Of a stretch of DNA of 64,000 bases, positions 1 to 64,000 are shown piece by piece (within the stretch, counting starts at the first letter, position 1; every line of letters begins with the position of its first letter). Under the pieces are notes generated by a model that was not told the DNA's origin, did not search any database, and worked only from the letters and a program-made list of their open reading frames with translations. Made by a program: the position numbers and the translations under genes. The DNA is taken from the NCBI RefSeq assembly GCF_017352155.2, contig NZ_CP071462.1, positions 744,001-808,000 of the forward strand, given 5' to 3'. Source of the DNA: Haloterrigena alkaliphila. Its GTDB lineage: Archaea; Halobacteriota; Halobacteria; Halobacteriales; Natrialbaceae.

Positions 1-138
1 TCTTCGATCCCGAGGTCGTCGGTCGGGAAGTCGAGTGCGGAGCGCGCCCGCTCGAGGACGTCCTCGGCCCCTCCGTGCAAGGCAAGGAGCCCGTATTCAG
101 GGCCGAAGTACAGGATGTCGGGTTCGCTCGCCTTCGCC
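1..138 (-). CDS. Partial hypothetical protein, cut by window start
   Basis: The complement of the first 138 bases reads without a stop as haloarchaeal-like protein, including the stretch DILYFGPEYGLLALHGG followed by an alanine/glutamate-rich helix. It lies directly downstream of the uridine kinase on the same strand. The frame is open from an in-frame TGA inside the kinase gene, but I find no ATG, GTG or TTG before that stretch, so the start is unresolved. It could use a rare start, be a remnant, or be a chance open frame. I do not recognise the family. Confidence 0.35.
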
Positions 139-139
139 G

Positions 140-820
140 TTACTCCGTCGTCGGACCCTCGAATGACAGTTCGGAGTCGGGTTCATCTCCCGGCTCGCGG
201 CCGTCGCTGACGAGTTCGGCCTGAATCTTCTCGGTCAACAGGTCGACCGCCATTCGGTTCGCCCCTTCGGGAATGATCACGTCCGCGTTCTTCTTCGTCG
301 GTTCGACGAACTGCTCGTGCATCGGTTTGACCGTTTCGAGGTACTGCTCGATCACCCCCTCCAGATCGCGGCCGCGCTCGAGGACGTCGCGGTCGATCCG
401 TCGCAGGATCCGGACGTCCGCGTCGGTCATCACGTAAACGCGGAGATCCAGCATCTCGAGGATATCCTCGTCGTACAGCGAGAGGATACCCTCCAGGACG
501 ATCACGTCCGTCGGCTCGACCGTGACGCGCTCGTCCTTGCGGTTGTGGACTTCGAAGTCGTACTGGGGCATCTCGACCGGCTGACCCATGAGCAGGGCGT
601 CCAGTTGCTCCCGGAGGAGGTCCCACTCGAAGGCCGACGGGTGATCGTAGTTGACGTCCGCTCGCTCTTCGTACGTGAGGTGCGAGAGATCTTTGTAGTA
701 GTTGTCGATCGGAATACGGGTGACCGCTTCGCCGACCGTCTCGGCGACGGTCCGCGCGACGGTCGTCTTTCCGGCTCCCGTCCCGCCGGCGATCCCGATA
801 GCGAACGACGGAATGCTCAT
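140..820 (-). CDS. udk: Uridine kinase
   Basis: This 226-residue protein should phosphorylate uridine and cytidine with a nucleoside triphosphate in the pyrimidine salvage pathway of the cytoplasm. A Walker A loop, GGTGAGKT, is at residues 12-19, and the next part carries the family pattern IPIDNYYKDLSHLTYEER and the substrate-lid sequence NYDHPSAFEWDLL. The VIVLEGILSLYD segment matches the Walker B region. Length is normal for the family; the C-terminal 25 residues are an acidic haloarchaeal tail. The ATG start directly precedes the P-loop strand. A phosphoribulokinase/uridine kinase family label is safe; the exact nucleoside is inferred. Confidence 0.93.
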   Translation of the reverse strand: MSIPSFAIGIAGGTGAGKTTVARTVAETVGEAVTRIPIDNYYKDLSHLTYEERADVNYDHPSAFEWDLLREQLDALLMGQPVEMPQYDFEVHNRKDERVTVEPTDVIVLEGILSLYDEDILEMLDLRVYVMTDADVRILRRIDRDVLERGRDLEGVIEQYLETVKPMHEQFVEPTKKNADVIIPEGANRMAVDLLTEKIQAELVSDGREPGDEPDSELSFEGPTTE

Positions 821-937
821 CGTCCGATGGAGGGTCGGATCGCTATTGAATCCCCTGATCCCGTCTCGCGTCGGTTCCGGTCGCGGCCGTCGACGACCCG
901 CTCCGCGCCGGATTCGAGGACCGGGGCGAGGCGACGG

Positions 938-1474
938 TCACTCGAAGACCGCGGCGGCCTCCCGGAACCGCTCCTCGTGGACGGGTCGGAACCGCTCGTC
1001 GGAGGCGTCGAACTCCGCCGGCGTCCGGAACCGCGCGGTCGTCGCGTCGCTGCCGGCCACCGGCTCGCCTGTGGCCTCCGCGCGGTCGGCGACGTAGTGG
1101 ACCGTGACGACGTGTTTGCCGTCCCGCGGCGCCATCGCGGACGCGCTCAGGATCTCGAGCGCCTCGGGATCGACGGCGACGCCGGTCTCCTCCTCGAGTT
1201 CGCGGACGGCGGTCTCGGGCGGCTCCTCGCCGATTTCCATGTGGCCGCCGGGGAGGGTCCACTCGCCGACGCCGGGCGGCACGCCGCGTTCGACGCAGAG
1301 CACCGCGGGGTCGGGCCGCGAGCGGTCGACGACCGCGACGCTGGCGCAGGGGACCGGATTGTGCCAGACGACGGTCTCGCAGGCCGGACAGCGCTTTCGG
1401 TCGCGGTCGTCGACGGTGGTCGTCTCGAGACGGGTTCCACAGTCGGGACAGAACGTCGGCGGTCGGCTGACCAT
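938..1474 (-). CDS. Nudix hydrolase with N-terminal zinc ribbon
   Basis: The 178-residue protein begins with a zinc ribbon (Cys9, Cys12, Cys29, Cys32) followed by a Nudix domain. The Nudix box spans residues 77-99 and fits the consensus completely, with the REL-E-EE-TG-V core that binds the catalytic metal. Proteins of this arrangement hydrolyse nucleoside diphosphates linked to another moiety, such as ADP-ribose or NADH-like compounds; the substrate here cannot be read from sequence. The gene stands alone between udk and the threonine synthase-like gene, all on the minus strand. Confidence 0.9.
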   Translation of the reverse strand: MVSRPPTFCPDCGTRLETTTVDDRDRKRCPACETVVWHNPVPCASVAVVDRSRPDPAVLCVERGVPPGVGEWTLPGGHMEIGEEPPETAVRELEEETGVAVDPEALEILSASAMAPRDGKHVVTVHYVADRAEATGEPVAGSDATTARFRTPAEFDASDERFRPVHEERFREAAAVFE

Positions 1475-1499
1475 CTGTTCGCGTTTCGGAACCGCGTCC

Positions 1500-2603
1500 T
1501 CAAAGCGTTTTCAGTCCACTTCCGGTCAATGGGACGACGACGTCGTCGTCGGCGTCGATAACGTCCAGTTCCCGAAACTCCTCGAGCGCCGCGGGGGCGA
1601 CCGCGCAGGTGGGTTCGACGTAGAACCCGCCCCGGTGGAGTCGGTCGAGCGCGGTCTCGATGGGATCGGAGCCGAGCGCGATGGCGTCGCCGCCGGTCTC
1701 GTCGATGGCCCGGAGGATCTCGTCCTTTCGCGCGGGTTCGGCGATCTTGATCCCGTCAGCGATGTCGGTCCCCTCGCCGTCCTCGTCGGTCGTTTCGCCG
1801 CCGAGTTCGTCGACGATCGGGGCGTAGCCCGCCGCCTGCGCGCCGAGCAGGCGCGGCATCCCGTCGACGATGCCGGCCTCGTTGAGCAGCGTGAATCCCC
1901 GATAGGCTCCGAGGAACAGCGTCCCGTGGCCGATCGGAAGCACGACGGCGTCCGGAACCGACCAGCCCTGCTGGGCGGCGATCTCGAACGCGACGGTCAT
2001 CGTGCCCGCGTAAAACGCCGGGTTCCAGGCGTGGCTGGCGTACCAGCCCTCGCCCGACTCGGCGGCGTCGATACAGGCCGCGGTCACGTCCTCGCGGTCG
2101 CCCTCGACCCGAACCGGGCGGGCGTCGGCCCGCTGGATGGCCATCAGCTTCGACTGCTTGACGTCCGCCGGGACGTAGATGTCCGCCTCGAGGCCCGCGC
2201 GGGCCGCGTAGGTCGCGATGGCGGCGCCGGCGTTGCCCGAGGAGTCCTCGACGACCTTGTCGACGCCGAGTTCGACCGCGCGGGAGAGCGTCGTCGTCGC
2301 GCCGCGGTCCTTGAAGGATCCGGTCGGGAACACGTACTCGAGTTTGAACTGCGCGCCCCACTCGGGCGCGTCGACGAGGGGCGTAAAGCCCTCGTGGAAG
2401 GTCACGCGTTTCTCGATGGGGAGGAACTCGAAGAAGGTCCAGAGCCCGTCGGTGGTGTCGAGGCTGTGCAGGGGCAGCGGATCACCCTTCGGGTGGGGCC
2501 GCTCGATGAACTCGAGGGCGTGGCCGCAGGAACAGCGCCACGGTTCGTTCGGACCCGCCTCGTAGATCGTCTCGCAGTTCGGACAGATGAGATCGGATGG
2601 CAT
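1500..2603 (-). CDS. Threonine synthase-like PLP enzyme
   Basis: The 367-residue protein is a fold-type II PLP enzyme. A small zinc ribbon (Cys7, Cys10, Cys24, Cys26) precedes the catalytic domain. The PLP lysine is Lys98 in GSFKDRGA, and SSGNAG at 121-126 is the phosphate/substrate loop typical of threonine synthase. It would convert O-phosphohomoserine to threonine. It starts two bases after the stop of the upstream aspartoacylase-like gene, so the two are almost certainly one operon. Haloarchaea carry several threonine synthase paralogues, so the true substrate may differ; for that reason no gene symbol is given. Confidence 0.88.
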   Translation of the reverse strand: MPSDLICPNCETIYEAGPNEPWRCSCGHALEFIERPHPKGDPLPLHSLDTTDGLWTFFEFLPIEKRVTFHEGFTPLVDAPEWGAQFKLEYVFPTGSFKDRGATTTLSRAVELGVDKVVEDSSGNAGAAIATYAARAGLEADIYVPADVKQSKLMAIQRADARPVRVEGDREDVTAACIDAAESGEGWYASHAWNPAFYAGTMTVAFEIAAQQGWSVPDAVVLPIGHGTLFLGAYRGFTLLNEAGIVDGMPRLLGAQAAGYAPIVDELGGETTDEDGEGTDIADGIKIAEPARKDEILRAIDETGGDAIALGSDPIETALDRLHRGGFYVEPTCAVAPAALEEFRELDVIDADDDVVVPLTGSGLKTL

Positions 2604-2605
2604 GA

Positions 2606-3565
2606 TCAGTAGGAGTCGATGTCGGTCGCAACGGAGCAGACGTACTCGCCGGTGGCAACCTGCGGGAGTCGGCGCGTTCGCCAGAGAATGCCCGCGCTAT
2701 CGGCCGTCACTTCGGCTTTCCGCTCGCCGAACGGTGTCGTCACCTCGAACAGCGTGTCCCCGGCGTCGACGCGAGTGCCCAGATCCGACTGGAATCGCAC
2801 GAGTCCGCCGTTCGGGGCACCGTACTGTTCGAACCCGCGGGCGCGCGTCTGGGACTCGAACGTCGCGTCGCCCTCGAGGAAGTCGTAGTAGGTGAGGACG
2901 TTGAACACGCCCTCGACGCCCTTCCGGATGCTCTCCTCGTCCCAACCGACGGCGCCGCCGAGTTCTGGGTCGACGGTCGGGACGCCCTCGTCGGGGGCGG
3001 CGCGCGCGAGTTGGCCGTCGGGGCCCTTCTGGTCCAGAATGTAGCCGCAGCCGAAGACCTTGGCGAGTTCCAGACAGTCGTCGTGGAGGCGATGGCGCTT
3101 TCCACAGCGGACGCGAACCTCGTCGATCATCCGACTGGTCGAGCCCTGGTGGAGATCGAGGATCATGTCCGCCCGGGTCGCCACGTCGAACGTCGCGGCC
3201 GCGATCCGCTCGCTCGAGGTGCCGGTCTCGTTGCCGGGATAGGCCCGGTTCATCTTGGTGTCGTCGATCGGATTGCGGTGTTCCGCCACCTGAAACGCGT
3301 GGTAGTTGACGATCCCGACGATCAGGATCGTTCCGGCGATGTCGGCGGGGTCGAGTCGCGGGACGACGCGCTGGATGACGCCGACTCCGTTGAGTTCGTC
3401 GCCGTCGCTCGCCGCCTGCACGTACAGCGTTCGTCCCGACCGCTCGCCGTTGATCACGGCGACTGGCAACCCGAAGGAACTCCCGTCACGGGTTTCGCCG
3501 ACCTCGAGACGCCCCGTATCGCGCTCGCCGGGGGCCGCGCTCGCCGTTCCGAGCGTCGTCGTCAT
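2606..3565 (-). CDS. Succinylglutamate desuccinylase/aspartoacylase family protein
   Basis: The 319-residue protein belongs to the AstE/AspA family of zinc-dependent M14-like amidohydrolases. The core contains the GDELNG segment near residue 55, the RNPIDDTKMNRAYPG segment and the DLHQG zinc-ligand strand, followed by a C-terminal beta-rich lobe. In well-studied members the first motif is HGxE; here the histidine position is Asp54, which may change metal binding. An AT-rich box at about 3589-3596, 27 bases before the ATG, supports a leaderless start. It is the first gene of a two-gene operon with the threonine synthase-like gene; the substrate is unknown. Confidence 0.85.
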   Translation of the reverse strand: MTTTLGTASAAPGERDTGRLEVGETRDGSSFGLPVAVINGERSGRTLYVQAASDGDELNGVGVIQRVVPRLDPADIAGTILIVGIVNYHAFQVAEHRNPIDDTKMNRAYPGNETGTSSERIAAATFDVATRADMILDLHQGSTSRMIDEVRVRCGKRHRLHDDCLELAKVFGCGYILDQKGPDGQLARAAPDEGVPTVDPELGGAVGWDEESIRKGVEGVFNVLTYYDFLEGDATFESQTRARGFEQYGAPNGGLVRFQSDLGTRVDAGDTLFEVTTPFGERKAEVTADSAGILWRTRRLPQVATGEYVCSVATDIDSY

Positions 3566-3704
3566 GTGCCTGCAGACGGACCCGTTCGTCTTTATTGGTT
3601 CGGTGTCCGGCAGCCGGCAGGGGGTTCGAGCGCTGTCAAATCGGCGATGGGACTACTGTCACCGAATGGAAAATTCAAAGCGATTCGGGCGCGCGCTAGC
3701 ACCC

Positions 3705-5096
3705 ATGACTCTCGAGCAGGAGTCGTCCGGATCAGACCGGGCCGATCCGCTGGACCCCTTCCGGCAGTTCCTCGCGCTCGAGCGCGACGTGCTCGTCCTC
3801 TCGGCGGCGATGTTCGCGTTCAGCCTCGGGTTCCAGATGACCAGTCGGTACATGGGCGAGTACATGTACGCGCTGGGCGCGTCGGCGTTCGTCGTCGGCC
3901 TGTTCGGGACGGTCGGCAACGTCATCAGCGCGGTCTACCCCTATCCCGGCGGGGCGATCTCAGATCGGATCGGGTCGCGGTACGCGCTGACCGCGTTCGG
4001 ACTGTGTTCGACGCTGGGCTTCGGGATCTGGCTCGCCGCACCCCTGTTCGCGGACGTCGCCGTCGGCCCCGCGTCGCTCGCCGTCGTCGCGATCTTCGTC
4101 GGCCTGTTCTTCTCGCAGGCGTGGAAGTCGTTCGGGCTGGGCGCGACGTTCGCGATCGTCAAACAGGCGGTCCCGCCCTCGCAGCTGGCCGCCGGCTTCG
4201 CCAGCACCGAGACGTTCCGCCGGACCGCGTTCCTCGTCGGTCCGCTGCTCGCCGCCGCCCTCTTCTATCCGTTCGGCTCGAGCGACGCCGACGTGCAGTT
4301 CGCCTTCCAGCTGATCCTGCTCGTCGCGGTCGTCTTCGGCGTCGTCGGCACGCTCGTCCAGCACGTCCTGTACGAGGCCGAGGCGGACAGCGTCGGCACG
4401 GAGTTCGAGGGCGTCTCGCAGGTCGTCGGCGATCTGCGGGCGATGCCCGACGAACTCCGCCCGCTGCTGGTCGGCGACACCCTCGTCCGCTTCGCCAACG
4501 GGATGGTCTACGTCTTCTTCGTCATCGTCGTCACGCGCTTCCTCGAGGTCGGCCTCACCCTCTCCCTGCCGGCGGTCGGCACGCTCGAGCTCTCGCCCCA
4601 GTCGTACTTCGGCGTCCTGCTCGGTATCGAGATGCTCGTGGCTCTGCTGACGATGATCCCCGTCGCAAAGGCCGCCGAGCGCGTCGGACTGAAGCCGGTC
4701 GTCGCGCTCGGCTTCTTCGTCTACGCCGTTTTCCCGATCCTGCTGATCAGCGCTCCCGCGGGCGACGGGCCCGGCAGCGCGGCCGCACTCGCGGTCCTCT
4801 TCGCCTTTTCGGGCCTGCGATTCGCCGGGCTCCCCGCCCACAAGGCGCTGATCGTCGGCCCGGCCGAGCGGGGCGCCGGCGGTCGCGTCACTGGCACCTA
4901 CTACCTCCTGCGGAACCTGATCGTCATCCCCAGCGCCGCGCTCGGCGGCCTGCTCTGGGGCGGGTTCCCGAATCCGCTGACCGGGACGACGTTCGGCGGC
5001 TCGCCGACGCTCGCGTTCGCCGTCGCGACCGTCGTCGGCCTCGTCGGGACCGCCTACTTCGTGCTGTTCGGCGAAGAGTTCGAGGCGTACGCCTGA
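3705..5096 (+). CDS. MFS transporter
   Basis: This 463-residue membrane protein has about twelve hydrophobic segments and the major facilitator signature GGAISDRIGSR between the second and third helices. It should be a cytoplasmic-membrane secondary transporter of unknown substrate. An in-frame ATG exists at 3666, but the AT-rich box at 3671-3680 lies 27 bases before the ATG at 3705. That box fits a leaderless promoter, so 3705 is the better start. The gene is divergent from the aspartoacylase-like gene. Its charged loop between helices six and seven is normal for the family. Confidence 0.88.
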   Translation: MTLEQESSGSDRADPLDPFRQFLALERDVLVLSAAMFAFSLGFQMTSRYMGEYMYALGASAFVVGLFGTVGNVISAVYPYPGGAISDRIGSRYALTAFGLCSTLGFGIWLAAPLFADVAVGPASLAVVAIFVGLFFSQAWKSFGLGATFAIVKQAVPPSQLAAGFASTETFRRTAFLVGPLLAAALFYPFGSSDADVQFAFQLILLVAVVFGVVGTLVQHVLYEAEADSVGTEFEGVSQVVGDLRAMPDELRPLLVGDTLVRFANGMVYVFFVIVVTRFLEVGLTLSLPAVGTLELSPQSYFGVLLGIEMLVALLTMIPVAKAAERVGLKPVVALGFFVYAVFPILLISAPAGDGPGSAAALAVLFAFSGLRFAGLPAHKALIVGPAERGAGGRVTGTYYLLRNLIVIPSAALGGLLWGGFPNPLTGTTFGGSPTLAFAVATVVGLVGTAYFVLFGEEFEAYA

Positions 5097-5194
5097 TTCG
5101 GACGGTTCGAGCGTCCCGTCCGTCATCTGACACGCTCGAGCAAACAATTGTGCTATGGAACAGATATATGTTCTCCAAGCGCGAAAATCCCGGT

Positions 5195-5731
5195 ATGCCC
5201 GGTGCCGGCTACCCGAACGATAGCGATGCCGTCGCGGAGGAGCGAGAGCGGTGGGTCCGCGAAACCTCTACCAGAGACCGCGTTTACGAAACGGCCATCC
5301 AGTTGTACGAACCGGCGACTGCCGAGACGGTCGCCGACCGGGCGCGGTGCTCGGAGGGGGCGGCTCGAGAGCACCTCGAGTGGTTCAGCGATCGCGGGAT
5401 CGTCGAACCTATCGACGGGCGACCGAAACGGTACCAGCGTAACGACGCCTACTTCGAGTGGATCCGCGCGAACGAACTGCGACGAGAGTGCACCCCGAGC
5501 GAATTAGAAACGCGACTGGAGGATCTCGTCGAGGACGAGCGAGCGTACCTGGATCGGTACGGCGTCGATAGTCCTCAGCAGGTCGATGCCCTCGAAGCGG
5601 GGGACTACGATTCGATCGAGACCGTCTGGGAGGACGTCGGCGAGTGGAAGACGATCCGTCGGGAGATTCGGATCCTCGAACGCGCCCGCAAGGATCGCGA
5701 CGCCTTCGGCGGCGCCGGCATCGTCGGGTGA
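5195..5731 (+). CDS. DUF7342-like winged-helix protein, possible antitoxin
   Basis: The 178-residue protein has a winged-helix segment (about residues 30-80: VYETAIQLYEPATAETVADR, then EHLEWFSDRGIVEPIDGRPK) and a helical C-terminus. From memory it matches haloarchaeal DUF7342 proteins. The in-frame ATG at 5168 sits inside a TATA-like box (5163-5169); that box is about 29 bases before the ATG at 5195, so the leaderless start at 5195 is preferred. It ends two bases before the TumE-like gene, and this tight coupling suggests an antitoxin and autoregulator of that partner. No operator palindrome is evident upstream. Confidence 0.78.
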   Translation: MPGAGYPNDSDAVAEERERWVRETSTRDRVYETAIQLYEPATAETVADRARCSEGAAREHLEWFSDRGIVEPIDGRPKRYQRNDAYFEWIRANELRRECTPSELETRLEDLVEDERAYLDRYGVDSPQQVDALEAGDYDSIETVWEDVGEWKTIRREIRILERARKDRDAFGGAGIVG

Positions 5732-5733
5732 GG

Positions 5734-6189
5734 ATGGACGAAACGGATACCGGTCCGATCGACGAGGACGTGCTTCGATCGATCCGAACGCGACTGACGA
5801 GTGACGATCGCTTCGAACGCGTCGCACTCGAACCCGACTCGAGCCGAATCCGAACTGTCGTCGGGCGGTACGATCGGTCGCTCACCCCGGAATCCGTCCG
5901 ACGCGCGCGACTCGATATCCGATGGTACGTCGGGGGCGACTTTTCCGTCCACTACGTCGAAGAACGGTCGAACGGAGAGCGATGGGAGTGTCGGTGGGAC
6001 CGGCATCCGAAGCCGGTCGGACGGGAACACTTCCATCCGCCACCGGACGCGGGCGACGCGGTCGCGACGGCGTTTCCGACCGATTACCGCGACCTGCTCG
6101 CTGTCGTCACCGCCTACGTCGCCGAACGGTTCGAGACGCTCTGGAGCGAGAGCGGCGGTTCCGGCGGCGACTACAGGAACAACTCGTAG
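5734..6189 (+). CDS. TumE-like (DUF6516-type) putative toxin
   Basis: The 151-residue protein follows the winged-helix gene with a two-base gap. Its centre contains an aromatic strand pair (DIRWYVGGDFSVHYVEE, then RWECRWDRHPKP) followed by REHFHPPP. That layout resembles the TumE/DUF6516 protein near the end of this window, where FDNHHGIHEFH occupies the same position. Known TumE proteins are toxins paired with HTH antitoxins; that this one is toxic is inferred from similarity and pairing. The 3' end overlaps the convergent SpoIIM-family gene by 19 bases. Confidence 0.7.
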   Translation: MDETDTGPIDEDVLRSIRTRLTSDDRFERVALEPDSSRIRTVVGRYDRSLTPESVRRARLDIRWYVGGDFSVHYVEERSNGERWECRWDRHPKPVGREHFHPPPDAGDAVATAFPTDYRDLLAVVTAYVAERFETLWSESGGSGGDYRNNS

Positions 6190-7700
6190 TAGTACGGACT
6201 CACGAACCCCTCGATGAACGCCGCGACCGCGAGCAGGATTCCGACGCCGACGAGCACCCAGAACGCCCGCTCGAGCGCGTCCCCCAGCGCCGTTCGGCTC
6301 TCGCGCCCGCGGTAGGTCCGCCAACCGAGAACGCTGAGGCGGATTCCCAGCGCCGACGCGACGAGGATCGCCGGAATCTCGAGGACCCCGTGGGGCGCGA
6401 CGAACGCGAGCAGTTCGACGGGATCGACTTCGGTGCGGGCGAAGAATCCCATGAACACGCCGTTGAACAGCAGCGAGGCGAGCGCCGGCAGGAGCAGGAC
6501 GACGCCGGAGACGGCCGTCGTCATCGCCACCGTCCAGTTGTTCCCGAAGAACTCCAGGGCCGCCGCGGGCGGGACGTGCCCCTCGAGGCGGGCCGCGATC
6601 GACGTCTCGACGCTGCCGGCGAGCGGTTCGGCGACCGCCCAGCCGGCCCAGAAACTCGCGAGCGCGAGGGCGACGACGAGCGCGTGCGTTCCGGGGGTCC
6701 GGCGGACGAACGTCGTCATCTCCGCCCAGCCGTGGCGAATCCCGTCCCGGAACTGGGTGCGAACCGACCGTTCCACCGGAGCCGGCGGCGCCAGTCGGCC
6801 CCGGTAGTCGTTGTACAGCGCCGTCTTCAAGAGATCGAGCGCCGGGAGAGCGAGCAGGACGGAGACCAGCGACACGACCGAAATGACGTTGACGTACACG
6901 AGCGCCCCCGACGCGATCGAAATCGCGACCGTCGTCCCGATCGCGAGAGCATAGTAAAAGCCCGCCGCGACCGGCCGCGACCGGACGAACGCGACGGCGT
7001 TCGATACCGACTCGAGGGCGGTCGTATCGTCGACGACGACGGCGACCGGCGCGAACGCGAACACGGCTCGAACCGCCGCGAACAGGGCGATCGCGACGAC
7101 CGCCGCCGCGACGCCGACGACGAGCGCGGGCAGCGTCGACCCGGTCGTCACCGCGAGGAGGCCGCCGACGAGCGCCGCCGCGATGCCGACCGCCAGCGCG
7201 ACGGCGATCCACGCCAGCAACTCGAGGACGTACAGGCCGAGAAACGACAGCCAGTAGCGACGGGCGCCGGCGAAGCCGGCCGCGACGCCGCGATTATTCC
7301 GCAGTCGCGCCGAGCAGGCCGTGAGCTGGCCGGCGGGAACCGCCGCCGCCAGCGCGATTCCGACGAGGAGGCTTCCGAGGATCGTCGCGGCGACGAGGGC
7401 CAGCGTTACGGGCGTGAGGAACTGCTCGAGTATCGGCTCGAACCCCTGCGCCCACGCCTCGAACGCCTCGGGATCGGCCTGCGGATCCGGCGGGTCGGCC
7501 TCGAGTTCGCCGATCTGCTGCGTGATGGCCGCCCAGCGACCGGTCGCCCGGAGATAGCCGTAGCCGACGACGGCCGCGAGAAACGGGACGACGCGAACGA
7601 CGGCGGGAATCGCGGCGCCGAGCAGGTACCAGGGCAGCAGATCACCGGGACGGCGACGGAAAGCGGCGACGGTAGCGCTGACGGCGTCGGAAAGGGACAT
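6171..7700 (-). CDS. SpoIIM-family (stage II sporulation protein M-like) membrane protein
   Basis: The 509-residue protein has around ten hydrophobic segments. The C-terminal third shows the SpoIIM pattern of glycine-rich helices around FFGNNWTVAMTTAVSG and FVAPHGVLEIPAILV. Archaeal and bacterial members are integral membrane proteins with no established role outside sporulation. An upstream ATG at 7769 is open, but the box GATATAA (7723-7729 on the plus strand) lies about 26 bases before the ATG at 7700, which I therefore prefer as a leaderless start. The N-terminal half resembles a separate DUF-type membrane domain. Confidence 0.82.
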   Translation of the reverse strand: MSLSDAVSATVAAFRRRPGDLLPWYLLGAAIPAVVRVVPFLAAVVGYGYLRATGRWAAITQQIGELEADPPDPQADPEAFEAWAQGFEPILEQFLTPVTLALVAATILGSLLVGIALAAAVPAGQLTACSARLRNNRGVAAGFAGARRYWLSFLGLYVLELLAWIAVALAVGIAAALVGGLLAVTTGSTLPALVVGVAAAVVAIALFAAVRAVFAFAPVAVVVDDTTALESVSNAVAFVRSRPVAAGFYYALAIGTTVAISIASGALVYVNVISVVSLVSVLLALPALDLLKTALYNDYRGRLAPPAPVERSVRTQFRDGIRHGWAEMTTFVRRTPGTHALVVALALASFWAGWAVAEPLAGSVETSIAARLEGHVPPAAALEFFGNNWTVAMTTAVSGVVLLLPALASLLFNGVFMGFFARTEVDPVELLAFVAPHGVLEIPAILVASALGIRLSVLGWRTYRGRESRTALGDALERAFWVLVGVGILLAVAAFIEGFVSPYYYELFL

Positions 7701-7835
7701 GCCGGATCGTTGGTCGGCCACTGTTATATCAGTTGAACGTTCGGTCGTCGAATCGACCGGCACTGCCACTGTCGATCGACGGCCCGTCAGGACGGTCGTC
7801 AGCGGACGGACAGTCCGGGTCGCCCGAGGATCGGT

Positions 7836-7846
7836 TTATATAGTCT
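7836..7846 (+). promoter_or_regulatory. TATA box of the small zinc-finger gene
   Basis: The sequence GGTTTATATAG is an archaeal TATA box 30-40 bases before the ATG at 7876, in otherwise GC-rich DNA. Confidence 0.6.
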
Positions 7847-7875
7847 CGTGGCATACGATACCACAGTGAAGCGCG

Positions 7876-8049
7876 ATGCAAGTGACCGCCGTCCGTCAAG
7901 TCGAATGTCCGCAGTGCGGAGCCCGGAGAAGTATCTCGATCCCCAGCGACGACGTCGAACTGAAACCCGGACGCTCGGACGCAGCGTTCGATGAGCGGCG
8001 GAGAGTGACGTGTTCGAACGGCCACGCGTACTGGATACAGGTCCGCTGA
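7876..8049 (+). CDS. Small zinc-finger protein (57 residues)
   Basis: A short gene reads MQVTAVRQVECPQCG at its start and ends with TCSNGHAYWIQVR. It has CPxCG near residues 11-15 and a C-x3-H pair near 46-50, a plausible zinc site. It has its own TATA box (7836-7846). Haloarchaea encode many such one-domain zinc proteins of unknown function, some affecting motility or biofilm formation; nothing in the sequence tells what this one does. It is convergent with the SnoaL-like gene. Confidence 0.7.
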   Translation: MQVTAVRQVECPQCGARRSISIPSDDVELKPGRSDAAFDERRRVTCSNGHAYWIQVR

Positions 8050-8110
8050 TCCCGCTTTTCGGAACGTAATCGAGACGCGCAGTGGCGTCGGACCGTCGAC
8101 CACGCACCGA

Positions 8111-8188
8111 CCGCGAATACGTCTCGAGTCCGACCTACCGCGAATACGTCTCGAGTCCGACCTACCGCGAATACGTCTCGAGTCCGAC
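8111..8188. repeat. 27-bp tandem triplication of a gene 3' end
   Basis: The unit CCGCGAATACGTCTCGAG plus nine more bases is repeated at 8111, 8138 and 8165 (the last copy without its final bases). Read on the minus strand each unit encodes VGLETYSR plus a stop, which is exactly the last nine codons of the SnoaL-like gene. The duplications therefore added two further in-frame copies of the terminal peptide and stop codon after the real stop. Confidence 0.92.
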
Positions 8189-8494
8189 GATCCGGCCGTT
8201 CGCGAGTTCGAAGAAGTCGGCGAACTCGAACAGCGGCCCGTCGTCGTCGAGGACGCGTCCCCGGACTGCGACGCGGTCGCCCTCGCTGTCGACGACCACC
8301 GACGCGAGGTCGTGGCTGGTGTCGGTGTTCGGCCGGTCCTCGCGCATGAACCGAACGAACGCCTCGCGACCCTCGAAGGTTCGATCCGGCCGTCGCTGGA
8401 CGAAATCGGGGACGAGGACGTCCTCCTCGAGCGTCTCGTACGCGTGACTGTCGAGCGCATCGTAGTACTGCCGGACGAGGGCGGCCGAGTCCAT
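8162..8494 (-). CDS. SnoaL-like/NTF2-fold protein
   Basis: The 110-residue protein has the pattern of the NTF2/SnoaL-like superfamily: an N-terminal helix (ALVRQYYDALDSHAYETLEE), PDFVQRRPDRTFEGREAFV, and a final sheet with DGPLFEFADFFELANGRIVG. Such domains act as small cyclases, isomerases or stress-related binding proteins; no catalytic residues are decisive here. An upstream ATG at 8521 is possible, but the ATG at 8494 begins the usual N-terminal helix. The 3' end is part of a 27-base tandem triplication that repeats the terminal peptide and stop. Confidence 0.8.
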   Translation of the reverse strand: MDSAALVRQYYDALDSHAYETLEEDVLVPDFVQRRPDRTFEGREAFVRFMREDRPNTDTSHDLASVVVDSEGDRVAVRGRVLDDDGPLFEFADFFELANGRIVGLETYSR

Positions 8495-8615
8495 GTGACG
8501 ACGTTTCGGCGCGACCCCCAAAAGTGCCGGTCGTCAGTCGCGACCGATGTACCTAAATTTCTACAGGAACTGGCTTCAGCGAACCCTTACACCGGTGTGC
8601 GACGACGTCGCACGT

Positions 8616-10430
8616 ATGGCGACGACGGACGACTTCCGGGAGATCGTACCGCTGGACGAACTCGAGGCGGAGGGACGCACGCTTGCGAGCGTCGACGGCA
8701 CGCCGCTGGCCGTATTCCACCACGAAGGCGAGATCCGCGCCGTGGACGACCGCTGTCCGCACATGGGGTTTCCGCTGGTCGAGGGCACCGTCGACGACGG
8801 GATCCTCACCTGTCACTGGCACCACGCTCGGTTCGAACTGTCCTGTGGGGACACGTTCGATCCGTGGGCCGACGACGTGCGGACGTATCCCACCGAGGTC
8901 CGCGACGGGACCGTCTACGTGAACCCGAACCCGTCGCGGGAGGTACCCCCGGACGAACACTGGGCCGGGCGCCTCGAGACCGGCCTCGAGGAGAACCTCC
9001 GACTCGTCGTCGCGAAGTCGACGATCGGACTGCTCGACGCCGGCGTCGACTACCGAGTGCCGACGGCGACGGCGCTGGAGTTCGGCACTCGCTACCGGGA
9101 GTCGGGGTGGGGCCGTGGACTGACGATTCTGGGGTGTATGGCGAACGTGATGGACGATCTCGAACCGCGAGATCGCAAGCGAGCGCTCTACACGGGCGTT
9201 CGCCACGTCGCGAGCGACTGCGCGGGCGAACCGCCGCGCTTCGAACAGCCGTCGTTCTCGACCGACGAGGTCGCCTTCGACCGACTGAAGTCGTGGTTCC
9301 GCGACTGCGTCGAGGTCCGCGACCGCGACGGCGCCGAGCGCTGCCTGCGCACCGCCGTCGCGTCGGGCCGCTCGGAGGGCGAGGTGGCCGAGATCGTCTT
9401 CGCCGCGGCGACCGACCATCCCTACCTCTCGACGGGTCACGTGCTCGACTTCGCCAACACGGCCTTCGAGAGCCTCGAGCACGTCGGCTGGGCGCAGGCT
9501 GGCGAGATCCTCACGGGCCTCGTGGAACCGCTCGTCACCGCCAGCCGCAGCGACGAGCGCTCGGCGTGGCGCCGGCCGGTCGATCTGGTTGCCCTGCTCG
9601 AGGAGGTCTACGGCGGCGATATCTCCGCGACGAGCGGGCTCGAGGAACTGGCAAGCGAGGGGGCGGAGACCGCGTGGGCGCCGCCGGACGGGCTCCAGGA
9701 GACGCTGCTCGGGGACGATCCGGAGGCTATCGTGGACGCGCTCGCCGACGCCGTCCGCTCGGGCGCGACGACCGAGGAACTCGCCGCCGAAGTCGTACAC
9801 GCCGCCGCGACTCGTGTCGCCCGATTCGGTACCGCCAACGAGTTCGGCGACTGGGACACCGTCCACCACGCGTTCACCTACGCCAACGCGGTCCACCAGT
9901 CGACGCGGCGGACCGACGCGGTCGAACTCTACCGAGGCGTCTTCGACGCGGCCTGCAAAGTCTACCTCGATCGGTTCCTCAACACGCCGTCCGCGCCAGT
10001 CCCAGAACCCGGCGACGAGGCGTCGGGGCGCGAGCCCGACGCCGTCCTCGAGGAACTGCTCGAGACCTTCGATGCCGAGGGGAAGGTGAACGCGGCCGGC
10101 CGCCTCGTCGCCGAGTTCTTCGACTGCGGGGGCGATCCGACGGCGCTGAAGCGCACGCTGGGTCACGGACTGTTGCGCGAGGACGCCGACTTCCACACGC
10201 TGCAGAACCTCGAGGCCGCGTTCCGGCAGTTCGATCTGGCCGACGCGCGAACTGACGAGCGCGGCGACGCGGTCGACATCGCGCCGGCTGAACTCGAGCG
10301 CCGGCGCCGCGTTCCGATGATCGCGACCGCGCGCTACATGGCGGCGCACTTCCCGACCCGGCGCGAAGCCGAACAGACGTTCTCCATCGCGACGCGACTC
10401 AACCGCGGTGAGGCGATCCACGAGGACTGA
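8616..10430 (+). CDS. Rieske [2Fe-2S] protein with long helical C-terminal domain
   Basis: The 604-residue protein starts with a Rieske domain. Cys47 and His49 (CPH) and Cys66 and His69 (CHWH) are the cluster ligands. After about residue 110 it continues with some 490 residues of helical sequence rich in conserved histidines (HHAFTYANAVHQ, DHPYLSTGHVLDFANTAFE, RVARFGTANEFGDWD). I recall Rieske fusions of this size in bacteria and archaea but not a proven reaction; a redox enzyme in which the Rieske cluster feeds electrons to the helical domain is plausible. There is no signal peptide, so it is cytoplasmic. A resemblance to questin-oxidase-like domains is only a suspicion. Confidence 0.8.
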   Translation: MATTDDFREIVPLDELEAEGRTLASVDGTPLAVFHHEGEIRAVDDRCPHMGFPLVEGTVDDGILTCHWHHARFELSCGDTFDPWADDVRTYPTEVRDGTVYVNPNPSREVPPDEHWAGRLETGLEENLRLVVAKSTIGLLDAGVDYRVPTATALEFGTRYRESGWGRGLTILGCMANVMDDLEPRDRKRALYTGVRHVASDCAGEPPRFEQPSFSTDEVAFDRLKSWFRDCVEVRDRDGAERCLRTAVASGRSEGEVAEIVFAAATDHPYLSTGHVLDFANTAFESLEHVGWAQAGEILTGLVEPLVTASRSDERSAWRRPVDLVALLEEVYGGDISATSGLEELASEGAETAWAPPDGLQETLLGDDPEAIVDALADAVRSGATTEELAAEVVHAAATRVARFGTANEFGDWDTVHHAFTYANAVHQSTRRTDAVELYRGVFDAACKVYLDRFLNTPSAPVPEPGDEASGREPDAVLEELLETFDAEGKVNAAGRLVAEFFDCGGDPTALKRTLGHGLLREDADFHTLQNLEAAFRQFDLADARTDERGDAVDIAPAELERRRRVPMIATARYMAAHFPTRREAEQTFSIATRLNRGEAIHED

Positions 10431-10514
10431 GTCCTGGTCCACGGCGCGGGTCCCGAACGCCCGTCCCGCGCCCGTTTCGCGGGCCTTTTCTCCCGGCACT
10501 CCCTACCCGCTCGC

Positions 10515-11018
10515 GTGGAGTGTCACGTCTACTACGAGGGTGACGACGATCCAGCCAAGTGCACCGCGAAGCGCCTCGAAAAGTTCGACGAGGCGACCCT
10601 CTACCGCTCGATGGGACAGGTGCCGTACGGCGTCGTCCTCAACCCCCACGCCGAGCAGGCCCTGTCGCCGGCGGACCTCGAGGACGGTCTGGGGACGCTC
10701 GTCGCCCTCGACTGCTCGTGGGAGTCCGCCGAGGCGGCCTCGTTTCAGATGCGCGGCGTTCACCGCGCGCTTCCCTTCCTCGTCGCCGCGAACCCGGTCA
10801 ACTACGGCCGGCCGTTCCGGCTGACGACCGTCGAGGCGCTGGCCGCCGCCTGCTGTATCTTCGGCGAGCGCGAGCGGGCCGAGGCCCTCCTCGAGCCGTT
10901 CCGCTGGGGCGAGACCTTCCTGACGCTCAACGAGGAGCCCCTGCGCCGTTACAGCGAGTGTACCGACTCGAGCGAGGTCGTCGCGGTACAGGACGACTAC
11001 CTGGCCGACGAGGAGTGA
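10515..11018 (+). CDS. 16S rRNA aminocarboxypropyltransferase Tsr3 (DUF367)
   Basis: The 167-residue protein matches the Tsr3/DUF367 family, which transfers the 3-amino-3-carboxypropyl group of S-adenosylmethionine to a modified uridine of small-subunit rRNA. Recognisable parts are [42 protein letters not shown] and [10 protein letters not shown]. It uses a GTG start, chosen because the conserved core begins at once. The ribosomal protein L40e gene follows on the same strand with its own promoter, a common archaeal neighbourhood. Confidence 0.9.
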
Positions 11019-11110
11019 TCGGCGGATGCCCGACTCTGCGGTCACGCCTCGGAGCCCCCCGAGCGCGCCTCGGAGTCGGCACGATCACAGCAATTCCCCA
11101 CAATCACAGC

Positions 11111-11119
11111 GGTTATATG
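11111..11119 (+). promoter_or_regulatory. TATA box of the L40e gene
   Basis: The box GGTTATATG is centred 27 bases before the ATG at 11142, so the L40e transcript is expected to be leaderless and to have its own promoter. Confidence 0.65.
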
Positions 11120-11141
11120 CCCCACGGGCGAACGAGGCGAC

Positions 11142-11291
11142 ATGCCAAGTTTCGACGCCGCCGAGGAACGGACGCTCAAGAAGATGATCTGCATGCGCTG
11201 TAACGCCCGCAACCCACAGAAAGCCGACCGCTGCCGAAAGTGCGGTTACAAGAACCTCCGTCCCAAGGCGACGGAACCCCGCGCGGCGTAA
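11142..11291 (+). CDS. rpl40e: 50S ribosomal protein L40e
   Basis: The 49-residue zinc protein reads [20 protein letters not shown] and has the expected two CxxC pairs (Cys17/Cys20 and Cys31/Cys34), with a basic C-terminus ending KATEPRAA. L40e is a small zinc-binding protein of the archaeal large subunit near the factor-binding centre. Length matches archaeal homologues. The TATA box lies 27 bases upstream. Confidence 0.96.
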
Positions 11292-11385
11292 TCGACGACG
11301 CGTTTTCTCGAGCGTTTTACGGTACCCAGCGACGGCTCCGGCACCAGTGCTCGCCAGAGCGTGTGTGGTCCGCTATCGAGAGGAT

Positions 11386-12585
11386 TCAGTCCACGAACTG
11401 CACGCCGGTGATTTCGAACCGCGCACCGCCGCGGTTCGATTCACCGAGGTCGATCTCCCAGCCGTGAGCGTCGACGATCCGCTCGACGATCCGGAGTCCC
11501 TGCCCCGTCCCGTCTTCGGCCGTCGAATACTCCCGATCGAAGATTCGCTGTCGGTCGTCCTCCGGAACGCCGCGGCCGTCGTCCTCGACGTAGAAGCCGT
11601 CCGCGATCGTTCCGACGGTGACGGTCACGCCGGGACTGTCGTGCTCGAGGCTGTCGGCCCGTAGCCGACTGCCCGTGGAACCGTGTTCCACGCCGTCCTC
11701 CTGAGCCTCCGAAGGAGGGCTTGTGGAGCCGTGTTCCACAGCGTCTTCAGAACCGTCAGGTTCTGAATGGCTCGTCGAGCCGTGCTCGACGCTGTTCCGA
11801 AACAGGTTCTCGAACACCTGTGCGAGTCGGCTCCGGTCCCCGCTGACGGTGCGGTCGACGTCGACCTCGAGCGTCGCGTCTCCCGTCTCGACGGCGGCCC
11901 AGCACTCGCGGGCCAGGTCGGCGAGGGCCACCGGTTCGGTGTCGCCGATCACCTCGCCCTCGCGTGCGAGAACGAGCAGGTCCTCGATCAGCAGTTCCAT
12001 CCGCTCGAGCGCGGACGCGGCCGCGTCGAGTTCGTCGCTGTCGTGCTCCTCGGCGGCCAGTTCGAGGTTCGCCGACGCGACGTTCAACGGGTTACGGATA
12101 TCGTGAGTGACCACCGAGACGAATTCCGCCAGTCGCTCGTTCTGCCGCTCGAGTCGTCGCTGCCGTTCTTTTCGATCGGAGACGTCCCGATAGAGCCACA
12201 GGTTCGCGTCGCCCTCGGGCAACGCGTACGGCACGTACGAGCGCTCGAGCGTGCGGCCGTCCGCGAGGCGAAGTTCCTCGTCGTAGACGGGTTCGCGCCG
12301 CTCGAGTATCGTTTCGATTCTGGCGACGAACCCGTCCGAATCGGCGAACAGGTCTTGCTGTCGCTCGGCCACTCGCGCACAGTCCCGGCCGACGAACGCC
12401 GACGGCTCGGCGTTCACCCCGAGAATATCGCACAGCGCCGGGTTCACGGCGATGATCTCTCGATCGGTCCCTTCGACGATGACGCCGACCGGGAGGCGCT
12501 GTAGTAACGTCTCCAGAATCACCGCGCTTCCGCTGCGTTCGTTCGTGCTCGGTTCGTCGGTGATGCGGTCGGTTACGTATTTCAT
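11386..12585 (-). CDS. PAS-domain sensor histidine kinase with EHGST repeats
   Basis: The 399-residue soluble kinase has a PAS domain (about 22-135), a HisKA domain with phospho-acceptor His161 in THDIRNPLN, and a HATPase domain with N-box LFRNSVEHGS (Asn264), the G1 box EDDGRGVP and the G2 box DGTGQGL. The loop after the N-box carries repeated EHGST motifs at about 267, 284 and 300 plus a degenerate copy near 314, separated by acidic linkers, which expands the ATP-lid region. It follows the DUF7344-type regulator by 45 bases on the same strand. No cognate response regulator is adjacent; single-domain REC proteins elsewhere could serve. Confidence 0.92.
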   Translation of the reverse strand: MKYVTDRITDEPSTNERSGSAVILETLLQRLPVGVIVEGTDREIIAVNPALCDILGVNAEPSAFVGRDCARVAERQQDLFADSDGFVARIETILERREPVYDEELRLADGRTLERSYVPYALPEGDANLWLYRDVSDRKERQRRLERQNERLAEFVSVVTHDIRNPLNVASANLELAAEEHDSDELDAAASALERMELLIEDLLVLAREGEVIGDTEPVALADLARECWAAVETGDATLEVDVDRTVSGDRSRLAQVFENLFRNSVEHGSTSHSEPDGSEDAVEHGSTSPPSEAQEDGVEHGSTGSRLRADSLEHDSPGVTVTVGTIADGFYVEDDGRGVPEDDRQRIFDREYSTAEDGTGQGLRIVERIVDAHGWEIDLGESNRGGARFEITGVQFVD

Positions 12586-12630
12586 CGCTCTGTGTTGGCT
12601 GGTGCGTACTCGGCCTGTGGTGGCTGATGG

Positions 12631-13029
12631 TTACTCGGACTGTACGGACGGCTCGTCGAACTCCGAGCACACCCGAAGCAGGAGTCGCAGTATCCTCGAG
12701 GACTGGCGATACCGAATCGTGCCGGTTCGAGGGTCGTACTCGAGGATCCCCGCGTCCCGTAACTTCGGAAGATCGGAGTGGATCACCGTCGTCTCCATTT
12801 CGGCGATCCGGTCGCCAGCGGTCGTTGTGGCGGGTGAGTCGGGCCGTTCCGTGGCGAGATGGCGGGCCAATTCGTCGACGTCGACGAGTTCGTGCTCCCG
12901 CAGGTAATAGAGCGCATGCCGACGGCGGCGACTGGAAAGGGCGTCGAGCAACCGACTCAACACCTCCGGCCCCTCACCACCGTCCCCTGGCAGGTCCGAC
13001 CCACCCGCATTGATCCCCTCGTCAGACAT
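12631..13029 (-). CDS. DUF7344-type winged-helix regulator
   Basis: The 132-residue protein has the pattern LLDALSSRRRRHALYYLREH, an acidic linker, then TTVIHSDLPKLRDAGILEYD and RTGTIRY, which is a winged-helix fold seen in haloarchaeal DUF7344 proteins. It is expected to bind DNA or act in signalling. An AT-rich box TAATAA (about 13052-13060 on the plus strand) lies 27 bases before the ATG. It precedes the histidine kinase by 45 bases, so the two may be cotranscribed and work together. Confidence 0.82.
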   Translation of the reverse strand: MSDEGINAGGSDLPGDGGEGPEVLSRLLDALSSRRRRHALYYLREHELVDVDELARHLATERPDSPATTTAGDRIAEMETTVIHSDLPKLRDAGILEYDPRTGTIRYRQSSRILRLLLRVCSEFDEPSVQSE

Positions 13030-13448
13030 CTATCTATTCGAGTCGCTCGACCCGGTTATTACTTACGGGCAACGAGAAGTTTTCTCCCGCGATACGGAAC
13101 GAATGACGGCAGATCCACCGCTCTATTTTATTATTCTCGACCGATTCGCGTTGATGTTTCGGGTATCGCAGCATCGAAGAGTCAACTCGGCGCACCGACT
13201 GCGAGCGGTCTCAGCGACCGATGCGACGGACGCGGCCGGGCTACTCGTCGGGATACTTCGGTTCGCGCTTCTCCGCCCGCTCGAGCGCCGTCTCGCACCC
13301 ACCTTTTTTCTTCGGGTCCTCCCTCACTTCGTTCGGTCGAACCACTCGAAAAAATCTGGACCAAAAAAGCCGCTCACTCACTGACTCACGGGCGCTGCCC
13401 GTTCGTCTTTCGCGGCGCGTTGCGCCGCGTTCTCGTTCGTTCGCGGTA
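13030..13448. other. Intergenic stretch with a duplicated gene tail and hairpins
   Basis: No gene is supported here. The left part is the promoter of the DUF7344-type gene. Positions 13241-13295 are a near-copy (about two mismatches in 55 bases) of 13449-13503, the last codons and stop of the adjacent MBL gene. Between the two copies lie about 150 bases containing T-rich and A-rich tracts and short hairpins such as CGGGCGCTGCCCG and GCGGCGC-GTT-GCGCCGC. It looks like a duplication split by an inserted, structure-rich segment. Confidence 0.7.
13241..13295 (-). repeat. Duplicate of the 3' end of the MBL gene
   Basis: This segment matches 13449-13503 at nearly every base, including the stop codon, and would encode the same terminal peptide (ERAEKREPKYPDE-like). 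It is separated from the intact gene by about 150 bases. Confidence 0.85.
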
Positions 13449-14066
13449 CTACTCGTCGGGGTACTTCGGCTCGCGCTTCTCCGCCCGCTCGAGCGCCGTC
13501 TCCACGACGTCGCGCACGTCCCCGTGGAAGACGCCGCCGTGACCCGCGTACATATGCTCGACCCCGTCGGGCATGCGCTCGAGGAGGTCCTCGATGCTCT
13601 CGATGAGTCGCTCGCGGGACTGGCCGGCCATGTCGGTCCGGCCGAAGCTCCCGTAGTCGAACGCGCCGTCGTCGTGGACGACGACGTCGCCCGAGAACAG
13701 CGACGACTCGGAGACGAACGAGACGTGATCGTCGGCGTGGCCGGGCGTGTAAACCACGTCGAACGTCTCGTCGCCGATCGTCACCGTGTCACCGTCCTCG
13801 ATCTCGTGGGTCCGCGTCGGGTGGTCGTCGGAGGCGTACACCTCGGGATCGAAGGCGTCGACGACGGCCTCGAGTTGCGAGACGTGATCGCCGTGCTGGT
13901 GGGTCATCACGACGCTGTCGACGTCGTCCGCGTGGCGCCGGACCTCGTCGACGACGCCGTCCCAGGTGCCGGCGTCGACCAGCGTCGTCGTTCCGTCCTC
14001 GCCGATCGCGAGGAAGGCGTTACAAGTGAACGTCTCCGCGTCCTCGGTGACGTGATGGACCTCCAT
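13449..14066 (-). CDS. MBL-fold metallo-hydrolase
   Basis: The 205-residue protein has the metallo-beta-lactamase metal motif THQHGDH (His56, His58, Asp60, His61), then YTPGHADDHVSF and FSGDVVVHDDG, and YAGHGG near the end. These are the ligands of a dinuclear metal site of the glyoxalase II-like group. The substrate is not predictable. Upstream starts are open to 14093, but the ATG at 14066 directly precedes the first beta strand and has an AT-richer box about 27 bases before it. Its last 18 codons and stop are also found duplicated downstream at 13241-13295. Confidence 0.9.
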   Translation of the reverse strand: MEVHHVTEDAETFTCNAFLAIGEDGTTTLVDAGTWDGVVDEVRRHADDVDSVVMTHQHGDHVSQLEAVVDAFDPEVYASDDHPTRTHEIEDGDTVTIGDETFDVVYTPGHADDHVSFVSESSLFSGDVVVHDDGAFDYGSFGRTDMAGQSRERLIESIEDLLERMPDGVEHMYAGHGGVFHGDVRDVVETALERAEKREPKYPDE

Positions 14067-14115
14067 ACCCGATTGCTCGAGGGCCTGACCCAAAACGGTG
14101 CCGTCCCGACGTCGC

Positions 14116-14188
14116 CTGTGCGTCCCGCCGTCGCCGCTGTGCGTCCCACCGTCGCCGCTGCGGGTTCCGATGTCGCCACTGTTCGTTC
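14116..14188. repeat. Degenerate 21-bp tandem repeats
   Basis: Units starting CTGTGCGTCCCGCCGTCGCC at 14116 and 14137 differ by one base. A more diverged unit follows at 14158 and a partial one at 14179. They lie between the divergent MBL and DUF5786 genes, upstream of both starts. No function is apparent. Confidence 0.75.
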
Positions 14189-14279
14189 AGACGGGCACAG
14201 CATCCTCCAACGATTCAGTAAACGGAGATAAACGGGTAACCGCGAGATTTTTCAATCGTAAGCCCAAAGGTAATACTGT

Positions 14280-14459
14280 ATGGGATTCGGGAGCTACGAC
14301 GAATCCGAACAGCAAGAAGTCGACGCTGATTTTGACGACGACGATGCGGTGAAATCCGACGAGAACAGCCACGAAGGAACGATCGAGTTCGAAAACGGCG
14401 CGTCCAGCGACGAGCTACTCGATCGCCTTCAGGAGATCAAGGACGAAGACGACGGCTGA
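14280..14459 (+). CDS. DUF5786 family protein
   Basis: This 59-residue, extremely acidic protein begins MGFGSYDESEQQEVDADFDD and ends with a short helix (ELLDRLQEIKDEDDG). From memory it matches the haloarchaeal DUF5786 family of unknown function. An AT-rich box (GATTTTT, about 14246-14252) lies some 30 bases before the ATG. Its stop TGA shares one base with the ATG of the DUF99 gene, so the two are translationally coupled. Confidence 0.88.
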   Translation: MGFGSYDESEQQEVDADFDDDDAVKSDENSHEGTIEFENGASSDELLDRLQEIKDEDDG

Positions 14460-15046
14460 TGAAAGCCGGGGTGCGGGGGCTGGGGATCGCCGAATCGTTC
14501 CGCCGCGACGCAACTCGGAGCACGCTCGCCGGTGCCGTCGTCCGCGCCGACCGAACCCTGGACGGACTCGCCTACCGACCGTGTACCGTCGGCGGCGACG
14601 ACGCGACAGACGTCGCGTGCGCGCTGGTCGACGACCTCGGTCGGCCCGACGTCCAGTACGTCCTGTGCGGCGCAATCGCACCGGCGTGGTACAACCTCCT
14701 CGAGCCCGCTCGCATCCACGACGCCGCCGGCCGGCCCGTGATCACCGTCACCTTCGAGGCCAGCGACGGCCTCGAGGACGGCCTCCGGGACGCGTTCTCC
14801 GGCGAGGCCCTCGAGCGACGCCTCGAGACCTACCGCTCGCTTCCCGAGCGCCGCGAACTGTCGGTCAACGACGAGACCGTCTACGTGCGCCAGCTGGGCT
14901 GTGACGCCGGCGAGGCCGCCGAAGCCGTGCGGGCGTTCACTCCGCACGGAGGACGACCGGAACCGATCCGCGTCGCGAGGATGGCCGCTCGAGCGGGCGA
15001 TTCGTACGCCGGCGCGCTCGAGGGCGAGGAAGACGACCATACGTAG
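14459..15046 (+). CDS. DUF99 family protein (endonuclease dU-like)
   Basis: The 195-residue protein matches DUF99: an N-terminal MKAGVRGLGIAESF strand, the central GGDDATDVACALVDD and VQYVLCGAIAPAWYNLLE, and the C-terminal REPIR-type segment RPEPIRVARMAARA. Some archaeal DUF99 proteins are annotated as endonuclease dU-like, which cleave DNA containing deoxyuridine; activity here is inferred only from the family. A uracil-DNA glycosylase lies about 270 bases downstream, which may be coincidence. It is coupled to the DUF5786 gene by a one-base overlap. Confidence 0.88.
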   Translation: MKAGVRGLGIAESFRRDATRSTLAGAVVRADRTLDGLAYRPCTVGGDDATDVACALVDDLGRPDVQYVLCGAIAPAWYNLLEPARIHDAAGRPVITVTFEASDGLEDGLRDAFSGEALERRLETYRSLPERRELSVNDETVYVRQLGCDAGEAAEAVRAFTPHGGRPEPIRVARMAARAGDSYAGALEGEEDDHT

Positions 15047-15059
15047 CATCGCTGGAATG

Positions 15060-15230
15060 GGATGTGCGATAGCAGCCCTACCCAACCACCGCTGGGTGGG
15101 ACTGAAAGGGGCTTCTTCCCTCGACGAACCCGGACGACGTAAGCACCGCAGGGCGCGAGCGAAGCGAGCAACCGAGGAGCGCAACGAGTCCTGGGAGTCG
15201 AGGGAAGAAGGGGCTTTCACTGTGTTCTCG
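15060..15230. repeat. Intergenic repeat-like element with long inverted arms
   Basis: Perfect 14-base inverted arms CTTCTTCCCTCGAC (15112-15125) and GTCGAGGGAAGAAG (15197-15210) enclose 71 bases rich in GAGCGAAGCGAG-like sequence. A smaller hairpin, CCACC-GCT-GGGTGG, lies to the left. The right edge, AAGGGGCTTTCACTGTGTT (15208 onward), recurs at 16857 with one change. No reading frame is supported. It resembles a mobile or structured intergenic repeat. Confidence 0.65.
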
Positions 15231-15313
15231 ATTGCCGAATCGCCACCGAACGAATAGAACACTGGCGAGTGAGACCCGAAAGACGTAGGAGTCGACCCAC
15301 TGTCTCACACCGT

Positions 15314-15919
15314 ATGGACGAGTCGGAAGCGATGGACGGCCTCTGCGTCACCGACTGCACGCGCTGTCCGAAGCTCGTGGACTCCCGCAGCCGAATCGTC
15401 AACGGGGCCGGTCCCGAGGACGCCGACCTGCTGTTCGTCGGCGAGGGGCCGGGCGCGAAGGAGGACGAACGGGGCGAGCCGTTCGTCGGACGCAGCGGCA
15501 CCGTTCTCGACGACGGCCTCCGGGACGTCGGCCTGAATCGGGCGGACATCCGCATCACCAACTGCGTGCGCTGTCGGCCGCCGGAGAACCGCGACCCCAC
15601 CACGGAAGAACTCGAGAACTGTCGGGGCTACCTCGAGACCGAGATCGACCGGCTGGATCCGGACGTGATCGTCACGCTGGGAAAGGTCCCCAGCGAGCAC
15701 CTGCTCGGGCGCTCGGTGGCGGTGACGAAGGAGGCCGGCTCGCTCGAGGAGGTCCGCATTAACGGGACGCCGCGGCGGGTGCTCCTCTGCGTCCACCCGG
15801 CGGCGACGCTGTACGACCGCAGTCAGGAGGAGACGTTCGCAGACGCGCTCGAGCGAGCGGCCGACCTCGCGGACGTCGGCGACGGCGACAGCGGGCAGTC
15901 GCGACTGGACGGCTTTTGA
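15314..15919 (+). CDS. Uracil-DNA glycosylase, family 4
   Basis: The 201-residue enzyme should excise uracil from DNA as the first step of base-excision repair. It has motif 1 GEGPGAKEDERGEPFVG (family 4 normally reads GEAPG), the iron-sulfur cysteines (Cys15, Cys18, Cys87 in CRPPENRDPT, Cys103) and the HPAATL motif (His160). Length is typical. The ATG at 15314 leaves the CxxC pair near the N-terminus, as in characterised members. It stands alone before hisH. Confidence 0.92.
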   Translation: MDESEAMDGLCVTDCTRCPKLVDSRSRIVNGAGPEDADLLFVGEGPGAKEDERGEPFVGRSGTVLDDGLRDVGLNRADIRITNCVRCRPPENRDPTTEELENCRGYLETEIDRLDPDVIVTLGKVPSEHLLGRSVAVTKEAGSLEEVRINGTPRRVLLCVHPAATLYDRSQEETFADALERAADLADVGDGDSGQSRLDGF

Positions 15920-15968
15920 GTGCAAAGAAACGCGAAATACACTTCAACGCGGGCCGCCGAGTACCGGT

Positions 15969-16631
15969 ATGAGCACCGTCTCGTCTCCACAGGAGCAGTC
16001 CCTCGCCACCGTCGTCGTCGTCGACTACGGACTGGGGAATCTCCGTAGCGTCACCCGCGGTTTAGAGCGCGCGGGCGCCGACGTCGAGATCACCGACGAT
16101 CCGGCCGCGTTCGCCGACGCGGACGGCGTCGTCCTCCCGGGCGTCGGCGCGTTTCGCGAGGGCGTCGAGAACGCCAACCCGCTCCGCGAGGACCTCCTCG
16201 AGGTCGCCGACTCCGGGACCCCGCTGTTCGGCATCTGTCTCGGGATGCAGATGCTGCTGACGACCAGCGAGGAGGGCGCAAACGACGGCGAGTCGGCCGT
16301 TCAGGGACTGGATCTGATTCCGGGTACAAACGTCCGCTTCGCCGAGGGACAGAAGGTCCCCCACATGGGCTGGAACGAGTTGAACGTGCAGCGCGACCAC
16401 CCGCTCGTGGAGGGTGTGGATGGGAACTACGCCTACTTCGTCCACTCCTACTACGCGATGCCCGACGACGATGGTGCGACGGTCGCGACGACCGACTACG
16501 AGCGGGAGTTCCCCTCGATCGTCGCCGACGAGGCGGGGACCGTCTTCGGCACGCAGTTCCACCCGGAGAAGAGCGGCGAGACGGGCCTGCAGATCCTGCG
16601 GAACTTCGTCGAGATCTGCGCCGAAGCGTAG
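15969..16631 (+). CDS. hisH: Imidazole glycerol phosphate synthase subunit HisH
   Basis: The 220-residue class I glutamine amidotransferase supplies ammonia to HisF in histidine biosynthesis. The catalytic triad is visible: Cys90 in GICLGMQML, His198 and Glu200 in FHPEKSG. YGLGNLRSV and PHMGWNEL are HisH signatures. As usual in haloarchaea, no other his gene is adjacent. A weak AT-rich box (GAAATACAC, about 15938-15946) lies 27 bases before the ATG. Confidence 0.96.
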   Translation: MSTVSSPQEQSLATVVVVDYGLGNLRSVTRGLERAGADVEITDDPAAFADADGVVLPGVGAFREGVENANPLREDLLEVADSGTPLFGICLGMQMLLTTSEEGANDGESAVQGLDLIPGTNVRFAEGQKVPHMGWNELNVQRDHPLVEGVDGNYAYFVHSYYAMPDDDGATVATTDYEREFPSIVADEAGTVFGTQFHPEKSGETGLQILRNFVEICAEA

Positions 16632-17172
16632 TCGCGGTGTGAGTGCGGGAGTTCCGGTCGGTGTTCGTTTCTCGACGGTACTATTTCGGTAGCCCCGATA
16701 CTGCTGTTTCGGTAGTCCCGACGCGGCCATCGTTCCTCAGTAGTGCCGGTCGTTTCTCGGGCGAACGCTCGTCATCAATTCAGTGACGAACGCGGAGACG
16801 CCGGATGACGAACGGAGAGACACACCCCGCGTTGCCGCTGTATGGGTCGAGCGCGAAAGGGGCTTTCACCGTGTTACTCGTCGCAGCGTAGGCGATGCTG
16901 GGAGCGAACGAGAACGGTCGAAGAGGACCCGAGAGACGAAGAGAGACGGAATCAAAAAGCGTCTTGCTACCGTGGCAACAGGGAGTGGTCACGTCCTCCC
17001 CAGCCGATTCGCTCGTTCACTTCGTTCACTCGCTCATCCCTCGCGCGACTTTGAACTGCGCCTCTCCTCCGTTCGGCGCAGTTCGGCACGCGCCACCGCA
17101 TACCGGCGGCAGTCGACGCAACGCATCAGCAGTGGATTTGCGCGAAAATTTCGAACGGACTACGTTCCGATC
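16632..17172. other. Gene-free stretch with two intergenic repeats
   Basis: No gene is supported in these 540 bases. They hold a short direct repeat (TTTCGGTAG-CCCCGATACTG and TTTCGGTAGTCCCG, about 16684-16720), the motif AAGGGGCTTTCACCGTGTTA (16857 onward) shared with the element at 15208, and copy A of the hairpin element described at 16966-17100. Confidence 0.6.
16966..17100 (+). repeat. Hairpin intergenic element, copy A
   Basis: Conserved blocks are TGCTACCGTGGCAAC, CCTCCCCAGCCGATTCGCTC (16995 onward), CGCTCATCCCTCGCGC and a right end GCGCCACCGCA. Between the last two blocks is a perfect 10-bp hairpin, GAACTGCGCC (17053-17062) and GGCGCAGTTC (17075-17084). Copies B and C near 48 kb share the blocks but have unrelated hairpin sequences. 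Confidence 0.85.
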
Positions 17173-17529
17173 TCAGAGCAGTTCGCGAACCTCGGAGTAC
17201 CACATATCGTGGTAGTCGACGTGGCCGACCCGGCGGGCGATGGCGACGGAGAGGGCGTGCCAGCACTGCTCGGTCGGGTCGTCGGCGTCTAAGTTGTACT
17301 CGCTGTCCTTGCAGGTACAGCCGCCGTCCTCGACGATGTACTCGTCGTCGTAGCCGACGACGATGGTGAAATCGCGGTAGGCCTTGACCCGGTTCTCGCC
17401 GACGGCCTCGATCGCGCGGACCCCGCGGTCGCCGTGGACCCGGGAGATCTGCTCGACGATCTCGGGCGTGAGTTCGCCGGCTTCCTCGAGGTCCGCCTGC
17501 CATCGCTCGACTGGGTTGGCCTCCGGCAC
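17173..17529 (-). CDS. SWIM zinc-finger protein
   Basis: The 118-residue protein has a SWIM-type zinc site: CTC at Cys71/Cys73 and CWH at Cys89/His91. The SWIM fold binds DNA or protein; short haloarchaeal members are uncharacterised. The N-terminal helices are acidic. The start is GTG at 17529, supported by an AT-rich box (about 17549-17563 on the plus strand) 27 bases upstream. The gene has no same-strand neighbour. Confidence 0.85.
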   Translation of the reverse strand: MPEANPVERWQADLEEAGELTPEIVEQISRVHGDRGVRAIEAVGENRVKAYRDFTIVVGYDDEYIVEDGGCTCKDSEYNLDADDPTEQCWHALSVAIARRVGHVDYHDMWYSEVRELL

Positions 17530-17916
17530 GACCGCAACTGTGCACCCAACTGTAAAATCGGTTTGGTTGTGTGGACGGTCTCGAATCAGGACGAGCGCTC
17601 CGACGAGCCGGGATTTCGAGGCGCGTCAGGAGGACGGACTCGAGTCGACCGACGATTCCGTCGCTCCGTCCGCGGTCGCGACGTCGGCGTCGGTGGCGAT
17701 ACCAGCGTCAGCGTCGGTGACGACGCGAGCGCCGGCGCCGGTACCAGCGGCGGTCTCTCGACGGTCGGAAAAGGGGAGTATTCACCGCGAGACGCTTCGT
17801 CGGGGGCGTAGCCGGCGAAAAACTCGGTCCACGCGAGTCGTGCGGCCACCCACCGACAGGGGCCGAACCGAATCCGAGACCACACCGTTTTTCGCCCGCT
17901 ACCGACGAGAGGGGGT
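17530..17916. other. Gene-free stretch, possible decayed coding tail
   Basis: No gene with a credible start is seen. One minus-strand frame reads an acidic alanine/aspartate/threonine-rich tail (VVTDADAGIATDADVATADG) ending in a stop near 17619, but it is preceded by a stop and lacks any start codon. It may be the remnant of a decayed gene. The left end holds the SWIM promoter and the right end the Trm1 promoter. Confidence 0.45.
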
Positions 17917-19041
17917 ATGCGCGTCACCGAGGGCGGGGTCGACCTCGAGGTCCCCGGCGAACAGACCGAGGGCGTCGAGGAGCCGGTGTTCTACAACCCC
18001 AGACAGGAGCTGAACCGGGATCTGACGATCGCGACGCTGCGAGCCTACCGCGAGCGCGAAGACCGGGCCGAGACGTACCTCGACGCGATGACCGCCAGCG
18101 GCGTCCGGGGGGTTCGGGCGGCCGCCGACGGCTGGGACGTCACCTGCTGTGACCTCGAGGCGGACGCGGTCGACCTGGCTCAGGAAAACGTCGCGCGAAA
18201 CGACCTCGAGGCGGACGTGCGAGTCGAACATCGCAACGTCAACGCCCTCATGCACGACGAGCCCTTCGACGTGATCGATCTGGATCCCTACGGAACGCCG
18301 ATGCCCTACGCCGACGCGGCGTTCGCGAACTGTCGGGACCTCGTCTGCGTCACCGCGACCGACACCGCGCCGATGTGCGGCGCGCACTTCAACAGCGGCG
18401 TCCGCTCGTACTCCGCCGTCCCGCGCAACACCGACTACCACGCCGAGATGGGCGTTCGAATTCTGCTCTCGGCGCTCGCGCGCAGCGCCGCCCGCTTCGA
18501 CGTCGGCGTCGAACCGATCCTCACCCACGCGACCAGCCACTACGTTCGGACGTATCTCGAACTCGAGCACAGGGCGACCGCGGCCGACGCCGCCGTCGAC
18601 GAACTGGGGTCCCTCTATCACTGCGAGGACTGCCTCTACCGCGAGTCCGATCCGGGACTGATCGCCGACCCGCTCGAGACCTGTCCCCACTGCGGCGGGA
18701 ATCGGGTGCTCGTCGCCGGCCCCGTCTGGCTCGGCTCCGTCCAGGACCCCGCGTTCGTCGACGCGGTCCGCGAAGAGATCCCGGACGAGTTCGGCACCGC
18801 CGAGCGGGCCCGGGACCTCTGCGAGACGCTCGCGGCGGAACTCGACGCGCCGACGCACTACGACCAGCACAAACTCTGTCGGAACTGGGGCGTGCCGGCC
18901 AACGCGATGGACGACTTTCTGGCGGACCTGCGCGACGCGGGCTACGCGGCCTCTCGATCCCACTACGGCGGGACGACGTTCAAGACGGATGCGAGCGTCG
19001 GCGAGATCCGCGCCGCGACGGAAGGTTCCCTCACGAACTGA
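17917..19041 (+). CDS. trm1: tRNA (guanine(26)-N(2))-dimethyltransferase
   Basis: The 374-residue enzyme methylates guanine 26 of tRNA with S-adenosylmethionine. It shows the early [11 protein letters not shown] motif, the SAM-binding region [13 protein letters not shown], the catalytic DPYG (123-126) and a zinc site made of Cys236, Cys239, Cys256 and Cys259. Length is right for archaeal Trm1. The ATG start gives the canonical N-terminus. The gene is monocistronic as far as the context shows. Confidence 0.95.
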
Positions 19042-19119
19042 GCGGAGTGACCGTCTCACTCGGTCCGTTCGCACTCGTTCTCACGTTCCTGTGCGCTACT
19101 CGAGGTTGGTCCCTGCGCG

Positions 19120-19374
19120 CTACTCGAGATCGGCGTAGAGCCGAAGCAGTCCGCACTCGGGACAACACACGGCGTCGATCCCCGCGGTGTTCCCGATGCC
19201 GAGTTTGCCGAGGAGACCGTCTCGCTTCCCAGTGGTGACGGTAAGTGAGAACCCCTCCTGCGTTCGAACGGTCGTCGCTTCCATCGTGACCCCGCAGTCC
19301 GGACGCCGAAAGACGCTGTGCGTCTTTCGAGCCCTCGGTCGCTTGCGCTCCCGAGGACACCGCCGTTGCTCCAT
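19120..19374 (-). CDS. Small zinc-ribbon protein carrying an in-frame palindromic insertion
   Basis: The 84-residue frame ends with a clear zinc-ribbon protein: MEATTVRTQEGFSLTVTTG, then AVCCPECGLLRLYADLE with Cys71/Cys74. The first Cys pair should be CPDC, but Cys6-Pro7 and Asp26-Cys27 are separated by 18 basic residues (RERKRPRARKTHSVFRRP). These are encoded by a 54-base insertion made of two hairpins. The frame is intact, so the protein could still be made from the ATG at 19374; if the insertion ruins the first CxxC, translation might instead matter only from Met31. Function of the family is unknown. Confidence 0.7.
   Translation of the reverse strand: MEQRRCPRERKRPRARKTHSVFRRPDCGVTMEATTVRTQEGFSLTVTTGKRDGLLGKLGIGNTAGIDAVCCPECGLLRLYADLE
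19307..19356. repeat. Double-hairpin palindromic insertion element
   Basis: A perfect 10-bp hairpin, CGAAAGACGC (19307-19316) TGT GCGTCTTTCG (19320-19329), is followed by a second, CCTCGG (19333-19338) and CCGAGG (19351-19356). The pair sits exactly between the codons for CP and DC of a CPDC zinc motif and keeps the reading frame. Confidence 0.8.
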
Positions 19375-19614
19375 ACCGGCCCGTCCTCGTGACAGTAAAA
19401 GGTAACTTCGGTCCGCGAGTTCGACGTTAACTGACGAAACGGCGACCGACATCGGAGACGTCAGCGGACTCCAGCACGTAGCGGTCGACTACTGATAGGG
19501 ATGGTCGACCATCGACGTTCCCATGGACTCACTCGACACGCGACACTTCCGCCTCGCGCGGCAAGCCTGTGCCACACGACCGCATATGGCACTCGCCGTC
19601 GACGAGGACGAACC

Positions 19615-20928
19615 GTGACCGACTTCAGCAGGCGACTCGCGGTCGCGGGCGACGCGGTCAGCCTCGCCCGCAGCGAACAGTTGACGTTACTGGCGGCCGG
19701 CGTCGCCTTCTACGGGTTCATCTCGCTGGTTCCGTTGATGTTGCTCGCGCTGGGCATCGCGGCCTCGGTCGGCGGAGAGGCGCTGGCCGAACAGCTGACG
19801 GCCGCGGCCACCGACGTGCTCACGCAGTCGGCTCGAGAACTGCTCGCCGAGACGGTCCTCGACGAGACCGGCCGGCAGAGCGCGACCGTCGTCGGCGCGT
19901 TCGGCCTGTTGTGGGCCTCGAGCCGGGTCCTCCGCGGTCTCGATCGCGCCTTCTCGCAGGTGTACGGCACCGCGGGCTCGAAGTCGGTGCTCGATACCGC
20001 CTGGGACGCGATGATCGTCTTCCTCGCGATCGCGGGCGGCCTGGCGCTGGTCGCCGCCCTCGAGTTACTGATCCGGTACGTCCCGTTTCTGGGGGCGACC
20101 GTCGTCGGCCCGATCCTCGTCGTGTTCGGACTGATCGTGACCTTCCTGCCGCTGTACGTCGTCTTTCCCGACGCGGACGTCGACCTCCGGGAGGCGCTCC
20201 CCGGAACGCTCGTCGCCGCGTTCGGCTGGTACGCGCTGAGCCGAACGTTCTCCCTGTACGCCGGCTTCGCCGGCGAGTACGCCGTCTACGGCGCACTCGG
20301 CGCCGTCTTTCTCGTATTGATCTGGCTGTACGTCGGCGCGATCATCCTCGTCTTCGGCGCCGTCCTCAACGCGGTCCTCGCCGACCGTGAAGTGGATCGG
20401 CAGCTACAAAGTCCCGGCCATCAACAGTTTGCGACAGAAGCGATGACCGACGACGCCACGGGTGCCGACGAGGGGGCGCCGGACGACCGCGCAGGGACGG
20501 AGACAGGGTCGACGGAGGCGGCGAGCGCCCGCCAGAGCGCCCGGACGCGTGACCGGGCGGACGATCCCGAAGCGCTCCGGGAGGAGATCGAACGCCTTCG
20601 CGACCGGGTCGAGTCCTTCGAGGACGACGTCGAGCGCCGCACCGTCAGGAAGGAGTCCCTCGAGAGCGAGCTCAAGCGCTACGTTCGCCGCAAGCAGCGC
20701 CGCGGCCACGCCCACGGCTGGGGGCCGTACCTCATCATGCTCTACGGGACGGCGATGTCGATCGGGGCGTTTTACTTCCTGTCGGGCGGCTGGGCGATCC
20801 TCGCGATGTTCGTCGTCTGGACGTCGACGCTGGGCCTCTACGCGCTGATGGTGCTGTTCGGCTTCGGACTCACCGTGCTCGGGCTTCCGGGCCGCATTCG
20901 AGACGCCATCGGCGACCGACGCTCCTGA
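19615..20928 (+). CDS. YihY/BrkB-family membrane protein with coiled-coil tail
   Basis: The 437-residue protein has the BrkB core (LTLLAAGVAFYGFISLVPLM at residues 21-40, further helices and AFGWYALSRTFSLYAGFAG, YAVYGALGAVFLVLIWLYV). It is followed by an acidic linker, a heptad-rich helix (EALREEIERLRDRVESFEDD) and two more membrane helices at the C-terminus. Bacterial relatives were once thought to be ribonuclease BN; the current view is an uncharacterised membrane protein. GTG at 19615 is preferred because CATATGG lies about 29 bases before it and the conserved core follows at once. Confidence 0.85.
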   Translation: MTDFSRRLAVAGDAVSLARSEQLTLLAAGVAFYGFISLVPLMLLALGIAASVGGEALAEQLTAAATDVLTQSARELLAETVLDETGRQSATVVGAFGLLWASSRVLRGLDRAFSQVYGTAGSKSVLDTAWDAMIVFLAIAGGLALVAALELLIRYVPFLGATVVGPILVVFGLIVTFLPLYVVFPDADVDLREALPGTLVAAFGWYALSRTFSLYAGFAGEYAVYGALGAVFLVLIWLYVGAIILVFGAVLNAVLADREVDRQLQSPGHQQFATEAMTDDATGADEGAPDDRAGTETGSTEAASARQSARTRDRADDPEALREEIERLRDRVESFEDDVERRTVRKESLESELKRYVRRKQRRGHAHGWGPYLIMLYGTAMSIGAFYFLSGGWAILAMFVVWTSTLGLYALMVLFGFGLTVLGLPGRIRDAIGDRRS

Positions 20929-21024
20929 ACCGCACCCGCCCTCGCGGCGCTCTTTCGACCGGCCGTCCGCCTCCTGCAGCAGTCGGTATCCGGTGAGTCG
21001 CCGAGGCGTGGTGACGACGGTGAG

Positions 21025-21822
21025 TTACCGCGACGCAGTGACGCGCTGGCGCAGGAAGTGCTGGACGCGGTCGGTGTACGTCTCCGGCCGGTGGAGGTTG
21101 CAGATGTGGCCGACGCCGGCGAGCACCTCGACGCTGCCGTCCTGGGCCGCCGCGGCGTGTTCGCGCTCGCCGCGGCGCATGAGCTTGTCGTGCTCGCCGT
21201 TGAGGACGAGCGTCGGCCCGGAGAACGTCGACAGTTTCGACCGGAAGTCCTCGCCCGCGATGAACGGTCCCGCGTTCCCGAACTCGCGGGGGTAGATGCC
21301 GGACTCGATGATTTCCCGTTCGACGTCCGGGGACAGGTCACGGTTCCGAACCCACCGATAGCCGAGTTTCTCGACTACCCGACAGCTGACGTCGGGCTTC
21401 GTCGCCAGCCGCGAGATGGCGCCGCTCGCGCGCGTGAGCGTCTCCATCCCGCCGACCGGATTCACGCTCGAGCCCGAGAGCACCAGTCCGTCGACGTCGC
21501 TGGGCCGGCGATAGGCGTACTCCGTCGCGACGTAGCCGCCCAGCGAGAGACCGACGAGCACCGCGCTCCCGTCGGTGTGATCGGCGATCACCTGCTCGAG
21601 AATGTCGATCGCCGGCTCCATCCGGAACGGCTCCTCCCCCCGGACGCCGTGGCCCGGCAGGTCGAACGAGACCGTTCGAAACTCGTCGGAAAGCGCCCGC
21701 TGCTGGGGGAGCCACATCTTTCGGGTGAACATCGCGCCGTGGACGAACACGATCGACCGGTCGTTGTCCGCGCCCATCACGTCGATACCGTCGGGACCGC
21801 CGTTGCTGTCTCGACCGAACAT
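21025..21822 (-). CDS. Alpha/beta hydrolase
   Basis: The 265-residue protein shows the oxyanion strand IVFVHGAMFT, the nucleophile elbow GLSLGG (Ser93), the acid strand LVLNGEHD and the histidine loop GVGHICN, in the order of the alpha/beta hydrolase fold. It is most like the lyase/esterase branch that includes dienelactone- and haloperoxidase-like enzymes. The substrate is not predictable. No signal peptide is seen. It is convergent with the BrkB-family gene. Confidence 0.9.
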   Translation of the reverse strand: MFGRDSNGGPDGIDVMGADNDRSIVFVHGAMFTRKMWLPQQRALSDEFRTVSFDLPGHGVRGEEPFRMEPAIDILEQVIADHTDGSAVLVGLSLGGYVATEYAYRRPSDVDGLVLSGSSVNPVGGMETLTRASGAISRLATKPDVSCRVVEKLGYRWVRNRDLSPDVEREIIESGIYPREFGNAGPFIAGEDFRSKLSTFSGPTLVLNGEHDKLMRRGEREHAAAAQDGSVEVLAGVGHICNLHRPETYTDRVQHFLRQRVTASR

Positions 21823-22006
21823 AAGTTACCTATCGCGCGGCGGGCCCATAGTGGTCGGGCCGGCGAGACACGGCGTGGGTAGCGCGGAGGCAACGGCATC
21901 GGCACACGTGATTCCGAACGGGGTATTACGGGCGCACGCACTGCTGACGCGGGATGAGAAAACCGTCAGTCGTTCGGTCCGATCGCCGAACCGCCGAGCC
22001 GACGAG

Positions 22007-22465
22007 TCAGTTACTGCGCTGATCGTCGTCTTCGCTCGTCCGGCTCTCGTCGATGGCGTCCGTCTCCTCGAGGGTCTCCTCCCCGGTCTCGTCCCGGAGG
22101 TCCTCGGCGATTTCGGTCTCCTCGGTGCCGACCGATCCGCCGGCCGGGTCGGTCCGCTGGTCGGTCGCGTCGCCGCCGGTGTTCGCGTCGACGGCGGACT
22201 CGAGATCGCGCTCGTCCACGGACGGCATCTCGCCCGCGAGACGGATCGCGTCGTCGGAGATCTCGCGGACGGCGTCGGAAGCCAGCGGCTGGGTGTCGCC
22301 GGCGACGCCCTCCCAGCCGATCGAGGATTTGACCGAGTCGACCGCCGCCGTTTCGGGTCTGACGTGAGCGACGTCCCCTTCGACCGACGCGACGACCCCG
22401 ACCGGCTCGTCGGTAGCGGTCACGACGGCCTTGCCGACGTCGTCGTTCGAAAACGTTGCACACAT
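22007..22465 (-). CDS. PRC-barrel-like acidic protein, paralogue 1
   Basis: The 152-residue protein begins MCATFSNDDVGKAVVTATDE and GVVASVEGDVAHVRP, a short beta barrel of PRC type (about residues 1-80), followed by a very acidic disordered tail. PRC-like domains mediate RNA or protein contacts in several systems; the role here is unknown. It is a tandem paralogue of the gene at 22541-22861, with a similar upstream region. ATG at 22465 is chosen because both paralogues start MCATF. Confidence 0.75.
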   Translation of the reverse strand: MCATFSNDDVGKAVVTATDEPVGVVASVEGDVAHVRPETAAVDSVKSSIGWEGVAGDTQPLASDAVREISDDAIRLAGEMPSVDERDLESAVDANTGGDATDQRTDPAGGSVGTEETEIAEDLRDETGEETLEETDAIDESRTSEDDDQRSN

Positions 22466-22540
22466 ACGCGAGCCTACCAGCACTCGCGGGAAGCAAGTGG
22501 TGCCTGCAATCGTCAGGGCGGCGGCCGGTCGGCGACCGGC

Positions 22541-22861
22541 TCAGCGGTCCGTCGGGTTCCGCGTGTTGTCCGGTGGGGTTTCAGGCGTATCGGCCGGGGA
22601 CTCCGCGGCCGTCGATTCCGTGGAAAAGCCGTCCTCGAGGTGGACGCGGGTATCGGTGATCGCGTCGACGGCGTCCGCCTCGAGGGTGAAGGGATCGCCG
22701 ACCTCGGCCCACCCGAGGCGGGCCTTGATCGAGTCGATCGCGTCGGGTGCGGGGTCGACCCGGGCCCGCCCCTCCTCGATCGCCGCGACGGTCCCGATCA
22801 CCCGTCCGTCGGCCCGCTCGACGGGTTTCTCGACGTCGTCGTCGGCGAAGGTCGCGCACAT
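22541..22861 (-). CDS. PRC-barrel-like acidic protein, paralogue 2
   Basis: The 106-residue protein starts MCATFADDDVEKPVERADGR and shares VDPAPDAIDSIKARLGW and the downstream TLEADAVDAITD segment with its neighbour. The acidic tail is shorter. The regions before the two starts both contain CCAGCAC, then GGAAGC, then TGCCTGCAATCG on the plus strand, so the duplication included the promoter or leader. Both genes are on the minus strand and this is the upstream one. Confidence 0.75.
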   Translation of the reverse strand: MCATFADDDVEKPVERADGRVIGTVAAIEEGRARVDPAPDAIDSIKARLGWAEVGDPFTLEADAVDAITDTRVHLEDGFSTESTAAESPADTPETPPDNTRNPTDR

Positions 22862-22983
22862 AGTGGACGCTCCCCAGCACAGAGGAAGCGCGTACTGCCT
22901 GCAATCGCCACGAGTTTTTAGGCTGCTGGATGCCACTCGCGAAAGGAAGGTACTCGGGGTCCCAGAACGGATCGCTCGATCGG

Positions 22984-23391
22984 CTATTCCGACAGCGATT
23001 GCACGGTCGCTTTGAACTCGTCGGGATCGATCGGCTTCACCATGCGCCCGTCCACCCGCTCTTCGATGGCGTCCGACTCGAGATCCGGGTTCTGGCGCGA
23101 CCCCGAGAGGACGATCAGCGGGATGTCTCCGACGTCGTCGCCCAGTTCCTCGAGCACCTCCGCGCCATCCACTCGCGGGAGATGCAAATCGAGGAGAATC
23201 GCGTCCGGCCGTGGGACGTCGGCGTACTCGCCGCGCTGGTGGAGAAAATCCAGTGCCTCGGCGCCGTCGGAGACGACGTGGACGGTGGGATCGAGGCCGC
23301 CTTCCTTCAGCATCTCCTTCGTCAGTCGGACGTCTCCCGGATTGTCTTCCACTAAAAGTATTTCTCCAAAGCGGTTTGGGACATCCATCAC
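22984..23391 (-). CDS. Single-domain response regulator
   Basis: The 135-residue protein is a stand-alone receiver domain. The acidic pocket is in ILLVEDNPGD, the phospho-acceptor is Asp68 in LLDLHLPRVDG, and the conserved lysine is Lys119 in VKPID. The VLSGSRQ segment fits the switch Thr/Ser position. It has no output domain, so it probably relays or quenches phosphate among histidine kinases. No kinase is adjacent; the nearest in this window is 10 kb away. The start could also be the second Met codon. Confidence 0.93.
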   Translation of the reverse strand: MMDVPNRFGEILLVEDNPGDVRLTKEMLKEGGLDPTVHVVSDGAEALDFLHQRGEYADVPRPDAILLDLHLPRVDGAEVLEELGDDVGDIPLIVLSGSRQNPDLESDAIEERVDGRMVKPIDPDEFKATVQSLSE

Positions 23392-23594
23392 TACCGAAAT
23401 CGCCCCTCCGACGTTTAAGAATTCTGTCTCTCTCGAATCTATGTCACCAACCGCTGAGAGTTACGAATTCAGATATTGCAGAAGTATCTTACAGAGATCG
23501 GTATTTTCACCATATATAACTTGATATTTTCTCGGGAGGGAAGTCTGAGACGTAATCGGGACGCGACCATCTCGAGCACGTCCTCGACCGACCG

Positions 23595-24674
23595 TCAATC
23601 GATCGGGAACCGCAACAGTGCGCCGACGCCGTCGAACGCGTCGGCGAACCGGTTCCCGTCGGGGAAGTCGTCGGGCACGACGACGGTGTCGCCCCCCTGG
23701 GACTCGGTGCGATCGCCGAACTCCTGCAGGGCCTCGCCCTCGAGGGCCGTCGAGAGCAACAGCGTCTCGACCGCGTCGTACTCGAGGGCGTCGTCGACCG
23801 CCTCGCGGCCGTAGGCGACGGGTGGCTCGTCGTCGCGAACGCCCTCGAAGAACCGCTCGAGCGCCCCGCGGACGGCGTCGCGGTCGCGCTCGTCGATCGC
23901 GTCCTGTCCCTTCTCGGCGAGCTGGCGCAACCCCTGCTGGGTGGCGTACTCGACGGCGAACTCGCCGACGACGCGATCTTCGAGTCGGTGGTCGAGTTCC
24001 GCGTCCTCCTGAAACGTCTCGACCGTGCCCGTCGTCCCGCCGAGCAGGAGGCCGTCGACCGGGTCGTCCCCCAGAAACGCGCGTTCGGCGCGGTCGGCGA
24101 CCTCGTCGAAGAACTCCCGCTTCTGGCGGTCGCGGTCGCGTTCGAACCGCGCGGCGGACTGCCCGCCCGCGCTCGACTTGCCGGGGACCGTGCTGTCGAA
24201 GCGCTCGATCGGCTCGACGCCGTCGTCATCGAGCACCCCGAGGGCAGCGCCGCCGCGTTCGACGACAAGCAGTCCGTGGGTCGACTCGGGTTCGGTGACT
24301 CCCTCGAGGGGAGCAAGGTCGAATTCGTTCGCGTGGTCGTAGATGGACTCCTCGACGGGGACGGGAGGATCGTCGAAGACGGCCGTAATCAGGTCGCCGT
24401 CCGGCGCGCCCGCGTAGATCGCAAGCCCGTCCTCGGGGATCGTGTCGTACTCGTTCAGTTCGCTTCGAACGGTCTCGAGGGCGTCGGTGAGCGGCTCCGG
24501 AAACGACTGATCGTCGAGTTGACTCGCCTCCGCGTAGTCCGTCTCGACGGGCTGGCGGGCCTCGCCGATCGACTCCTGGGGCGGGACGGCGAGGGTGACG
24601 AGAATGTCGCGGTCGGCCGAGGCGGACGAGAGGCGATCCAGGCGCTCGTGGAGTTCGTACTCTGCGAGAGACAT
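23595..24674 (-). CDS. Vms1/ANKZF1-like (aRF1 paralogue) GGQ protein
   Basis: The 359-residue protein resembles the archaeal release factor 1 paralogues related to Vms1/ANKZF1, which cleave peptidyl-tRNA on stalled large subunits. The key segment is GKSSAGGQSAARFERDRDRQ with GGQ at residues 170-172, and the adjacent VVERGGAALGVLDDDG strand belongs to the same domain. The N-terminal domain lacks the stop-codon-reading NIKS motif of true aRF1. A role in ribosome rescue is inferred from the family. ATG at 24674 gives the MSLAEYELHERL start. Confidence 0.8.
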   Translation of the reverse strand: MSLAEYELHERLDRLSSASADRDILVTLAVPPQESIGEARQPVETDYAEASQLDDQSFPEPLTDALETVRSELNEYDTIPEDGLAIYAGAPDGDLITAVFDDPPVPVEESIYDHANEFDLAPLEGVTEPESTHGLLVVERGGAALGVLDDDGVEPIERFDSTVPGKSSAGGQSAARFERDRDRQKREFFDEVADRAERAFLGDDPVDGLLLGGTTGTVETFQEDAELDHRLEDRVVGEFAVEYATQQGLRQLAEKGQDAIDERDRDAVRGALERFFEGVRDDEPPVAYGREAVDDALEYDAVETLLLSTALEGEALQEFGDRTESQGGDTVVVPDDFPDGNRFADAFDGVGALLRFPID

Positions 24675-24839
24675 GGTGAACTGGGTGGCCGAACCACCGG
24701 CGAGGAGGCCGTCGGAGGGTCGGCGGCTAGCTTCTGTTATTCGAGCCCCTCGGTTGAGCGGCTGGCCGGCGCACTCAAGCACCGTCGGATCGCGAGTTCG
24801 CGAAAACGGACGAATCGTGCCGCGCGAGTACGGTCCCGA

Positions 24840-25820
24840 TCAGTCGGACCGGAAACCGCGCGGTTCCTCGGCGATCGGCTCTTCGTCGCCGGACCCGCCC
24901 AGCAGCCCGTCGGGGAGTCGCGCGCGGAGGTCGATCGATTCGCTGCCCAGCACGGCGAAGCCGGCGAAGATCGTCAGGAAGCCGAGGACGGCGGCCGGTG
25001 CGATCGACTCGCCGAGCAGGGCCGCGCCGCCGAGCGTCGAGACGACCGGGACGACGTAGAAGATTAGATTAGCCTCGATGGCGCTCGTCGCCTCGAGCAG
25101 CCCGAAGTAGGCGATGTACGCGAGGACGCCGGCGACGAGGCTGACGTAACCCAGCGCGAGGACGGCGTCGGCGCTCCAGGTGACGTCGCCGACCGACTCG
25201 CCGGCCCCCCAGGCGAAGGCGTGACAGAGGACCGCGGCGATAGGCAGGCCCCACGCGATCCGGACCGTGCTCGAGAGGGTTGCCGTCGACCCGGCCCGAC
25301 GAATGAGGACGGCCCCCAGCGCGGCGCTGACCGCGCCAGCGAACAGGATCGCGCGGCCGACGGCGTCGCCGCCGAGCAGGTTCGCGGGGTCAGGGCTGAC
25401 CACGAGCGCCACCCCCAGCAGTCCGAGCACCATCCCGGCGGTGCCGCGACGGGAGAGGCGCTCGTCGGAGAGGAGGACGGCCGCGAAGACGGGCGTCAGG
25501 ATCGGGTTGAGGCTGAAGACGATCGCGCCGACGGCGCTGGTGGCGTACTGCTGGCCGACGAATAGCAGGGCGTTCGACAGGCCGATCACGAGGCCGCCGG
25601 TCGCGAGGATGCCGACGACGTCGCCCCGCGTCCGGGGCCGAAGCTCCTCGCGCGAAGCGGTGACGGCGACGTAGGCCAGCATGACCAGCGCGGCGACGTC
25701 GAACCGCAGCGCGACGAACGTGAGCGGGGGGAAGTAGGCGAGCCCCGCCTTCGCGGCGACGAACGTCCCCCCGAAGAAGAGACTCGAGAGGACGAAGAAG
25801 GCGATCGTTCGTCGGTCCAT
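24840..25820 (-). CDS. DMT-superfamily transporter (EamA type)
   Basis: The 326-residue protein has ten hydrophobic segments arranged as two EamA repeats, beginning TIAFFVLSSLFFGGTFVAAK. It would export or import a small metabolite at the cytoplasmic membrane. The ATG at 25820 gives a normal N-terminus; an in-frame ATG at 25907 would add 29 unusual residues and may instead be within the leader. It is divergent from a regulator gene, and the intergenic region holds a long palindrome and a second degenerate copy, so the regulator probably controls this transporter. Confidence 0.88.
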   Translation of the reverse strand: MDRRTIAFFVLSSLFFGGTFVAAKAGLAYFPPLTFVALRFDVAALVMLAYVAVTASREELRPRTRGDVVGILATGGLVIGLSNALLFVGQQYATSAVGAIVFSLNPILTPVFAAVLLSDERLSRRGTAGMVLGLLGVALVVSPDPANLLGGDAVGRAILFAGAVSAALGAVLIRRAGSTATLSSTVRIAWGLPIAAVLCHAFAWGAGESVGDVTWSADAVLALGYVSLVAGVLAYIAYFGLLEATSAIEANLIFYVVPVVSTLGGAALLGESIAPAAVLGFLTIFAGFAVLGSESIDLRARLPDGLLGGSGDEEPIAEEPRGFRSD

Positions 25821-25939
25821 CAGTACGCCACCTCCGTTCGGGGATCGGTCGGCGAGATCGCCGGTCGAGAGCCGACCGACGAAGAGAGTTCGGAAATCAT
25901 CGTACATTATCGTAGGTACTCGAGGGGCATAGTTTCGTT

Positions 25940-25956
25940 CAGAAACTATTTCACGG
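25940..25956. promoter_or_regulatory. Degenerate operator copy near the transporter promoter
   Basis: CAGAAACTATTTCACGG matches the centre of the palindrome at 26027-26049 at 14 of 17 positions. It lies on the transporter side of the divergent region, in its likely promoter. Confidence 0.55.
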
Positions 25957-26026
25957 GAAGAAAATCGGCCGGCGCGGGAAAGGGTCGACTGCCCGGGCAA
26001 GCGCTGCGGACCGCGCGGCGACTTCG

Positions 26027-26049
26027 CACCGTGAAACTGTTTCACGGTG
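26027..26049. promoter_or_regulatory. 23-bp perfect palindrome, likely operator
   Basis: Arms CACCGTGAAAC and GTTTCACGGTG flank a single central T. The site ends 36 bases before the ATG of the regulator, just upstream of its expected TATA region, so binding there would interfere with initiation. The regulator itself is the obvious candidate to bind. Confidence 0.75.
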
Positions 26050-26085
26050 AGAAAACGCTTTCCGATCGCGGGACGGAGTGCCCGT

Positions 26086-26883
26086 ATGGAATCGGCACTC
26101 GAGGAGATCGAGTTCCTCGCGCTCTCTGAGAATCGGGTCGAGGTGCTCAGACTGCTCTCGGAGCGCCCGCACAGCCGAAACGAACTGGCCGCGGCGACCG
26201 GCGCCTCGCAGGCGACGCTGGGACGGATCCTGAGCGACTTCAGGGACCGCTCGTGGATCCGCCGGGCGGGCAGCGAGTACCTGGCGACAGCGACCGGCGA
26301 ACTCGTCGCGGCCGGCGTAACCGACTTGCGGGAGATCGTGGAGACCGAACGGCGACTTCGCGGCGTCGTCGACTACCTCCCCGCCGACTCGATGGGGTTC
26401 GACCTCCGGCGACTGGCCGACGCGCGGATCACCACGCCGAGCCAGACCCGGCCGAACGCGCCGCTGTCGCGCCTGCTCGAGTTACTCGAGGACACCGCCT
26501 CGGTGCGGACGGTCTCGCACGCGTTCAACGAGCAGACCCTGACGGTCGTTCGGGAGCGGACGACGACGGGCGAGGCGACGTTCGAGGGCGTCTTCTCTCG
26601 CAGCGCGATCGACGCGCTGGCCGACGACGCGGAGCTACGAGACTCCCTCGAGTCGCTGGTGGCGTCCGACGCGGCGTCGATCCGGGTTCGCGAGGAGTCG
26701 GTCCCGCTGGCGGTCATGCTGCTGGACGACGTGGTCTACCTGCTCCTGCGCGACGAACAGGGGGTTCTGCGCGCCTCGATCGACACCGACGACGAGGCGG
26801 TGCGCGCGTGGGCGGCCGAAACGATCGACGACTACTGGGCGGACGCCGAACCGCTGGCGGAGTCGTCGGTGGCCCTCGAGTGA
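26086..26883 (+). CDS. HVO_0163-type winged-helix transcriptional regulator
   Basis: The 265-residue protein has an N-terminal winged helix (residues 1-80: LSENRVEVLRLLSERPHSRN, then ASQATLGRILSDFRDRSWI) and a C-terminal ligand- or dimerisation-like domain with VTVVRERTTTG-type strands and VPLAVMLLDDVVYLLLRDEQG. From memory it fits the haloarchaeal HVO_0163 family. It is divergent from the DMT transporter, and a 23-bp palindrome lies just upstream, suggesting autoregulation and control of the transporter. A frameshifted relative is at 36066-36876. Confidence 0.85.
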   Translation: MESALEEIEFLALSENRVEVLRLLSERPHSRNELAAATGASQATLGRILSDFRDRSWIRRAGSEYLATATGELVAAGVTDLREIVETERRLRGVVDYLPADSMGFDLRRLADARITTPSQTRPNAPLSRLLELLEDTASVRTVSHAFNEQTLTVVRERTTTGEATFEGVFSRSAIDALADDAELRDSLESLVASDAASIRVREESVPLAVMLLDDVVYLLLRDEQGVLRASIDTDDEAVRAWAAETIDDYWADAEPLAESSVALE

Positions 26884-26960
26884 GGGGGAAGGGAGCCCGA
26901 CGGACGCTCGGCGGACGCTCGACGAACGTTCAATGGATGCTCGACGGGCGCGATGCGAGT

Positions 26961-28556
26961 CTACGATTCGTCCCGAATGAAGTCGGCCGCCTTCTCGGCG
27001 ATCATCGTCGTCGGCGCGTCGGTGTTCCCGCTCGTGATCGTCGGCATGATCGAGGCGTCGACGACCCGCAGGCCCTCGAGGCCGCGGACGCGGAGTCGGT
27101 CGTCGACGACGGCGTCCTCGTCGTCGCCCATCTTGCAGGTGCCGACGGGATGGTATAGCGTCTCGGCCGTCTCGCGGATATGTTCGATCAGTTCTTCGTC
27201 GCTCTGCACGTCCGGACCCGGCAACACCTCCTCGCCGCGGTACTCGTCGAACGGCTCGGCCCGCAGAATCTCGCGGACCAGTTTGAGTCCCTCGAGCGCG
27301 ACCTCGAGGTCGTCGCCCTCGGACAGATACTGGGGATCGATCTCGGGTTCGTCGAACGGCTCTGCGGATCGCAGCGCGATCCGGCCGCGACTGTCGGGAC
27401 GGAGCCGGAGCGCGCCCAGCGAGAAACCGTGGCCCTCGGGATTGTCGAACCCGTGGTCGACGAAGTACGAGGGGGCGAAGTGAAACTGGATCTCGGGTCG
27501 ATCCGCGTCGTCGGTGACGTTGGCGAAGCCGCCGGCCTCCGCGACGTTCGAGGTCAGCGGCCCCCGCTTCAACAGGAAGTATTTCAGCAGGTTCACCAGC
27601 GAGTCCGCATCGGCGAGCGAGATCGGCGTCTCGCACTCGTAGTTGACGCCGACCTGGAGGTGGTCCTGCAGGTTCCGGCCGACCCCGGGCAGATCCTCGA
27701 CGACGGGGATATCGTGGTCCGCGAGGTGGTCGGCCGGGCCGACACCGGACAGTAACAGGAGGTGCGGCGAATTGATCGCGCCGGCCGACAGGATCACCTC
27801 CTCGCTCGCGTCGACCGTCGCGGGGCTGCCGTCGGCGTCGTCCCGGGCGTACTCGACGCCGACGGCCTCCCGCCCGTCGAACCGTACGCTGGTCACTCGC
27901 GCGCCGGTCACCGCCGTCAGGTTGGGCCGGTCGAGCACCGGCTTCAGGTACGCCTCGGCGGCGCTGTGGCGCCGACCGTCTTTCTGGGTGACCTGATAGT
28001 AGCCGACGCCCGTCTGATCGCCGGCGTTGAAGTCCTCGTTCTGCGGGATTCCGACCGTCTGCCCGGCCTCGAGGAACGCCTCGGCGAGTTCGTTCGGCGA
28101 CCGGAGGTCGGCCACGTTTCGCGGGCCGCCAACCCCGTGGAACCGCGAGGGGCCGCGCTCGTTGTGTTCGGCCCGCTTGAAGTACGGGAGGACGTCCTCG
28201 TACCCCCAGCCCTCGTTTCCCAGGTCCGCCCAGTGATCGTAGTCCTCGGGCTGGCCGCGCACGTAGATCATCGCGTTGATCGAACTCGAGCCCCCGAGCG
28301 TCTTCCCGCGGGGCCAGTACAGTTCCCGGTCGTGCAGCTCCGACTGGGGCTCGGTGTAATAGGCCCAGTCGACGTCCGTTCGGAACAGGTCCGAGAACGC
28401 CGCCGGGACGCCGATCTCTCGCTTCTCGTCGGGGTCGCCGGCCTCGAGCAACAGGACGTCGCTATCGCCGTCCGCCGAGAGCCGGTTCGCCAGCACGCAC
28501 CCCGCCGGCCCCGCGCCGACGATCACGTAGTCGTAGGATCTCCCCCTGCTTGCCAT
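26961..28556 (-). CDS. GMC-family oxidoreductase (choline dehydrogenase-like)
   Basis: The 531-residue flavoprotein has the FAD-binding GAGPAGCVLA near the N-terminus, the GMC signature GKTLGGSSSINAMIYVRG, and the active-site regions HPVGTCKMG and TSGNTDAPTT near the C-terminus. GMC enzymes oxidise alcohols such as choline to aldehydes; the substrate here is unproven. A box GGTATAG (about 28582-28588 on the plus strand) lies 27 bases before the ATG at 28556, supporting that leaderless start. No betaine aldehyde dehydrogenase is adjacent. Confidence 0.92.
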   Translation of the reverse strand: MASRGRSYDYVIVGAGPAGCVLANRLSADGDSDVLLLEAGDPDEKREIGVPAAFSDLFRTDVDWAYYTEPQSELHDRELYWPRGKTLGGSSSINAMIYVRGQPEDYDHWADLGNEGWGYEDVLPYFKRAEHNERGPSRFHGVGGPRNVADLRSPNELAEAFLEAGQTVGIPQNEDFNAGDQTGVGYYQVTQKDGRRHSAAEAYLKPVLDRPNLTAVTGARVTSVRFDGREAVGVEYARDDADGSPATVDASEEVILSAGAINSPHLLLLSGVGPADHLADHDIPVVEDLPGVGRNLQDHLQVGVNYECETPISLADADSLVNLLKYFLLKRGPLTSNVAEAGGFANVTDDADRPEIQFHFAPSYFVDHGFDNPEGHGFSLGALRLRPDSRGRIALRSAEPFDEPEIDPQYLSEGDDLEVALEGLKLVREILRAEPFDEYRGEEVLPGPDVQSDEELIEHIRETAETLYHPVGTCKMGDDEDAVVDDRLRVRGLEGLRVVDASIMPTITSGNTDAPTTMIAEKAADFIRDES

Positions 28557-28833
28557 TGTGTCCCATATCATGCGACTGGATCGGTATAGCTCTAGTCCCC
28601 GCTGTCATCCCTCGAAAGCGGTGAGAGAGCCCGAAACCCGCGCGGTCGCGCCCATTCTGCCGCGATTCCGACCGCCGTCGTCGGACAAGTTCCGAAACGA
28701 GGCGGGTCGATCACGCGGTCGATCCGGCGGACGCAGTCGGGAAGCGGGAACGGAGATACCGGCGGGAGAGTCGCGATTCGACGACTCACCGCCACAAGAC
28801 ATATTCCCGCTCCCGAACGGGTTGCCACAACTG

Positions 28834-29919
28834 ATGGCCGTCTTTCCACACGGCTCCGCTCCGCGCGTCGCGGTGGTCCCGATCGGCGATCCGCCGACGA
28901 CGGCTTGCGAGACAGTCGCAGCGACGCTCAGCGAGACGTTCGACCTCTCGGTCCCGATCCGGCAGGGAATCGATGCGCCGGCCGACAAGTCGGCGGCCGA
29001 CTCGCCACGGGGCAACGCCGAGCCGTTCCTCGAGTCCCTCGGGGACGAGACCGACGGGATCGACCTCGCCGTCGGCGTCACGGAGACGCCGCTCCGTACC
29101 CATCCCAGCGACCGCGCGCTGTTCGGCCTCGGCCTCGAGTTCGGCCCCGTCGGCGTCGTCTCGACGGCGGGGTTGTTCTCCGGAGACGAGTCCGATGACA
29201 ACGGGTCCGATGAGTACGGGTCCGACGGCGACGAGCCGTCGGCGCTCGAGCGCGAGCGGCTGGCGACGGAGACGCTCGCGGTCGCCGGGGCCATGCTCGG
29301 TCTGCGAACGTCCCTGCACGGGACCGACGTCCGCGCCGAGCAGCCGTGTGCAGGGTCGGCGAACGACGCGCTCGACCAGCTCGACGCGGCGCCGGCGAGC
29401 TACTGCGAGGACTGTCGACGCGCACTGACGGGCGAGTCACCGGTGCTCGAACCGCCGGGACCCGACGGCTGGATCGTCCGCCCGCGCCACGAGGCGGTGT
29501 TCGCGTTCGCGGACCGGTGGGCGCGCGGCGAACCGAAGTGGCGGGATTACCCGCTGATGGGGACGGGACTGCTCGTCGTGAACGCCGAGCGACTGGGATC
29601 CCGGCTACGGGCGCACCTCGGACGGCTGCCGCGACCGGGGTCCGTCTCGACCCGCGACCTCCCCCGGCCGGTCCGCGCGACCTACCGAATCGCGCACTGC
29701 TGGTCGACCGTGGCGTGCTACCTGTTCTGGATCTTCGTGTGGCTGCGCGCGTTCGTCGACGTCCACGCCGGGCTGTTCGGGACGGCGTTCTCCGCGGGCG
29801 GCCTCGTCGCGCTGGTGGCCGTCGGGGTCGTCCTCGGTATCGTCACGGGGCGGTTCGTCGCGGCGATCGCAGGCGGGTTCTACGGCGGTCTCCGGGGGCC
29901 CGCCGCGGGGAATCGCTAG
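28834..29919 (+). CDS. Inactivated archaemetzincin-like protein with membrane tail
   Basis: The 361-residue protein aligns with archaemetzincins by eye: a VAVVPIGDP start, then ALFGLGLEFGPVGVVSTAGL, then ETLAVAGAMLGL, a Cys172-x-G, and CEDC (Cys191, Cys194). Archaemetzincins need HExxHxxG followed by Cys, C-x-M and CxxC. Here the three HExxH positions are Ala149, Val150 and Ala153, so zinc binding and catalysis should be lost while the CxxC pair remains. The C-terminus adds two or three hydrophobic helices (about 290-355). A TATA-like box lies 29-35 bases upstream. It may act as a membrane-bound pseudo-enzyme. Confidence 0.7.
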   Translation: MAVFPHGSAPRVAVVPIGDPPTTACETVAATLSETFDLSVPIRQGIDAPADKSAADSPRGNAEPFLESLGDETDGIDLAVGVTETPLRTHPSDRALFGLGLEFGPVGVVSTAGLFSGDESDDNGSDEYGSDGDEPSALERERLATETLAVAGAMLGLRTSLHGTDVRAEQPCAGSANDALDQLDAAPASYCEDCRRALTGESPVLEPPGPDGWIVRPRHEAVFAFADRWARGEPKWRDYPLMGTGLLVVNAERLGSRLRAHLGRLPRPGSVSTRDLPRPVRATYRIAHCWSTVACYLFWIFVWLRAFVDVHAGLFGTAFSAGGLVALVAVGVVLGIVTGRFVAAIAGGFYGGLRGPAAGNR

Positions 29920-30081
29920 TCAGGGCCCGAGGACGAACCGGACCATTTCGATCGGCCAGAGAAACGCAACGAACCCGACGACAGCTCTGGTCGCCTCGAG
30001 CGAGACGCGTCTGCATCGCGTCCGCCGTCGCTCGACATCCCACCGGTACGCATTTCCCGGTTCGTTGCGAGTTCGACCGGT

Positions 30082-30786
30082 ATGCGACGCGAGGTGTTCA
30101 ACGACGCGGGGGAGCGGAACCTCGTGTTCGTTCTCGGCTGGGGGAACCGCATCGACCACGAGAACGTCCAGTGGGTCGTCGACCGACTCGTCGACGCCGA
30201 CTACCGGGTTACCGTCTTCCAGATTCCGACGGTGATAACCGACTTCGACGCGGAATGGGTGGCGCCGGTCGCGGAGTACGTCGACGACCTCGAGGGGTAC
30301 CGCCTCCTGACCCACAGCACCGGCGGCCTCATCGCCGAGTTCCTCGAGGGCGCCGAGACGCGCGTCTACCTGAGCCCGTGGTGGGGGTTCCACGACGACC
30401 TGCGCACCCCCGTCGTCTCGCTGCTGCTGAAACTGCCCGTCTCGCGGTCGATCCTGCCGACCGGCGGGACCGATCGCGAGATGCTCGGCGAACTCGCGAC
30501 CGATCGGCAGCTCGCGGACACGCCGGGCCGCGTCGCGCCGACGTTCCTGCGGGAGGCCAAGCGCGCCCAGCGACGCTTGCCCCCGTTCCAGTTTCCCGAG
30601 TCCGGCGTCGTCTTCTACACGCCCGACGACGCCGTCGTCGGCGTCGACGCCATCCTCGAGCGCGCGCCCGAATCGAACCGCGTCGCCTACGAGGGGGGCC
30701 ACCAGCTGTTCGACTCGCCCTCGCGCGAGACGCACGTCGGAACGATTCTGGACGCGCTCGAGGCGGGGCGCGCCGCGCTCGAGTGA
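30082..30786 (+). CDS. Alpha/beta hydrolase-like protein
   Basis: The 234-residue protein shows VFVLGWGNR at the first strand, a nucleophile-like elbow THSTGG, a VVFYTPDDAVV strand with an Asp, and GGHQLFDSP with a His near the end. The order matches the alpha/beta hydrolase fold, with Ser in HSTGG as nucleophile. No cap domain and no signal peptide are evident. Homologues are common in haloarchaea without known substrate. The ATG gives the shortest credible N-terminus. Confidence 0.8.
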   Translation: MRREVFNDAGERNLVFVLGWGNRIDHENVQWVVDRLVDADYRVTVFQIPTVITDFDAEWVAPVAEYVDDLEGYRLLTHSTGGLIAEFLEGAETRVYLSPWWGFHDDLRTPVVSLLLKLPVSRSILPTGGTDREMLGELATDRQLADTPGRVAPTFLREAKRAQRRLPPFQFPESGVVFYTPDDAVVGVDAILERAPESNRVAYEGGHQLFDSPSRETHVGTILDALEAGRAALE

Positions 30787-30936
30787 GCCGTCGGCGAGGG
30801 ATTCGTCGGAGAGACTCGCGCGGACCGGTCTCGCTCCGCCGACCGCGGTCGGGGCGGTTAGCGCGCGGCTCCGCGGTTGGGTCGCCGGTGATGTCGCGTC
30901 CGACGGGCCTTTAGGTCCTCGCCGTGGACGGTACAC

Positions 30937-31554
30937 GTGAATTCTAACGAGGTTCGGCGGCAGTGGGAAACGCGATCCGGCGCGTATTCGCCCGAGTACT
31001 ACGCCTACTACGGCCCTGACGAGCGCAGCGAGTCGGTCCGCACCCTTCTCGAGCGATACGTCGACCGGGACGCGTCGATTCTGGAACTGGGCTGCAGTTC
31101 CGGCCGTCACCTCTCGCATCTCTACGAGCACGGCTTCGAGGAACTGGCGGGCATCGACGTCAACGACGACGCGTTCGACGTCATGCGGGAGCACTACCCC
31201 GACCTCGCCGACGCCGGCACGTTCTACCACGACACGATCGAGAACGTCGTCGGCGACTTCGACGACGGTCGGTTCGACGTCGTCTACTCGGTGGAGACCC
31301 TCCAGCACCTCCACCCGGACGTCGAGTGGGTCCTCGAAGACCTCGCCCGGATCACCGACGACCTCCTCGTCACGGTCGAGAACGAGGGCGAGAACCCCCA
31401 GTCGGACGATCTGGAAGTGAGCTACGTCAACGGCGACTTCCCGCTCTATCACCGCAACTGGAAGCGCGTGTTCACCGACCTGGGCCTCCTCGAAGTCGAC
31501 GCCGAGTCCGGGACGCGGGATACCGTCCGCGCGTTTCGCTCGAGCGAGGAGTGA
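30937..31554 (+). CDS. Class I SAM-dependent methyltransferase
   Basis: The 205-residue protein has the SAM motif ILELGCSSGRHLSHL, then AGIDVNDDAFDVM and FDVVYSVETLQHLHPD, the usual order of a class I methyltransferase. The YSPEYYAYYGPDE opening resembles small-molecule methyltransferases. The substrate is unknown. It starts with GTG; the box TTTAGG at 30910-30915 lies about 25 bases before it. A short membrane-protein gene follows on the same strand. Confidence 0.88.
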   Translation: MNSNEVRRQWETRSGAYSPEYYAYYGPDERSESVRTLLERYVDRDASILELGCSSGRHLSHLYEHGFEELAGIDVNDDAFDVMREHYPDLADAGTFYHDTIENVVGDFDDGRFDVVYSVETLQHLHPDVEWVLEDLARITDDLLVTVENEGENPQSDDLEVSYVNGDFPLYHRNWKRVFTDLGLLEVDAESGTRDTVRAFRSSEE

Positions 31555-31634
31555 GTCGGTCGAGGAATGAGGCGGTCGAGGAGTGTCTCGAGCGAACCCA
31601 ACGTTTTGAATCGCGCCGTCCAACGGGTCAGTCG

Positions 31635-32030
31635 ATGGACGCCGAACGCTGGTGGCCGCCGTTCGTCGAGGTCGTCGCGCTCGTGTGGATCGTGCTGTTC
31701 GTCGTCGACGTCGCGGTCGGCTTCGATCTGCTCGCCGTCTCCGAGTCGCTCGCGACGGCGATCCGGGGCGTCCTCCAGTGGCTCCTCGTCGTCTTCCTCC
31801 TCGACGTCGCGCTCCTCTATCGGTGGTCCGAGCAGGGGCCGCGGGCGTTCGTCCGCTCGAACTGGTTCCTCATCCTCACCGTCGTCCCGTGGTTCCGACC
31901 GCTCCGGCTGTTCCGCATCGGGCGGTCGATCCGCGCGCTCCGGCTCCTCACCGGGTCGCGCCGGGTCGGCTCGTTCCTCAACAAGCTCCGGCGGAAGTGC
32001 CACAGTTTATGGCACCGACTGCGCGAATGA
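31635..32030 (+). CDS. Voltage-sensor-like small membrane protein
   Basis: The 131-residue protein has three or four hydrophobic segments followed by a helix with regularly spaced arginines, RPLRLFRIGRSIRALRLLTG, then SRRVG. That resembles the S4 voltage sensor of cation channels, and an Asp in the second helix (LLDVALLYR) resembles S2/S3 countercharges. No pore helix or selectivity filter follows, so it may be a stand-alone voltage-sensing domain or a truncated channel. An AT-rich box at about 31601-31610 is 27 bases upstream. The 3' end overlaps the convergent TIGR00341 gene by 24 bases. Confidence 0.65.
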   Translation: MDAERWWPPFVEVVALVWIVLFVVDVAVGFDLLAVSESLATAIRGVLQWLLVVFLLDVALLYRWSEQGPRAFVRSNWFLILTVVPWFRPLRLFRIGRSIRALRLLTGSRRVGSFLNKLRRKCHSLWHRLRE

Positions 32031-33392
32031 GGACCTCGCCGACCCCGGCAGCCACGCGTCGAGCGGCCACCACGCGCTCCGACCACTGTCGGTGGCTCCG
32101 ACCGACGCCGCGCGCTGGTAGTCGACGAACCGGACGTCGACGTGGACGGATCGGCTCGTCTGGGAATCGATCTCGGTCTGGAGGTCCTCCGCCAGTCCCT
32201 CGTGCTCGAGGCCGCTCGTGCGCCCCACGGTCACCGTCACGGAGACCTCATCGCTGAACGCGCTCCCGTCGTTGTACTCGGTCTGGACGCCGGCGAGTTC
32301 CAGCGAACTGTACTCGGGCTCCTCGAGGACGTCCTGAACCTCGTTGTTCACCTGCTGTTCGAAGACGAGGTGCTGGTACGTCCCGAAGGCGGTCACCGCC
32401 ACGACGACCAGAAACAGCAGGACGATGACGGCGTACGCGCCCGTGCGCAGCGAGACGGTGGCGTTCTCGCGGACGTTGCTGATGACCGACGAGCGGTAGC
32501 CGAGCGCGATGAGCGTGAGGTACGCGGTGAGGTTGATCAACACGATGTTCATCAGGAGCAGGACGATACCGCCGGCGACGATGAGCGGTTCGCCCCAGGC
32601 CGTGCCGATGCCGGCCGCGGCGGCCGCGGGAACGATGGCCGCCGCGACGGCGACGCCGGCCAACGAGACGGGAAGGTCGGTCGCGAGCGCGAGCGCCCCG
32701 GCGAATCCGGCCGCGATGGCGATGATGAGCGTCAGGAGGTTCGGCGTGGCGAACCCGCTCACCTGCCCGACGCGACCGACGTCCAGCGTCGCCTGGATGA
32801 ATCCGGTCTGTTGCAAGAACACGCTCATCACGACCGCGCCGAGGTACGCGACGACGAGTCCCGTCACCTGCGACGTGGCGCTGTCGACGACCATCTCGCG
32901 GTCGCTGATGACGGCGCCGGCGCTCGCGGAGAGCGTCGACCCCGCGAACGGCGCGATCACCATCGCGCCCACGATGACGATGGCGGAGTCCAGCAGGAGG
33001 CCGGCCACCGCGACGATCGCGCTCGCGATCGCGAACGCGAGGTACGTCGCCGTCTCCGGCGTCAGGTCCTCCGCGCGCTCGCGGATCTCGACGTGCGAGG
33101 CGCCGCGCTCGCCCTTCGATCCCTCGACGTACCGGTCGGTCAACTCGTCGGCGTTCGGCACGGTCGCCCGGTCGACCTCCGTGACGACGGTGTACGTGTC
33201 GTCCGCGAGGCCGGCGTCGTACAGTCGCCCGAGGACCGTATCCACGGCGCCCGCCGGGACCGGGATGTTAGCCAGGCTCCCGTCCCGATGATCGTCCGCG
33301 TCGCTGAAGACGAACTCCACCTCCATCTCGGCGAGCGTCTCCCGAACCGCGTCGTGGTCGTCGCTGGGAACGAAGACCTGAATGAGTCGCAT
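32007..33392 (-). CDS. TIGR00341/DUF389 family membrane protein
   Basis: The 461-residue protein has an N-terminal regulatory-like domain (MRLIQVFVPSDDHDAVRETL) and a membrane domain of about six to eight helices with IVIVGAMVIAPFAGSTLSAS. That core is characteristic of the DUF389/TIGR00341 family, whose function is unknown. The C-terminal part after the helices is soluble and predicted to be extracytoplasmic or cytoplasmic by topology only. ATG at 33392 is well placed. Confidence 0.9.
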   Translation of the reverse strand: MRLIQVFVPSDDHDAVRETLAEMEVEFVFSDADDHRDGSLANIPVPAGAVDTVLGRLYDAGLADDTYTVVTEVDRATVPNADELTDRYVEGSKGERGASHVEIRERAEDLTPETATYLAFAIASAIVAVAGLLLDSAIVIVGAMVIAPFAGSTLSASAGAVISDREMVVDSATSQVTGLVVAYLGAVVMSVFLQQTGFIQATLDVGRVGQVSGFATPNLLTLIIAIAAGFAGALALATDLPVSLAGVAVAAAIVPAAAAAGIGTAWGEPLIVAGGIVLLLMNIVLINLTAYLTLIALGYRSSVISNVRENATVSLRTGAYAVIVLLFLVVVAVTAFGTYQHLVFEQQVNNEVQDVLEEPEYSSLELAGVQTEYNDGSAFSDEVSVTVTVGRTSGLEHEGLAEDLQTEIDSQTSRSVHVDVRFVDYQRAASVGATDSGRSAWWPLDAWLPGSARSSFAQSVP

Positions 33393-33483
33393 ACCGACCG
33401 GTCAGCGGACACGCAATTTACTAACTGCCGACTACAGGTCATAACAGTGAGCATATGGGGCGCTCGAGGGCAGATAGTGTTAT

Positions 33484-33564
33484 AGTAGTGACAGTGACGA
33501 ACGGGGGTACAGCTGTGACAGTATCTAACGGGGTTAGAGCAGTGACAGTGTCGGACGGGATCCG
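33484..33564 (+). repeat. Three degenerate 27-bp tandem repeats
   Basis: Units start at 33484, 33511 and 33538 and each contains TGACAGT followed by an AACGGGG-type run. In one frame they read as a nine-residue repeat (AVTVSNGVR-like), but the frame lacks a credible gene around it. The repeats lie upstream of the TIGR00341 gene and beyond the 3' end of the AIM24 gene. Confidence 0.7.
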
Positions 33565-33664
33565 AACTCCCCGAGTCCGCCGCGGCGGCCCGCGTCGCCC
33601 CTCTCTTTCGACGAGCATCGGATCACGAGCGATCCCGAGAACACGACGGGAGCCGCAACGGCCG

Positions 33665-34288
33665 TTACTCCTGGGGTTGGCGTTCCTCGTAGGGCTGGAC
33701 GACGACGAACCCCTCGGTCCCGGAGAACTCGAGTTGGTACGTCTCGTCCGAGGACTGGCCGATCACGTTCGAGAGCGTCCTGTCGACGTGGCTGCCGGAC
33801 GTGGTGCCGCTCCAGGCGACGGTCGCGCTGGGGTCGGTCCGGACCGGCGGTCGCAACACCAGCGGCTCGCCGTGGGTCGTGATCGCGACGCAGCCCGGTC
33901 CCACGAGGAAGACGTTGGTCAGGCCGCCCGCCGAGAACCCCGCGACGCTCTTGATCGTCCGGATCTCGTAGTTCACGCTCGATTCGAACGCGAGGACGTC
34001 GTTCCCGTTGACCGAAACATCTTCGCCCGCCTCGAGTTCGAGGAGCTGGATCTTCTTCTCCGCGTCGGCGAGGTAGAGGTGACCGCTGCCGGTCGCTTCC
34101 ATCACCGACGTTCCCTCGGCGGACGACTTCCCCGCGAACGAGATGTCGCCGCTGTAGGCGATCATCGACCCCGCCTTCGCGATCACCGTGCCGTCTACCG
34201 TTACGTCCAGCAACTTGTCGTTCTCGAGTTGGAGTGCCTCGCCACCCTCTCTGGGTTCGTTCGCGGTGATGAATTCGTCGACGTTCAT
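33665..34288 (-). CDS. AIM24 family protein
   Basis: The 207-residue beta-rich protein matches the AIM24 family: LQLENDKLLDVTVDGTVIAK, the glycine-rich KAGSMIAYSGDISF and SGHLYLADAEKKIQLLELEA, and a second half with GEPLVLRPPVRTDP. The fold is a jelly-roll-like barrel; in fungi Aim24 supports mitochondrial membrane organisation, and prokaryotic members are uncharacterised. ATG at 34288 (MNVDEF) is preferred over one five codons earlier. Confidence 0.88.
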   Translation of the reverse strand: MNVDEFITANEPREGGEALQLENDKLLDVTVDGTVIAKAGSMIAYSGDISFAGKSSAEGTSVMEATGSGHLYLADAEKKIQLLELEAGEDVSVNGNDVLAFESSVNYEIRTIKSVAGFSAGGLTNVFLVGPGCVAITTHGEPLVLRPPVRTDPSATVAWSGTTSGSHVDRTLSNVIGQSSDETYQLEFSGTEGFVVVQPYEERQPQE

Positions 34289-34405
34289 GGAATCCGAGCC
34301 CAATCGGCCCTACCGTCCCAGTAGCAGGAGCGTACTAAACAGTTGCGTATTGGTGACAATCGACACGCCGATGCCGTCGACCGGCGTTCGAACTGATCGG
34401 TCGAC

Positions 34406-35176
34406 TCAGTTCGACTCGTACTCGACGAGTTCGACCTCGAGTTCGAGGTCGCCGTCAGCGGTGTAGGTAGCCGCGTAGGGGGCGATTCCGCCCGCCGAGA
34501 TCCGGAGACAGCCCTGTTGGGTGAGTTCGCCGTCGACCGTCGTCTCGACGAAGGCGCACTCGAGCCCCGCGTAGGAGCGTTTCTCCGTGACCTCGGTGAC
34601 CTGGGTCCCCTCGTCGGTGGTGGTCTGTTTCCGATTGCCGACCGTGGGGTCCGTAAAGCCCATCTCGAAGTAGTAGAGCAGGGAGACGCTCTGGAGCGCC
34701 AGCACCGGCGCGTGCGCCGGCGTGAGGAACAACTGGCCAGATATCTCGTCGGCGGGACCGGTTACCGTCGACTGGTACTGCTCGTCGCCGAACTCGTAGT
34801 TGACGCTCGCGGTCATCTCCTCGCCGGCGGCCTCGACGTCGTACACCAACCGTCCGGTGACCTGTTCGCCGGTTTCCTCGTCCATCCCCGCGAGGTCGAA
34901 GGCGTAGTAGCCCGGTTGGCTCAGGTCGAACCAGGCGTCGTCCGCGTCGGCCCCGTCGCCGAACATCGAGCCGGGGCCGACGTCGTCTGCACCACTGCCG
35001 TCATCCCCGTTTCCGCCGGTCGCACTGGTCTCGTCGCCCCCGTCACCGAGTCCGCCCATCCCGGTACAGCCCGCGAGGGCGACCGAGAGGACGACCGCCA
35101 GCGTCAGCAGGGTGCGTGCAGTCAGTCTCGTGTTCAGGAATCGATTCGGTCCGGATTCTCCGTTTGCGTTGTCCAT
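34406..35176 (-). CDS. Haloarchaeal lipoprotein of unknown function
   Basis: The 256-residue protein has an N-terminal signal helix (TLLTLAVVLSVALAGC) with lipobox LAGC, followed by an acidic glycine-rich linker and a beta-rich extracytoplasmic domain. The cysteine should be lipid-modified after export, anchoring the protein at the outer face of the membrane. I do not recognise the domain family. A CxxG-like pair, CAF near residue 225 and QGCLRIS, may form a disulfide. Confidence 0.8.
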   Translation of the reverse strand: MDNANGESGPNRFLNTRLTARTLLTLAVVLSVALAGCTGMGGLGDGGDETSATGGNGDDGSGADDVGPGSMFGDGADADDAWFDLSQPGYYAFDLAGMDEETGEQVTGRLVYDVEAAGEEMTASVNYEFGDEQYQSTVTGPADEISGQLFLTPAHAPVLALQSVSLLYYFEMGFTDPTVGNRKQTTTDEGTQVTEVTEKRSYAGLECAFVETTVDGELTQQGCLRISAGGIAPYAATYTADGDLELEVELVEYESN

Positions 35177-35374
35177 GTGTTACGTCGTCCGTCCGTTCGC
35201 AGTTCGTTTCGACGGCGACTGATTCGACGGTTCGCGTGGCGCCTTCGTCGAGATCGCCGTCGCTCCAGTCCATCCCGAGAACGTCGCAAGAGGCGCACTC
35301 GAGCACCCGACCCGTCGTGCTCGCACGGCCAGCCGTCTTCGCCGTTACCCGTCGGCTCGAGGGATCCCCTCGTT

Positions 35375-35812
35375 TCAGACCAGTTTGTCGGCGATCCCGG
35401 CGGCCACTGGCAGTCGAGTCGTTTTCCCCCGGTACGCCGTGACCACGAGGTAGACCCAGATCGCGAACCCGCCGAGCACGAGTCCCAGCCAGACCACCCC
35501 GAGGAGCAACGAGATGATGCTCCCGACGACGAACGTGCTCGTACTGGCGAACATGACCGTCGTGAGGATCGTCCCGACGATACTCACGGCGAGATACGCC
35601 AGCAGGACCAGCCCGGAAACGACCATGCTCTGGACGGCGTGAAACCGCACGAACCGATCGTCTCCTTCGATCAGGAAGAGAATCAGTCCCGAGACGAACC
35701 CGAACAGGTACGAGAGCGCCCCCGCGACGTTCGCGTCGAGTCCCGATTCGGTTTCCGCCGGTTCCGCCGTGCGTTCGGCTTCGATATCGATGTCTTGTGT
35801 ATTGCTTGCCAT
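35375..35812 (-). CDS. DUF4870 family membrane protein
   Basis: The 145-residue protein has an acidic N-terminus and three to four membrane helices with the DUF4870 signature SYLFGFVSGLILFLIEGDDR, then FVRFHAVQSM. Members are widespread small membrane proteins (Tic20-like fold suggested) with no known role. ATG at 35812 is chosen because the extra residues of the longer frame look non-coding. Confidence 0.88.
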   Translation of the reverse strand: MASNTQDIDIEAERTAEPAETESGLDANVAGALSYLFGFVSGLILFLIEGDDRFVRFHAVQSMVVSGLVLLAYLAVSIVGTILTTVMFASTSTFVVGSIISLLLGVVWLGLVLGGFAIWVYLVVTAYRGKTTRLPVAAGIADKLV

Positions 35813-36032
35813 TGGTGATCTCAACGAGAGGACCCGCACCCGGTAGCGTCCCCCTCCATACCAGTCAGAAAGAGCGACAGTCAATTATATTAACCGAGTG
35901 GGATCGTTTCAACCCGTGAACTCGTCTCAACTCGTGAGACGATAGTCGGCGATGAGCGCATCTCGTCCCCGATCTAGCGGGAGTAGCGAGATATCGGCGT
36001 ACCGACTCAGGAGCGGCGACTGACCAGTGGAC

Positions 36033-36039
36033 TTAATAT
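36033..36039 (+). promoter_or_regulatory. TATA box of the frameshifted regulator
   Basis: TTAATAT is centred about 30 bases before the ATG at 36066, so the gene still has a good leaderless promoter. Confidence 0.6.
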
Positions 36040-36065
36040 CACCATGCGTTACTTTTAGTGTGCGA

Positions 36066-36876
36066 ATGGATAACGAGGACCTCATCGAACTCGTCAGGCA
36101 GAAGCCGGTGCTCGACGCGTTACGCGAGGGGGGGTGGACGGGATCGGCGAGCGCTGGAACGACACCTGAACGTCTCCCGGTCGACCGTCCACCGCTTCAC
36201 GCGATCACTCAGGGACAGCGGCGTGATCGAACGCGCCGGCAACGAGTTCGTCCTCACGCCGCTGGGCGAGGTGGCCGCTCGAGAGGTCGCCGAGTTCCAG
36301 TCGACGATGGAGACGGCGTGGGAACTCGCCCCGATCCTCCGCGCCACCGCCAGCCACGACGTCGACGTCGATATCGAGGCGTTCGCGGGTGCGACCGTGA
36401 CGGCCGCCGCGCCCGGGAACCCCTATCGTCCGGTGAACCGGTTCATGTCGCTGGTCGAACGGACCGAGACGTTACGTGGTCTCGATCCGGCCGCCATCAA
36501 TCCGCTGCACGTGGACGAGCTGTACGAGCGCATCAGCACCGGGATGGAGACGGAGGCCGTCTATCCGTCGACAGTGGTCGAGGAGCTCCTGACGGCGAAC
36601 CCGGATCGGTCGCTGACGGTCATCGAGAGCGGCAATCTGACGGTCTGGATCCACGACGACCTCCCGTTCGGACTGACGCTCTGTGACGACCGGATCGGCG
36701 TCGGCGTCTACGACGACGAGACGGGGCTGTTGCGCACGTACGTCGATACCGAGTCACCTGCCGCGCGCGAGTGGGCCGAGGACGTCTATACGACGTATCG
36801 CTCCGAAGCGACTCCCCTTACGGAGGCGTTCGATCTCTCTCGATTGTCGTCCGATTCGGCGGAGTCCGGTAGGTAA
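36066..36876 (+). pseudogene. Frameshifted HVO_0163-type regulator
   Basis: The reading frame opens with MDNEDLIELVRQKPVLDALR in one frame. It continues only in another frame with DRRALERHLNVSRSTVHRFT and an intact C-terminal domain to the stop at 36876. The change occurs in a run of seven G residues near 36128-36134; six G would give one uninterrupted protein of about 269 residues, similar to the intact regulator at 26086. This is a real frameshift, a phase-variable homopolymer, or a sequencing error. The rest of the gene looks fully coding. Confidence 0.8.
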
Positions 36877-37010
36877 CGCACCCGATAGCGCGTCGAATAT
36901 CCTCGGTTCGATGAAAGAGTGGAACGCCTGACTTCCCACGGAGCCGTCGATTAGCGCTAAGTCTCTATCCGTGTACAGTTCCCACGACCCACTCCCGTGG
37001 ATCGAACCGT

Positions 37011-38315
37011 ATGAATCAGCGAACCCGCGTCACCGTCGCCACAGCAGTCATCGTCGTCCTGATCGCCTCGCTCGGGGTCCAGGCGGCCGTTATCGAACGC
37101 GAGCACAGGATCGTCAACGAGGACGAGCGGTATCCCGGGAACACGCTCGTCGGCGTCCATTCGTACGACGAGACCGGGCGGATCGTCGAGCTGACTCCCG
37201 ACGGCGAGGTCGCCTGGGAGTGGTCGGTTCCCGAATCGCGGGTGTTCGGGGTCGAACAGCTCGACGAGGAGACGGTGCTGGCGGCCGTCGCCGTCAAGCG
37301 ACTCGCCGAAAACTGCGACGAGGAGTACCTCGAGTACGAGGAGAAGGACGGCCACTGCGTCCACAACCGCGTCGTCGAGATCGACAAGGAGTCGGGCGAG
37401 GTCGTCTGGGAGTACGACTGGGGCGACGAGTTCATCGCCTGGCACGAGGTCCACGACGTCGAGCGACTCGAGAACGGCGAGACGGCGATCGTGGACATGG
37501 GGAACGATCGCGCGTTCACCGTCGACCGCGACGGCGAGATCACCTGGGAGTGGCACGCCGAAGACCACCTGACGCCCGGCACGCCGTTCTACGACGAGTA
37601 CGGCGGCCCCGAAAAGGAGGGGGAACACGACGACTGGACCCACATGAACGACATCGACCGCCTCGAGAACGGTAACTTCCAGCTGAGCATCCGCAACTTC
37701 GACGTGATCATCGAGGTCGATCCGGAGACCGACGAGGTGGTCGACGTCATCGGCGAGCCCGGAAACCACGACGTACTGGACAAACAGCACAACCCCCACC
37801 GCATCGAAGATCAGGGGACGATGGTCGTCGCCGACAGCGAGAACGGCCGCGTCATCGAACTCGACGTCGAGTCCGAAGAGCGCATCTGGCGCTACACCGG
37901 CCCCGCGAGCGACTCCCTCCAGTGGCCTCGAGACGCGGACCGGCTCCCCAACGGCAACACGCTCATCACCGACTCCCGGAACAACCGCGTGCTCGAGGTC
38001 GATCCCGACGGCGAGATCGTCTGGCAGTTCGGCGATCCCGACGGGACGGTCATTCCGTTAGCGTACGAAGCCGATCGCATCGGCGCCGGCGAACAGTCGG
38101 ACGTCCCGCCGGGGAGCGAACTGACCGCGGTCGAGGACGAACCCGGCGCCGTCACGGCGACGATTCGCGAGTGGGAGGCCCTGGCCCAGTACGTCTTCCC
38201 GACGTGGATGCACCTCCCGCAGATTCTCCACGTCGTCGGCATCGCCCTCGGGGTCCTGTGGCTCTGTGTGGAGGGGGCCGTCGTCGGCTGGCGTCGGTTC
38301 ACCGGCAGTCGGTGA
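37011..38315 (+). CDS. Arylsulfotransferase (ASST)-like propeller protein
   Basis: The 434-residue protein has an N-terminal membrane or signal helix (VTVATAVIVVLIASLGVQAA), a beta-propeller of repeated RLENGN...D...RVxEVDPDGEIVW blades, and a C-terminal hydrophobic helix. That is the layout of haloarchaeal arylsulfotransferase-family proteins. Family enzymes transfer sulfate between phenolic compounds; the catalytic histidine cannot be assigned with confidence, and many haloarchaeal members may have other roles. The propeller should face outward. Confidence 0.82.
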   Translation: MNQRTRVTVATAVIVVLIASLGVQAAVIEREHRIVNEDERYPGNTLVGVHSYDETGRIVELTPDGEVAWEWSVPESRVFGVEQLDEETVLAAVAVKRLAENCDEEYLEYEEKDGHCVHNRVVEIDKESGEVVWEYDWGDEFIAWHEVHDVERLENGETAIVDMGNDRAFTVDRDGEITWEWHAEDHLTPGTPFYDEYGGPEKEGEHDDWTHMNDIDRLENGNFQLSIRNFDVIIEVDPETDEVVDVIGEPGNHDVLDKQHNPHRIEDQGTMVVADSENGRVIELDVESEERIWRYTGPASDSLQWPRDADRLPNGNTLITDSRNNRVLEVDPDGEIVWQFGDPDGTVIPLAYEADRIGAGEQSDVPPGSELTAVEDEPGAVTATIREWEALAQYVFPTWMHLPQILHVVGIALGVLWLCVEGAVVGWRRFTGSR

Positions 38316-38535
38316 GTAGAGACGGAGGCGTCGGGGTTGCGATCGTCCTGATTTCGGTGGTGGGTCTCGAGGCGTTCACGTCGGTCGATGGGAAACCGTT
38401 CGCTAAATCGAATTGGATGACACCGCGCTCTCAGTACGCTTCGAATTCGGCAGGGTCGGGTCGGTCCGTCGCACGATACTCACACGGAGACGCCGCCACC
38501 AGCCGTTAAGAACGTCCACGGTGAACCGTCGGACG

Positions 38536-39786
38536 ATGTCTCGTTCTCGATCGGGCGACCGCGACGATCCGACGCTCGTGGCGGCCGAGCGCGAGGGGTC
38601 GACCGGGCTGCAGATCGACGTGGGGGTGCTGGTCGCGCACGCGCCGAGAACCGACCCGGACCGGCTCCAGTCGTTTGCGGCGCAAGCGGCCGAGGATACG
38701 GTCGACGAACTCGCGTCGGTCACGGACGTCACCTGGCGGTTCTACCTCGGAGACGCGGTCACGCTCGCGGACAACGACAGCCGGCGGCCCTCGGAGTTCC
38801 TCGACCGCGCCACGCACCAGATGGTCGAGGGGCCGTACGACTTCGTCCTCGTCGTGACGGACGTGTCGCTCGTCTCGAGCACGGAGCGGTTCGTCCCCGG
38901 ACTGGCGTCGCCGCTCTCTCGCGTCGCGATCGTCTCGACGGACCACCTCCGCAGTGCGCCCCGGAACGAACCGCGGCGCTCGCTCGAGGACGCCGCCGTC
39001 CGCTGGAACGCGGCGACGCTCGTGGTCCACCTCGTCGGGCACATGCTGGGCGCTCGCCATCGCGACGCCGACGGGGGCGTCATGGAGCCGTTCGAGTTCG
39101 ATCCGGACCGACGGGCCGTGCCGCCGGTCGACGCGGACGTCGAGCGGGATCTCCATCGGATCGCCGGGGAGCTCTCGGCGGCCGAGGCCCGCCCGCGCGG
39201 CCCGGGAGAGCGGCTCGCCTTCCACGCGGCCAGCGCCGTCCGAAACCCCGGACGGATCCTGCAGGCGCTCGGGAACAGCCGGGCGCCGTTGTTGCCGCTC
39301 TCGTTACCGAAGCTATCGACGGCCGCGCTGGCACCGACGCTCGTCATCGTCTTCAGCGCCGAATCCTGGGACGTCGGCTTCCACATGACCAACGTGACGG
39401 CGGCGCTGTTCGCGGCCGTCAGTATCCTCACTGCGACGCTCTACCTCCTGTTCGTCCAGAACCTCTCATTCCCGCGGAAGCGACATCGGATCGTCACCGA
39501 ACACACGGCCCTGGTCAACGTCACGGTCTTTTTCGTCCTCCTGCTGGCGATGGTCGGCCTTTTCGCGCTCGTGTGGGCGATCATCCTCGTCATCGAACTG
39601 GTCGTCTTCCCGCCGAATCTGATGTCCAACTGGCCGAGCCTCGAGGAGCCGTCCGTGGGCTTCGTCGATCTCGTCCGGACCGGCGCGTTCATCAGCACCA
39701 TCGGGGTCCTCTCGGGCGCGTTGGCGGGCGGGCTCGAGAGCCGGCTCATCATCAGCCACCTCGCGCTGTTTCCCGATCGGCCGTAG
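38536..39786 (+). CDS. Metzincin-like membrane protein lacking the catalytic glutamate
   Basis: The 416-residue protein has an N-terminal domain with HLVGHMLGARH (His165, His169, His175) and a Met-turn-like GVMEPF (Met183). This is the metzincin zinc motif HExxHxxGxxH except that the catalytic glutamate is Leu166. The zinc site may remain but peptide hydrolysis should fail. The C-terminal half has four to five hydrophobic helices, including LVNVTVFFVLLLAMVGLFAL. No signal peptide precedes the domain, so it is probably cytoplasmic and membrane-anchored. Function unknown. Confidence 0.72.
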   Translation: MSRSRSGDRDDPTLVAAEREGSTGLQIDVGVLVAHAPRTDPDRLQSFAAQAAEDTVDELASVTDVTWRFYLGDAVTLADNDSRRPSEFLDRATHQMVEGPYDFVLVVTDVSLVSSTERFVPGLASPLSRVAIVSTDHLRSAPRNEPRRSLEDAAVRWNAATLVVHLVGHMLGARHRDADGGVMEPFEFDPDRRAVPPVDADVERDLHRIAGELSAAEARPRGPGERLAFHAASAVRNPGRILQALGNSRAPLLPLSLPKLSTAALAPTLVIVFSAESWDVGFHMTNVTAALFAAVSILTATLYLLFVQNLSFPRKRHRIVTEHTALVNVTVFFVLLLAMVGLFALVWAIILVIELVVFPPNLMSNWPSLEEPSVGFVDLVRTGAFISTIGVLSGALAGGLESRLIISHLALFPDRP

Positions 39787-40332
39787 TTTTCGAACTCGAG
39801 TTCGAATTCGAGGTTTTTCTTGGGGAAGTGACAGTAACTCAATAGACTTGATACTCGAATAGGAACGGCTCAAGAGATCGATTGTTTCGAGAAAACGCGA
39901 TCGGCGCTCGATGCTGTTCGCGACTTGAGGAGGCGGACACAAACAAGTCAGAGGTCATGACTGAGACGCTTGACGGCGTGCGGAGCGGCCAGTCGTTCTT
40001 TGCCCGTTGGGGAGACGCACGGGAGGTGACAAGGGGTGGGGCGATCACGGCCTCTAACAGCGATCGCTCACCAGGGTTTAAGTAGGATATACAGGCGGTT
40101 TTCGCCGATAACTCCCAATACTGATAGATTCCATCGAAGGGGGGTCGGAATGCGCGCGCAAGTTCGGGCGAGCGCGCGCGCTCGCGCGTGAAACGCGCGC
40201 ACGTCGACCCCCCGGTTCAGCCAAATCACTAATATAAGATACCATAGTATAATCGCGATCTTTCGCTCTAGGACCTCTATACAGGGTTTACGCGGTTTTA
40301 ACCCCTTTCCACGGTAAGTGTATATCGGAGTC
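39787..40332. other. Left side of the probable mobile element, no gene supported
   Basis: A palindromic AT/TCGAA stretch (39790-39820) could terminate the metzincin-like gene. Two overlapping open frames (about 39839-40085) are short and unconvincing. A 75-base nested palindrome follows at 40139-40213, then an AT-rich stretch (about 40220-40256) with several TATA-like sequences. This is followed by TTTTAAC near 40300, 28 bases before the hypothetical gene. Confidence 0.55.
40139..40213. repeat. Nested GC-rich palindrome next to AT-rich DNA
   Basis: Outer arms GGGGGGTCG (40139-40147) and CGACCCCCC (40205-40213) enclose GCGCGCG (40152-40158) paired with CGCGCGC (40194-40200), and a perfect 18-bp inner palindrome, GCGAGCGCG and CGCGCTCGC (40168-40185). 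An AT-rich stretch directly follows. This could be a replication origin or a recombination end of the element. Confidence 0.8.
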
Positions 40333-40824
40333 ATGACGTGCCTACCGTACGCGGCTGATCTCGATCGCACCGTACTCGATACCTGGACCGTCGACGACTC
40401 GAACGACTGGTGGACCGGTCTCGTCCACGACCGCGACCACGACACGGGCGAGAGACGGCTACGGCTGGAGCGCTGGGTCGACAACGGTAACAGCTGCAGT
40501 AATCCGCACACGTGGCGTGTGCGGCCGGACTTCTGGGAGGCGGAACGCGACGCTGTCGCAACGTTCGAACGGCGGGGTGGCCGGTCGCCGCCGGCACGGC
40601 TCCCGATCGATAACCGGCTGACGCCGCTGGAGTACACGTGCATCCGCAAGGACGACACGCGCTGGGTTGCGGTCGTCCGCGTTGACCGGCCGTACAAGAG
40701 CCCGTGTATTCGTCTCTACCACTGGAACCCGGCTGACGCTGCGCTCCGGCAGAAGTGGACTGTCGGCCGTCACTGGGCGGAGCTGAAAGACCTCGCAACG
40801 CGGCAGCTGCGGCCGGTGGCGTAG
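40333..40824 (+). CDS. Hypothetical protein preceding a RelE-like gene
   Basis: The 163-residue protein starts MTCLPYAADLDRTVLDTWTV and is rich in tryptophan, arginine and aspartate, with strands such as RWVAVVRVDRPYKSPCIRLY. I do not recognise the family. It is followed after 51 bases by a RelE/ParE-like gene on the same strand, and no HTH or ribbon antitoxin lies beside that toxin, so this protein could be an unusual partner. ATG at 40333 is preferred to one five codons earlier because an AT-rich box (TTTTAAC, about 40302) is 28 bases upstream. Confidence 0.7.
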   Translation: MTCLPYAADLDRTVLDTWTVDDSNDWWTGLVHDRDHDTGERRLRLERWVDNGNSCSNPHTWRVRPDFWEAERDAVATFERRGGRSPPARLPIDNRLTPLEYTCIRKDDTRWVAVVRVDRPYKSPCIRLYHWNPADAALRQKWTVGRHWAELKDLATRQLRPVA

Positions 40825-40875
40825 ACGATGTACTGGACGTTCCAACCGCAGTCGGACACGAGTTCATCCACGCGT

Positions 40876-41145
40876 ATGCCCTACGAGATCGTCTTTACGG
40901 CGGACGGTAGCGAGGCGTTCAACACGCTTGAGCACACGGAGCAGCGCCAGGTACGCAAGAAGCTCGTCCAGATCGCGTACTGCGAGTACCGGAATCCCCG
41001 GGACTGGGATTACCAGGAGATGGACGGCTGTGCTGACGGCCGATTCAAGGTCGGGAGCGGGCTCCGGGTGTTCGCTGATATTGATGATCGTGCTGGTGTG
41101 ATCCGGATACGTTCCGTTGGGCGCCGGGAGAACCTCTACACGTAG
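40876..41145 (+). CDS. RelE/ParE-family toxin-like protein
   Basis: The 89-residue protein has the RelE/ParE pattern: PYEIVFTADGSEAFNTLEH at the N-terminus, the helix pair QRQVRKKLVQIA, and the strands GRFKVGSGLRVFADIDD and VIRIRSVGRRENLY. Members cleave mRNA at the ribosome (RelE) or poison gyrase (ParE); which applies is not decidable here. An alternative ATG at 40828 adds 16 residues, but the M-x-Y-x-I start is usual for the family. The gene lacks a normal antitoxin neighbour. Confidence 0.8.
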   Translation: MPYEIVFTADGSEAFNTLEHTEQRQVRKKLVQIAYCEYRNPRDWDYQEMDGCADGRFKVGSGLRVFADIDDRAGVIRIRSVGRRENLYT

Positions 41146-41319
41146 GTGCCCCCCGGCGCCTCGTTCCATGTGCGAAGACCGGTTCGGTGGTGGACCCGGA
41201 AACGATGGCGGTGAAGCGGCCGCGGGAGATCGCAGAGGCCGCGTATTTCTACCCGAAGTACGAGCCGAACAGCTGACGGTTTTTCTGATGGATTAAGAAG
41301 GATCGAGGGAGTTGTTACT

Positions 41320-42861
41320 GTGATATCGCGATATCCCCTTCGAGAATGGCTTCGCCGCGGATCAGGGAGAGGCTTCAACGGAGCAGTCACTGAACTTGCG
41401 AGGATCGGAGTCGTAGTTTCTTCCCCCGTATTTCTTGTATTATTGCCACTTAGGTGGCTTATGGCGGATGACGATCTATCAGAGGCGTTTGAAGGGATGG
41501 ATCCCGAGGAACAATGGCAGACCTTTTTGGAGCTTGCAGAGGAGCAGCCGATTCTCAAGGAGTCGCTACAGTCGGCAATCAAACATGCTGCAGCACAGGA
41601 TCTCGTCGAATCCGACCCAGAGGTTGTCGAACCCCTCATGCGGTCATTATACCTGATTTCTGTTGTCTCACTCAGCGAGATTAATTATTTCATCGAGCAC
41701 AATGAGGGCGTATCGGACGTATATCAGAAGGTTCTCGAAGATTTTGAAGAGGAACGCGTATCTGACAAGTTAGTTGCTCATCATGCTGCTGCAGTTGAGC
41801 CTGTACATGAGAAAATCGATGAGCTCATTGAGATGCGCAAACGGGAGATATACGGCAATAAATTCGAGGACATACGCGAGATCCAAGACTCAGACAGGGA
41901 GGACAAAGAAGATATCATCGAGTCGATTAAGGAGTCTTTCCGAGAAAATGAAGAAAACGAGGAGCTGTTTGAGGAGATCAACCGCTTAGAGGGGTGGAAA
42001 GATCGGATAGCAGAGTTTCCGTGTAGTGTAGGGGATATTCGGGAGATAAACGAGGATTTTGGGGCAGTGAGTGGGGACGAGCATTTCTACCAGAAGCACT
42101 ATGCAGTGATGATATGTGACCCTGAGTATCATACGCGGATCTTCACGTTTGAACCGAAATACCAGGAGTATCCGCTTCGGTGGATGGCACATCTCACAAC
42201 GTACGAACACCGGGCTTACTACAGACAGTTCAAAGATGACGCGTTAGACGACACTGTATTGACGGATCCGGTCACGGAGGAATATCTCGATGCTGTTGTT
42301 GAAAAAGCCCTGAAGTTGCCGTTCTTCCAGGAGCGTTCTGATTTCATCGAAGAAGCCGTTGATAATCATGCCGCGGGCCGATATGCATCTTCAATCTGTG
42401 TTCTTTTCCCCCAGATCGAAGCGTTCACCTGGGTTTATGCTGCGTTCTTGGATGAAAAGGGCATTAAAGATATTTTCATCGACATAGATGTCTCAGAGGA
42501 TGGGTTTTGGAACTTCAATCCGCGTGACTATGACGATATCACAGTGCGAAATGAGAATGGGAACGAGATGGTTATCAACAGCATAAAGCAATTAGTCTCA
42601 CAGACGGCATTGAATCAGCATCTGTATAGCGATGTTGTCGAGTATTTCGTCAACGAATTGTTTGAAGAACGGAACCCTGTTCTTCATGGAAACACCACTG
42701 ATTACAATACAGAAGTTAACTCCGCGAAGAAGCTTATATTCTTCCGGAATTTTGTGGAGAAATTTTCGAGTGATTTGACTGATCCGTCACACTGGATTGA
42801 TGACGTAGATCAAGATATCGATGTTGATTGGCAAGATGTCCTCACAACAGATGAAGAGTGA
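41320..42861 (+). CDS. HEPN-motif protein of foreign base composition
   Basis: The 513-residue protein is visibly AT-richer than its neighbours and uses codons such as GAT, AAA and TTT freely, so it is likely acquired. The first 50 residues contain a hydrophobic stretch (VVVSSPVFLVLLPLRWL), then charged coiled-coil-like helices (about 60-240), a middle domain, and a C-terminal helical domain. That domain contains FVNELFEERNPVLHGN (Arg451, His456), the RNxxxH motif of HEPN RNases, preceded by SSICVLFPQIEAF. HEPN proteins are frequent in abortive-infection defence. GTG at 41320 follows a TTAAGAA box by 25 bases; ATG at 41461 is an alternative. Confidence 0.75.
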   Translation: MISRYPLREWLRRGSGRGFNGAVTELARIGVVVSSPVFLVLLPLRWLMADDDLSEAFEGMDPEEQWQTFLELAEEQPILKESLQSAIKHAAAQDLVESDPEVVEPLMRSLYLISVVSLSEINYFIEHNEGVSDVYQKVLEDFEEERVSDKLVAHHAAAVEPVHEKIDELIEMRKREIYGNKFEDIREIQDSDREDKEDIIESIKESFRENEENEELFEEINRLEGWKDRIAEFPCSVGDIREINEDFGAVSGDEHFYQKHYAVMICDPEYHTRIFTFEPKYQEYPLRWMAHLTTYEHRAYYRQFKDDALDDTVLTDPVTEEYLDAVVEKALKLPFFQERSDFIEEAVDNHAAGRYASSICVLFPQIEAFTWVYAAFLDEKGIKDIFIDIDVSEDGFWNFNPRDYDDITVRNENGNEMVINSIKQLVSQTALNQHLYSDVVEYFVNELFEERNPVLHGNTTDYNTEVNSAKKLIFFRNFVEKFSSDLTDPSHWIDDVDQDIDVDWQDVLTTDEE

Positions 42862-43195
42862 ACGCGGTTGAAATAGGAGTTATCGCTGCAGGGTGTCACC
42901 CTTTGCAGTGCGTTCTACCGGGAGAAACGGACGCCTCTGGTGGTCCGAACGTTCGGACTGTCGGCATACAGCGTGAGCCGGTTAGACAGTTGTCTGTCGG
43001 GGTTTAAGACCGGCGAAATGAACTAAGGGAAACCGCGTATAGCTGATATCAGTTATGTGGCCTCGGCACTCATAGGGCTCGTCACTACCGGGTGCCGAGT
43101 CCGGCTCGGAGCGAGTGAATCGTCATCGGCCATGCGAGACTAGCCCTGCCGCTCCCAAGACGGTTTGGATCAGTATCGAAAATGCCGCTCGAGAG
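42862..43195. other. Palindrome-rich stretch after the HEPN gene
   Basis: No gene is supported. It holds AGGGTGTCACCCT (about 42889-42902) flanked by TGCAG-type arms, a perfect 16-bp palindrome GTCCGAACGTTCGGAC (42943-42958), AGACA-GT-TGTCT (42984-42995), CTGATATCAG (43042-43051), and a hairpin CTCGGCAC (43062-43069) with GTGCCGAG (43092-43099). The first may be the HEPN terminator; the others suggest the edge of a mobile element. Confidence 0.65.
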
Positions 43196-43402
43196 TTACA
43201 AACCGGACGCCGACTGCGCGAAGGCGGTGTTGAACTCGTCGATCAGATTCTGCAGTTGGGAGGTTTTCCGGCGGGAGAACGTCTGCGGCGACGTTTCGAC
43301 GGCCGTTCGCGGGTCGGTCCGCTCGGTCGGCGACGGTCGTGTCGTGGTTCGATTAGGCTGCGGTTCGGGTTCGCGTCGGGTCTGTAGGTTTTGGGTGCTC
43401 AT
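43196..43402 (-). CDS. Small hypothetical protein (68 residues)
   Basis: The frame reads MSTQNLQTRREPEPQPNRTT, a disordered proline/threonine/arginine-rich region, and a C-terminal helix SQLQNLIDEFNTAFAQSASG. The helix looks genuinely coding; the rest is low complexity and could be chance. It lies alone on the minus strand at the right side of the probable element. A possible promoter (CCTATAGGG on the minus strand, near 43515) would leave a leader of about 110 bases. No family is recognised. Confidence 0.4.
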   Translation of the reverse strand: MSTQNLQTRREPEPQPNRTTTRPSPTERTDPRTAVETSPQTFSRRKTSQLQNLIDEFNTAFAQSASGL

Positions 43403-43732
43403 GTCGGTCGTGTTCGGAGTGGGTTGGTGGGAGGCGATACGGGGGTTCGTCGGCGGTAGAGGGGGTGATTTTACGCTACTACGTGTACGACCGACATCTG
43501 TACTACCCCCTATAGGCCCCTTGGTTATAAAAGTTCATGATAGACAATGATGCTGCCCTCGGATGTGTGAAAACAAGTGTCTAGAACACACGTCCCAGAG
43601 TCAGTGTGATCAACGCACACGGCCCCGAACGGTCACGACGGTGACTCGAGACTCGCCCGCCCACCACCGCCCACGAAGCCGAACGGCGGCAAGTTAAGAC
43701 CGCCGAACGCGACCCCTCGAGTAAGATTCGCG
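43403..43732. other. Gene-free stretch at the right edge of the element
   Basis: No gene is supported. A strong AT box GTTATAAAAG (about 43523-43532) and a short GTGT-CTAGA-ACAC palindrome (about 43577-43590) are present. The start of the glycosyltransferase gene follows, with a TTAAGA box near 43694. I could not find a direct repeat matching the left side, so the element ends remain undefined. Confidence 0.5.
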
Positions 43733-44455
43733 ATGGGCGACGGGAACGACGAGCGGACGGCGAGCGACGAGCGGGACGACAGCACCGGCGCACCCCCGGC
43801 ACCAGACGTGAGCTTCGTGATCCCGGCGAAAAACGAGGCCGACTACCTCCGCAGCGCGCTGGCGAGCATCGCGGGGCTGGACACGGCGTACGAGATCGAG
43901 GTACTCGTCGTCGACGGCAACTCGAGCGACGGGACGCGGGCGATCGCCCGCGAGTACGGCGCGACCGTCCTCGAGGAGGGCGGCGCGAGCATCGCGGCGG
44001 CCCGAAACCTCGGCGCGGCCCGCGCCGCCGGCGAGTGGCTGGCGTTCGTCGACGCCGACACGGAACTGCGGGCGAACTACCTCACCGAACTCGTGGGCTA
44101 CCTCGAGGCGAACGGGCTGGCCGCGGCGAGTTCCTACTGTCGGATCACGGGGCCGCGCCGGGCGAAGCTGATGGAGGCGACGATCAACCACGTCTTCTCG
44201 CGGCTCGAGCGACCCGTTCTACCGGGGTTCAACTGCGTCGTCCACCGGCGGGCGTTCGAGGATATCGGCGGGTTTCCCGAGGTGCCGAACGAGGACACGG
44301 CGTTCAGCCGCCGCATCGGCCGCCGGTATCCGACGGGCTACTGTCCGACCGTCCTGGTCGAGAGTTCGGGCCGGCGGATCGCCGACCACGGGCTGACGGG
44401 AACGCTGTGGCACTACCTCCGACTGGACGTCGGGCGACTCCGCGCGAACTACTGA
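43733..44455 (+). CDS. Family 2 glycosyltransferase
   Basis: The 240-residue protein has the GT-A nucleotide-sugar fold: VSFVIPAKNEADYLRSALAS, VLVVDGNSSDGTRAIA, the metal-binding DAD in FVDADTELR, and an acceptor-side loop with GFNCVVHRRAFEDIGGFPE and NEDTAFSRR. It should transfer a sugar from a nucleotide donor; haloarchaeal relatives act on polyprenyl phosphates or glycolipids, but the acceptor is unknown. No C-terminal membrane helix is present. The acidic N-terminus (about 25 residues) is typical. Confidence 0.9.
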   Translation: MGDGNDERTASDERDDSTGAPPAPDVSFVIPAKNEADYLRSALASIAGLDTAYEIEVLVVDGNSSDGTRAIAREYGATVLEEGGASIAAARNLGAARAAGEWLAFVDADTELRANYLTELVGYLEANGLAAASSYCRITGPRRAKLMEATINHVFSRLERPVLPGFNCVVHRRAFEDIGGFPEVPNEDTAFSRRIGRRYPTGYCPTVLVESSGRRIADHGLTGTLWHYLRLDVGRLRANY

Positions 44456-44481
44456 CGGCGAGAGGCGCTGCAGGCCCGCCG

Positions 44482-44530
44482 TCGGTCACGTCGTTCACGT
44501 CGTTCACGTCGATCGCGTCGTTCGCTCCGA
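44482..44530. repeat. Short 9-bp tandem repeats
   Basis: TCACGTCGT is repeated three to four times with a drifting fourth copy (TCGCGTCGT) between the glycosyltransferase and the following gene. No function is apparent. Confidence 0.55.
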
Positions 44531-44596
44531 TCGCGTGGGTTCGCGCCGGCACGGGCATGGCGTCCGTTTTTTGCCGTTCCCGTCGCCGATACGACC

Positions 44597-44989
44597 GTGT
44601 CGACCGTCCCCGAGGAAGCCGAACGCTTGCTCGAGAGCGAGCCGGTGATGGCCCATCTGGGCACCTGCGTCGAGGGGCGGCCCCACGTCGCCCCGGTCTG
44701 GTACCGGTACGTCCCCGAGGAGGAGGTCGTCGAGATCGTCACGACGGGCCGAAAGCTGGCGAACATCCGGCAGAACCCCCGCGTCTCGCTCTCGATTCAG
44801 AAAGACGAGGCAGGCAAGACCCGCTGGATGGTGTCGCTGCTGGGCACCGCGACCGTCGTCGACGACCCCGACGAGACGGCTGCGGCGCGGCGCCGAATCA
44901 ACGAGAAGTACGACGCGGAGCCGGCGGCCTACGCCGAGAACACGCTCGTCCAGGTCGCGGTCGGGTCGGCAAGTTATCGGACGTATTGA
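44597..44989 (+). CDS. Pyridoxamine 5'-phosphate oxidase-family flavoprotein
   Basis: The 130-residue protein has the split-barrel FMN-binding pattern: EPVMAHLGTCVEGRPHVAPV, VWYRYVPEEEVVEIVTTG, KLANIRQNPRVSLSIQKDE. Such proteins bind FMN or F420 and reduce varied substrates. There is no further signature to choose between pyridoxamine phosphate oxidation and F420-dependent reduction. It starts with GTG, fixed by the first strand. No cofactor-biosynthesis gene is adjacent. Confidence 0.85.
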   Translation: MSTVPEEAERLLESEPVMAHLGTCVEGRPHVAPVWYRYVPEEEVVEIVTTGRKLANIRQNPRVSLSIQKDEAGKTRWMVSLLGTATVVDDPDETAAARRRINEKYDAEPAAYAENTLVQVAVGSASYRTY

Positions 44990-45128
44990 CAGTCGTCTCG
45001 AATCGGTCCGAAGGTCAGTCATGTACAGCTAGTGTCATACCAGCGCGATTTCTCCACGTATCTTGTAACTCAGTTCCTCACATTACTGGAATACATACGT
45101 CTTCGACTCGAACCCGTTACTACCCACT

Positions 45129-45530
45129 ATGAGGACTGCCCATCACGAAAACGGTGAGCAGGTTATCGAGAATTGGAACGCCGTTTTCAAAGCGCTCTCG
45201 GCTGAGCCGCGTCGTCAACTTATCGTTTCCCTGTTAAATGCGTCCCCGGACGAATCGGTTCCATTGCCAGAAAGCGCGATAATGCCGAACGTTCCGCCAG
45301 ATCCGGAAACCCTTCGGATGGAATTACACCACACTCATCTGCCGCTGTTAACGAATAGGGGATTCGTTACGTGGGACACGGACCCGTTGGTCGCTGCTCG
45401 TGGCCCCCGGTTCGATGAAGTAGCAGTGGTGTTCGAAGCGCTCCATTCAGAAGCAACCGCTATTCCCGATTCATTGGTCGTCGGCTGTCAACGACTCGAG
45501 GAAGAACAGCAGAACAACGTCGATCTCTAG
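45129..45530 (+). CDS. DUF7344-like winged-helix protein
   Basis: The 133-residue protein has a winged-helix pattern: WNAVFKALSAEPRRQLIVSL, then ELHHTHLPLLTNRGFVTWDT, and a C-terminal helix. It resembles the protein at 12631-13029 in plan, though not closely in sequence. The base composition is a little AT-richer than neighbours. It is expected to bind DNA or to take part in signal transduction; the target is unknown. Confidence 0.75.
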   Translation: MRTAHHENGEQVIENWNAVFKALSAEPRRQLIVSLLNASPDESVPLPESAIMPNVPPDPETLRMELHHTHLPLLTNRGFVTWDTDPLVAARGPRFDEVAVVFEALHSEATAIPDSLVVGCQRLEEEQQNNVDL

Positions 45531-45638
45531 AGGAAAAACGCCCCGATGAGTATGCCTACAACAGGGCCGTGACGTGCCGACCAAGGATTCGGAAGCGAGG
45601 TAGACCGCGGATTCGGACGCGAGGTTCGGCATCACCGC

Positions 45639-46757
45639 TCACTCGCGACCCGGCGACGGTCCGCGCAGTCCCGGATGCGTCTCGAGTTCTCGTACGCGTC
45701 GCATCTGGGCGCGCAGATCCGCCGCGCTGCCCGGAACCTCGAGGTCGTCACCGTCTCCGCTACTATCAGCTTCACTCGCCTCGAGTTCCGCCGTCGACTT
45801 CGGAAACGGTCGGAGGTCCTTGTGGAGCGCCAGCCCCGCGTAGGCACCGTCGCCGATGGCGATGGTGGTCTGGTTCTGCCCGTGAGTGACGTCGCCGACC
45901 GCGTAGACGCCGTCGACGCTGGTTTCGCGGGCCTCGTCGACGGCGATGGCACCGTCCTCGCGCAGCTCGCAGCCCAGTTCCGTGGCCAGATCGGCGTTGT
46001 ACGCGGAGCCGTACATCGCGAAGCCGCCCAGATACTCTCGTTGGGTGCCGTCGGCCAGCTCGAGGCCGCCGATCCACGGCCGCTCGTCGTCGGCGACGTG
46101 CTCGTCCGCGTAGGCCGAGACGACGGCCGTATCGATCACGTCGACCGGGTGGGCCTCGAGTTGCCGCTGGGTCTCCTCGTCCCACTCGGGCTCGCGGTCG
46201 TCCAGCAGGAGGTCGACGTCGGCGGTGAAGTTGAGCATCGACATCGCGACGTGGGCCGCGCTTTCGGTGTGACCCAGCACGAACACCGACCCGTCGCCCA
46301 GCGTGTACGCGTCGCAGTGGAGACAGTAGTGCAGTCCCCGGCCCGTAAACCGCTCGAGTTCCGGCACGTCCGGGCTGCGGTCGCGAAAGCCAGTCGCGAA
46401 GACGACCCGCCGGGCGTCGACGGTTGCGTGGGTGGACTCGAGGCGAAACCGCGGGCCATCGGTGTCGCTACCGTCGTCCGGGTCGGTCTCCAGCCGCGAC
46501 ACCGACTCGACGGCATCGGGGAAGAAGTCCCCGCCGTAGTGCTCGAGTTGGTCGACCGCGTGGATCGCTAACTGCTCGCCGGAGACGTTCTCCGAGACGC
46601 CCAGCAGGTTGTGGACGTGACTGACCCTCGCGTGGCGGCCGCCCTCCTTCTCGAAGACGGCCGTGCGGTGGCCCAGTCGGGTCGCGTAGAGCGCGGTCGT
46701 CAAACCGGCGGGACCGCCGCCGATCACGACGACCTCGTACTCGAGGTGATCCGTCAT
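45639..46757 (-). CDS. Thioredoxin reductase-like FAD/NAD(P)-dependent oxidoreductase
   Basis: The 372-residue protein has the FAD motif GGGPAG (13-18), the redox pair CLHC (Cys145, Cys148; bacterial TrxB has CATC), and the second FAD motif GVYAVGDVTHGQNQTTIAIG. The NAD(P) domain reads FVLGHTESAAHVAMSML in place of the usual GGGNSA, which may indicate a different electron donor. The C-terminus has an extra acidic region of about 55 residues. Haloarchaea have several such paralogues, so the partner (thioredoxin or other) is open. The ATG at 46757 is well supported. Confidence 0.88.
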   Translation of the reverse strand: MTDHLEYEVVVIGGGPAGLTTALYATRLGHRTAVFEKEGGRHARVSHVHNLLGVSENVSGEQLAIHAVDQLEHYGGDFFPDAVESVSRLETDPDDGSDTDGPRFRLESTHATVDARRVVFATGFRDRSPDVPELERFTGRGLHYCLHCDAYTLGDGSVFVLGHTESAAHVAMSMLNFTADVDLLLDDREPEWDEETQRQLEAHPVDVIDTAVVSAYADEHVADDERPWIGGLELADGTQREYLGGFAMYGSAYNADLATELGCELREDGAIAVDEARETSVDGVYAVGDVTHGQNQTTIAIGDGAYAGLALHKDLRPFPKSTAELEASEADSSGDGDDLEVPGSAADLRAQMRRVRELETHPGLRGPSPGRE

Positions 46758-46902
46758 ACGCGTCGGAGGGTATCCAGCGGGTTGAGGCTGGGCCGTGAAT
46801 ATGCGGTCGCGGCGATTCCGCACGCGTCAGTCCTACCAGCGACAGCGAGAGTCTTGCGCAGGTCGAAAGGGGTTGAAACGGGTCCGCGGTGGAGCGACGA
46901 GT

Positions 46903-47796
46903 ATGAGTCTGGACCACGCCGTCGACCTCGAGTTGCCGACCGCGGAGGCGGCCGAACCCGCCGACCTCGAGCACGGCTCGATCTTCTTCGTCGGAACGGC
47001 CACGGTGATCCTCGAGTACGCCGGCTTCACGATCCTCACGGATCCGAACTTCCTCCACAGCGCCGATCACGTCCACCTGGGCTACGGGATCAAATCCCGC
47101 CGGCGGACCGATCCCGCCCTCGAGATCGAGGATCTGCCGCCGATCGACTTCGTCCTCCTCTCGCACTACCACGGCGACCACTTCGATCGGGTGGCGGAGG
47201 CGAAACTCGACAAAGATCTGCCGATCGTCACGACCCCGCACGCGGCGAGCGAACTGGCCGACAAGGGCTTTCGCGAGACCCGTCCGCTCGAGACGTGGGA
47301 CGAATGTCGGATCCGGAAGGGCGAGGCCGAACTGACGATCACCGCGATGCCCGGCCGTCACGGCCCGCCAGTCCTCTCGAAGGGGCTGCCGCCGGTGATG
47401 GGCAGCATGCTCGAGTTCCGACCCGCCGACGAGGAGGCGCACCCCGATGATCCGCCGCTGCTCCGGCTGTATATCTCGGGCGACACGCTCGTCTACGACG
47501 CCCTCGAGGAGATCCCCGAGCGCTACCCCGAAATCGACCTCGCCCTGCTCCATCTGGGCGGGACGCGGGTTCTGGGCGTCCTCCTGACGATGGACGCCGC
47601 GCAGGGCGTCGAGGCGGTGGATCTGATCGACGCCGACACCGCGATTCCGATCCACTACAACGACTACGAGGTGTTCCGGTCGCCGCTGTCGAACTTCAAG
47701 CAGGCGATCCGGAAGGCGGGGCTCGAGGACAAGGTAGAGTACCTCGAGCACGGCGAGACGTTCGAGTTCGAATCGTCGTCGAACCGTCGCAGCTAG
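46903..47796 (+). CDS. UlaG-like MBL-fold hydrolase
   Basis: The 297-residue protein has the metal-ligand motif SHYHGDHFD (His88, His90, Asp92, His93), PGRHGPPVL and YISGDTLVYDA, and ends IPIHYNDYEVF. This order matches the UlaG/RNase Z-like branch of the metallo-beta-lactamase fold, which includes lactonases. The substrate is unknown. It lies divergent from the thioredoxin reductase-like gene with about 145 bases between starts. An AT-richer box (GGTTGAAAC, about 46871-46879) is 27-30 bases upstream. Confidence 0.88.
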   Translation: MSLDHAVDLELPTAEAAEPADLEHGSIFFVGTATVILEYAGFTILTDPNFLHSADHVHLGYGIKSRRRTDPALEIEDLPPIDFVLLSHYHGDHFDRVAEAKLDKDLPIVTTPHAASELADKGFRETRPLETWDECRIRKGEAELTITAMPGRHGPPVLSKGLPPVMGSMLEFRPADEEAHPDDPPLLRLYISGDTLVYDALEEIPERYPEIDLALLHLGGTRVLGVLLTMDAAQGVEAVDLIDADTAIPIHYNDYEVFRSPLSNFKQAIRKAGLEDKVEYLEHGETFEFESSSNRRS

Positions 47797-47860
47797 GCGT
47801 TCGGTGAACGGGGCGGGGAGTGTCGCGACTCACAGTCTCACGCTGGCTCGTATACCCGAT

Positions 47861-47998
47861 GTGCGGTGGCGCGCACCGTCGGTCGGCCGAGCGAAGCGAG
47901 GTCGACCGACGACTGCGTGCGAGGGATGAGCGAAGGAACAACGTGACTGAGCGAATCGGCTGGGGAGGGAGTGGCAATCCCCGGTTGCCACGATAGCA
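47861..47998 (-). repeat. Hairpin intergenic element, copy B
   Basis: On the minus strand it reads GCTATCGTGGCAAC, then CCTCCCCAGCCGATTCGCTC, CGCTCATCCCTCGC and the right end GCGCGCCACCGCAC. The central hairpin is CGTCGGTCG (47877-47885) with CGACCGACG (47903-47911), unrelated in sequence to those of copies A and C. Confidence 0.85.
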
Positions 47999-48076
47999 GA
48001 GGCACTACGCTCCGCTCAGTTGATCCCAATACCACCGACGCATTTGATAGCAGGGCCGACGAAGAGCGTCCGACTC

Positions 48077-48202
48077 GTGCTGGCGGCAGGGAATCGCCAC
48101 ACCCTCCCCAGCCGATTCGCTCCCTTCGGTCGCTCATCCCTCGCGCAGTTTCGAACCACAGTTCGCTGCCCGCTCACTGTGGTTCAGCGCGCGCCACCGC
48201 AC
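48077..48202 (+). repeat. Hairpin intergenic element, copy C
   Basis: It shares CCTCCCCAGCCGATTCGCTC, CGCTCATCCCTCGCGC and the right end GCGCGCCACCGCAC with copies A and B. The central hairpin is GAACCACAG (48153-48161) with CTGTGGTTC (48177-48185). Confidence 0.85.
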
Positions 48203-48242
48203 GTAGAACGATCGGTTCCGACATCACACGAGCGTCGTCCGA

Positions 48243-49310
48243 TTAGTTCTCGAGTCGCTCGAGCGCCGCGGCGACCACCAGCGGGAACGTGATCGTCGCG
48301 TCGGCGTAGACCGAGACGTTCTCGGCGTCCTTCTCGAGTTTGCCCCACGAGCGGGCTTCGTCCAGCGTCGCGCCGGAGAGGCCGCCGGTCTGCTTGGGAT
48401 CCATCGTCAGCTGGACGGCGTAATCGTAGGCGTCGGGCGAGACGAGCATCGTCTGGAGGGTGAAGTTCTTGGGGACGCCGCCGCCGACGACGAAGGCGCC
48501 GGCCTCGTCGGCGTGGAAAGCGATGTCGGTCAGCGGCGTCATATCTGCCAGCGCGTCCAGCGTGAACGGGCCGGTCTGGGAGTACATCCAGGCCTGCAAG
48601 CCGAGCACGGAGTCCTGCACGGCGGGACAGTAGATCGGCACGCCGTTCTCGTAGGCCGCGGCGGCGATGCCGGGCCCCTCGTCGACGTCGTCGCGGTCAT
48701 TGACCTCGGCGTTGGCGCGCCCCAACTCCTCCGTGAGTCGCTGAATCGAGACCGTCCCCTCGTCTTCGCACTCGGCCTCGAGCACCGGAAAGACCTCCTC
48801 GCGCAGGTGGCTCTCGAAATCCGCGAAGTGTTCCTGCGGAAGGTAGACGTTGTAGATCCGGTCGACGCCCTCGTCGCGCAGCGTCTCGTCGTGTTCGCGC
48901 TCGGTCTTCCCCTCGGCGTGGACCTGGCCGTGGTGGTGTTTGCCGCCGATGGCCTCGATGGAGTCGTGGGTGAGGTTCGCGCCGGTCGTCACGAGGACGT
49001 CGATGTGGCCCTCGCGGATCAGATCGGCGACGATGCGCCGCATCCCCGTGGGGACCATCGCGCCCGCGAGGCCGAAGAAGACGGTCACGTCGTCGTCGAA
49101 CATCGCCTCGGTGACGTCGACGGCCTCGTGGAGGTCCGCCGCGCCGACGCCGGCGTCGCCGTAGGCGTCGGCCAGTTCGCCGACGGTCATCCCCGCGCGG
49201 ACCTCGGCGTGGCCCACCGGGTCGTGGGAGAACGTCCCCCGCTCCGGCTCGTGGTGTCCGTTCCCGTCGCCGTCGGCCGCGTCGCTGCCCTGATCGTGCT
49301 CCTCGCTCAT
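48243..49310 (-). CDS. dys: Deoxyhypusine synthase
   Basis: The 355-residue enzyme transfers the aminobutyl group of spermidine to the target lysine of aIF5A, using NAD. Signatures include FFGLAGAMVPTGMRRIV, the NLTHDSIEAIGG segment, the VVGGGVPKNFTLQ loop and SWGKLEKDAE, where the lysine forms the covalent intermediate, followed by ADATITFPLV. Length is normal. Its substrate aIF5A and an agmatinase that would feed polyamine-related chemistry are encoded about 9 kb away. ATG at 49310 gives an acidic N-terminus typical of halophiles. Confidence 0.95.
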   Translation of the reverse strand: MSEEHDQGSDAADGDGNGHHEPERGTFSHDPVGHAEVRAGMTVGELADAYGDAGVGAADLHEAVDVTEAMFDDDVTVFFGLAGAMVPTGMRRIVADLIREGHIDVLVTTGANLTHDSIEAIGGKHHHGQVHAEGKTEREHDETLRDEGVDRIYNVYLPQEHFADFESHLREEVFPVLEAECEDEGTVSIQRLTEELGRANAEVNDRDDVDEGPGIAAAAYENGVPIYCPAVQDSVLGLQAWMYSQTGPFTLDALADMTPLTDIAFHADEAGAFVVGGGVPKNFTLQTMLVSPDAYDYAVQLTMDPKQTGGLSGATLDEARSWGKLEKDAENVSVYADATITFPLVVAAALERLEN

Positions 49311-49417
49311 GGCCTCGAGTGCGGGCGCCAGCGGTTTGAACGTCGCGATCCGTCGAAATTGTCGTGATCCGTCGAAACGGTCGCGGGCCAACCCCCAGTC
49401 CCGCCGTCAACGGAGGC

Positions 49418-50794
49418 TTACGACCGCCAGCCGAGCGCCACCGTGTTGAACACCCAGGGAACGATCGGCAGGAAGCAGGGAGAGCCGGTCGCGCTGTCCG
49501 CCACGTCGATCCGCTCGCCGTCGGCCCGGAGTTCGACGGTGACCTGCCCGTCCGGAGCGGTGACGGCGAAGGACGTTTCGCTCCGGGCCGGAACGGTTAG
49601 TTCGCCCCCGTCGTCCGCGTCCGACTCGTCGACCTGGACGGACGACGACGTCCGCGGTTCCGCGCTCGCGTTCCCGTCCGCAGTCGCGTTCCCGTCCGCG
49701 GTCGCATTCCCGTCCGTACTCGAGTGCGACGGGCCGTCGACGATTTCGCCGAAGACCTCCCGCTGACACGCATCGTAGTCCGGGTTGGAGGCGGAGACGT
49801 CGCCGTCGTACGGCAGGCGCGCCGCCCCCTCCGCGAACGCGTCCGCGTGGACGGCGATCGCATCGTCCGGGACGGCGTCGCTCTCCTCGATGTCAATAAC
49901 GCGCTCGCCGTCCACGGGGCCGAAGAACTCGATGACGTTCCCGATGCCGCCGTCCGCCGCGACGAACGTCGCGTCGATGCCGACGTCGGCAAAGTCGCCG
50001 ACCACGCGCACTCGCTGGCAATCGAGGAACTCGATCGACTCTTCGAGGGCCGTTCCGTCGTCGGTATCACCAGATTCCGCTCCGCTGTCGATATCGCCGG
50101 ACTCCGATCCGTCGTCGGTATCGCCGGACGACGTTTCAGTATCGGTGTCGCCGGATTCCGTACCGCTATCGGTATCACCGGGCTCCGATCCGTCGTCGGT
50201 CGCGCCGGACTCCGTTCCGCCGTCGGTTTCCTCGAGGAACTCCGTCCGGCAGGTCTCGTACTCCGGATTGGACGCCGCGACGTCGCCCGTCCCGAGAACG
50301 CGGGGGCCGTCCACGAACGCCTCCGCCGTCGCGATCACGGCGTCGTCGGGCACGTGATCGATCTCGTCGACCGAGAACGTCCGTTCCCCGTCGACCGAGC
50401 CGATGGGTTCGATGACGTTCCCGATGCCGCCGTCGTCGGCGACGAAGCGCGCGTCGACGAGCACGTCGTCGAAGTCGCCGACGACGCGGACGGTTCGGCA
50501 GTCGACGAACTCGATCGTCTCCCGCGAGGAGACGCGACGCCATTCGAGGGTCACCGGCTCAGACCCGTCGTTGACGGCGTGGAAGACGGCGGCGTCGCGG
50601 CGCTCGTCGACGCACTTCGGCACGAGTCGAACGTCCGCGGCGTCGCCACCGTCGCCCGCGTCGGAGTCGGTCCCGGTCGTTTGGTCCTCCTGGGCGCTCG
50701 CGCTCGAGAGCGCCAACGAACCGCCGCCGATCGCCGCGCCAGTCGTTCCGAGGGCTGTCAGATAGTCGCGTCTAGAGTGGGGATTTCGTTTCAT
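49418..50794 (-). CDS. Tat-exported two-domain protein
   Basis: The 458-residue protein has a Tat signal (PHSRRDYLTALGTTGAAIGG) and then two copies of a domain of about 130 residues. Both copies contain VRVVGDF, ADDGGIGNVIE and SNPxYxxC, and they are separated by an acidic serine/threonine/glycine linker. A C-terminal Ig-like module follows (SETSFAVTAPDGQVTVELRA, then DSATGSPC) that is also found in the next protein. I do not recognise the repeated domain. A promoter motif shared with that gene lies about 50-65 bases upstream. Confidence 0.75.
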   Translation of the reverse strand: MKRNPHSRRDYLTALGTTGAAIGGGSLALSSASAQEDQTTGTDSDAGDGGDAADVRLVPKCVDERRDAAVFHAVNDGSEPVTLEWRRVSSRETIEFVDCRTVRVVGDFDDVLVDARFVADDGGIGNVIEPIGSVDGERTFSVDEIDHVPDDAVIATAEAFVDGPRVLGTGDVAASNPEYETCRTEFLEETDGGTESGATDDGSEPGDTDSGTESGDTDTETSSGDTDDGSESGDIDSGAESGDTDDGTALEESIEFLDCQRVRVVGDFADVGIDATFVAADGGIGNVIEFFGPVDGERVIDIEESDAVPDDAIAVHADAFAEGAARLPYDGDVSASNPDYDACQREVFGEIVDGPSHSSTDGNATADGNATADGNASAEPRTSSSVQVDESDADDGGELTVPARSETSFAVTAPDGQVTVELRADGERIDVADSATGSPCFLPIVPWVFNTVALGWRS

Positions 50795-50845
50795 GGTCAC
50801 TGCGCCCGAAGGCGGCTTCGGGTATCCGAACGGTCGGCCGACGAT

Positions 50846-50857
50846 GACTATTGTTAT
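50846..50857 (-). promoter_or_regulatory. Shared promoter motif, copy 1
   Basis: GACTATTGTTAT on the plus strand (ATAACAATAGTC on the coding strand) occurs 52-63 bases upstream of the first Tat-exported protein. The same motif precedes the second at 52500-52511. Confidence 0.55.
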
Positions 50858-51067
50858 CTCCGACCTGTAACCGTTCAAGACGAACTAGGGAGCGATTCCG
50901 ACCCGGCACTCGCGGAGCAGGGCCGCCCTGTCGACGGCGCGCCGAGATACCGACGTCGATTCCGTGAGTCGGAGTTACTGACCGCCTACGGGGTCGATCA
51001 GTCGGTCCCTACCGGCACTCGAGTCGAAAAAGAAGCGCGTCCGAACCGGGTCGAAGGCGACTCGCGC

Positions 51068-52435
51068 TCAGCAGTCCCCGTCGCACTCCGTGTCCGCGTC
51101 GGCCTTCACCGTCGCGACCTCCTCGCCGTCGTAGGTGAGCGAGACGTAGGTCTTCTGATCCTCGAGAGCGGTGACCCAGAACGTCTCGGAGTCCTTCCCG
51201 TCGACGTAGCACTTGCCGCCCTGACCGTCGCCCTGAACGGTCCAGTTGGTCTTCACCTTCTGCTTGCTGTCGTTGGTGACGCGGAACTTCACTTCCGTGG
51301 CCTTCGTGACGCCCGTCTCATCGTCCGCGCCGTCCTCGTCGTCCCCGTCACCGTCGTCGATCGTGAAGTCGACGGTGGTGGTTTCGCCGGCGCTCTGGCT
51401 GTTCAGCGTGTAGGTGGCCTCGTAGTCACCCGCGTCCTCGGGGTTCTGGACGTCCTCGAGGACGACCTCGATTTCGTCACCTTCCTCGAGGGAGTAACTG
51501 CCGCCGAAGCCGAGCGTGAGCGTCGCTCCGTCGTTCGAGGCGCTGACTTCGTCGAGGTCGTCCGTCACGTCTTCGCCGTTCCGTCGGACAGCCACGTCCC
51601 CGTCCCCGACGTTCGAGACGTCGGCGCCGGTTCCCTGGAAGTCGGCGACGATATCGTTCAAGGAGTCGCCGGCGTTGTCGCTTCCGACCGTCAGAGTCGT
51701 CGTGTACGTCGCGGTCGCACCGGGTTCGGACGGCGAGACCGTGTCCCCGTCGCCGCCGTTCTCATCGGTATCGTTCTCGGTCTCTCGCTTGCGCATGCGG
51801 TAACAGACCGCCTCGAGGTCGATCTCGTCCGCGGGGGAGTACTCCTCGCAGTCGAGTTTCTCGACGTCGACGGCGGCGACCTTCTTCCCGTCGTGGTAGA
51901 GCGTGACGGTCGCGTCCTTCGAGAGGACGTCGGCGCGGAAGGTCTCCGACGCTCCCTTCGGAACCGTCAGTTTGCCTTCCAGCGTGTAGTCGCCCTCGTC
52001 AGTGCCGTTCGAGTAGTCGCCGTTGTCGTCGTCATCATCGTCATCGTCGCCGTCGTCGTCGACCTCCTGGCCGTCCTCGATGGTCTCGCCGTCCGGATCG
52101 AAGTCCTCGTCGACGTCGCCGTCGTCCGCGTCGGTATCGGTCCCGTCGACGACGGAACGGCCGAGATCGACCGTCCAGTTGACCTTCGCGGCCGCGCCCG
52201 TCTCGTTGCTGACGCGGAACTCGGCCGTGCCCTTCTCGTAGCAGACGAGCCCCAGTTCGAAGCGGCCCTTCTTGCTGGTGACCGTCTCGCCGTCGGTCGC
52301 GTCGTCGGTCTTGTTCTTCGAGTCCTCGCCGGCCACGGCGCTCGAGACGCCGAGCGCACCGCCGCCGAGCAGGGTTCCCGCAGCGCCGATTCCGAGTAAA
52401 CTCTCCCGTCGTGATAATGAATTGAACTTATCCAT
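51068..52435 (-). CDS. Tat-exported acidic protein with repeated Ig-like module
   Basis: The 455-residue protein has a Tat signal (NSLSRRESLLGIGAAGTLLG), an Ig-like module (about 55-200), an aspartate-rich linker, a central domain, and a second copy of the module at the C-terminus. The module reads SETF followed by TVTLYHDGKKVAAV or YVSLTYDGEEVATV and a terminal Cys. The same module ends the preceding protein. Extremely acidic linkers fit secretion into brine. Function unknown; cell-surface or biofilm adhesion is possible. Confidence 0.78.
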   Translation of the reverse strand: MDKFNSLSRRESLLGIGAAGTLLGGGALGVSSAVAGEDSKNKTDDATDGETVTSKKGRFELGLVCYEKGTAEFRVSNETGAAAKVNWTVDLGRSVVDGTDTDADDGDVDEDFDPDGETIEDGQEVDDDGDDDDDDDDNGDYSNGTDEGDYTLEGKLTVPKGASETFRADVLSKDATVTLYHDGKKVAAVDVEKLDCEEYSPADEIDLEAVCYRMRKRETENDTDENGGDGDTVSPSEPGATATYTTTLTVGSDNAGDSLNDIVADFQGTGADVSNVGDGDVAVRRNGEDVTDDLDEVSASNDGATLTLGFGGSYSLEEGDEIEVVLEDVQNPEDAGDYEATYTLNSQSAGETTTVDFTIDDGDGDDEDGADDETGVTKATEVKFRVTNDSKQKVKTNWTVQGDGQGGKCYVDGKDSETFWVTALEDQKTYVSLTYDGEEVATVKADADTECDGDC

Positions 52436-52985
52436 GGTTGTTCCAACCGACGATCCATCGTCCGTGACCGTCGGTTCGGGAGGATACTCCGTGGAATACG
52501 ACTATTGTTATTAGACGACTATGTCTACGTCACGAAATCCATACGCTCTGGATCGTTTCGAGAGCGAATATGAATAGTATCCGTTAAACCGAACGCAGTA
52601 TTCGCTCGCGGAGTGAAAGCAAAATAAGCCGTAACCCGCCAGCTACTGTTGGGAGAAACACACGATCCGACACCGAATCAGCCGCGTCTCCGTCGGCGAT
52701 CGTCGGTCGCAACCCGAGGCGACCGCAGAACGCGTGGACGAGTCGCGAGAGGCTCCGTACTCACGAAGTCGGTCGTGAGCGCCGATCCGCACACCGGTCG
52801 AAAACGTCGATACCGTTTCTGTCACGGCGTTTGCGGACCCGGTCGACAGTCGCTATCGCGGCGGCCGTTCGGAAGCGCGACCGGATCGCCGACGGTACGC
52901 CGGTAATACTGACCGTAACCGGTGCGTTCGGCCCCGGGCAAACCGTCACAGGAGACCAACCTGGGCGGCGATCGATCGCCGGCGA
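52436..52985. other. Gene-free stretch with the exoprotein promoter
   Basis: Positions 52500-52511 carry the motif GACTATTGTTAT shared with 50846-50857. The rest (52520-52985) has no supported gene; open frames are short and arginine-rich. The left half is moderately AT-rich, the right half GC-rich and featureless to my eye. Confidence 0.55.
52500..52511 (-). promoter_or_regulatory. Shared promoter motif, copy 2
   Basis: GACTATTGTTAT (plus strand) lies 65-76 bases upstream of the second Tat-exported protein gene and matches the motif before the first. It may be a promoter core or an activator site common to both. Confidence 0.55.
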
Positions 52986-53753
52986 TCAGAGCCCGGTCGG
53001 CACCTCGAGGTAACTCGTCTCGAGGCCCCACTCCCCGGCCAGGTCCTGCAGCGCCCGGACGCCGAACGTCTCGGTCGCGTAGTGGCCCGCCAGGACGACG
53101 TGGATGCCCGCCTCCCGGGCCTCGTGGTAGGCCTGCTGTTTCCCCTCGCCGGTCACCAGCGCGTCCGCGCCGGCCGCGACGGCCTCGTCGAGCCAGTCGG
53201 TGCCGCTGCCGGTGACGATCGCCACGTCCTCGATCTCCTCGGGGCCGAAGTCGAGCACCTGAACGGGCTGGCCGCCGGTCTCGAGTTCCCCTGCGAGTCG
53301 CTCGCGGAGTTCGTCGGGCGTGTAGGCTTCGCCGGCCGTCCCGCGCTGGCCGACGTATTCGGGCCCGAGTTCGCCGAACGGGCTCCGATCCTCGAGTCCG
53401 AGCACGTCGGCGACGCCGGCGGCGTTGCCCAGTTCTTGGTGGCCGTCCAGCGGGAGATGGGAGACGTACAGCGCGAGGTCGTGCTCGATCAGCGGCGCGA
53501 GCCGGTCGTAGGTGCGACCGGTTACGCGGTCGAAGCCGCCCCACGAGATCCCGTGGTGGGTGACCAGCAGATCCGCGTCGGCCTCGATCGCCGCCTCGAA
53601 CGTCTCCCGGACGCCGTCGACGGCGAACGCGACGCGCTCGATCTCGGCCTCGTCCGGGCCGACCTGCAGGCCGTTCGCGCTGGCGTCGAGGTCGGCGTAG
53701 TCGGCGGTTCGAAGCTCGTCGTCGAGTCGGTCGACGACCGTCGAGAGTTCCAT
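52986..53753 (-). CDS. Nif3-like dinuclear metal-centre protein
   Basis: The 255-residue protein matches the Nif3/DUF34 family. Metal ligands are in VTHHGISWGG and the C-terminal AGHYATETFG; SANGLQVGP near the N-terminus and GSGTDWLDEAVAAGADALVT in the middle are family signatures. Members form hexameric rings with two metals per subunit. Proposed roles include metal insertion and GTP cyclohydrolase I-related functions, none settled for archaea. It is upstream (on the same strand) of nothing obvious; the oxidase gene precedes it. Confidence 0.92.
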   Translation of the reverse strand: MELSTVVDRLDDELRTADYADLDASANGLQVGPDEAEIERVAFAVDGVRETFEAAIEADADLLVTHHGISWGGFDRVTGRTYDRLAPLIEHDLALYVSHLPLDGHQELGNAAGVADVLGLEDRSPFGELGPEYVGQRGTAGEAYTPDELRERLAGELETGGQPVQVLDFGPEEIEDVAIVTGSGTDWLDEAVAAGADALVTGEGKQQAYHEAREAGIHVVLAGHYATETFGVRALQDLAGEWGLETSYLEVPTGL

Positions 53754-53861
53754 GGCTGGCCGTTCGGCGAGGGTATCCTTGTATCCGGCTGGTTCCCGGT
53801 GCCGATCGCTGTCGGCAGCGAGTGCGGCGGAACGGGGAGAACGAAGCCCCGTAGTGGGGCC

Positions 53862-56315
53862 CTACATCAGGTAGAACAGCGGGAAGAGGATCACCCAGAC
53901 GATGTCGACGAAGTGCCAGTAGAGGCCGAAGAACTCCACCGGCCGGTTGTCCTCGAGGTAGGCGTCGACCGTGGCGATCCGGTAGAACATGAATCCGGCG
54001 ATCAACATCCCGAGGATGACGTGGAGCGCGTGGAGTCCGGTCGTCACGAAGTACGTCGAGTACTGCAGTTCGGAGAACCAGTAGATGCCGTGGCCGAACT
54101 CGTAGGCCCACTCCCATCCCTTGACCGCCAGGAACGTCAGCCCGAGCAGCAGCGTCGCGCCCATCGACGCGAGCAGTCCCCGTTTGTTGTTACGCTCGGC
54201 GAAGACGAGCGCGAGGATGACCGTGAAACTCGAGGTCAACAGGACGTAGGTGTTGAAGAGGCCGACCAACGACGACGGCGGCACCGCCTCCCAGGCGTCC
54301 CAGCCGGCGTGGAGCCGCGCGAAGACGTACGCCCCGATCGCACCGCCGAAGACGACGACGTCCGACGCCAGGAAGAACCAGACGCCGAGCTTCGTGGTTC
54401 CGACCCCCTCGAAGGGCCAGCGGCTGGCGATGGGCATGTCGGGGGCGTGGAACCGTTCGCGGCCGTACTCGAAGAGCGTGTAGCCCAGAATCGCGACACC
54501 GAGCACCGTCAGGATCGGATAGAGGATCGTCCGCTCGGCGCTGGTTCCGACGAGGCCCTCGGCGGCCGCGCCGGTTCCCCGCGCGAACTCGACCACGTAG
54601 GGCGTCAGTCCGGTCAGCCCGAGGAAGAACACGAAGATTCCGAACCCGATCCCCAGCGGCCAGATACTGGCGTGATCGGCGTGTTCCTCGTGACTCACCG
54701 TTTCGGTCGTCACGCCGCCGTCGGTCGCCGCGTCGTCCACGAACTCGAGGCGACCGCTGGCGTAGCTCGGGCGGTCCGGCCAGTTCTCCAGGGGCGGCGG
54801 CGAGCCGGTCGCCCACTCGGCGGTGCGGGAGTACGTCCAGGGGTTGTCGGGGGCGTCGGGCCCCGAGAGCAGGCTCTTGCCGAGCGCGTAGAACGTGATC
54901 AGGAAGGAGGCGCCGAAGACGAAGGCCCCGACGGTCGACAGCTGGTGGTAAAGCTGGGTGCTCTCGGGGTAGGTGAAGACGCGGCGGGGCGTCTCCCAGG
55001 CGAGGAACATCGGGAAGTACAGCAGGTTGAATCCGACGAAAAAGACGGCGAAGTTGAGTTTCCCCAGCGTCTCCGAGTACATCTTCCCGGTGATCTTGGG
55101 CCACCAGTAGTAGAGGCCGCCGACCAGCGCGGTGACCCCCGAGACCATCACGTAGTGGAAGTGCGCGACGACCCAGTAGGTGCCCCGGAACTCGTAGTCC
55201 AGCACGACGGCGCCGAGGAAGACTCCGGTGATGCCCCCGAGGATGAACAGTACCAGTGCCCCCATCGAAAACAGGAACGGCGTGGTGAACCGCACGCGCC
55301 CCTTGACCATCGTATAGATCAGCGAGAATATCATCAGGTCGAACGGCAGCGAGATCCCGATGGTCGTCGCCATGAACAACGTCTTGATCTCGAGGTTGAT
55401 CGTCGTCAGAAACATGTGGTGCATCCAGACCAGGAACGACTGGACCGCGACGAGGACCATCGCGATGATGACCCACTTGCGGCCGACCAGTCGCCGTCCC
55501 GTGAACGTCTGGAACGTCTCGAACAGGATTCCGAGCGCGGGGAAGAAGACGATGTACACCTCCGGATGCCCGAAGAACCAGAACAGGTGCGCCCACAGCA
55601 GACTCGAGCCCTGATCGGTCGCGAAGTACTGCGTGAGGAGGAGCCGATCGCTCGCGAGAAGCAGGAGAGCGGCGAGCAACGCCGCGAACGCGAACAGCAT
55701 CATCCAGATGGTCAGCAGCCACCCCCAGGTGAACAGCGGCATGTTCCACAGCCCCAGTCCCTCGGCGCGAGAGCGATGAATCGTCGTGAGGAAGTTCACC
55801 GTCCCGATCGTGATCGAGAAGACGAACAGGAGCAGCGCGAGGATCGTCGCGTTCCCGCCGGTCGTCGCCTCCATCGCCGGATGGTACATCGGCACGTTCA
55901 GCGGGGCGTACATGTACCAGCCGCCCGCGAACGCGTGGCCCTGGAAGAACGAGATGGCGACCAGGATACCCGAGAACAGGTAGAACCAGTAGCTCATGGC
56001 GTTCAGTCGCGGGAAGGCCAGATCCTTCGCCCCGATCTGCAGCGGGACGAGATAGTTGGCGAAGCCGGTCGCGATCGGCGAGAGGAACCAGAAGACCATC
56101 AACAGCCCGTGGTTGGTCACCGACTGGTTGAAATCGGTGGCCGAGAGCAGTCCCGTCCCCCCGGCCTGCCACAGGTGAGCGCGGAACAACAACGCGAGGA
56201 CGCCACCGAGCAGCAGGAAGAACAGCGACGTCACCAGATAGAGGATGCCGACGTCCTTGTGGTTGGTCGTGACCAGCCACCGTTTGACTGTCGTCCGCGG
56301 CGGTAGGTCACTCAT
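53862..56315 (-). CDS. Haem-copper oxidase, fused subunits I and III
   Basis: The 817-residue membrane protein fuses oxidase subunit I (about residues 1-560) to a subunit III-like part (about 580-817). Subunit I carries the haem- and copper-ligand motifs VTNHGLLMVFW, GHPEVYIVFFPALG, MHHMF and HFHYVMVSG. Subunit III-like helices include GVWFFLASDVVVFGGAIGAY and TGLHALHVILGML. It would reduce oxygen to water and pump protons in the cytoplasmic membrane. No subunit II gene is adjacent, so its partner must lie elsewhere. ATG at 56315 (MSDLPPRTT) is used. Confidence 0.95.
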   Translation of the reverse strand: MSDLPPRTTVKRWLVTTNHKDVGILYLVTSLFFLLLGGVLALLFRAHLWQAGGTGLLSATDFNQSVTNHGLLMVFWFLSPIATGFANYLVPLQIGAKDLAFPRLNAMSYWFYLFSGILVAISFFQGHAFAGGWYMYAPLNVPMYHPAMEATTGGNATILALLLFVFSITIGTVNFLTTIHRSRAEGLGLWNMPLFTWGWLLTIWMMLFAFAALLAALLLLASDRLLLTQYFATDQGSSLLWAHLFWFFGHPEVYIVFFPALGILFETFQTFTGRRLVGRKWVIIAMVLVAVQSFLVWMHHMFLTTINLEIKTLFMATTIGISLPFDLMIFSLIYTMVKGRVRFTTPFLFSMGALVLFILGGITGVFLGAVVLDYEFRGTYWVVAHFHYVMVSGVTALVGGLYYWWPKITGKMYSETLGKLNFAVFFVGFNLLYFPMFLAWETPRRVFTYPESTQLYHQLSTVGAFVFGASFLITFYALGKSLLSGPDAPDNPWTYSRTAEWATGSPPPLENWPDRPSYASGRLEFVDDAATDGGVTTETVSHEEHADHASIWPLGIGFGIFVFFLGLTGLTPYVVEFARGTGAAAEGLVGTSAERTILYPILTVLGVAILGYTLFEYGRERFHAPDMPIASRWPFEGVGTTKLGVWFFLASDVVVFGGAIGAYVFARLHAGWDAWEAVPPSSLVGLFNTYVLLTSSFTVILALVFAERNNKRGLLASMGATLLLGLTFLAVKGWEWAYEFGHGIYWFSELQYSTYFVTTGLHALHVILGMLIAGFMFYRIATVDAYLEDNRPVEFFGLYWHFVDIVWVILFPLFYLM

Positions 56316-56599
56316 CGGGATTCCCCCGCTGTCCGGTGCTGGCGCCGGTTCGTCGCAGTACTCGTGGTCCCGATTCCCCCCGGCGAGACGTCGCTCTGCC
56401 ACCACGTGTGGGAACCATTAGCGATAACTCTCGGACAGTACGCTGTATCAAGCTGTCCGGTGCAGTTGCAAGGTTTCGGCGGGCCGAGCGTGACGATACC
56501 GTTCGACCGAACCGGTACACGAATCGCGATCGGTCGCCGAGGCCTCGAGTCGGCGCCGCGATCGCCGTGCTTACCGGTGTCGTCACCGAACGACGAACC

Positions 56600-57523
56600 A
56601 TGGGACGAGAGATCGTCTCTCACGAGGACGGTGCGATATACGAGTTCGCGCCGGATCTCGAGGGAGTCACCACGGTCGAATCGGGCGCGCAATTGACGAT
56701 CGAGACGCGGGACAGTCTCGACGGCGCGGTGCAGGCGGAATCGGACCTGCTCGAGTCGGTGCCCGAGGAGGTCAACGCCGCGACGGGACCGATCGCGGTC
56801 GAGGACGCGTCCCCAGGCGACGTCCTCCGCGTCGAAATCGAGGCGATCCGCCTCGCCGAGGACCGGGGCCGGGTAATCACTATCGAGGGATTCGGCTTGC
56901 TCGACGGTCACGAGGGGATCGAGGCGCCCCGAACGCGGATCACGCCCGTCGAAGACGGCGGGAGCGGGAGCCAGCACGTCCTCGAGTTCGGCGACCTCGA
57001 GGTGCCCGTCGACCCCGTCATCGGAACGATCGGGGTCGCGCCGGCCGGCGACTCGTACACGACGCTGGTTCCCCACGACCACGGCGGCAACCTCGATACG
57101 ACGGACGTGACGGCGGGGAACGCGATCTACTTCCCCGTCTTGCAGGAGGGCGCCTTACTCGCGATGGGCGACTGCAAGGCCGCGATGGCCGACGGCGAGA
57201 TGTGCGGGACCGGGTCGGAGATCGCCACCGAGATCGACGCGACCGTCGAGGTGATCGAAGACCCTGACGTGGACCTCGAGCGACCGCTGGTCGAGACCCC
57301 CGACGCCTGGAAGCCGATCGCCAGCGCCGAGACGCTCGAGGCGGCCTGCGAACTCGCGAACGAGGACGCGATCGAGTTGCTGGCGGCCGAACACGGCGTC
57401 GACCGCACGGACGCCTACCTGCTCTCGAGTCTCGTCGGAGGACTGGAGATCAGTCAGGTGGTCGATCCGCTGGTAACGGTGCGAAACGCGGTGCCGAAGG
57501 AGTACCTCTCCGATCCGTTTTGA
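56600..57523 (+). CDS. Acetamidase/formamidase family protein
   Basis: The 307-residue protein matches the acetamidase/formamidase family: VEDASPGDVLRVEIEAI, IGTIGVAPAG, PHDHGGNLDTTDV with likely metal ligands, LQEGALLAMGDCKAAMADGE and the final SSLVGGLEISQVVDP. The family hydrolyses small amides to ammonia and the acid. It is divergent from the oxidase gene. The start at 56600 is the only credible ATG near the conserved N-terminus. Confidence 0.9.
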   Translation: MGREIVSHEDGAIYEFAPDLEGVTTVESGAQLTIETRDSLDGAVQAESDLLESVPEEVNAATGPIAVEDASPGDVLRVEIEAIRLAEDRGRVITIEGFGLLDGHEGIEAPRTRITPVEDGGSGSQHVLEFGDLEVPVDPVIGTIGVAPAGDSYTTLVPHDHGGNLDTTDVTAGNAIYFPVLQEGALLAMGDCKAAMADGEMCGTGSEIATEIDATVEVIEDPDVDLERPLVETPDAWKPIASAETLEAACELANEDAIELLAAEHGVDRTDAYLLSSLVGGLEISQVVDPLVTVRNAVPKEYLSDPF

Positions 57524-57588
57524 GGCCAGAGTCGGGAGAACAGCCCCGATCGGCCGCCGCCACTGGCCGTCGCCGCTACTGACCGCCG

Positions 57589-58446
57589 CTACCGACCGTA
57601 GCGGTCGTCGGCGTGCGAGAAGACGAACTCGCGAACCAGCTTGGCCGCCAGCGCGGCGCTCTGGCCGTCGTCGCGGTCGTTGACCTCGACCACGTCGAAG
57701 CCGCCCGCGTAGGGGGCGACCTCGCGGACGACGGTTCGGAGTTCGCGGGGCTCGAGGCCGAACGGCTCCATGGTGCCCGTTCCGGGCGCGTAGGCGGGAT
57801 CGGCGGCGTCGATATCGACGCTCAGGTAGGTCTTCCGCCCCGCGATCACGTCGACGAGCGACCGGTTCCCGACCGCTTCGGGCGGGACGACCGTCACGTC
57901 GCGCCGTTGCGCTCGGTCCCACTCCACCTCGCTCCCGGTCCGGGCGCTGAGCACGACGACCTCCTCGACGCCGGCTTCCTCGAGGATCCGCCGGGTGACG
58001 GAGGCGTGCGAGAGTCTGTTCCCGTCGTAGGCCTCGTACAGATCGAGGTGGGCGTCCAGCACGACGACGACCTCGGGTTCGACCGCGCGCACGCCCGCGA
58101 GCGAGACGGTGTGTTCGCCGCCCAGCGTCAGCGGGACGGCGTCGTCCCAGACGACACCGCGGAGGGTGCCCTCGAGGTACTCGAGGTACTCCTTGGCGTC
58201 GTCCCACGCGCGCACGTCGCCGTGGTCCTCGACCGCGAGGTCCGAGAAGAACTGGTCCGTCCGGTGGTCGTAGTCGTCGAACGGTTCGGCAAAAGAGCGG
58301 ATCCGTCGGGGACCGAATCGGGTCCCCGGCTGAAAGGTCGTCGACACGTCCAGGGGCGCACCGACGACCACGAAGTTCGCGCCGCCACGGTCGGATTCGG
58401 CCGCCGTGGCGCTCCCCTCGCGTCCGTCGGTCGCCCCGGGAAACAT
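57589..58446 (-). CDS. Agmatinase/ureohydrolase family protein
   Basis: The 285-residue protein has all manganese-ligand motifs of ureohydrolases: LGGEHTVS, DAHLDLYEAYDGNRLSHAS and SVDIDAADPAYAPG. It should hydrolyse agmatine or a related guanidino compound. Its ATG overlaps the stop of the aIF5A gene by one base, so the two are one operon; known work on haloarchaea links agmatine and deoxyhypusine modification of aIF5A, and this arrangement supports a role in that pathway. Exact substrate (free agmatine or modified protein) is not shown by sequence. Confidence 0.92.
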   Translation of the reverse strand: MFPGATDGREGSATAAESDRGGANFVVVGAPLDVSTTFQPGTRFGPRRIRSFAEPFDDYDHRTDQFFSDLAVEDHGDVRAWDDAKEYLEYLEGTLRGVVWDDAVPLTLGGEHTVSLAGVRAVEPEVVVVLDAHLDLYEAYDGNRLSHASVTRRILEEAGVEEVVVLSARTGSEVEWDRAQRRDVTVVPPEAVGNRSLVDVIAGRKTYLSVDIDAADPAYAPGTGTMEPFGLEPRELRTVVREVAPYAGGFDVVEVNDRDDGQSAALAAKLVREFVFSHADDRYGR

Positions 58447-58820
58447 CAGACGATCTTCCGCTGGTCTTCCATCTCGAGGTACTCGATGTTCTCGTCGGGG
58501 GAGACGTCCGCGTCGCCGGGGATGCGCATCGTAATCGTCTCGTAGGTCTCTAAGTCCATGACCTGCATGTCGTCGCCGTCGACGGAGACGACCTGTCCCT
58601 GTTTGCGCTCGATGATCGGGACCCAGATCTTCGCGTCGACCGGCTGGGAGAGCGAGCGCTTCTTCCCGTCGAAGACGCCCTCGGCCTCGACGCGTGCCTT
58701 CGCGCTCCCGTGCTTGCCGGGTTTCGCCGTCGAGTAAGCGTTGATCTTACACGGCGTGTCGTCGATCATCACGTAGCTCCCTTCCTGGAGGTCGCGAACT
58801 TCGGTCTGCTGTTTCGCCAT
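58446..58820 (-). CDS. eif5a: Translation initiation factor aIF5A
   Basis: The 124-residue protein has the archaeal IF5A layout: an SH3-like N-domain with the loop [13 protein letters not shown], in which Lys36 is the predicted deoxyhypusine site, and a C-terminal OB fold ending [12 protein letters not shown]. It assists peptide-bond formation at stalled ribosomes. Its modifying enzyme (deoxyhypusine synthase) is at 48243-49310 and the agmatinase gene is directly coupled downstream. Confidence 0.96.
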
Positions 58821-59310
58821 GTCCCGGCGTAATCAACCGACGGCCATAAACCGTTTGGAACGCACTCCGGCGCACGTTCAGGGTGCTAACAGGGTTCGAA
58901 CGGTCGAACTGTTGGCTATCGATGTCCGTCCGATCGAGGGCAGACCGGAGACGAGCGCGCGGCCGGTCGGGCGAAATCGTCACCTGCCCGGACGAAAAAC
59001 GGACGCCCGAGGAGCGCCAGTTCCGTCGCTACCGGCGTCCTCCTCCTCGGTGCCCCCGTCGTCGTTTTCGCCGCCGCGATCGCCCTGTTCGCCGCACGGA
59101 GGCGACCGCGATCCGCGGAGCGACCCGAACTCGCACGAGCGCTCGAGGAGCGACTCGCCGACGCGCTTCCGGCGGGTCGCGGAACCCACCTCGAGAAGCC
59201 GCCGACCGCTCGACGGGTCGCGGTCGACCGTCGCCGGGACGTCGGTCGTGCGGCGGACGATCCGAGTCGCCGGCCGCGCCGTGGAATCGGTGCGAGACCG
59301 AGAGCGAGGT
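58821..59310. other. Gene-free stretch with a possible decayed membrane gene
   Basis: One plus-strand frame reads VATGVLLLGAPVVVFAAAIA followed by RRRPRSAERPELARALEERL (about 59025-59160), a convincing membrane helix and charged tail. The frame has no start codon, and an ATG (58922) with a reasonable sequence lies in a different frame. This suggests a gene broken by frameshifts, convergent with the GIDE-like gene. The left end holds the aIF5A promoter. Confidence 0.4.
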
Positions 59311-60258
59311 CTAGCGAAGGCCGATCCACGACAGGTAGGCGGGGAGAAACACCAGCAGACAGGCGACGCCGCCGAGCAGGTAGCCGACGGCGCAGCGCTC
59401 GAGGCGCCGGCGCACGGCCGATCGATCGCCGGACGTGAGTTGCGGCTCGAGCGCGCCGTCGTCTCGGATCCGCCCGTCCGCGTCGGCGTCGCCGACGACG
59501 GTGACGGCGTCGCCGGGTGCGATAACGCCCTCGTTGAACCGGTGTTTCGAGCCGCCGACGTCGGTGTCCGCCGCGGACGCGAGTCGGCCGGGAGCCGGCG
59601 CATCCGACGGTTGGGTCCGGGACTCCGAGAGCGGAACGTCGACGTGAGCGATATCGGGATCGATCGTCACCGCTCGGGCGTCGTCGGAGGTCGCGGTATC
59701 GTCGTCCGCAGCATCGTCGGTGGCGGGTTCGATGCGGATCGGAACGCCGCCCGACCCCGATCGCGCTGTCGTCCACCCGGCACTCCCGTACCGTTCGTAC
59801 CCCTCTATCGTCCACGCCCAGCAGACGGCCGTCCGCTCGAACACCGGACTCGGTTCCGGTTCGGTCTCCGCAAGCGGCACCGCTCGTCCGGTCGCGACCG
59901 TTTCGCCCGGCGGGTCGGTCCAGCCGGTTCGAACGCGGAGCGCGCGCCGGCCGACGTGAATACCGCCGACGATTCCGACGGCGCCGACCGTGGTCCCGGC
60001 GACGAGCAGCAGTCCCCACCCCCAGACGGCGCGGAACTCCCCGCGGCCCCCCGGGGGGTCGTACGGCGGGTCGCCGACAGCGGCCAACAGAACGCAGCCC
60101 ACGAGGGCCATCGTCCACGCCGTAACGGCCGGCCGCAGCGGCACGCGGAACCGCCGGCGGGCGTTTCGCCGGCGGTGCTCGCTGTACAGCGGCGCCACGG
60201 CGAAGACGACGACGTGAAACACCACCAGAATCGTCACGAGCGCTCGGACTTCGCTCAT
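59311..60258 (-). CDS. GIDE-domain-like membrane protein
   Basis: The 315-residue protein has two N-terminal membrane helices, a soluble middle domain and one or two C-terminal helices. The middle part, SPVFERTAVCWAWTIEGYER, then VPIRIEPATDD and VTIDPDIAHVDVPLS, and GDAVTVVGDAD, resembles the GIDE domain found between membrane helices in the mitochondrial E3 ligase MULAN and in many prokaryotic membrane proteins. No RING finger is present. Function unknown. The ATG start precedes the first helix. Confidence 0.65.
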   Translation of the reverse strand: MSEVRALVTILVVFHVVVFAVAPLYSEHRRRNARRRFRVPLRPAVTAWTMALVGCVLLAAVGDPPYDPPGGRGEFRAVWGWGLLLVAGTTVGAVGIVGGIHVGRRALRVRTGWTDPPGETVATGRAVPLAETEPEPSPVFERTAVCWAWTIEGYERYGSAGWTTARSGSGGVPIRIEPATDDAADDDTATSDDARAVTIDPDIAHVDVPLSESRTQPSDAPAPGRLASAADTDVGGSKHRFNEGVIAPGDAVTVVGDADADGRIRDDGALEPQLTSGDRSAVRRRLERCAVGYLLGGVACLLVFLPAYLSWIGLR

Positions 60259-60342
60259 CGATGTCGGGCCTGTTTCGGTCGCGCCACCATCAATATTCCC
60301 GCCGCGCGCCGGTCGAACAACCGTCCGGCGCGCGATGCTCGC

Positions 60343-61434
60343 CTACGACCACCGGAATCCGTCGGGCTCGGCCGGCGGCTCGAACGGGCTCGCCGGCAAT
60401 CCATCGGCGACCTCGGGATCGTTGTACGCGCCCGGCGCGACGTCGTTGGGCGAGTCGCGGTAGAACAGGGCCGCGAGCGTCTGGATCTGCCCGCGGCCGA
60501 CGCCGAGTTCGAACTGGCCGCCGCCGTAGCAACTGATTCCGCGCTCCTCGCAGTCGGCGAGCGTCTCGAGCAGCGACTCGAGCGAGCCGAACCGGGACGG
60601 TTTGATATTGAGCCAGTCGGGCTCCCAGGGGAGCGACTCGACGTCCTCGAGGCCGTGGATGGGGGCATCCCACGACACCCGGCTTCGCACGTCGGCGTCC
60701 TCGAACAGCGGTCGCGTCTCGTCGGTCAGCGCGGGGTCCTCGATCACGCCGTTGGGGAAGCCCTCGAGCACCCGTCGGTAGAGGTCGGGGTCGGCCGGAA
60801 CGTCGACGTCGGTCCCCTCGTAGCGGCCCTTCAGGTCGAGGATTCGGATCGCATCGGCACCGACCGCGTCGTCGATGGCCGCCACGAGGTCGTCGTCCCA
60901 CGCGGGGATCGGGTCCAGTTTGAACTCGAGGTCGGGAACCCGCTCTCGCAGGGCCTCGAGGCGGTCGGTCGTCGGCGGTTCGCCGAGGCGGGTGCTGGCG
61001 ACGAACCGAACCGGATCGAGCGAACGGTCGACCGCGCTCGCGAGGTCCGTGTCGGCCTGCCGGAGCGCGAGGTCCAGCGCCGCGCTCTCGAGGCCCCAGC
61101 GCCGGTAGTTGCGAAACTCCCCGCGGTCGGGCGCGCCCGCCGGGAACAGGTCGACCGACTCGAGGTGCGCGGAGAAGGAGTCGATCGTGTACTCGCCGGT
61201 CAGGTCCGGCAACCCGGTCTCGGCCAGCGCGTCGTGCTCGGCGGTCTCGTAGGTGACGTCCTCGCCGCGGCCGACGGCGCGCTCGTCGCCGATCCGTCCG
61301 CCGTCCGGACCGGGACCCGAGAGCGCGAACTCCGTCGTGACGCGCGTGAACTCGCTCGAGGTCTCGCGCTCGAGGCGGTCGGTCGAGACCTCGTCGATCG
61401 TCACCGGCAGGTCGGCGATCCGTTCGTACTCCAT
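60343..61434 (-). CDS. Enolase-superfamily enzyme (o-succinylbenzoate synthase/dipeptide epimerase-like)
   Basis: The 363-residue protein has the enolase-superfamily barrel: a capping N-domain, then LEFKLDPIPAWDDD (catalytic Lys region), ILDLKGRYEG (metal ligand Asp), VIEDPALTDE (Glu), SWDAPIHG (Asp) and NIKPSRFGSL (Lys), followed by YGGGQFELGVGRGQIQ. These are the expected metal ligands and the lysine pair. The reaction may be o-succinylbenzoate synthesis (menaquinone pathway), but no men genes are adjacent, so an enolase-superfamily call is safer. Confidence 0.85.
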   Translation of the reverse strand: MEYERIADLPVTIDEVSTDRLERETSSEFTRVTTEFALSGPGPDGGRIGDERAVGRGEDVTYETAEHDALAETGLPDLTGEYTIDSFSAHLESVDLFPAGAPDRGEFRNYRRWGLESAALDLALRQADTDLASAVDRSLDPVRFVASTRLGEPPTTDRLEALRERVPDLEFKLDPIPAWDDDLVAAIDDAVGADAIRILDLKGRYEGTDVDVPADPDLYRRVLEGFPNGVIEDPALTDETRPLFEDADVRSRVSWDAPIHGLEDVESLPWEPDWLNIKPSRFGSLESLLETLADCEERGISCYGGGQFELGVGRGQIQTLAALFYRDSPNDVAPGAYNDPEVADGLPASPFEPPAEPDGFRWS

Positions 61435-61500
61435 ACTGCTTCCTCGAGGGCCAGCGAAAAGAACGTTTGACTTCCCTCAACTGGAGTATATTTCGAGCGA

Positions 61501-61893
61501 TCACGCTCGTGCGGTGTCCGGCGAATGACGGCCGATCGGAATGTCGACGTCGATCTCGTCGTACCAGACGACCGGGCGCTTCGCGCGGCCATCCTGCTCG
61601 AGTTCCACGAGACCGTAGTCGGCCAGTTCGGTCACGTTCTGGGTGACCTCTGGCGGGTGACGGCCGACGACCCGCGCGAGTTCGCGGATGCTGCTCGGGT
61701 CGTGGGTGGCGATGGCCTCGAGCAGTTCGAGATTCGTCGGCCGGAAGAGCCGACCGAACGTCTCGAGATCCTCGACCGAGAGCGTCGACGGCTCCGGGTC
61801 GACGTCCTCGCCGGCGTCGAGCGCGACGAGCGTGTCCTCGAGGTCGCTGCGGTCAGATTCGGAATCGATTATGACGTGGAGTGTTCGAGTCAT
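61501..61893 (-). CDS. HVO_A0114-type HTH antitoxin (TumA-like)
   Basis: The 130-residue protein starts MTRTLHVIIDSESDRSDLED and has a winged helix at about 45-110 (FRPTNLELLEAIATHDPSSI, then RELARVVGRHPPEVTQNVTE, LADYGLVELEQDGRAKRPVV). It is the expected antitoxin and autoregulator of the TumE gene that precedes it by 25 bases. The likely operators are the two palindromes upstream of TumE. A second in-frame ATG four codons earlier (61905) is possible. Confidence 0.85.
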   Translation of the reverse strand: MTRTLHVIIDSESDRSDLEDTLVALDAGEDVDPEPSTLSVEDLETFGRLFRPTNLELLEAIATHDPSSIRELARVVGRHPPEVTQNVTELADYGLVELEQDGRAKRPVVWYDEIDVDIPIGRHSPDTARA

Positions 61894-61918
61894 GATTGCT
61901 GTCATTCGGGGGTGGACG

Positions 61919-62215
61919 TTACCAGTCAGCGCGTTTATCGAACGGAAGTGCTGCACGCCACGTTCGATACAACACCTGTAACCCGGGATAGTCGGTTTCG
62001 AGCGTTTTCGAGCCGAGATGGAATTCGTGAATACCGTGGTGATTATCAAATCTGATGATCGGATCTTCGGCCCCGGCCTCTCCGTAGTGAAACGCGTACT
62101 TGATTCCGTTTGGAAACGTTTCCGACTCGGGCACCGCGAGAACGCGAACGCGGGCAACGGTGCCGTCCGCATAGGCTTCGATCTCGTCGCGGACGACGCT
62201 GACGTCATCGCTCAT
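61919..62215 (-). CDS. TumE-family toxin (DUF6516)
   Basis: The 98-residue protein reads VARVRVLAVPESETFPNGIK, YAFHYGEAG, IIRFDNHHGIHEFHLGS and VLYRTWRAALP, which matches the TumE/DUF6516 family from memory. TumE is the toxin of the TumE-TumA type II module. It is the first gene of a two-gene operon with the HTH antitoxin, the toxin-first order seen in other autoregulated modules. Start ATG at 62215 is 27 bases after a TATA-like element between two operators. Confidence 0.87.
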   Translation of the reverse strand: MSDDVSVVRDEIEAYADGTVARVRVLAVPESETFPNGIKYAFHYGEAGAEDPIIRFDNHHGIHEFHLGSKTLETDYPGLQVLYRTWRAALPFDKRADW

Positions 62216-62223
62216 CCCCGATC

Positions 62224-62241
62224 GTTAGGATGGACCCTAAC
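62224..62241. promoter_or_regulatory. Operator 1 of the TumE/TumA module
   Basis: GTTAGGATGGACCCTAAC is a near-perfect palindrome with outer arms GTTAGG and CCTAAC. It ends at 62241, immediately before the TATA-like TTATTC (62243-62248 read on the minus strand). Confidence 0.8.
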
Positions 62242-62250
62242 AGAATAAGT

Positions 62251-62268
62251 GTTAGGGTAAACCCTAAC
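62251..62268. promoter_or_regulatory. Operator 2 of the TumE/TumA module
   Basis: GTTAGGGTAAACCCTAAC is a near-perfect palindrome with arms GTTAGGGT and ACCCTAAC around AA. It is 27 bases from operator 1 centre to centre, on the far side of the TATA-like element. Confidence 0.82.
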
Positions 62269-62329
62269 ATCTGGGGAGAGCAAACAACCGTTCGGTCGAC
62301 AGCCGGCCAGCGAGAAAACCACCGTCCCC

Positions 62330-64000
62330 CTACTCCTCGCCGCGGCGCTGGCGCATGTTCTGTCGCGTGAACTGCGGCTGGGTCCCGATCCCCTTGCGCT
62401 CGCGGAACGATCGGTAGAGCTGGATCATCATGACGAGCGAGAAGACGGCCGCGACGATCGACCCCTCGGGCGCCTCGAGCGCGTAGAGGACGCCCATCGA
62501 GAACAGCGACATGGTGAGGAGCATGCCGTAGACCAGTCGTTTGGCGAGTTTGGCGAAGACGTCCTCCTCGTCCTCGACGCCGATGCGGACGAAGAGGTCG
62601 TCGCGGTCGAGTCGGTCGAGGGCACGCTCGGTCTTGGGCGCCAGCCGGGTCAGCGACTCCCCGGATCGCCGGATCTGTCTGCCCGTCTCCCGGGCGTACT
62701 GCCGGATCGACTCCTCGCGGTACCCCTCCTCGGTGAGGTAGTCGGTCGCGGTCGAGATGAAGTCGAAGTCGGGCTCGAGGGTGACGCAGACCCCTTCCAC
62801 GACGGTCGCGACCCGAAGGACCAGCGCGAGGTTCTTGGGGAGTCGGAACGGGAAGACGTAGATGGAATCCTCGATCTGGCCGACGATCTGGTTGATCCGG
62901 TACTGCTCGACGGACTCCCCGCGAGCGTCCTGGATGGCGATCTCCATCACCTCGGCCATCACGCCCCGATCGGCGTCCGGGGAGAGCGTGCCGATCTCGA
63001 CCAGGGCGTCGAGGATGCCGTCGATGTCCTGGTTGGCGACGGCGACGTAGAACTCGATGATCTTCTCCTGGACGAACGGCTCGACCCGACCCGACATCCC
63101 GAAGTCGTAGAAGACGATCCGTCCGTCGTCGGTCACCGCGAGATTGCCCGGGTGGGGATCGGCGTGGAAGACCCCGTCGTCCATGATCATCTGGAGGTAC
63201 GCCCGCTCGAGGTTCTCCGCGATTCGCGTCCGATCGATCCCCTTGCGCTCGAGTTCCTCGAGGTCGTTGATCTTCGTCCCTTCGACGTACTCCATGGTGA
63301 GCACGCGGCGTCCGGAGTGGCTCTCGACGACGTCGGGGATGACGAAGCGGTCGTCGTCGGCGAAGTTGCCCCGGATCTCCCGGAGCATCTCGGCCTCGCG
63401 CTCGTAGTCCATCTCCTCGCGGATGGTCTTCGCGAACTCGTCGGCCAGGTTCTCGAGCGAGAACGCTCGGGAGTCGTCGACGAAGTACAGCAGGATCGGC
63501 AGCGACCACTTGATCACCCGCAGGTCGGCGGCGACCAGTTCCTCGATGTTCGGTCGGCGGATCTTCACCGCGACCTCGCGGCTCCCGGCGTCCGCGCGCC
63601 CCCACTGGGACTCGGCGGTCGCCGGATCGACGCGCGCCCGGTACACCTGTCCGAGGCTCGCGCCGCTGATCGCCTCGGTGTCGAACTCGGCGAAGCTGTC
63701 GTCGAGGGGGCCGATCTCGTCCTCGAGCACCGCCCGCGCGTCGGCCCAGTCGGCCGGCGGCACCTCGTCTTGCAGCGCTGAGAGGACGTCGATGTACGCC
63801 GGGGGTAACACGTCCGGCCGGGTCGAGAGCAACTGCCCGAGTTTGATGAACGTCGGCCCCAGCGTCAACAGCGACTCGAGGAGGACCTCGGCGCGGTGAC
63901 GGTGGGTCTCGGCGTCGACCCGTCGAGGGGAGCCGAACAGCAGAAAGCGGTGTCGGTCGCGGGCGAAGGCGAGCAACAGCGGGAGGAACTGCCACGCGAC
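62330..64000 (-). CDS. ABC1/UbiB-type kinase, N-terminus cut by window end
   Basis: At least 556 residues are visible; the frame runs off the right end of the window and begins WQFLPLLLAFARDRHRF there. Family motifs are FIKLGQLLSTRPD, GASLGQVYRARVD (the alanine-rich loop replaced by GAS), EEMDYEREAE, DPHPGN and YDFGMSG. The C-terminus has two membrane helices. UbiB/ABC1 proteins are atypical kinases or ATPases that support quinone biosynthesis and lipid handling; archaeal members are uncharacterised. The true start lies outside the window. Confidence 0.92.
   Translation of the reverse strand, partial: VAWQFLPLLLAFARDRHRFLLFGSPRRVDAETHRHRAEVLLESLLTLGPTFIKLGQLLSTRPDVLPPAYIDVLSALQDEVPPADWADARAVLEDEIGPLDDSFAEFDTEAISGASLGQVYRARVDPATAESQWGRADAGSREVAVKIRRPNIEELVAADLRVIKWSLPILLYFVDDSRAFSLENLADEFAKTIREEMDYEREAEMLREIRGNFADDDRFVIPDVVESHSGRRVLTMEYVEGTKINDLEELERKGIDRTRIAENLERAYLQMIMDDGVFHADPHPGNLAVTDDGRIVFYDFGMSGRVEPFVQEKIIEFYVAVANQDIDGILDALVEIGTLSPDADRGVMAEVMEIAIQDARGESVEQYRINQIVGQIEDSIYVFPFRLPKNLALVLRVATVVEGVCVTLEPDFDFISTATDYLTEEGYREESIRQYARETGRQIRRSGESLTRLAPKTERALDRLDRDDLFVRIGVEDEEDVFAKLAKRLVYGMLLTMSLFSMGVLYALEAPEGSIVAAVFSLVMMIQLYRSFRERKGIGTQPQFTRQNMRQRRGEE

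Follow-up and report, generated by a model that had tools for sequence, protein, structure and literature searches.

Repeat Copies in the Analysed Region

The analysed window is a 64,000-nt stretch of the Haloterrigena alkaliphila chromosome (NZ_CP071462.1, positions 744,001 to 808,000), and it contains three copies (A, B and C) of a non-coding repeat. In the initial annotation, they were described as sharing conserved blocks separated by a hairpin of unrelated sequence in each copy. The blocks and hairpins were confirmed, with the arms GAACTGCGCC/GGCGCAGTTC in copy A, CGTCGGTCG/CGACCGACG in copy B (on the + strand) and GAACCACAG/CTGTGGTTC in copy C. Two features were added: a second, smaller hairpin that also varied but stayed paired, and the finding that the structurally relevant strand is the reverse complement of the one read originally. 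This strand is referred to below as the purine strand.

A covariance model placed the copies at slightly different positions, making them slightly longer than first annotated. The 147-position core of copy A was located at 16954-17099 on the - strand (760954-761099 of the main chromosome, contig C1, 142 bits), with the smaller hairpin, H2, at 17007-17037 and the larger hairpin, H3, with 10-bp arms, at 17053-17084 (both -). H2 of copy A had the long form, AT GA GC GA GT GA AC GAA GT GA AC GA GC GA AT. Copy B encompassed 47863-48009 on the + strand (791863-792009, 138 bits), with H3 (9-bp arms) at 47877-47911 and the long-form H2 (core AG GA AC AAC GT GA CT) at 47926-47956, both +. Copy C was found at 48061-48200 on the - strand (792061-792200, 116 bits), with the short-form H2 (core CC GAA GG) at 48115-48137 and H3 (9-bp arms) at 48153-48185, both -. 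Copies B and C formed an inverted doublet between convergent genes ending at 47796 and 48243. The element had no Rfam match at gathering scores in the window and none at E up to 1 on the copies in the loci L123, L124 and L128. An Rfam match elsewhere in the window was to the sR-tMet C/D-box RNA (43059-43131, - strand, 65.7 bits).

Copy Number and Distribution

To check if the three copies are members of a larger family, the host genome was searched with the conserved blocks. The two outer blocks with a short gap between them occurred 63 times exactly and never when the pattern was read backwards. A covariance model built from 27 copies revealed at least 148 copies, which is a lower limit as only 150 candidates were scored. 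All of them were located on contig C1 (3.82 Mb) and none on the two smaller contigs, C2 and C3, although these make up about 10.5% of the genome. Matches were found in 70 of 116 sampled genomes of the class, but the copy number was patchy. Several congeneric genomes had 27 or more copies (27 being the scoring limit), whereas two genomes of the same genus (G164 and G193), 99-100% complete, had no copy at E <= 0.001. Only four plasmid records, all large plasmids, and no phage or viral contig had a match.

Structure of the Element

Read on the purine strand, the core of about 147 nt consists of block B1 (GCGGTGGCGCGCGC), hairpin H3, block B2 (GCGAGGGATGAGCGA), hairpin H2, block B3 (GAGCGAATCGGCTGGGGAGG) and a small GTGG/CCAC hairpin. 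H3 is the hairpin of the initial annotation, whereas H2 was not reported there. H2 reads AT GA GC GA p1p2 [GA p3p4] NNN [p4'p3' GA] p2'p1' GA GC GA AT and is thus a ladder, in which two-base Watson-Crick steps alternate with tandem G.A pairs. Among the 63 exact copies in the host, 33 had the long form and 20 the short form. The two GA steps were intact in 32 of 33 long ones and the variable pairs changed on both sides. H3 showed the same grammar at its tip: stem, GA, two base pairs, loop, two base pairs, GA, stem. The G.A tandems lay in symmetric 2 x 2 positions between Watson-Crick steps and not next to a three-nucleotide bulge, as would be expected for a kink-turn RNA. In some copies, including the one at 240398-240604 of contig C1 (about 2500-2710 of locus L109), one on the reverse strand of locus L301 and about 18 copies near 200 nt in the host, the tip of H2 carried a 50-100 nt insert made of two or more further perfect hairpins, giving a branched structure inside the ladder.

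To verify the pairing, H3 arms were compared within and between copies. For 115 copies with a parsable large hairpin (from the host genome and genus relatives), the arms were 88.7% Watson-Crick, against 40.2 +/- 1.9% when 5' arms were matched to 3' arms of other copies; 86 of the 115 5' arms were distinct. Outside the host's own family, 101 distinct H2 cores from other haloarchaeal families showed 84% pairing of the outer two base pairs against 35 +/- 4% when shuffled, GA steps in 35 of 37 long cores and GNA loops in 35 of 49. The proposal in the initial annotation, a repeat family whose hairpin changes sequence but keeps pairing, with structure selected or generated as RNA or cruciform DNA, was therefore supported, as at least 148 copies exist and nearly all parsable ones have the paired stem. 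Of the two options, the evidence favours DNA over RNA, and single-stranded DNA rather than a symmetric cruciform.

Strand Specificity and the Nature of the Folded Molecule

Mismatches in the stems were strongly one-sided. Among distinct arms, the purine strand showed GT 42, GA 36 and GG 18, but only the complementary AC 5, CT 6 and CC 1 (96 against 12, binomial p 2e-17), while Watson-Crick pairs were balanced (CG 338, GC 315). If both strands mattered equally, or neither, each mismatch would be as common as its complement, so the constraint acts on one strand. Four-base H3 loops were GNNA in 42 of 59 cases, of which 29 were GNYA and 13 GNRA. H2 triloops were GNA in 76 of 113 cases and further H2 loops, in 14-nt cores, read gCCTGc or gCTTGc. 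GNA and CTTG are the caps described for Streptomyces telomere DNA hairpins (PMC7205883). G.G, G.T and G.A are expected to be the most stable mismatches in DNA, and GNA/GNNA caps should also be stable there, whereas RNA stems typically favour G.U and GNRA. The predominance of GNNA over GNRA and the lack of dominance of G.T over G.A and G.G thus suit folded single-stranded DNA better than RNA, although, apart from the caps in PMC7205883, this argument relies on general expectations about DNA thermodynamics.

An alternative explanation is that the element acts as RNA, either as a multicopy small non-coding RNA or as a structured 3' UTR/terminator element in the transcript of the purine strand. 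The one-strand pairing is compatible with this possibility, and tandem G.A pairs are probably stable in RNA too. The purine strand was predicted to be more stable than the other in 52 of 52 copies, but for DNA and RNA energy parameters alike, so this test did not separate the two and RNA is not excluded. Copies were extragenic and, of 122 with gene calls, 53 lay between convergent genes and 13 between divergent ones, which indicates enrichment downstream of genes and avoidance of promoters. However, tandem contexts split evenly into 30 sense and 26 antisense, doublets also occurred in tandem regions, where one copy must be antisense, and no conserved promoter-like signal was detected upstream of the 5' end. 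Together with the loops, the mismatches and the lack of an Rfam match, these data make the RNA explanation unlikely.

Arrangement, Mobility and Persistence of the Copies

Neighbouring copies within 600 bp were arranged as inverted doublets with their H1 ends facing in 24 of 30 cases. Doublets recurred in Natrinema, Haladaptatus and other genera. Some copies were recent duplicates, sharing 203 to 335 nt at 89-94% identity between different sites, in one case (1448529 and 171756) across a whole doublet. The youngest copies shared about 50 nt more on each side, with weak inverted similarity (GTTCAGT/ACTGAAC), although in the comparison of these copies the ends varied and no target duplication was seen. 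One relative locus (L093) carried an element absent from this locus in the host.

At the same time, many copies were located at orthologous loci in other species of the genus. In 14 orthologous pairs, the blocks were 89, 96 and 95% identical, the immediate flanks 57-63%, H3 69% and H2 51%, yet the stems remained paired in both partners. The pairs were chosen through matches to the model, so the block conservation is partly ascertained. The B/C doublet was found at the same locus, with different stems, in genome G240, Natrinema zhouii and N. versiforme.

Symmetric changes in the hairpins were also observed. Two copies about 91% identical overall (2396143 and 1416343) had a 15-nt and a 7-nt H2 core, and the orthologue of copy C in locus L079 gained or lost one rung on both arms. 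Such changes are hard to explain by single substitutions and could suggest that the hairpins are made and re-perfected by mutation, through template switching or hairpin-directed gene conversion copying one arm onto the other, without selection on structure. However, arm-copying would not by itself give the strand asymmetry of mismatches, the GNA/GNNA loop preference or the fixed tandem G.A steps. As a complete explanation, it seems very unlikely, but it may still supply part of the variation.

Another possibility is that the element is a host-maintained chromosomal site, for example a gyrase or nucleoid-protein site or a topological insulator between convergent genes, as proposed for E. coli BIMEs, with old copies kept by selection rather than moved. 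The chromosome-only distribution in the host, the preference for convergent regions, the long persistence at orthologous loci with re-paired stems and the scarcity of plasmid and absence of viral matches agree with this view. However, the lack of copies in two complete genomes of a genus whose other members have many indicates no essential role, some copies are recent duplicates at new sites, the locus L093 shows presence/absence relative to the host and no binding protein is known. This explanation is considered doubtful, although it does not exclude the one favoured below.

Search for a Transposition Partner

No partner responsible for transposition was found. The host carries one intact IS200/IS605-type pair (Y1 transposase plus TnpB-like gene; L070, 1480-3104) and one with a stop inside the Y1 gene (L071/L072), and no block of the element was present in L070 or L071. 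The Y1 transposase (PF01797) was absent from 7 of 12 high-copy genomes and present in 8 of 10 genomes with no or negligible copies. No gene family recurred next to the copies, as none was found among 190 adjacent proteins beyond small generic families, and no resident transposon carried the outer flanks.

Interpretation and Comparison with Known Elements

What is conserved is the set of blocks plus the fold of one strand: short Watson-Crick steps, tandem G.A pairs and GNA, GNNA or CNNG caps. The explanation considered somewhat more likely than not is that the copies belong to a dispersed, non-coding, REPIN-like DNA element of haloarchaea, propagated and maintained as a single-strand DNA fold by an unidentified partner, while any host function is unproven. 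The folding molecule may be single-stranded DNA exposed during replication, recombination or supercoil-driven extrusion. An unidentified protein may recognise the blocks plus the fold, not the stem sequence, and copy or maintain the element, and G.T, G.A and G.G intermediates may let the stems drift in pairs. Exact ends and target duplication were not resolved, and the elements could also be maintained by gene conversion rather than mobility. A more speculative and rather unlikely possibility is a categorically new class of chromosomal element, inherited and recognised as a single-stranded DNA fold of alternating Watson-Crick and sheared G.A steps, with its own unknown archaeal protein, and maintained across the class Halobacteria for a host role such as controlling supercoiling or recombination between convergent genes.

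The element resembles bacterial REP/REPIN elements and BIMEs (RAYT, TnpA-REP) in its high extragenic copy number, inverted doublets, inferred strand-specific fold of single-stranded DNA, compensatory changes in the spacer hairpin and long persistence on the chromosome (PMC3116915, PMC8266576). It differs from them in its length of about 147 nt with two variable hairpins instead of a 20-40 bp palindrome, the tandem G.A ladder, the lack of a GTAG or CGTC tag in the consensus or invariant columns and the absence of the Y1 transposase from most high-copy genomes, and was therefore not classified as a member. It would be a multi-family archaeal counterpart of REP/REPIN elements without the known transposase and an unusually clean natural record of DNA structure under selection, and it explains a large share of conserved intergenic DNA left blank by annotation in these genomes. 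No description of the family was found in the open-licence literature searched; REPs in archaea are reported by RepRanger (PMC12306157), but its main text contains no word beginning with Halo or Natri.

Palindrome-associated transposable elements (PATEs) and small mobile repeats of Haloquadratum are also short non-coding haloarchaeal repeats, PATEs having near-terminal palindromes (PMC3119063). However, PATE palindromes match IS605-type transposons, whereas the two IS605-type loci of the host carry none of the element and its stems vary from copy to copy. Integron attC sites likewise appear to be conserved in folded-strand structure more than in sequence (archaeal integrons: PMC9668308), but the copies described here are not in cassette arrays and are single or inverted pairs. 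Streptomyces telomere palindromes share with H2 the two kinds of cap, GNA (sheared G.A) and CTTG (PMC7205883), but they are chromosome ends bound by telomere proteins and not dispersed internal repeats. Free-standing GA-ladder hairpins (stem, GAACGGAGTGA-type tip, stem), such as AGGTGCGAACGGAGTGAGCACCT in the loci L045 and L031, were also detected outside the element: 15 in 104 kb of the host's intergenic DNA against 0-5 for most control dinucleotides, so the ladder may be a wider haloarchaeal motif.
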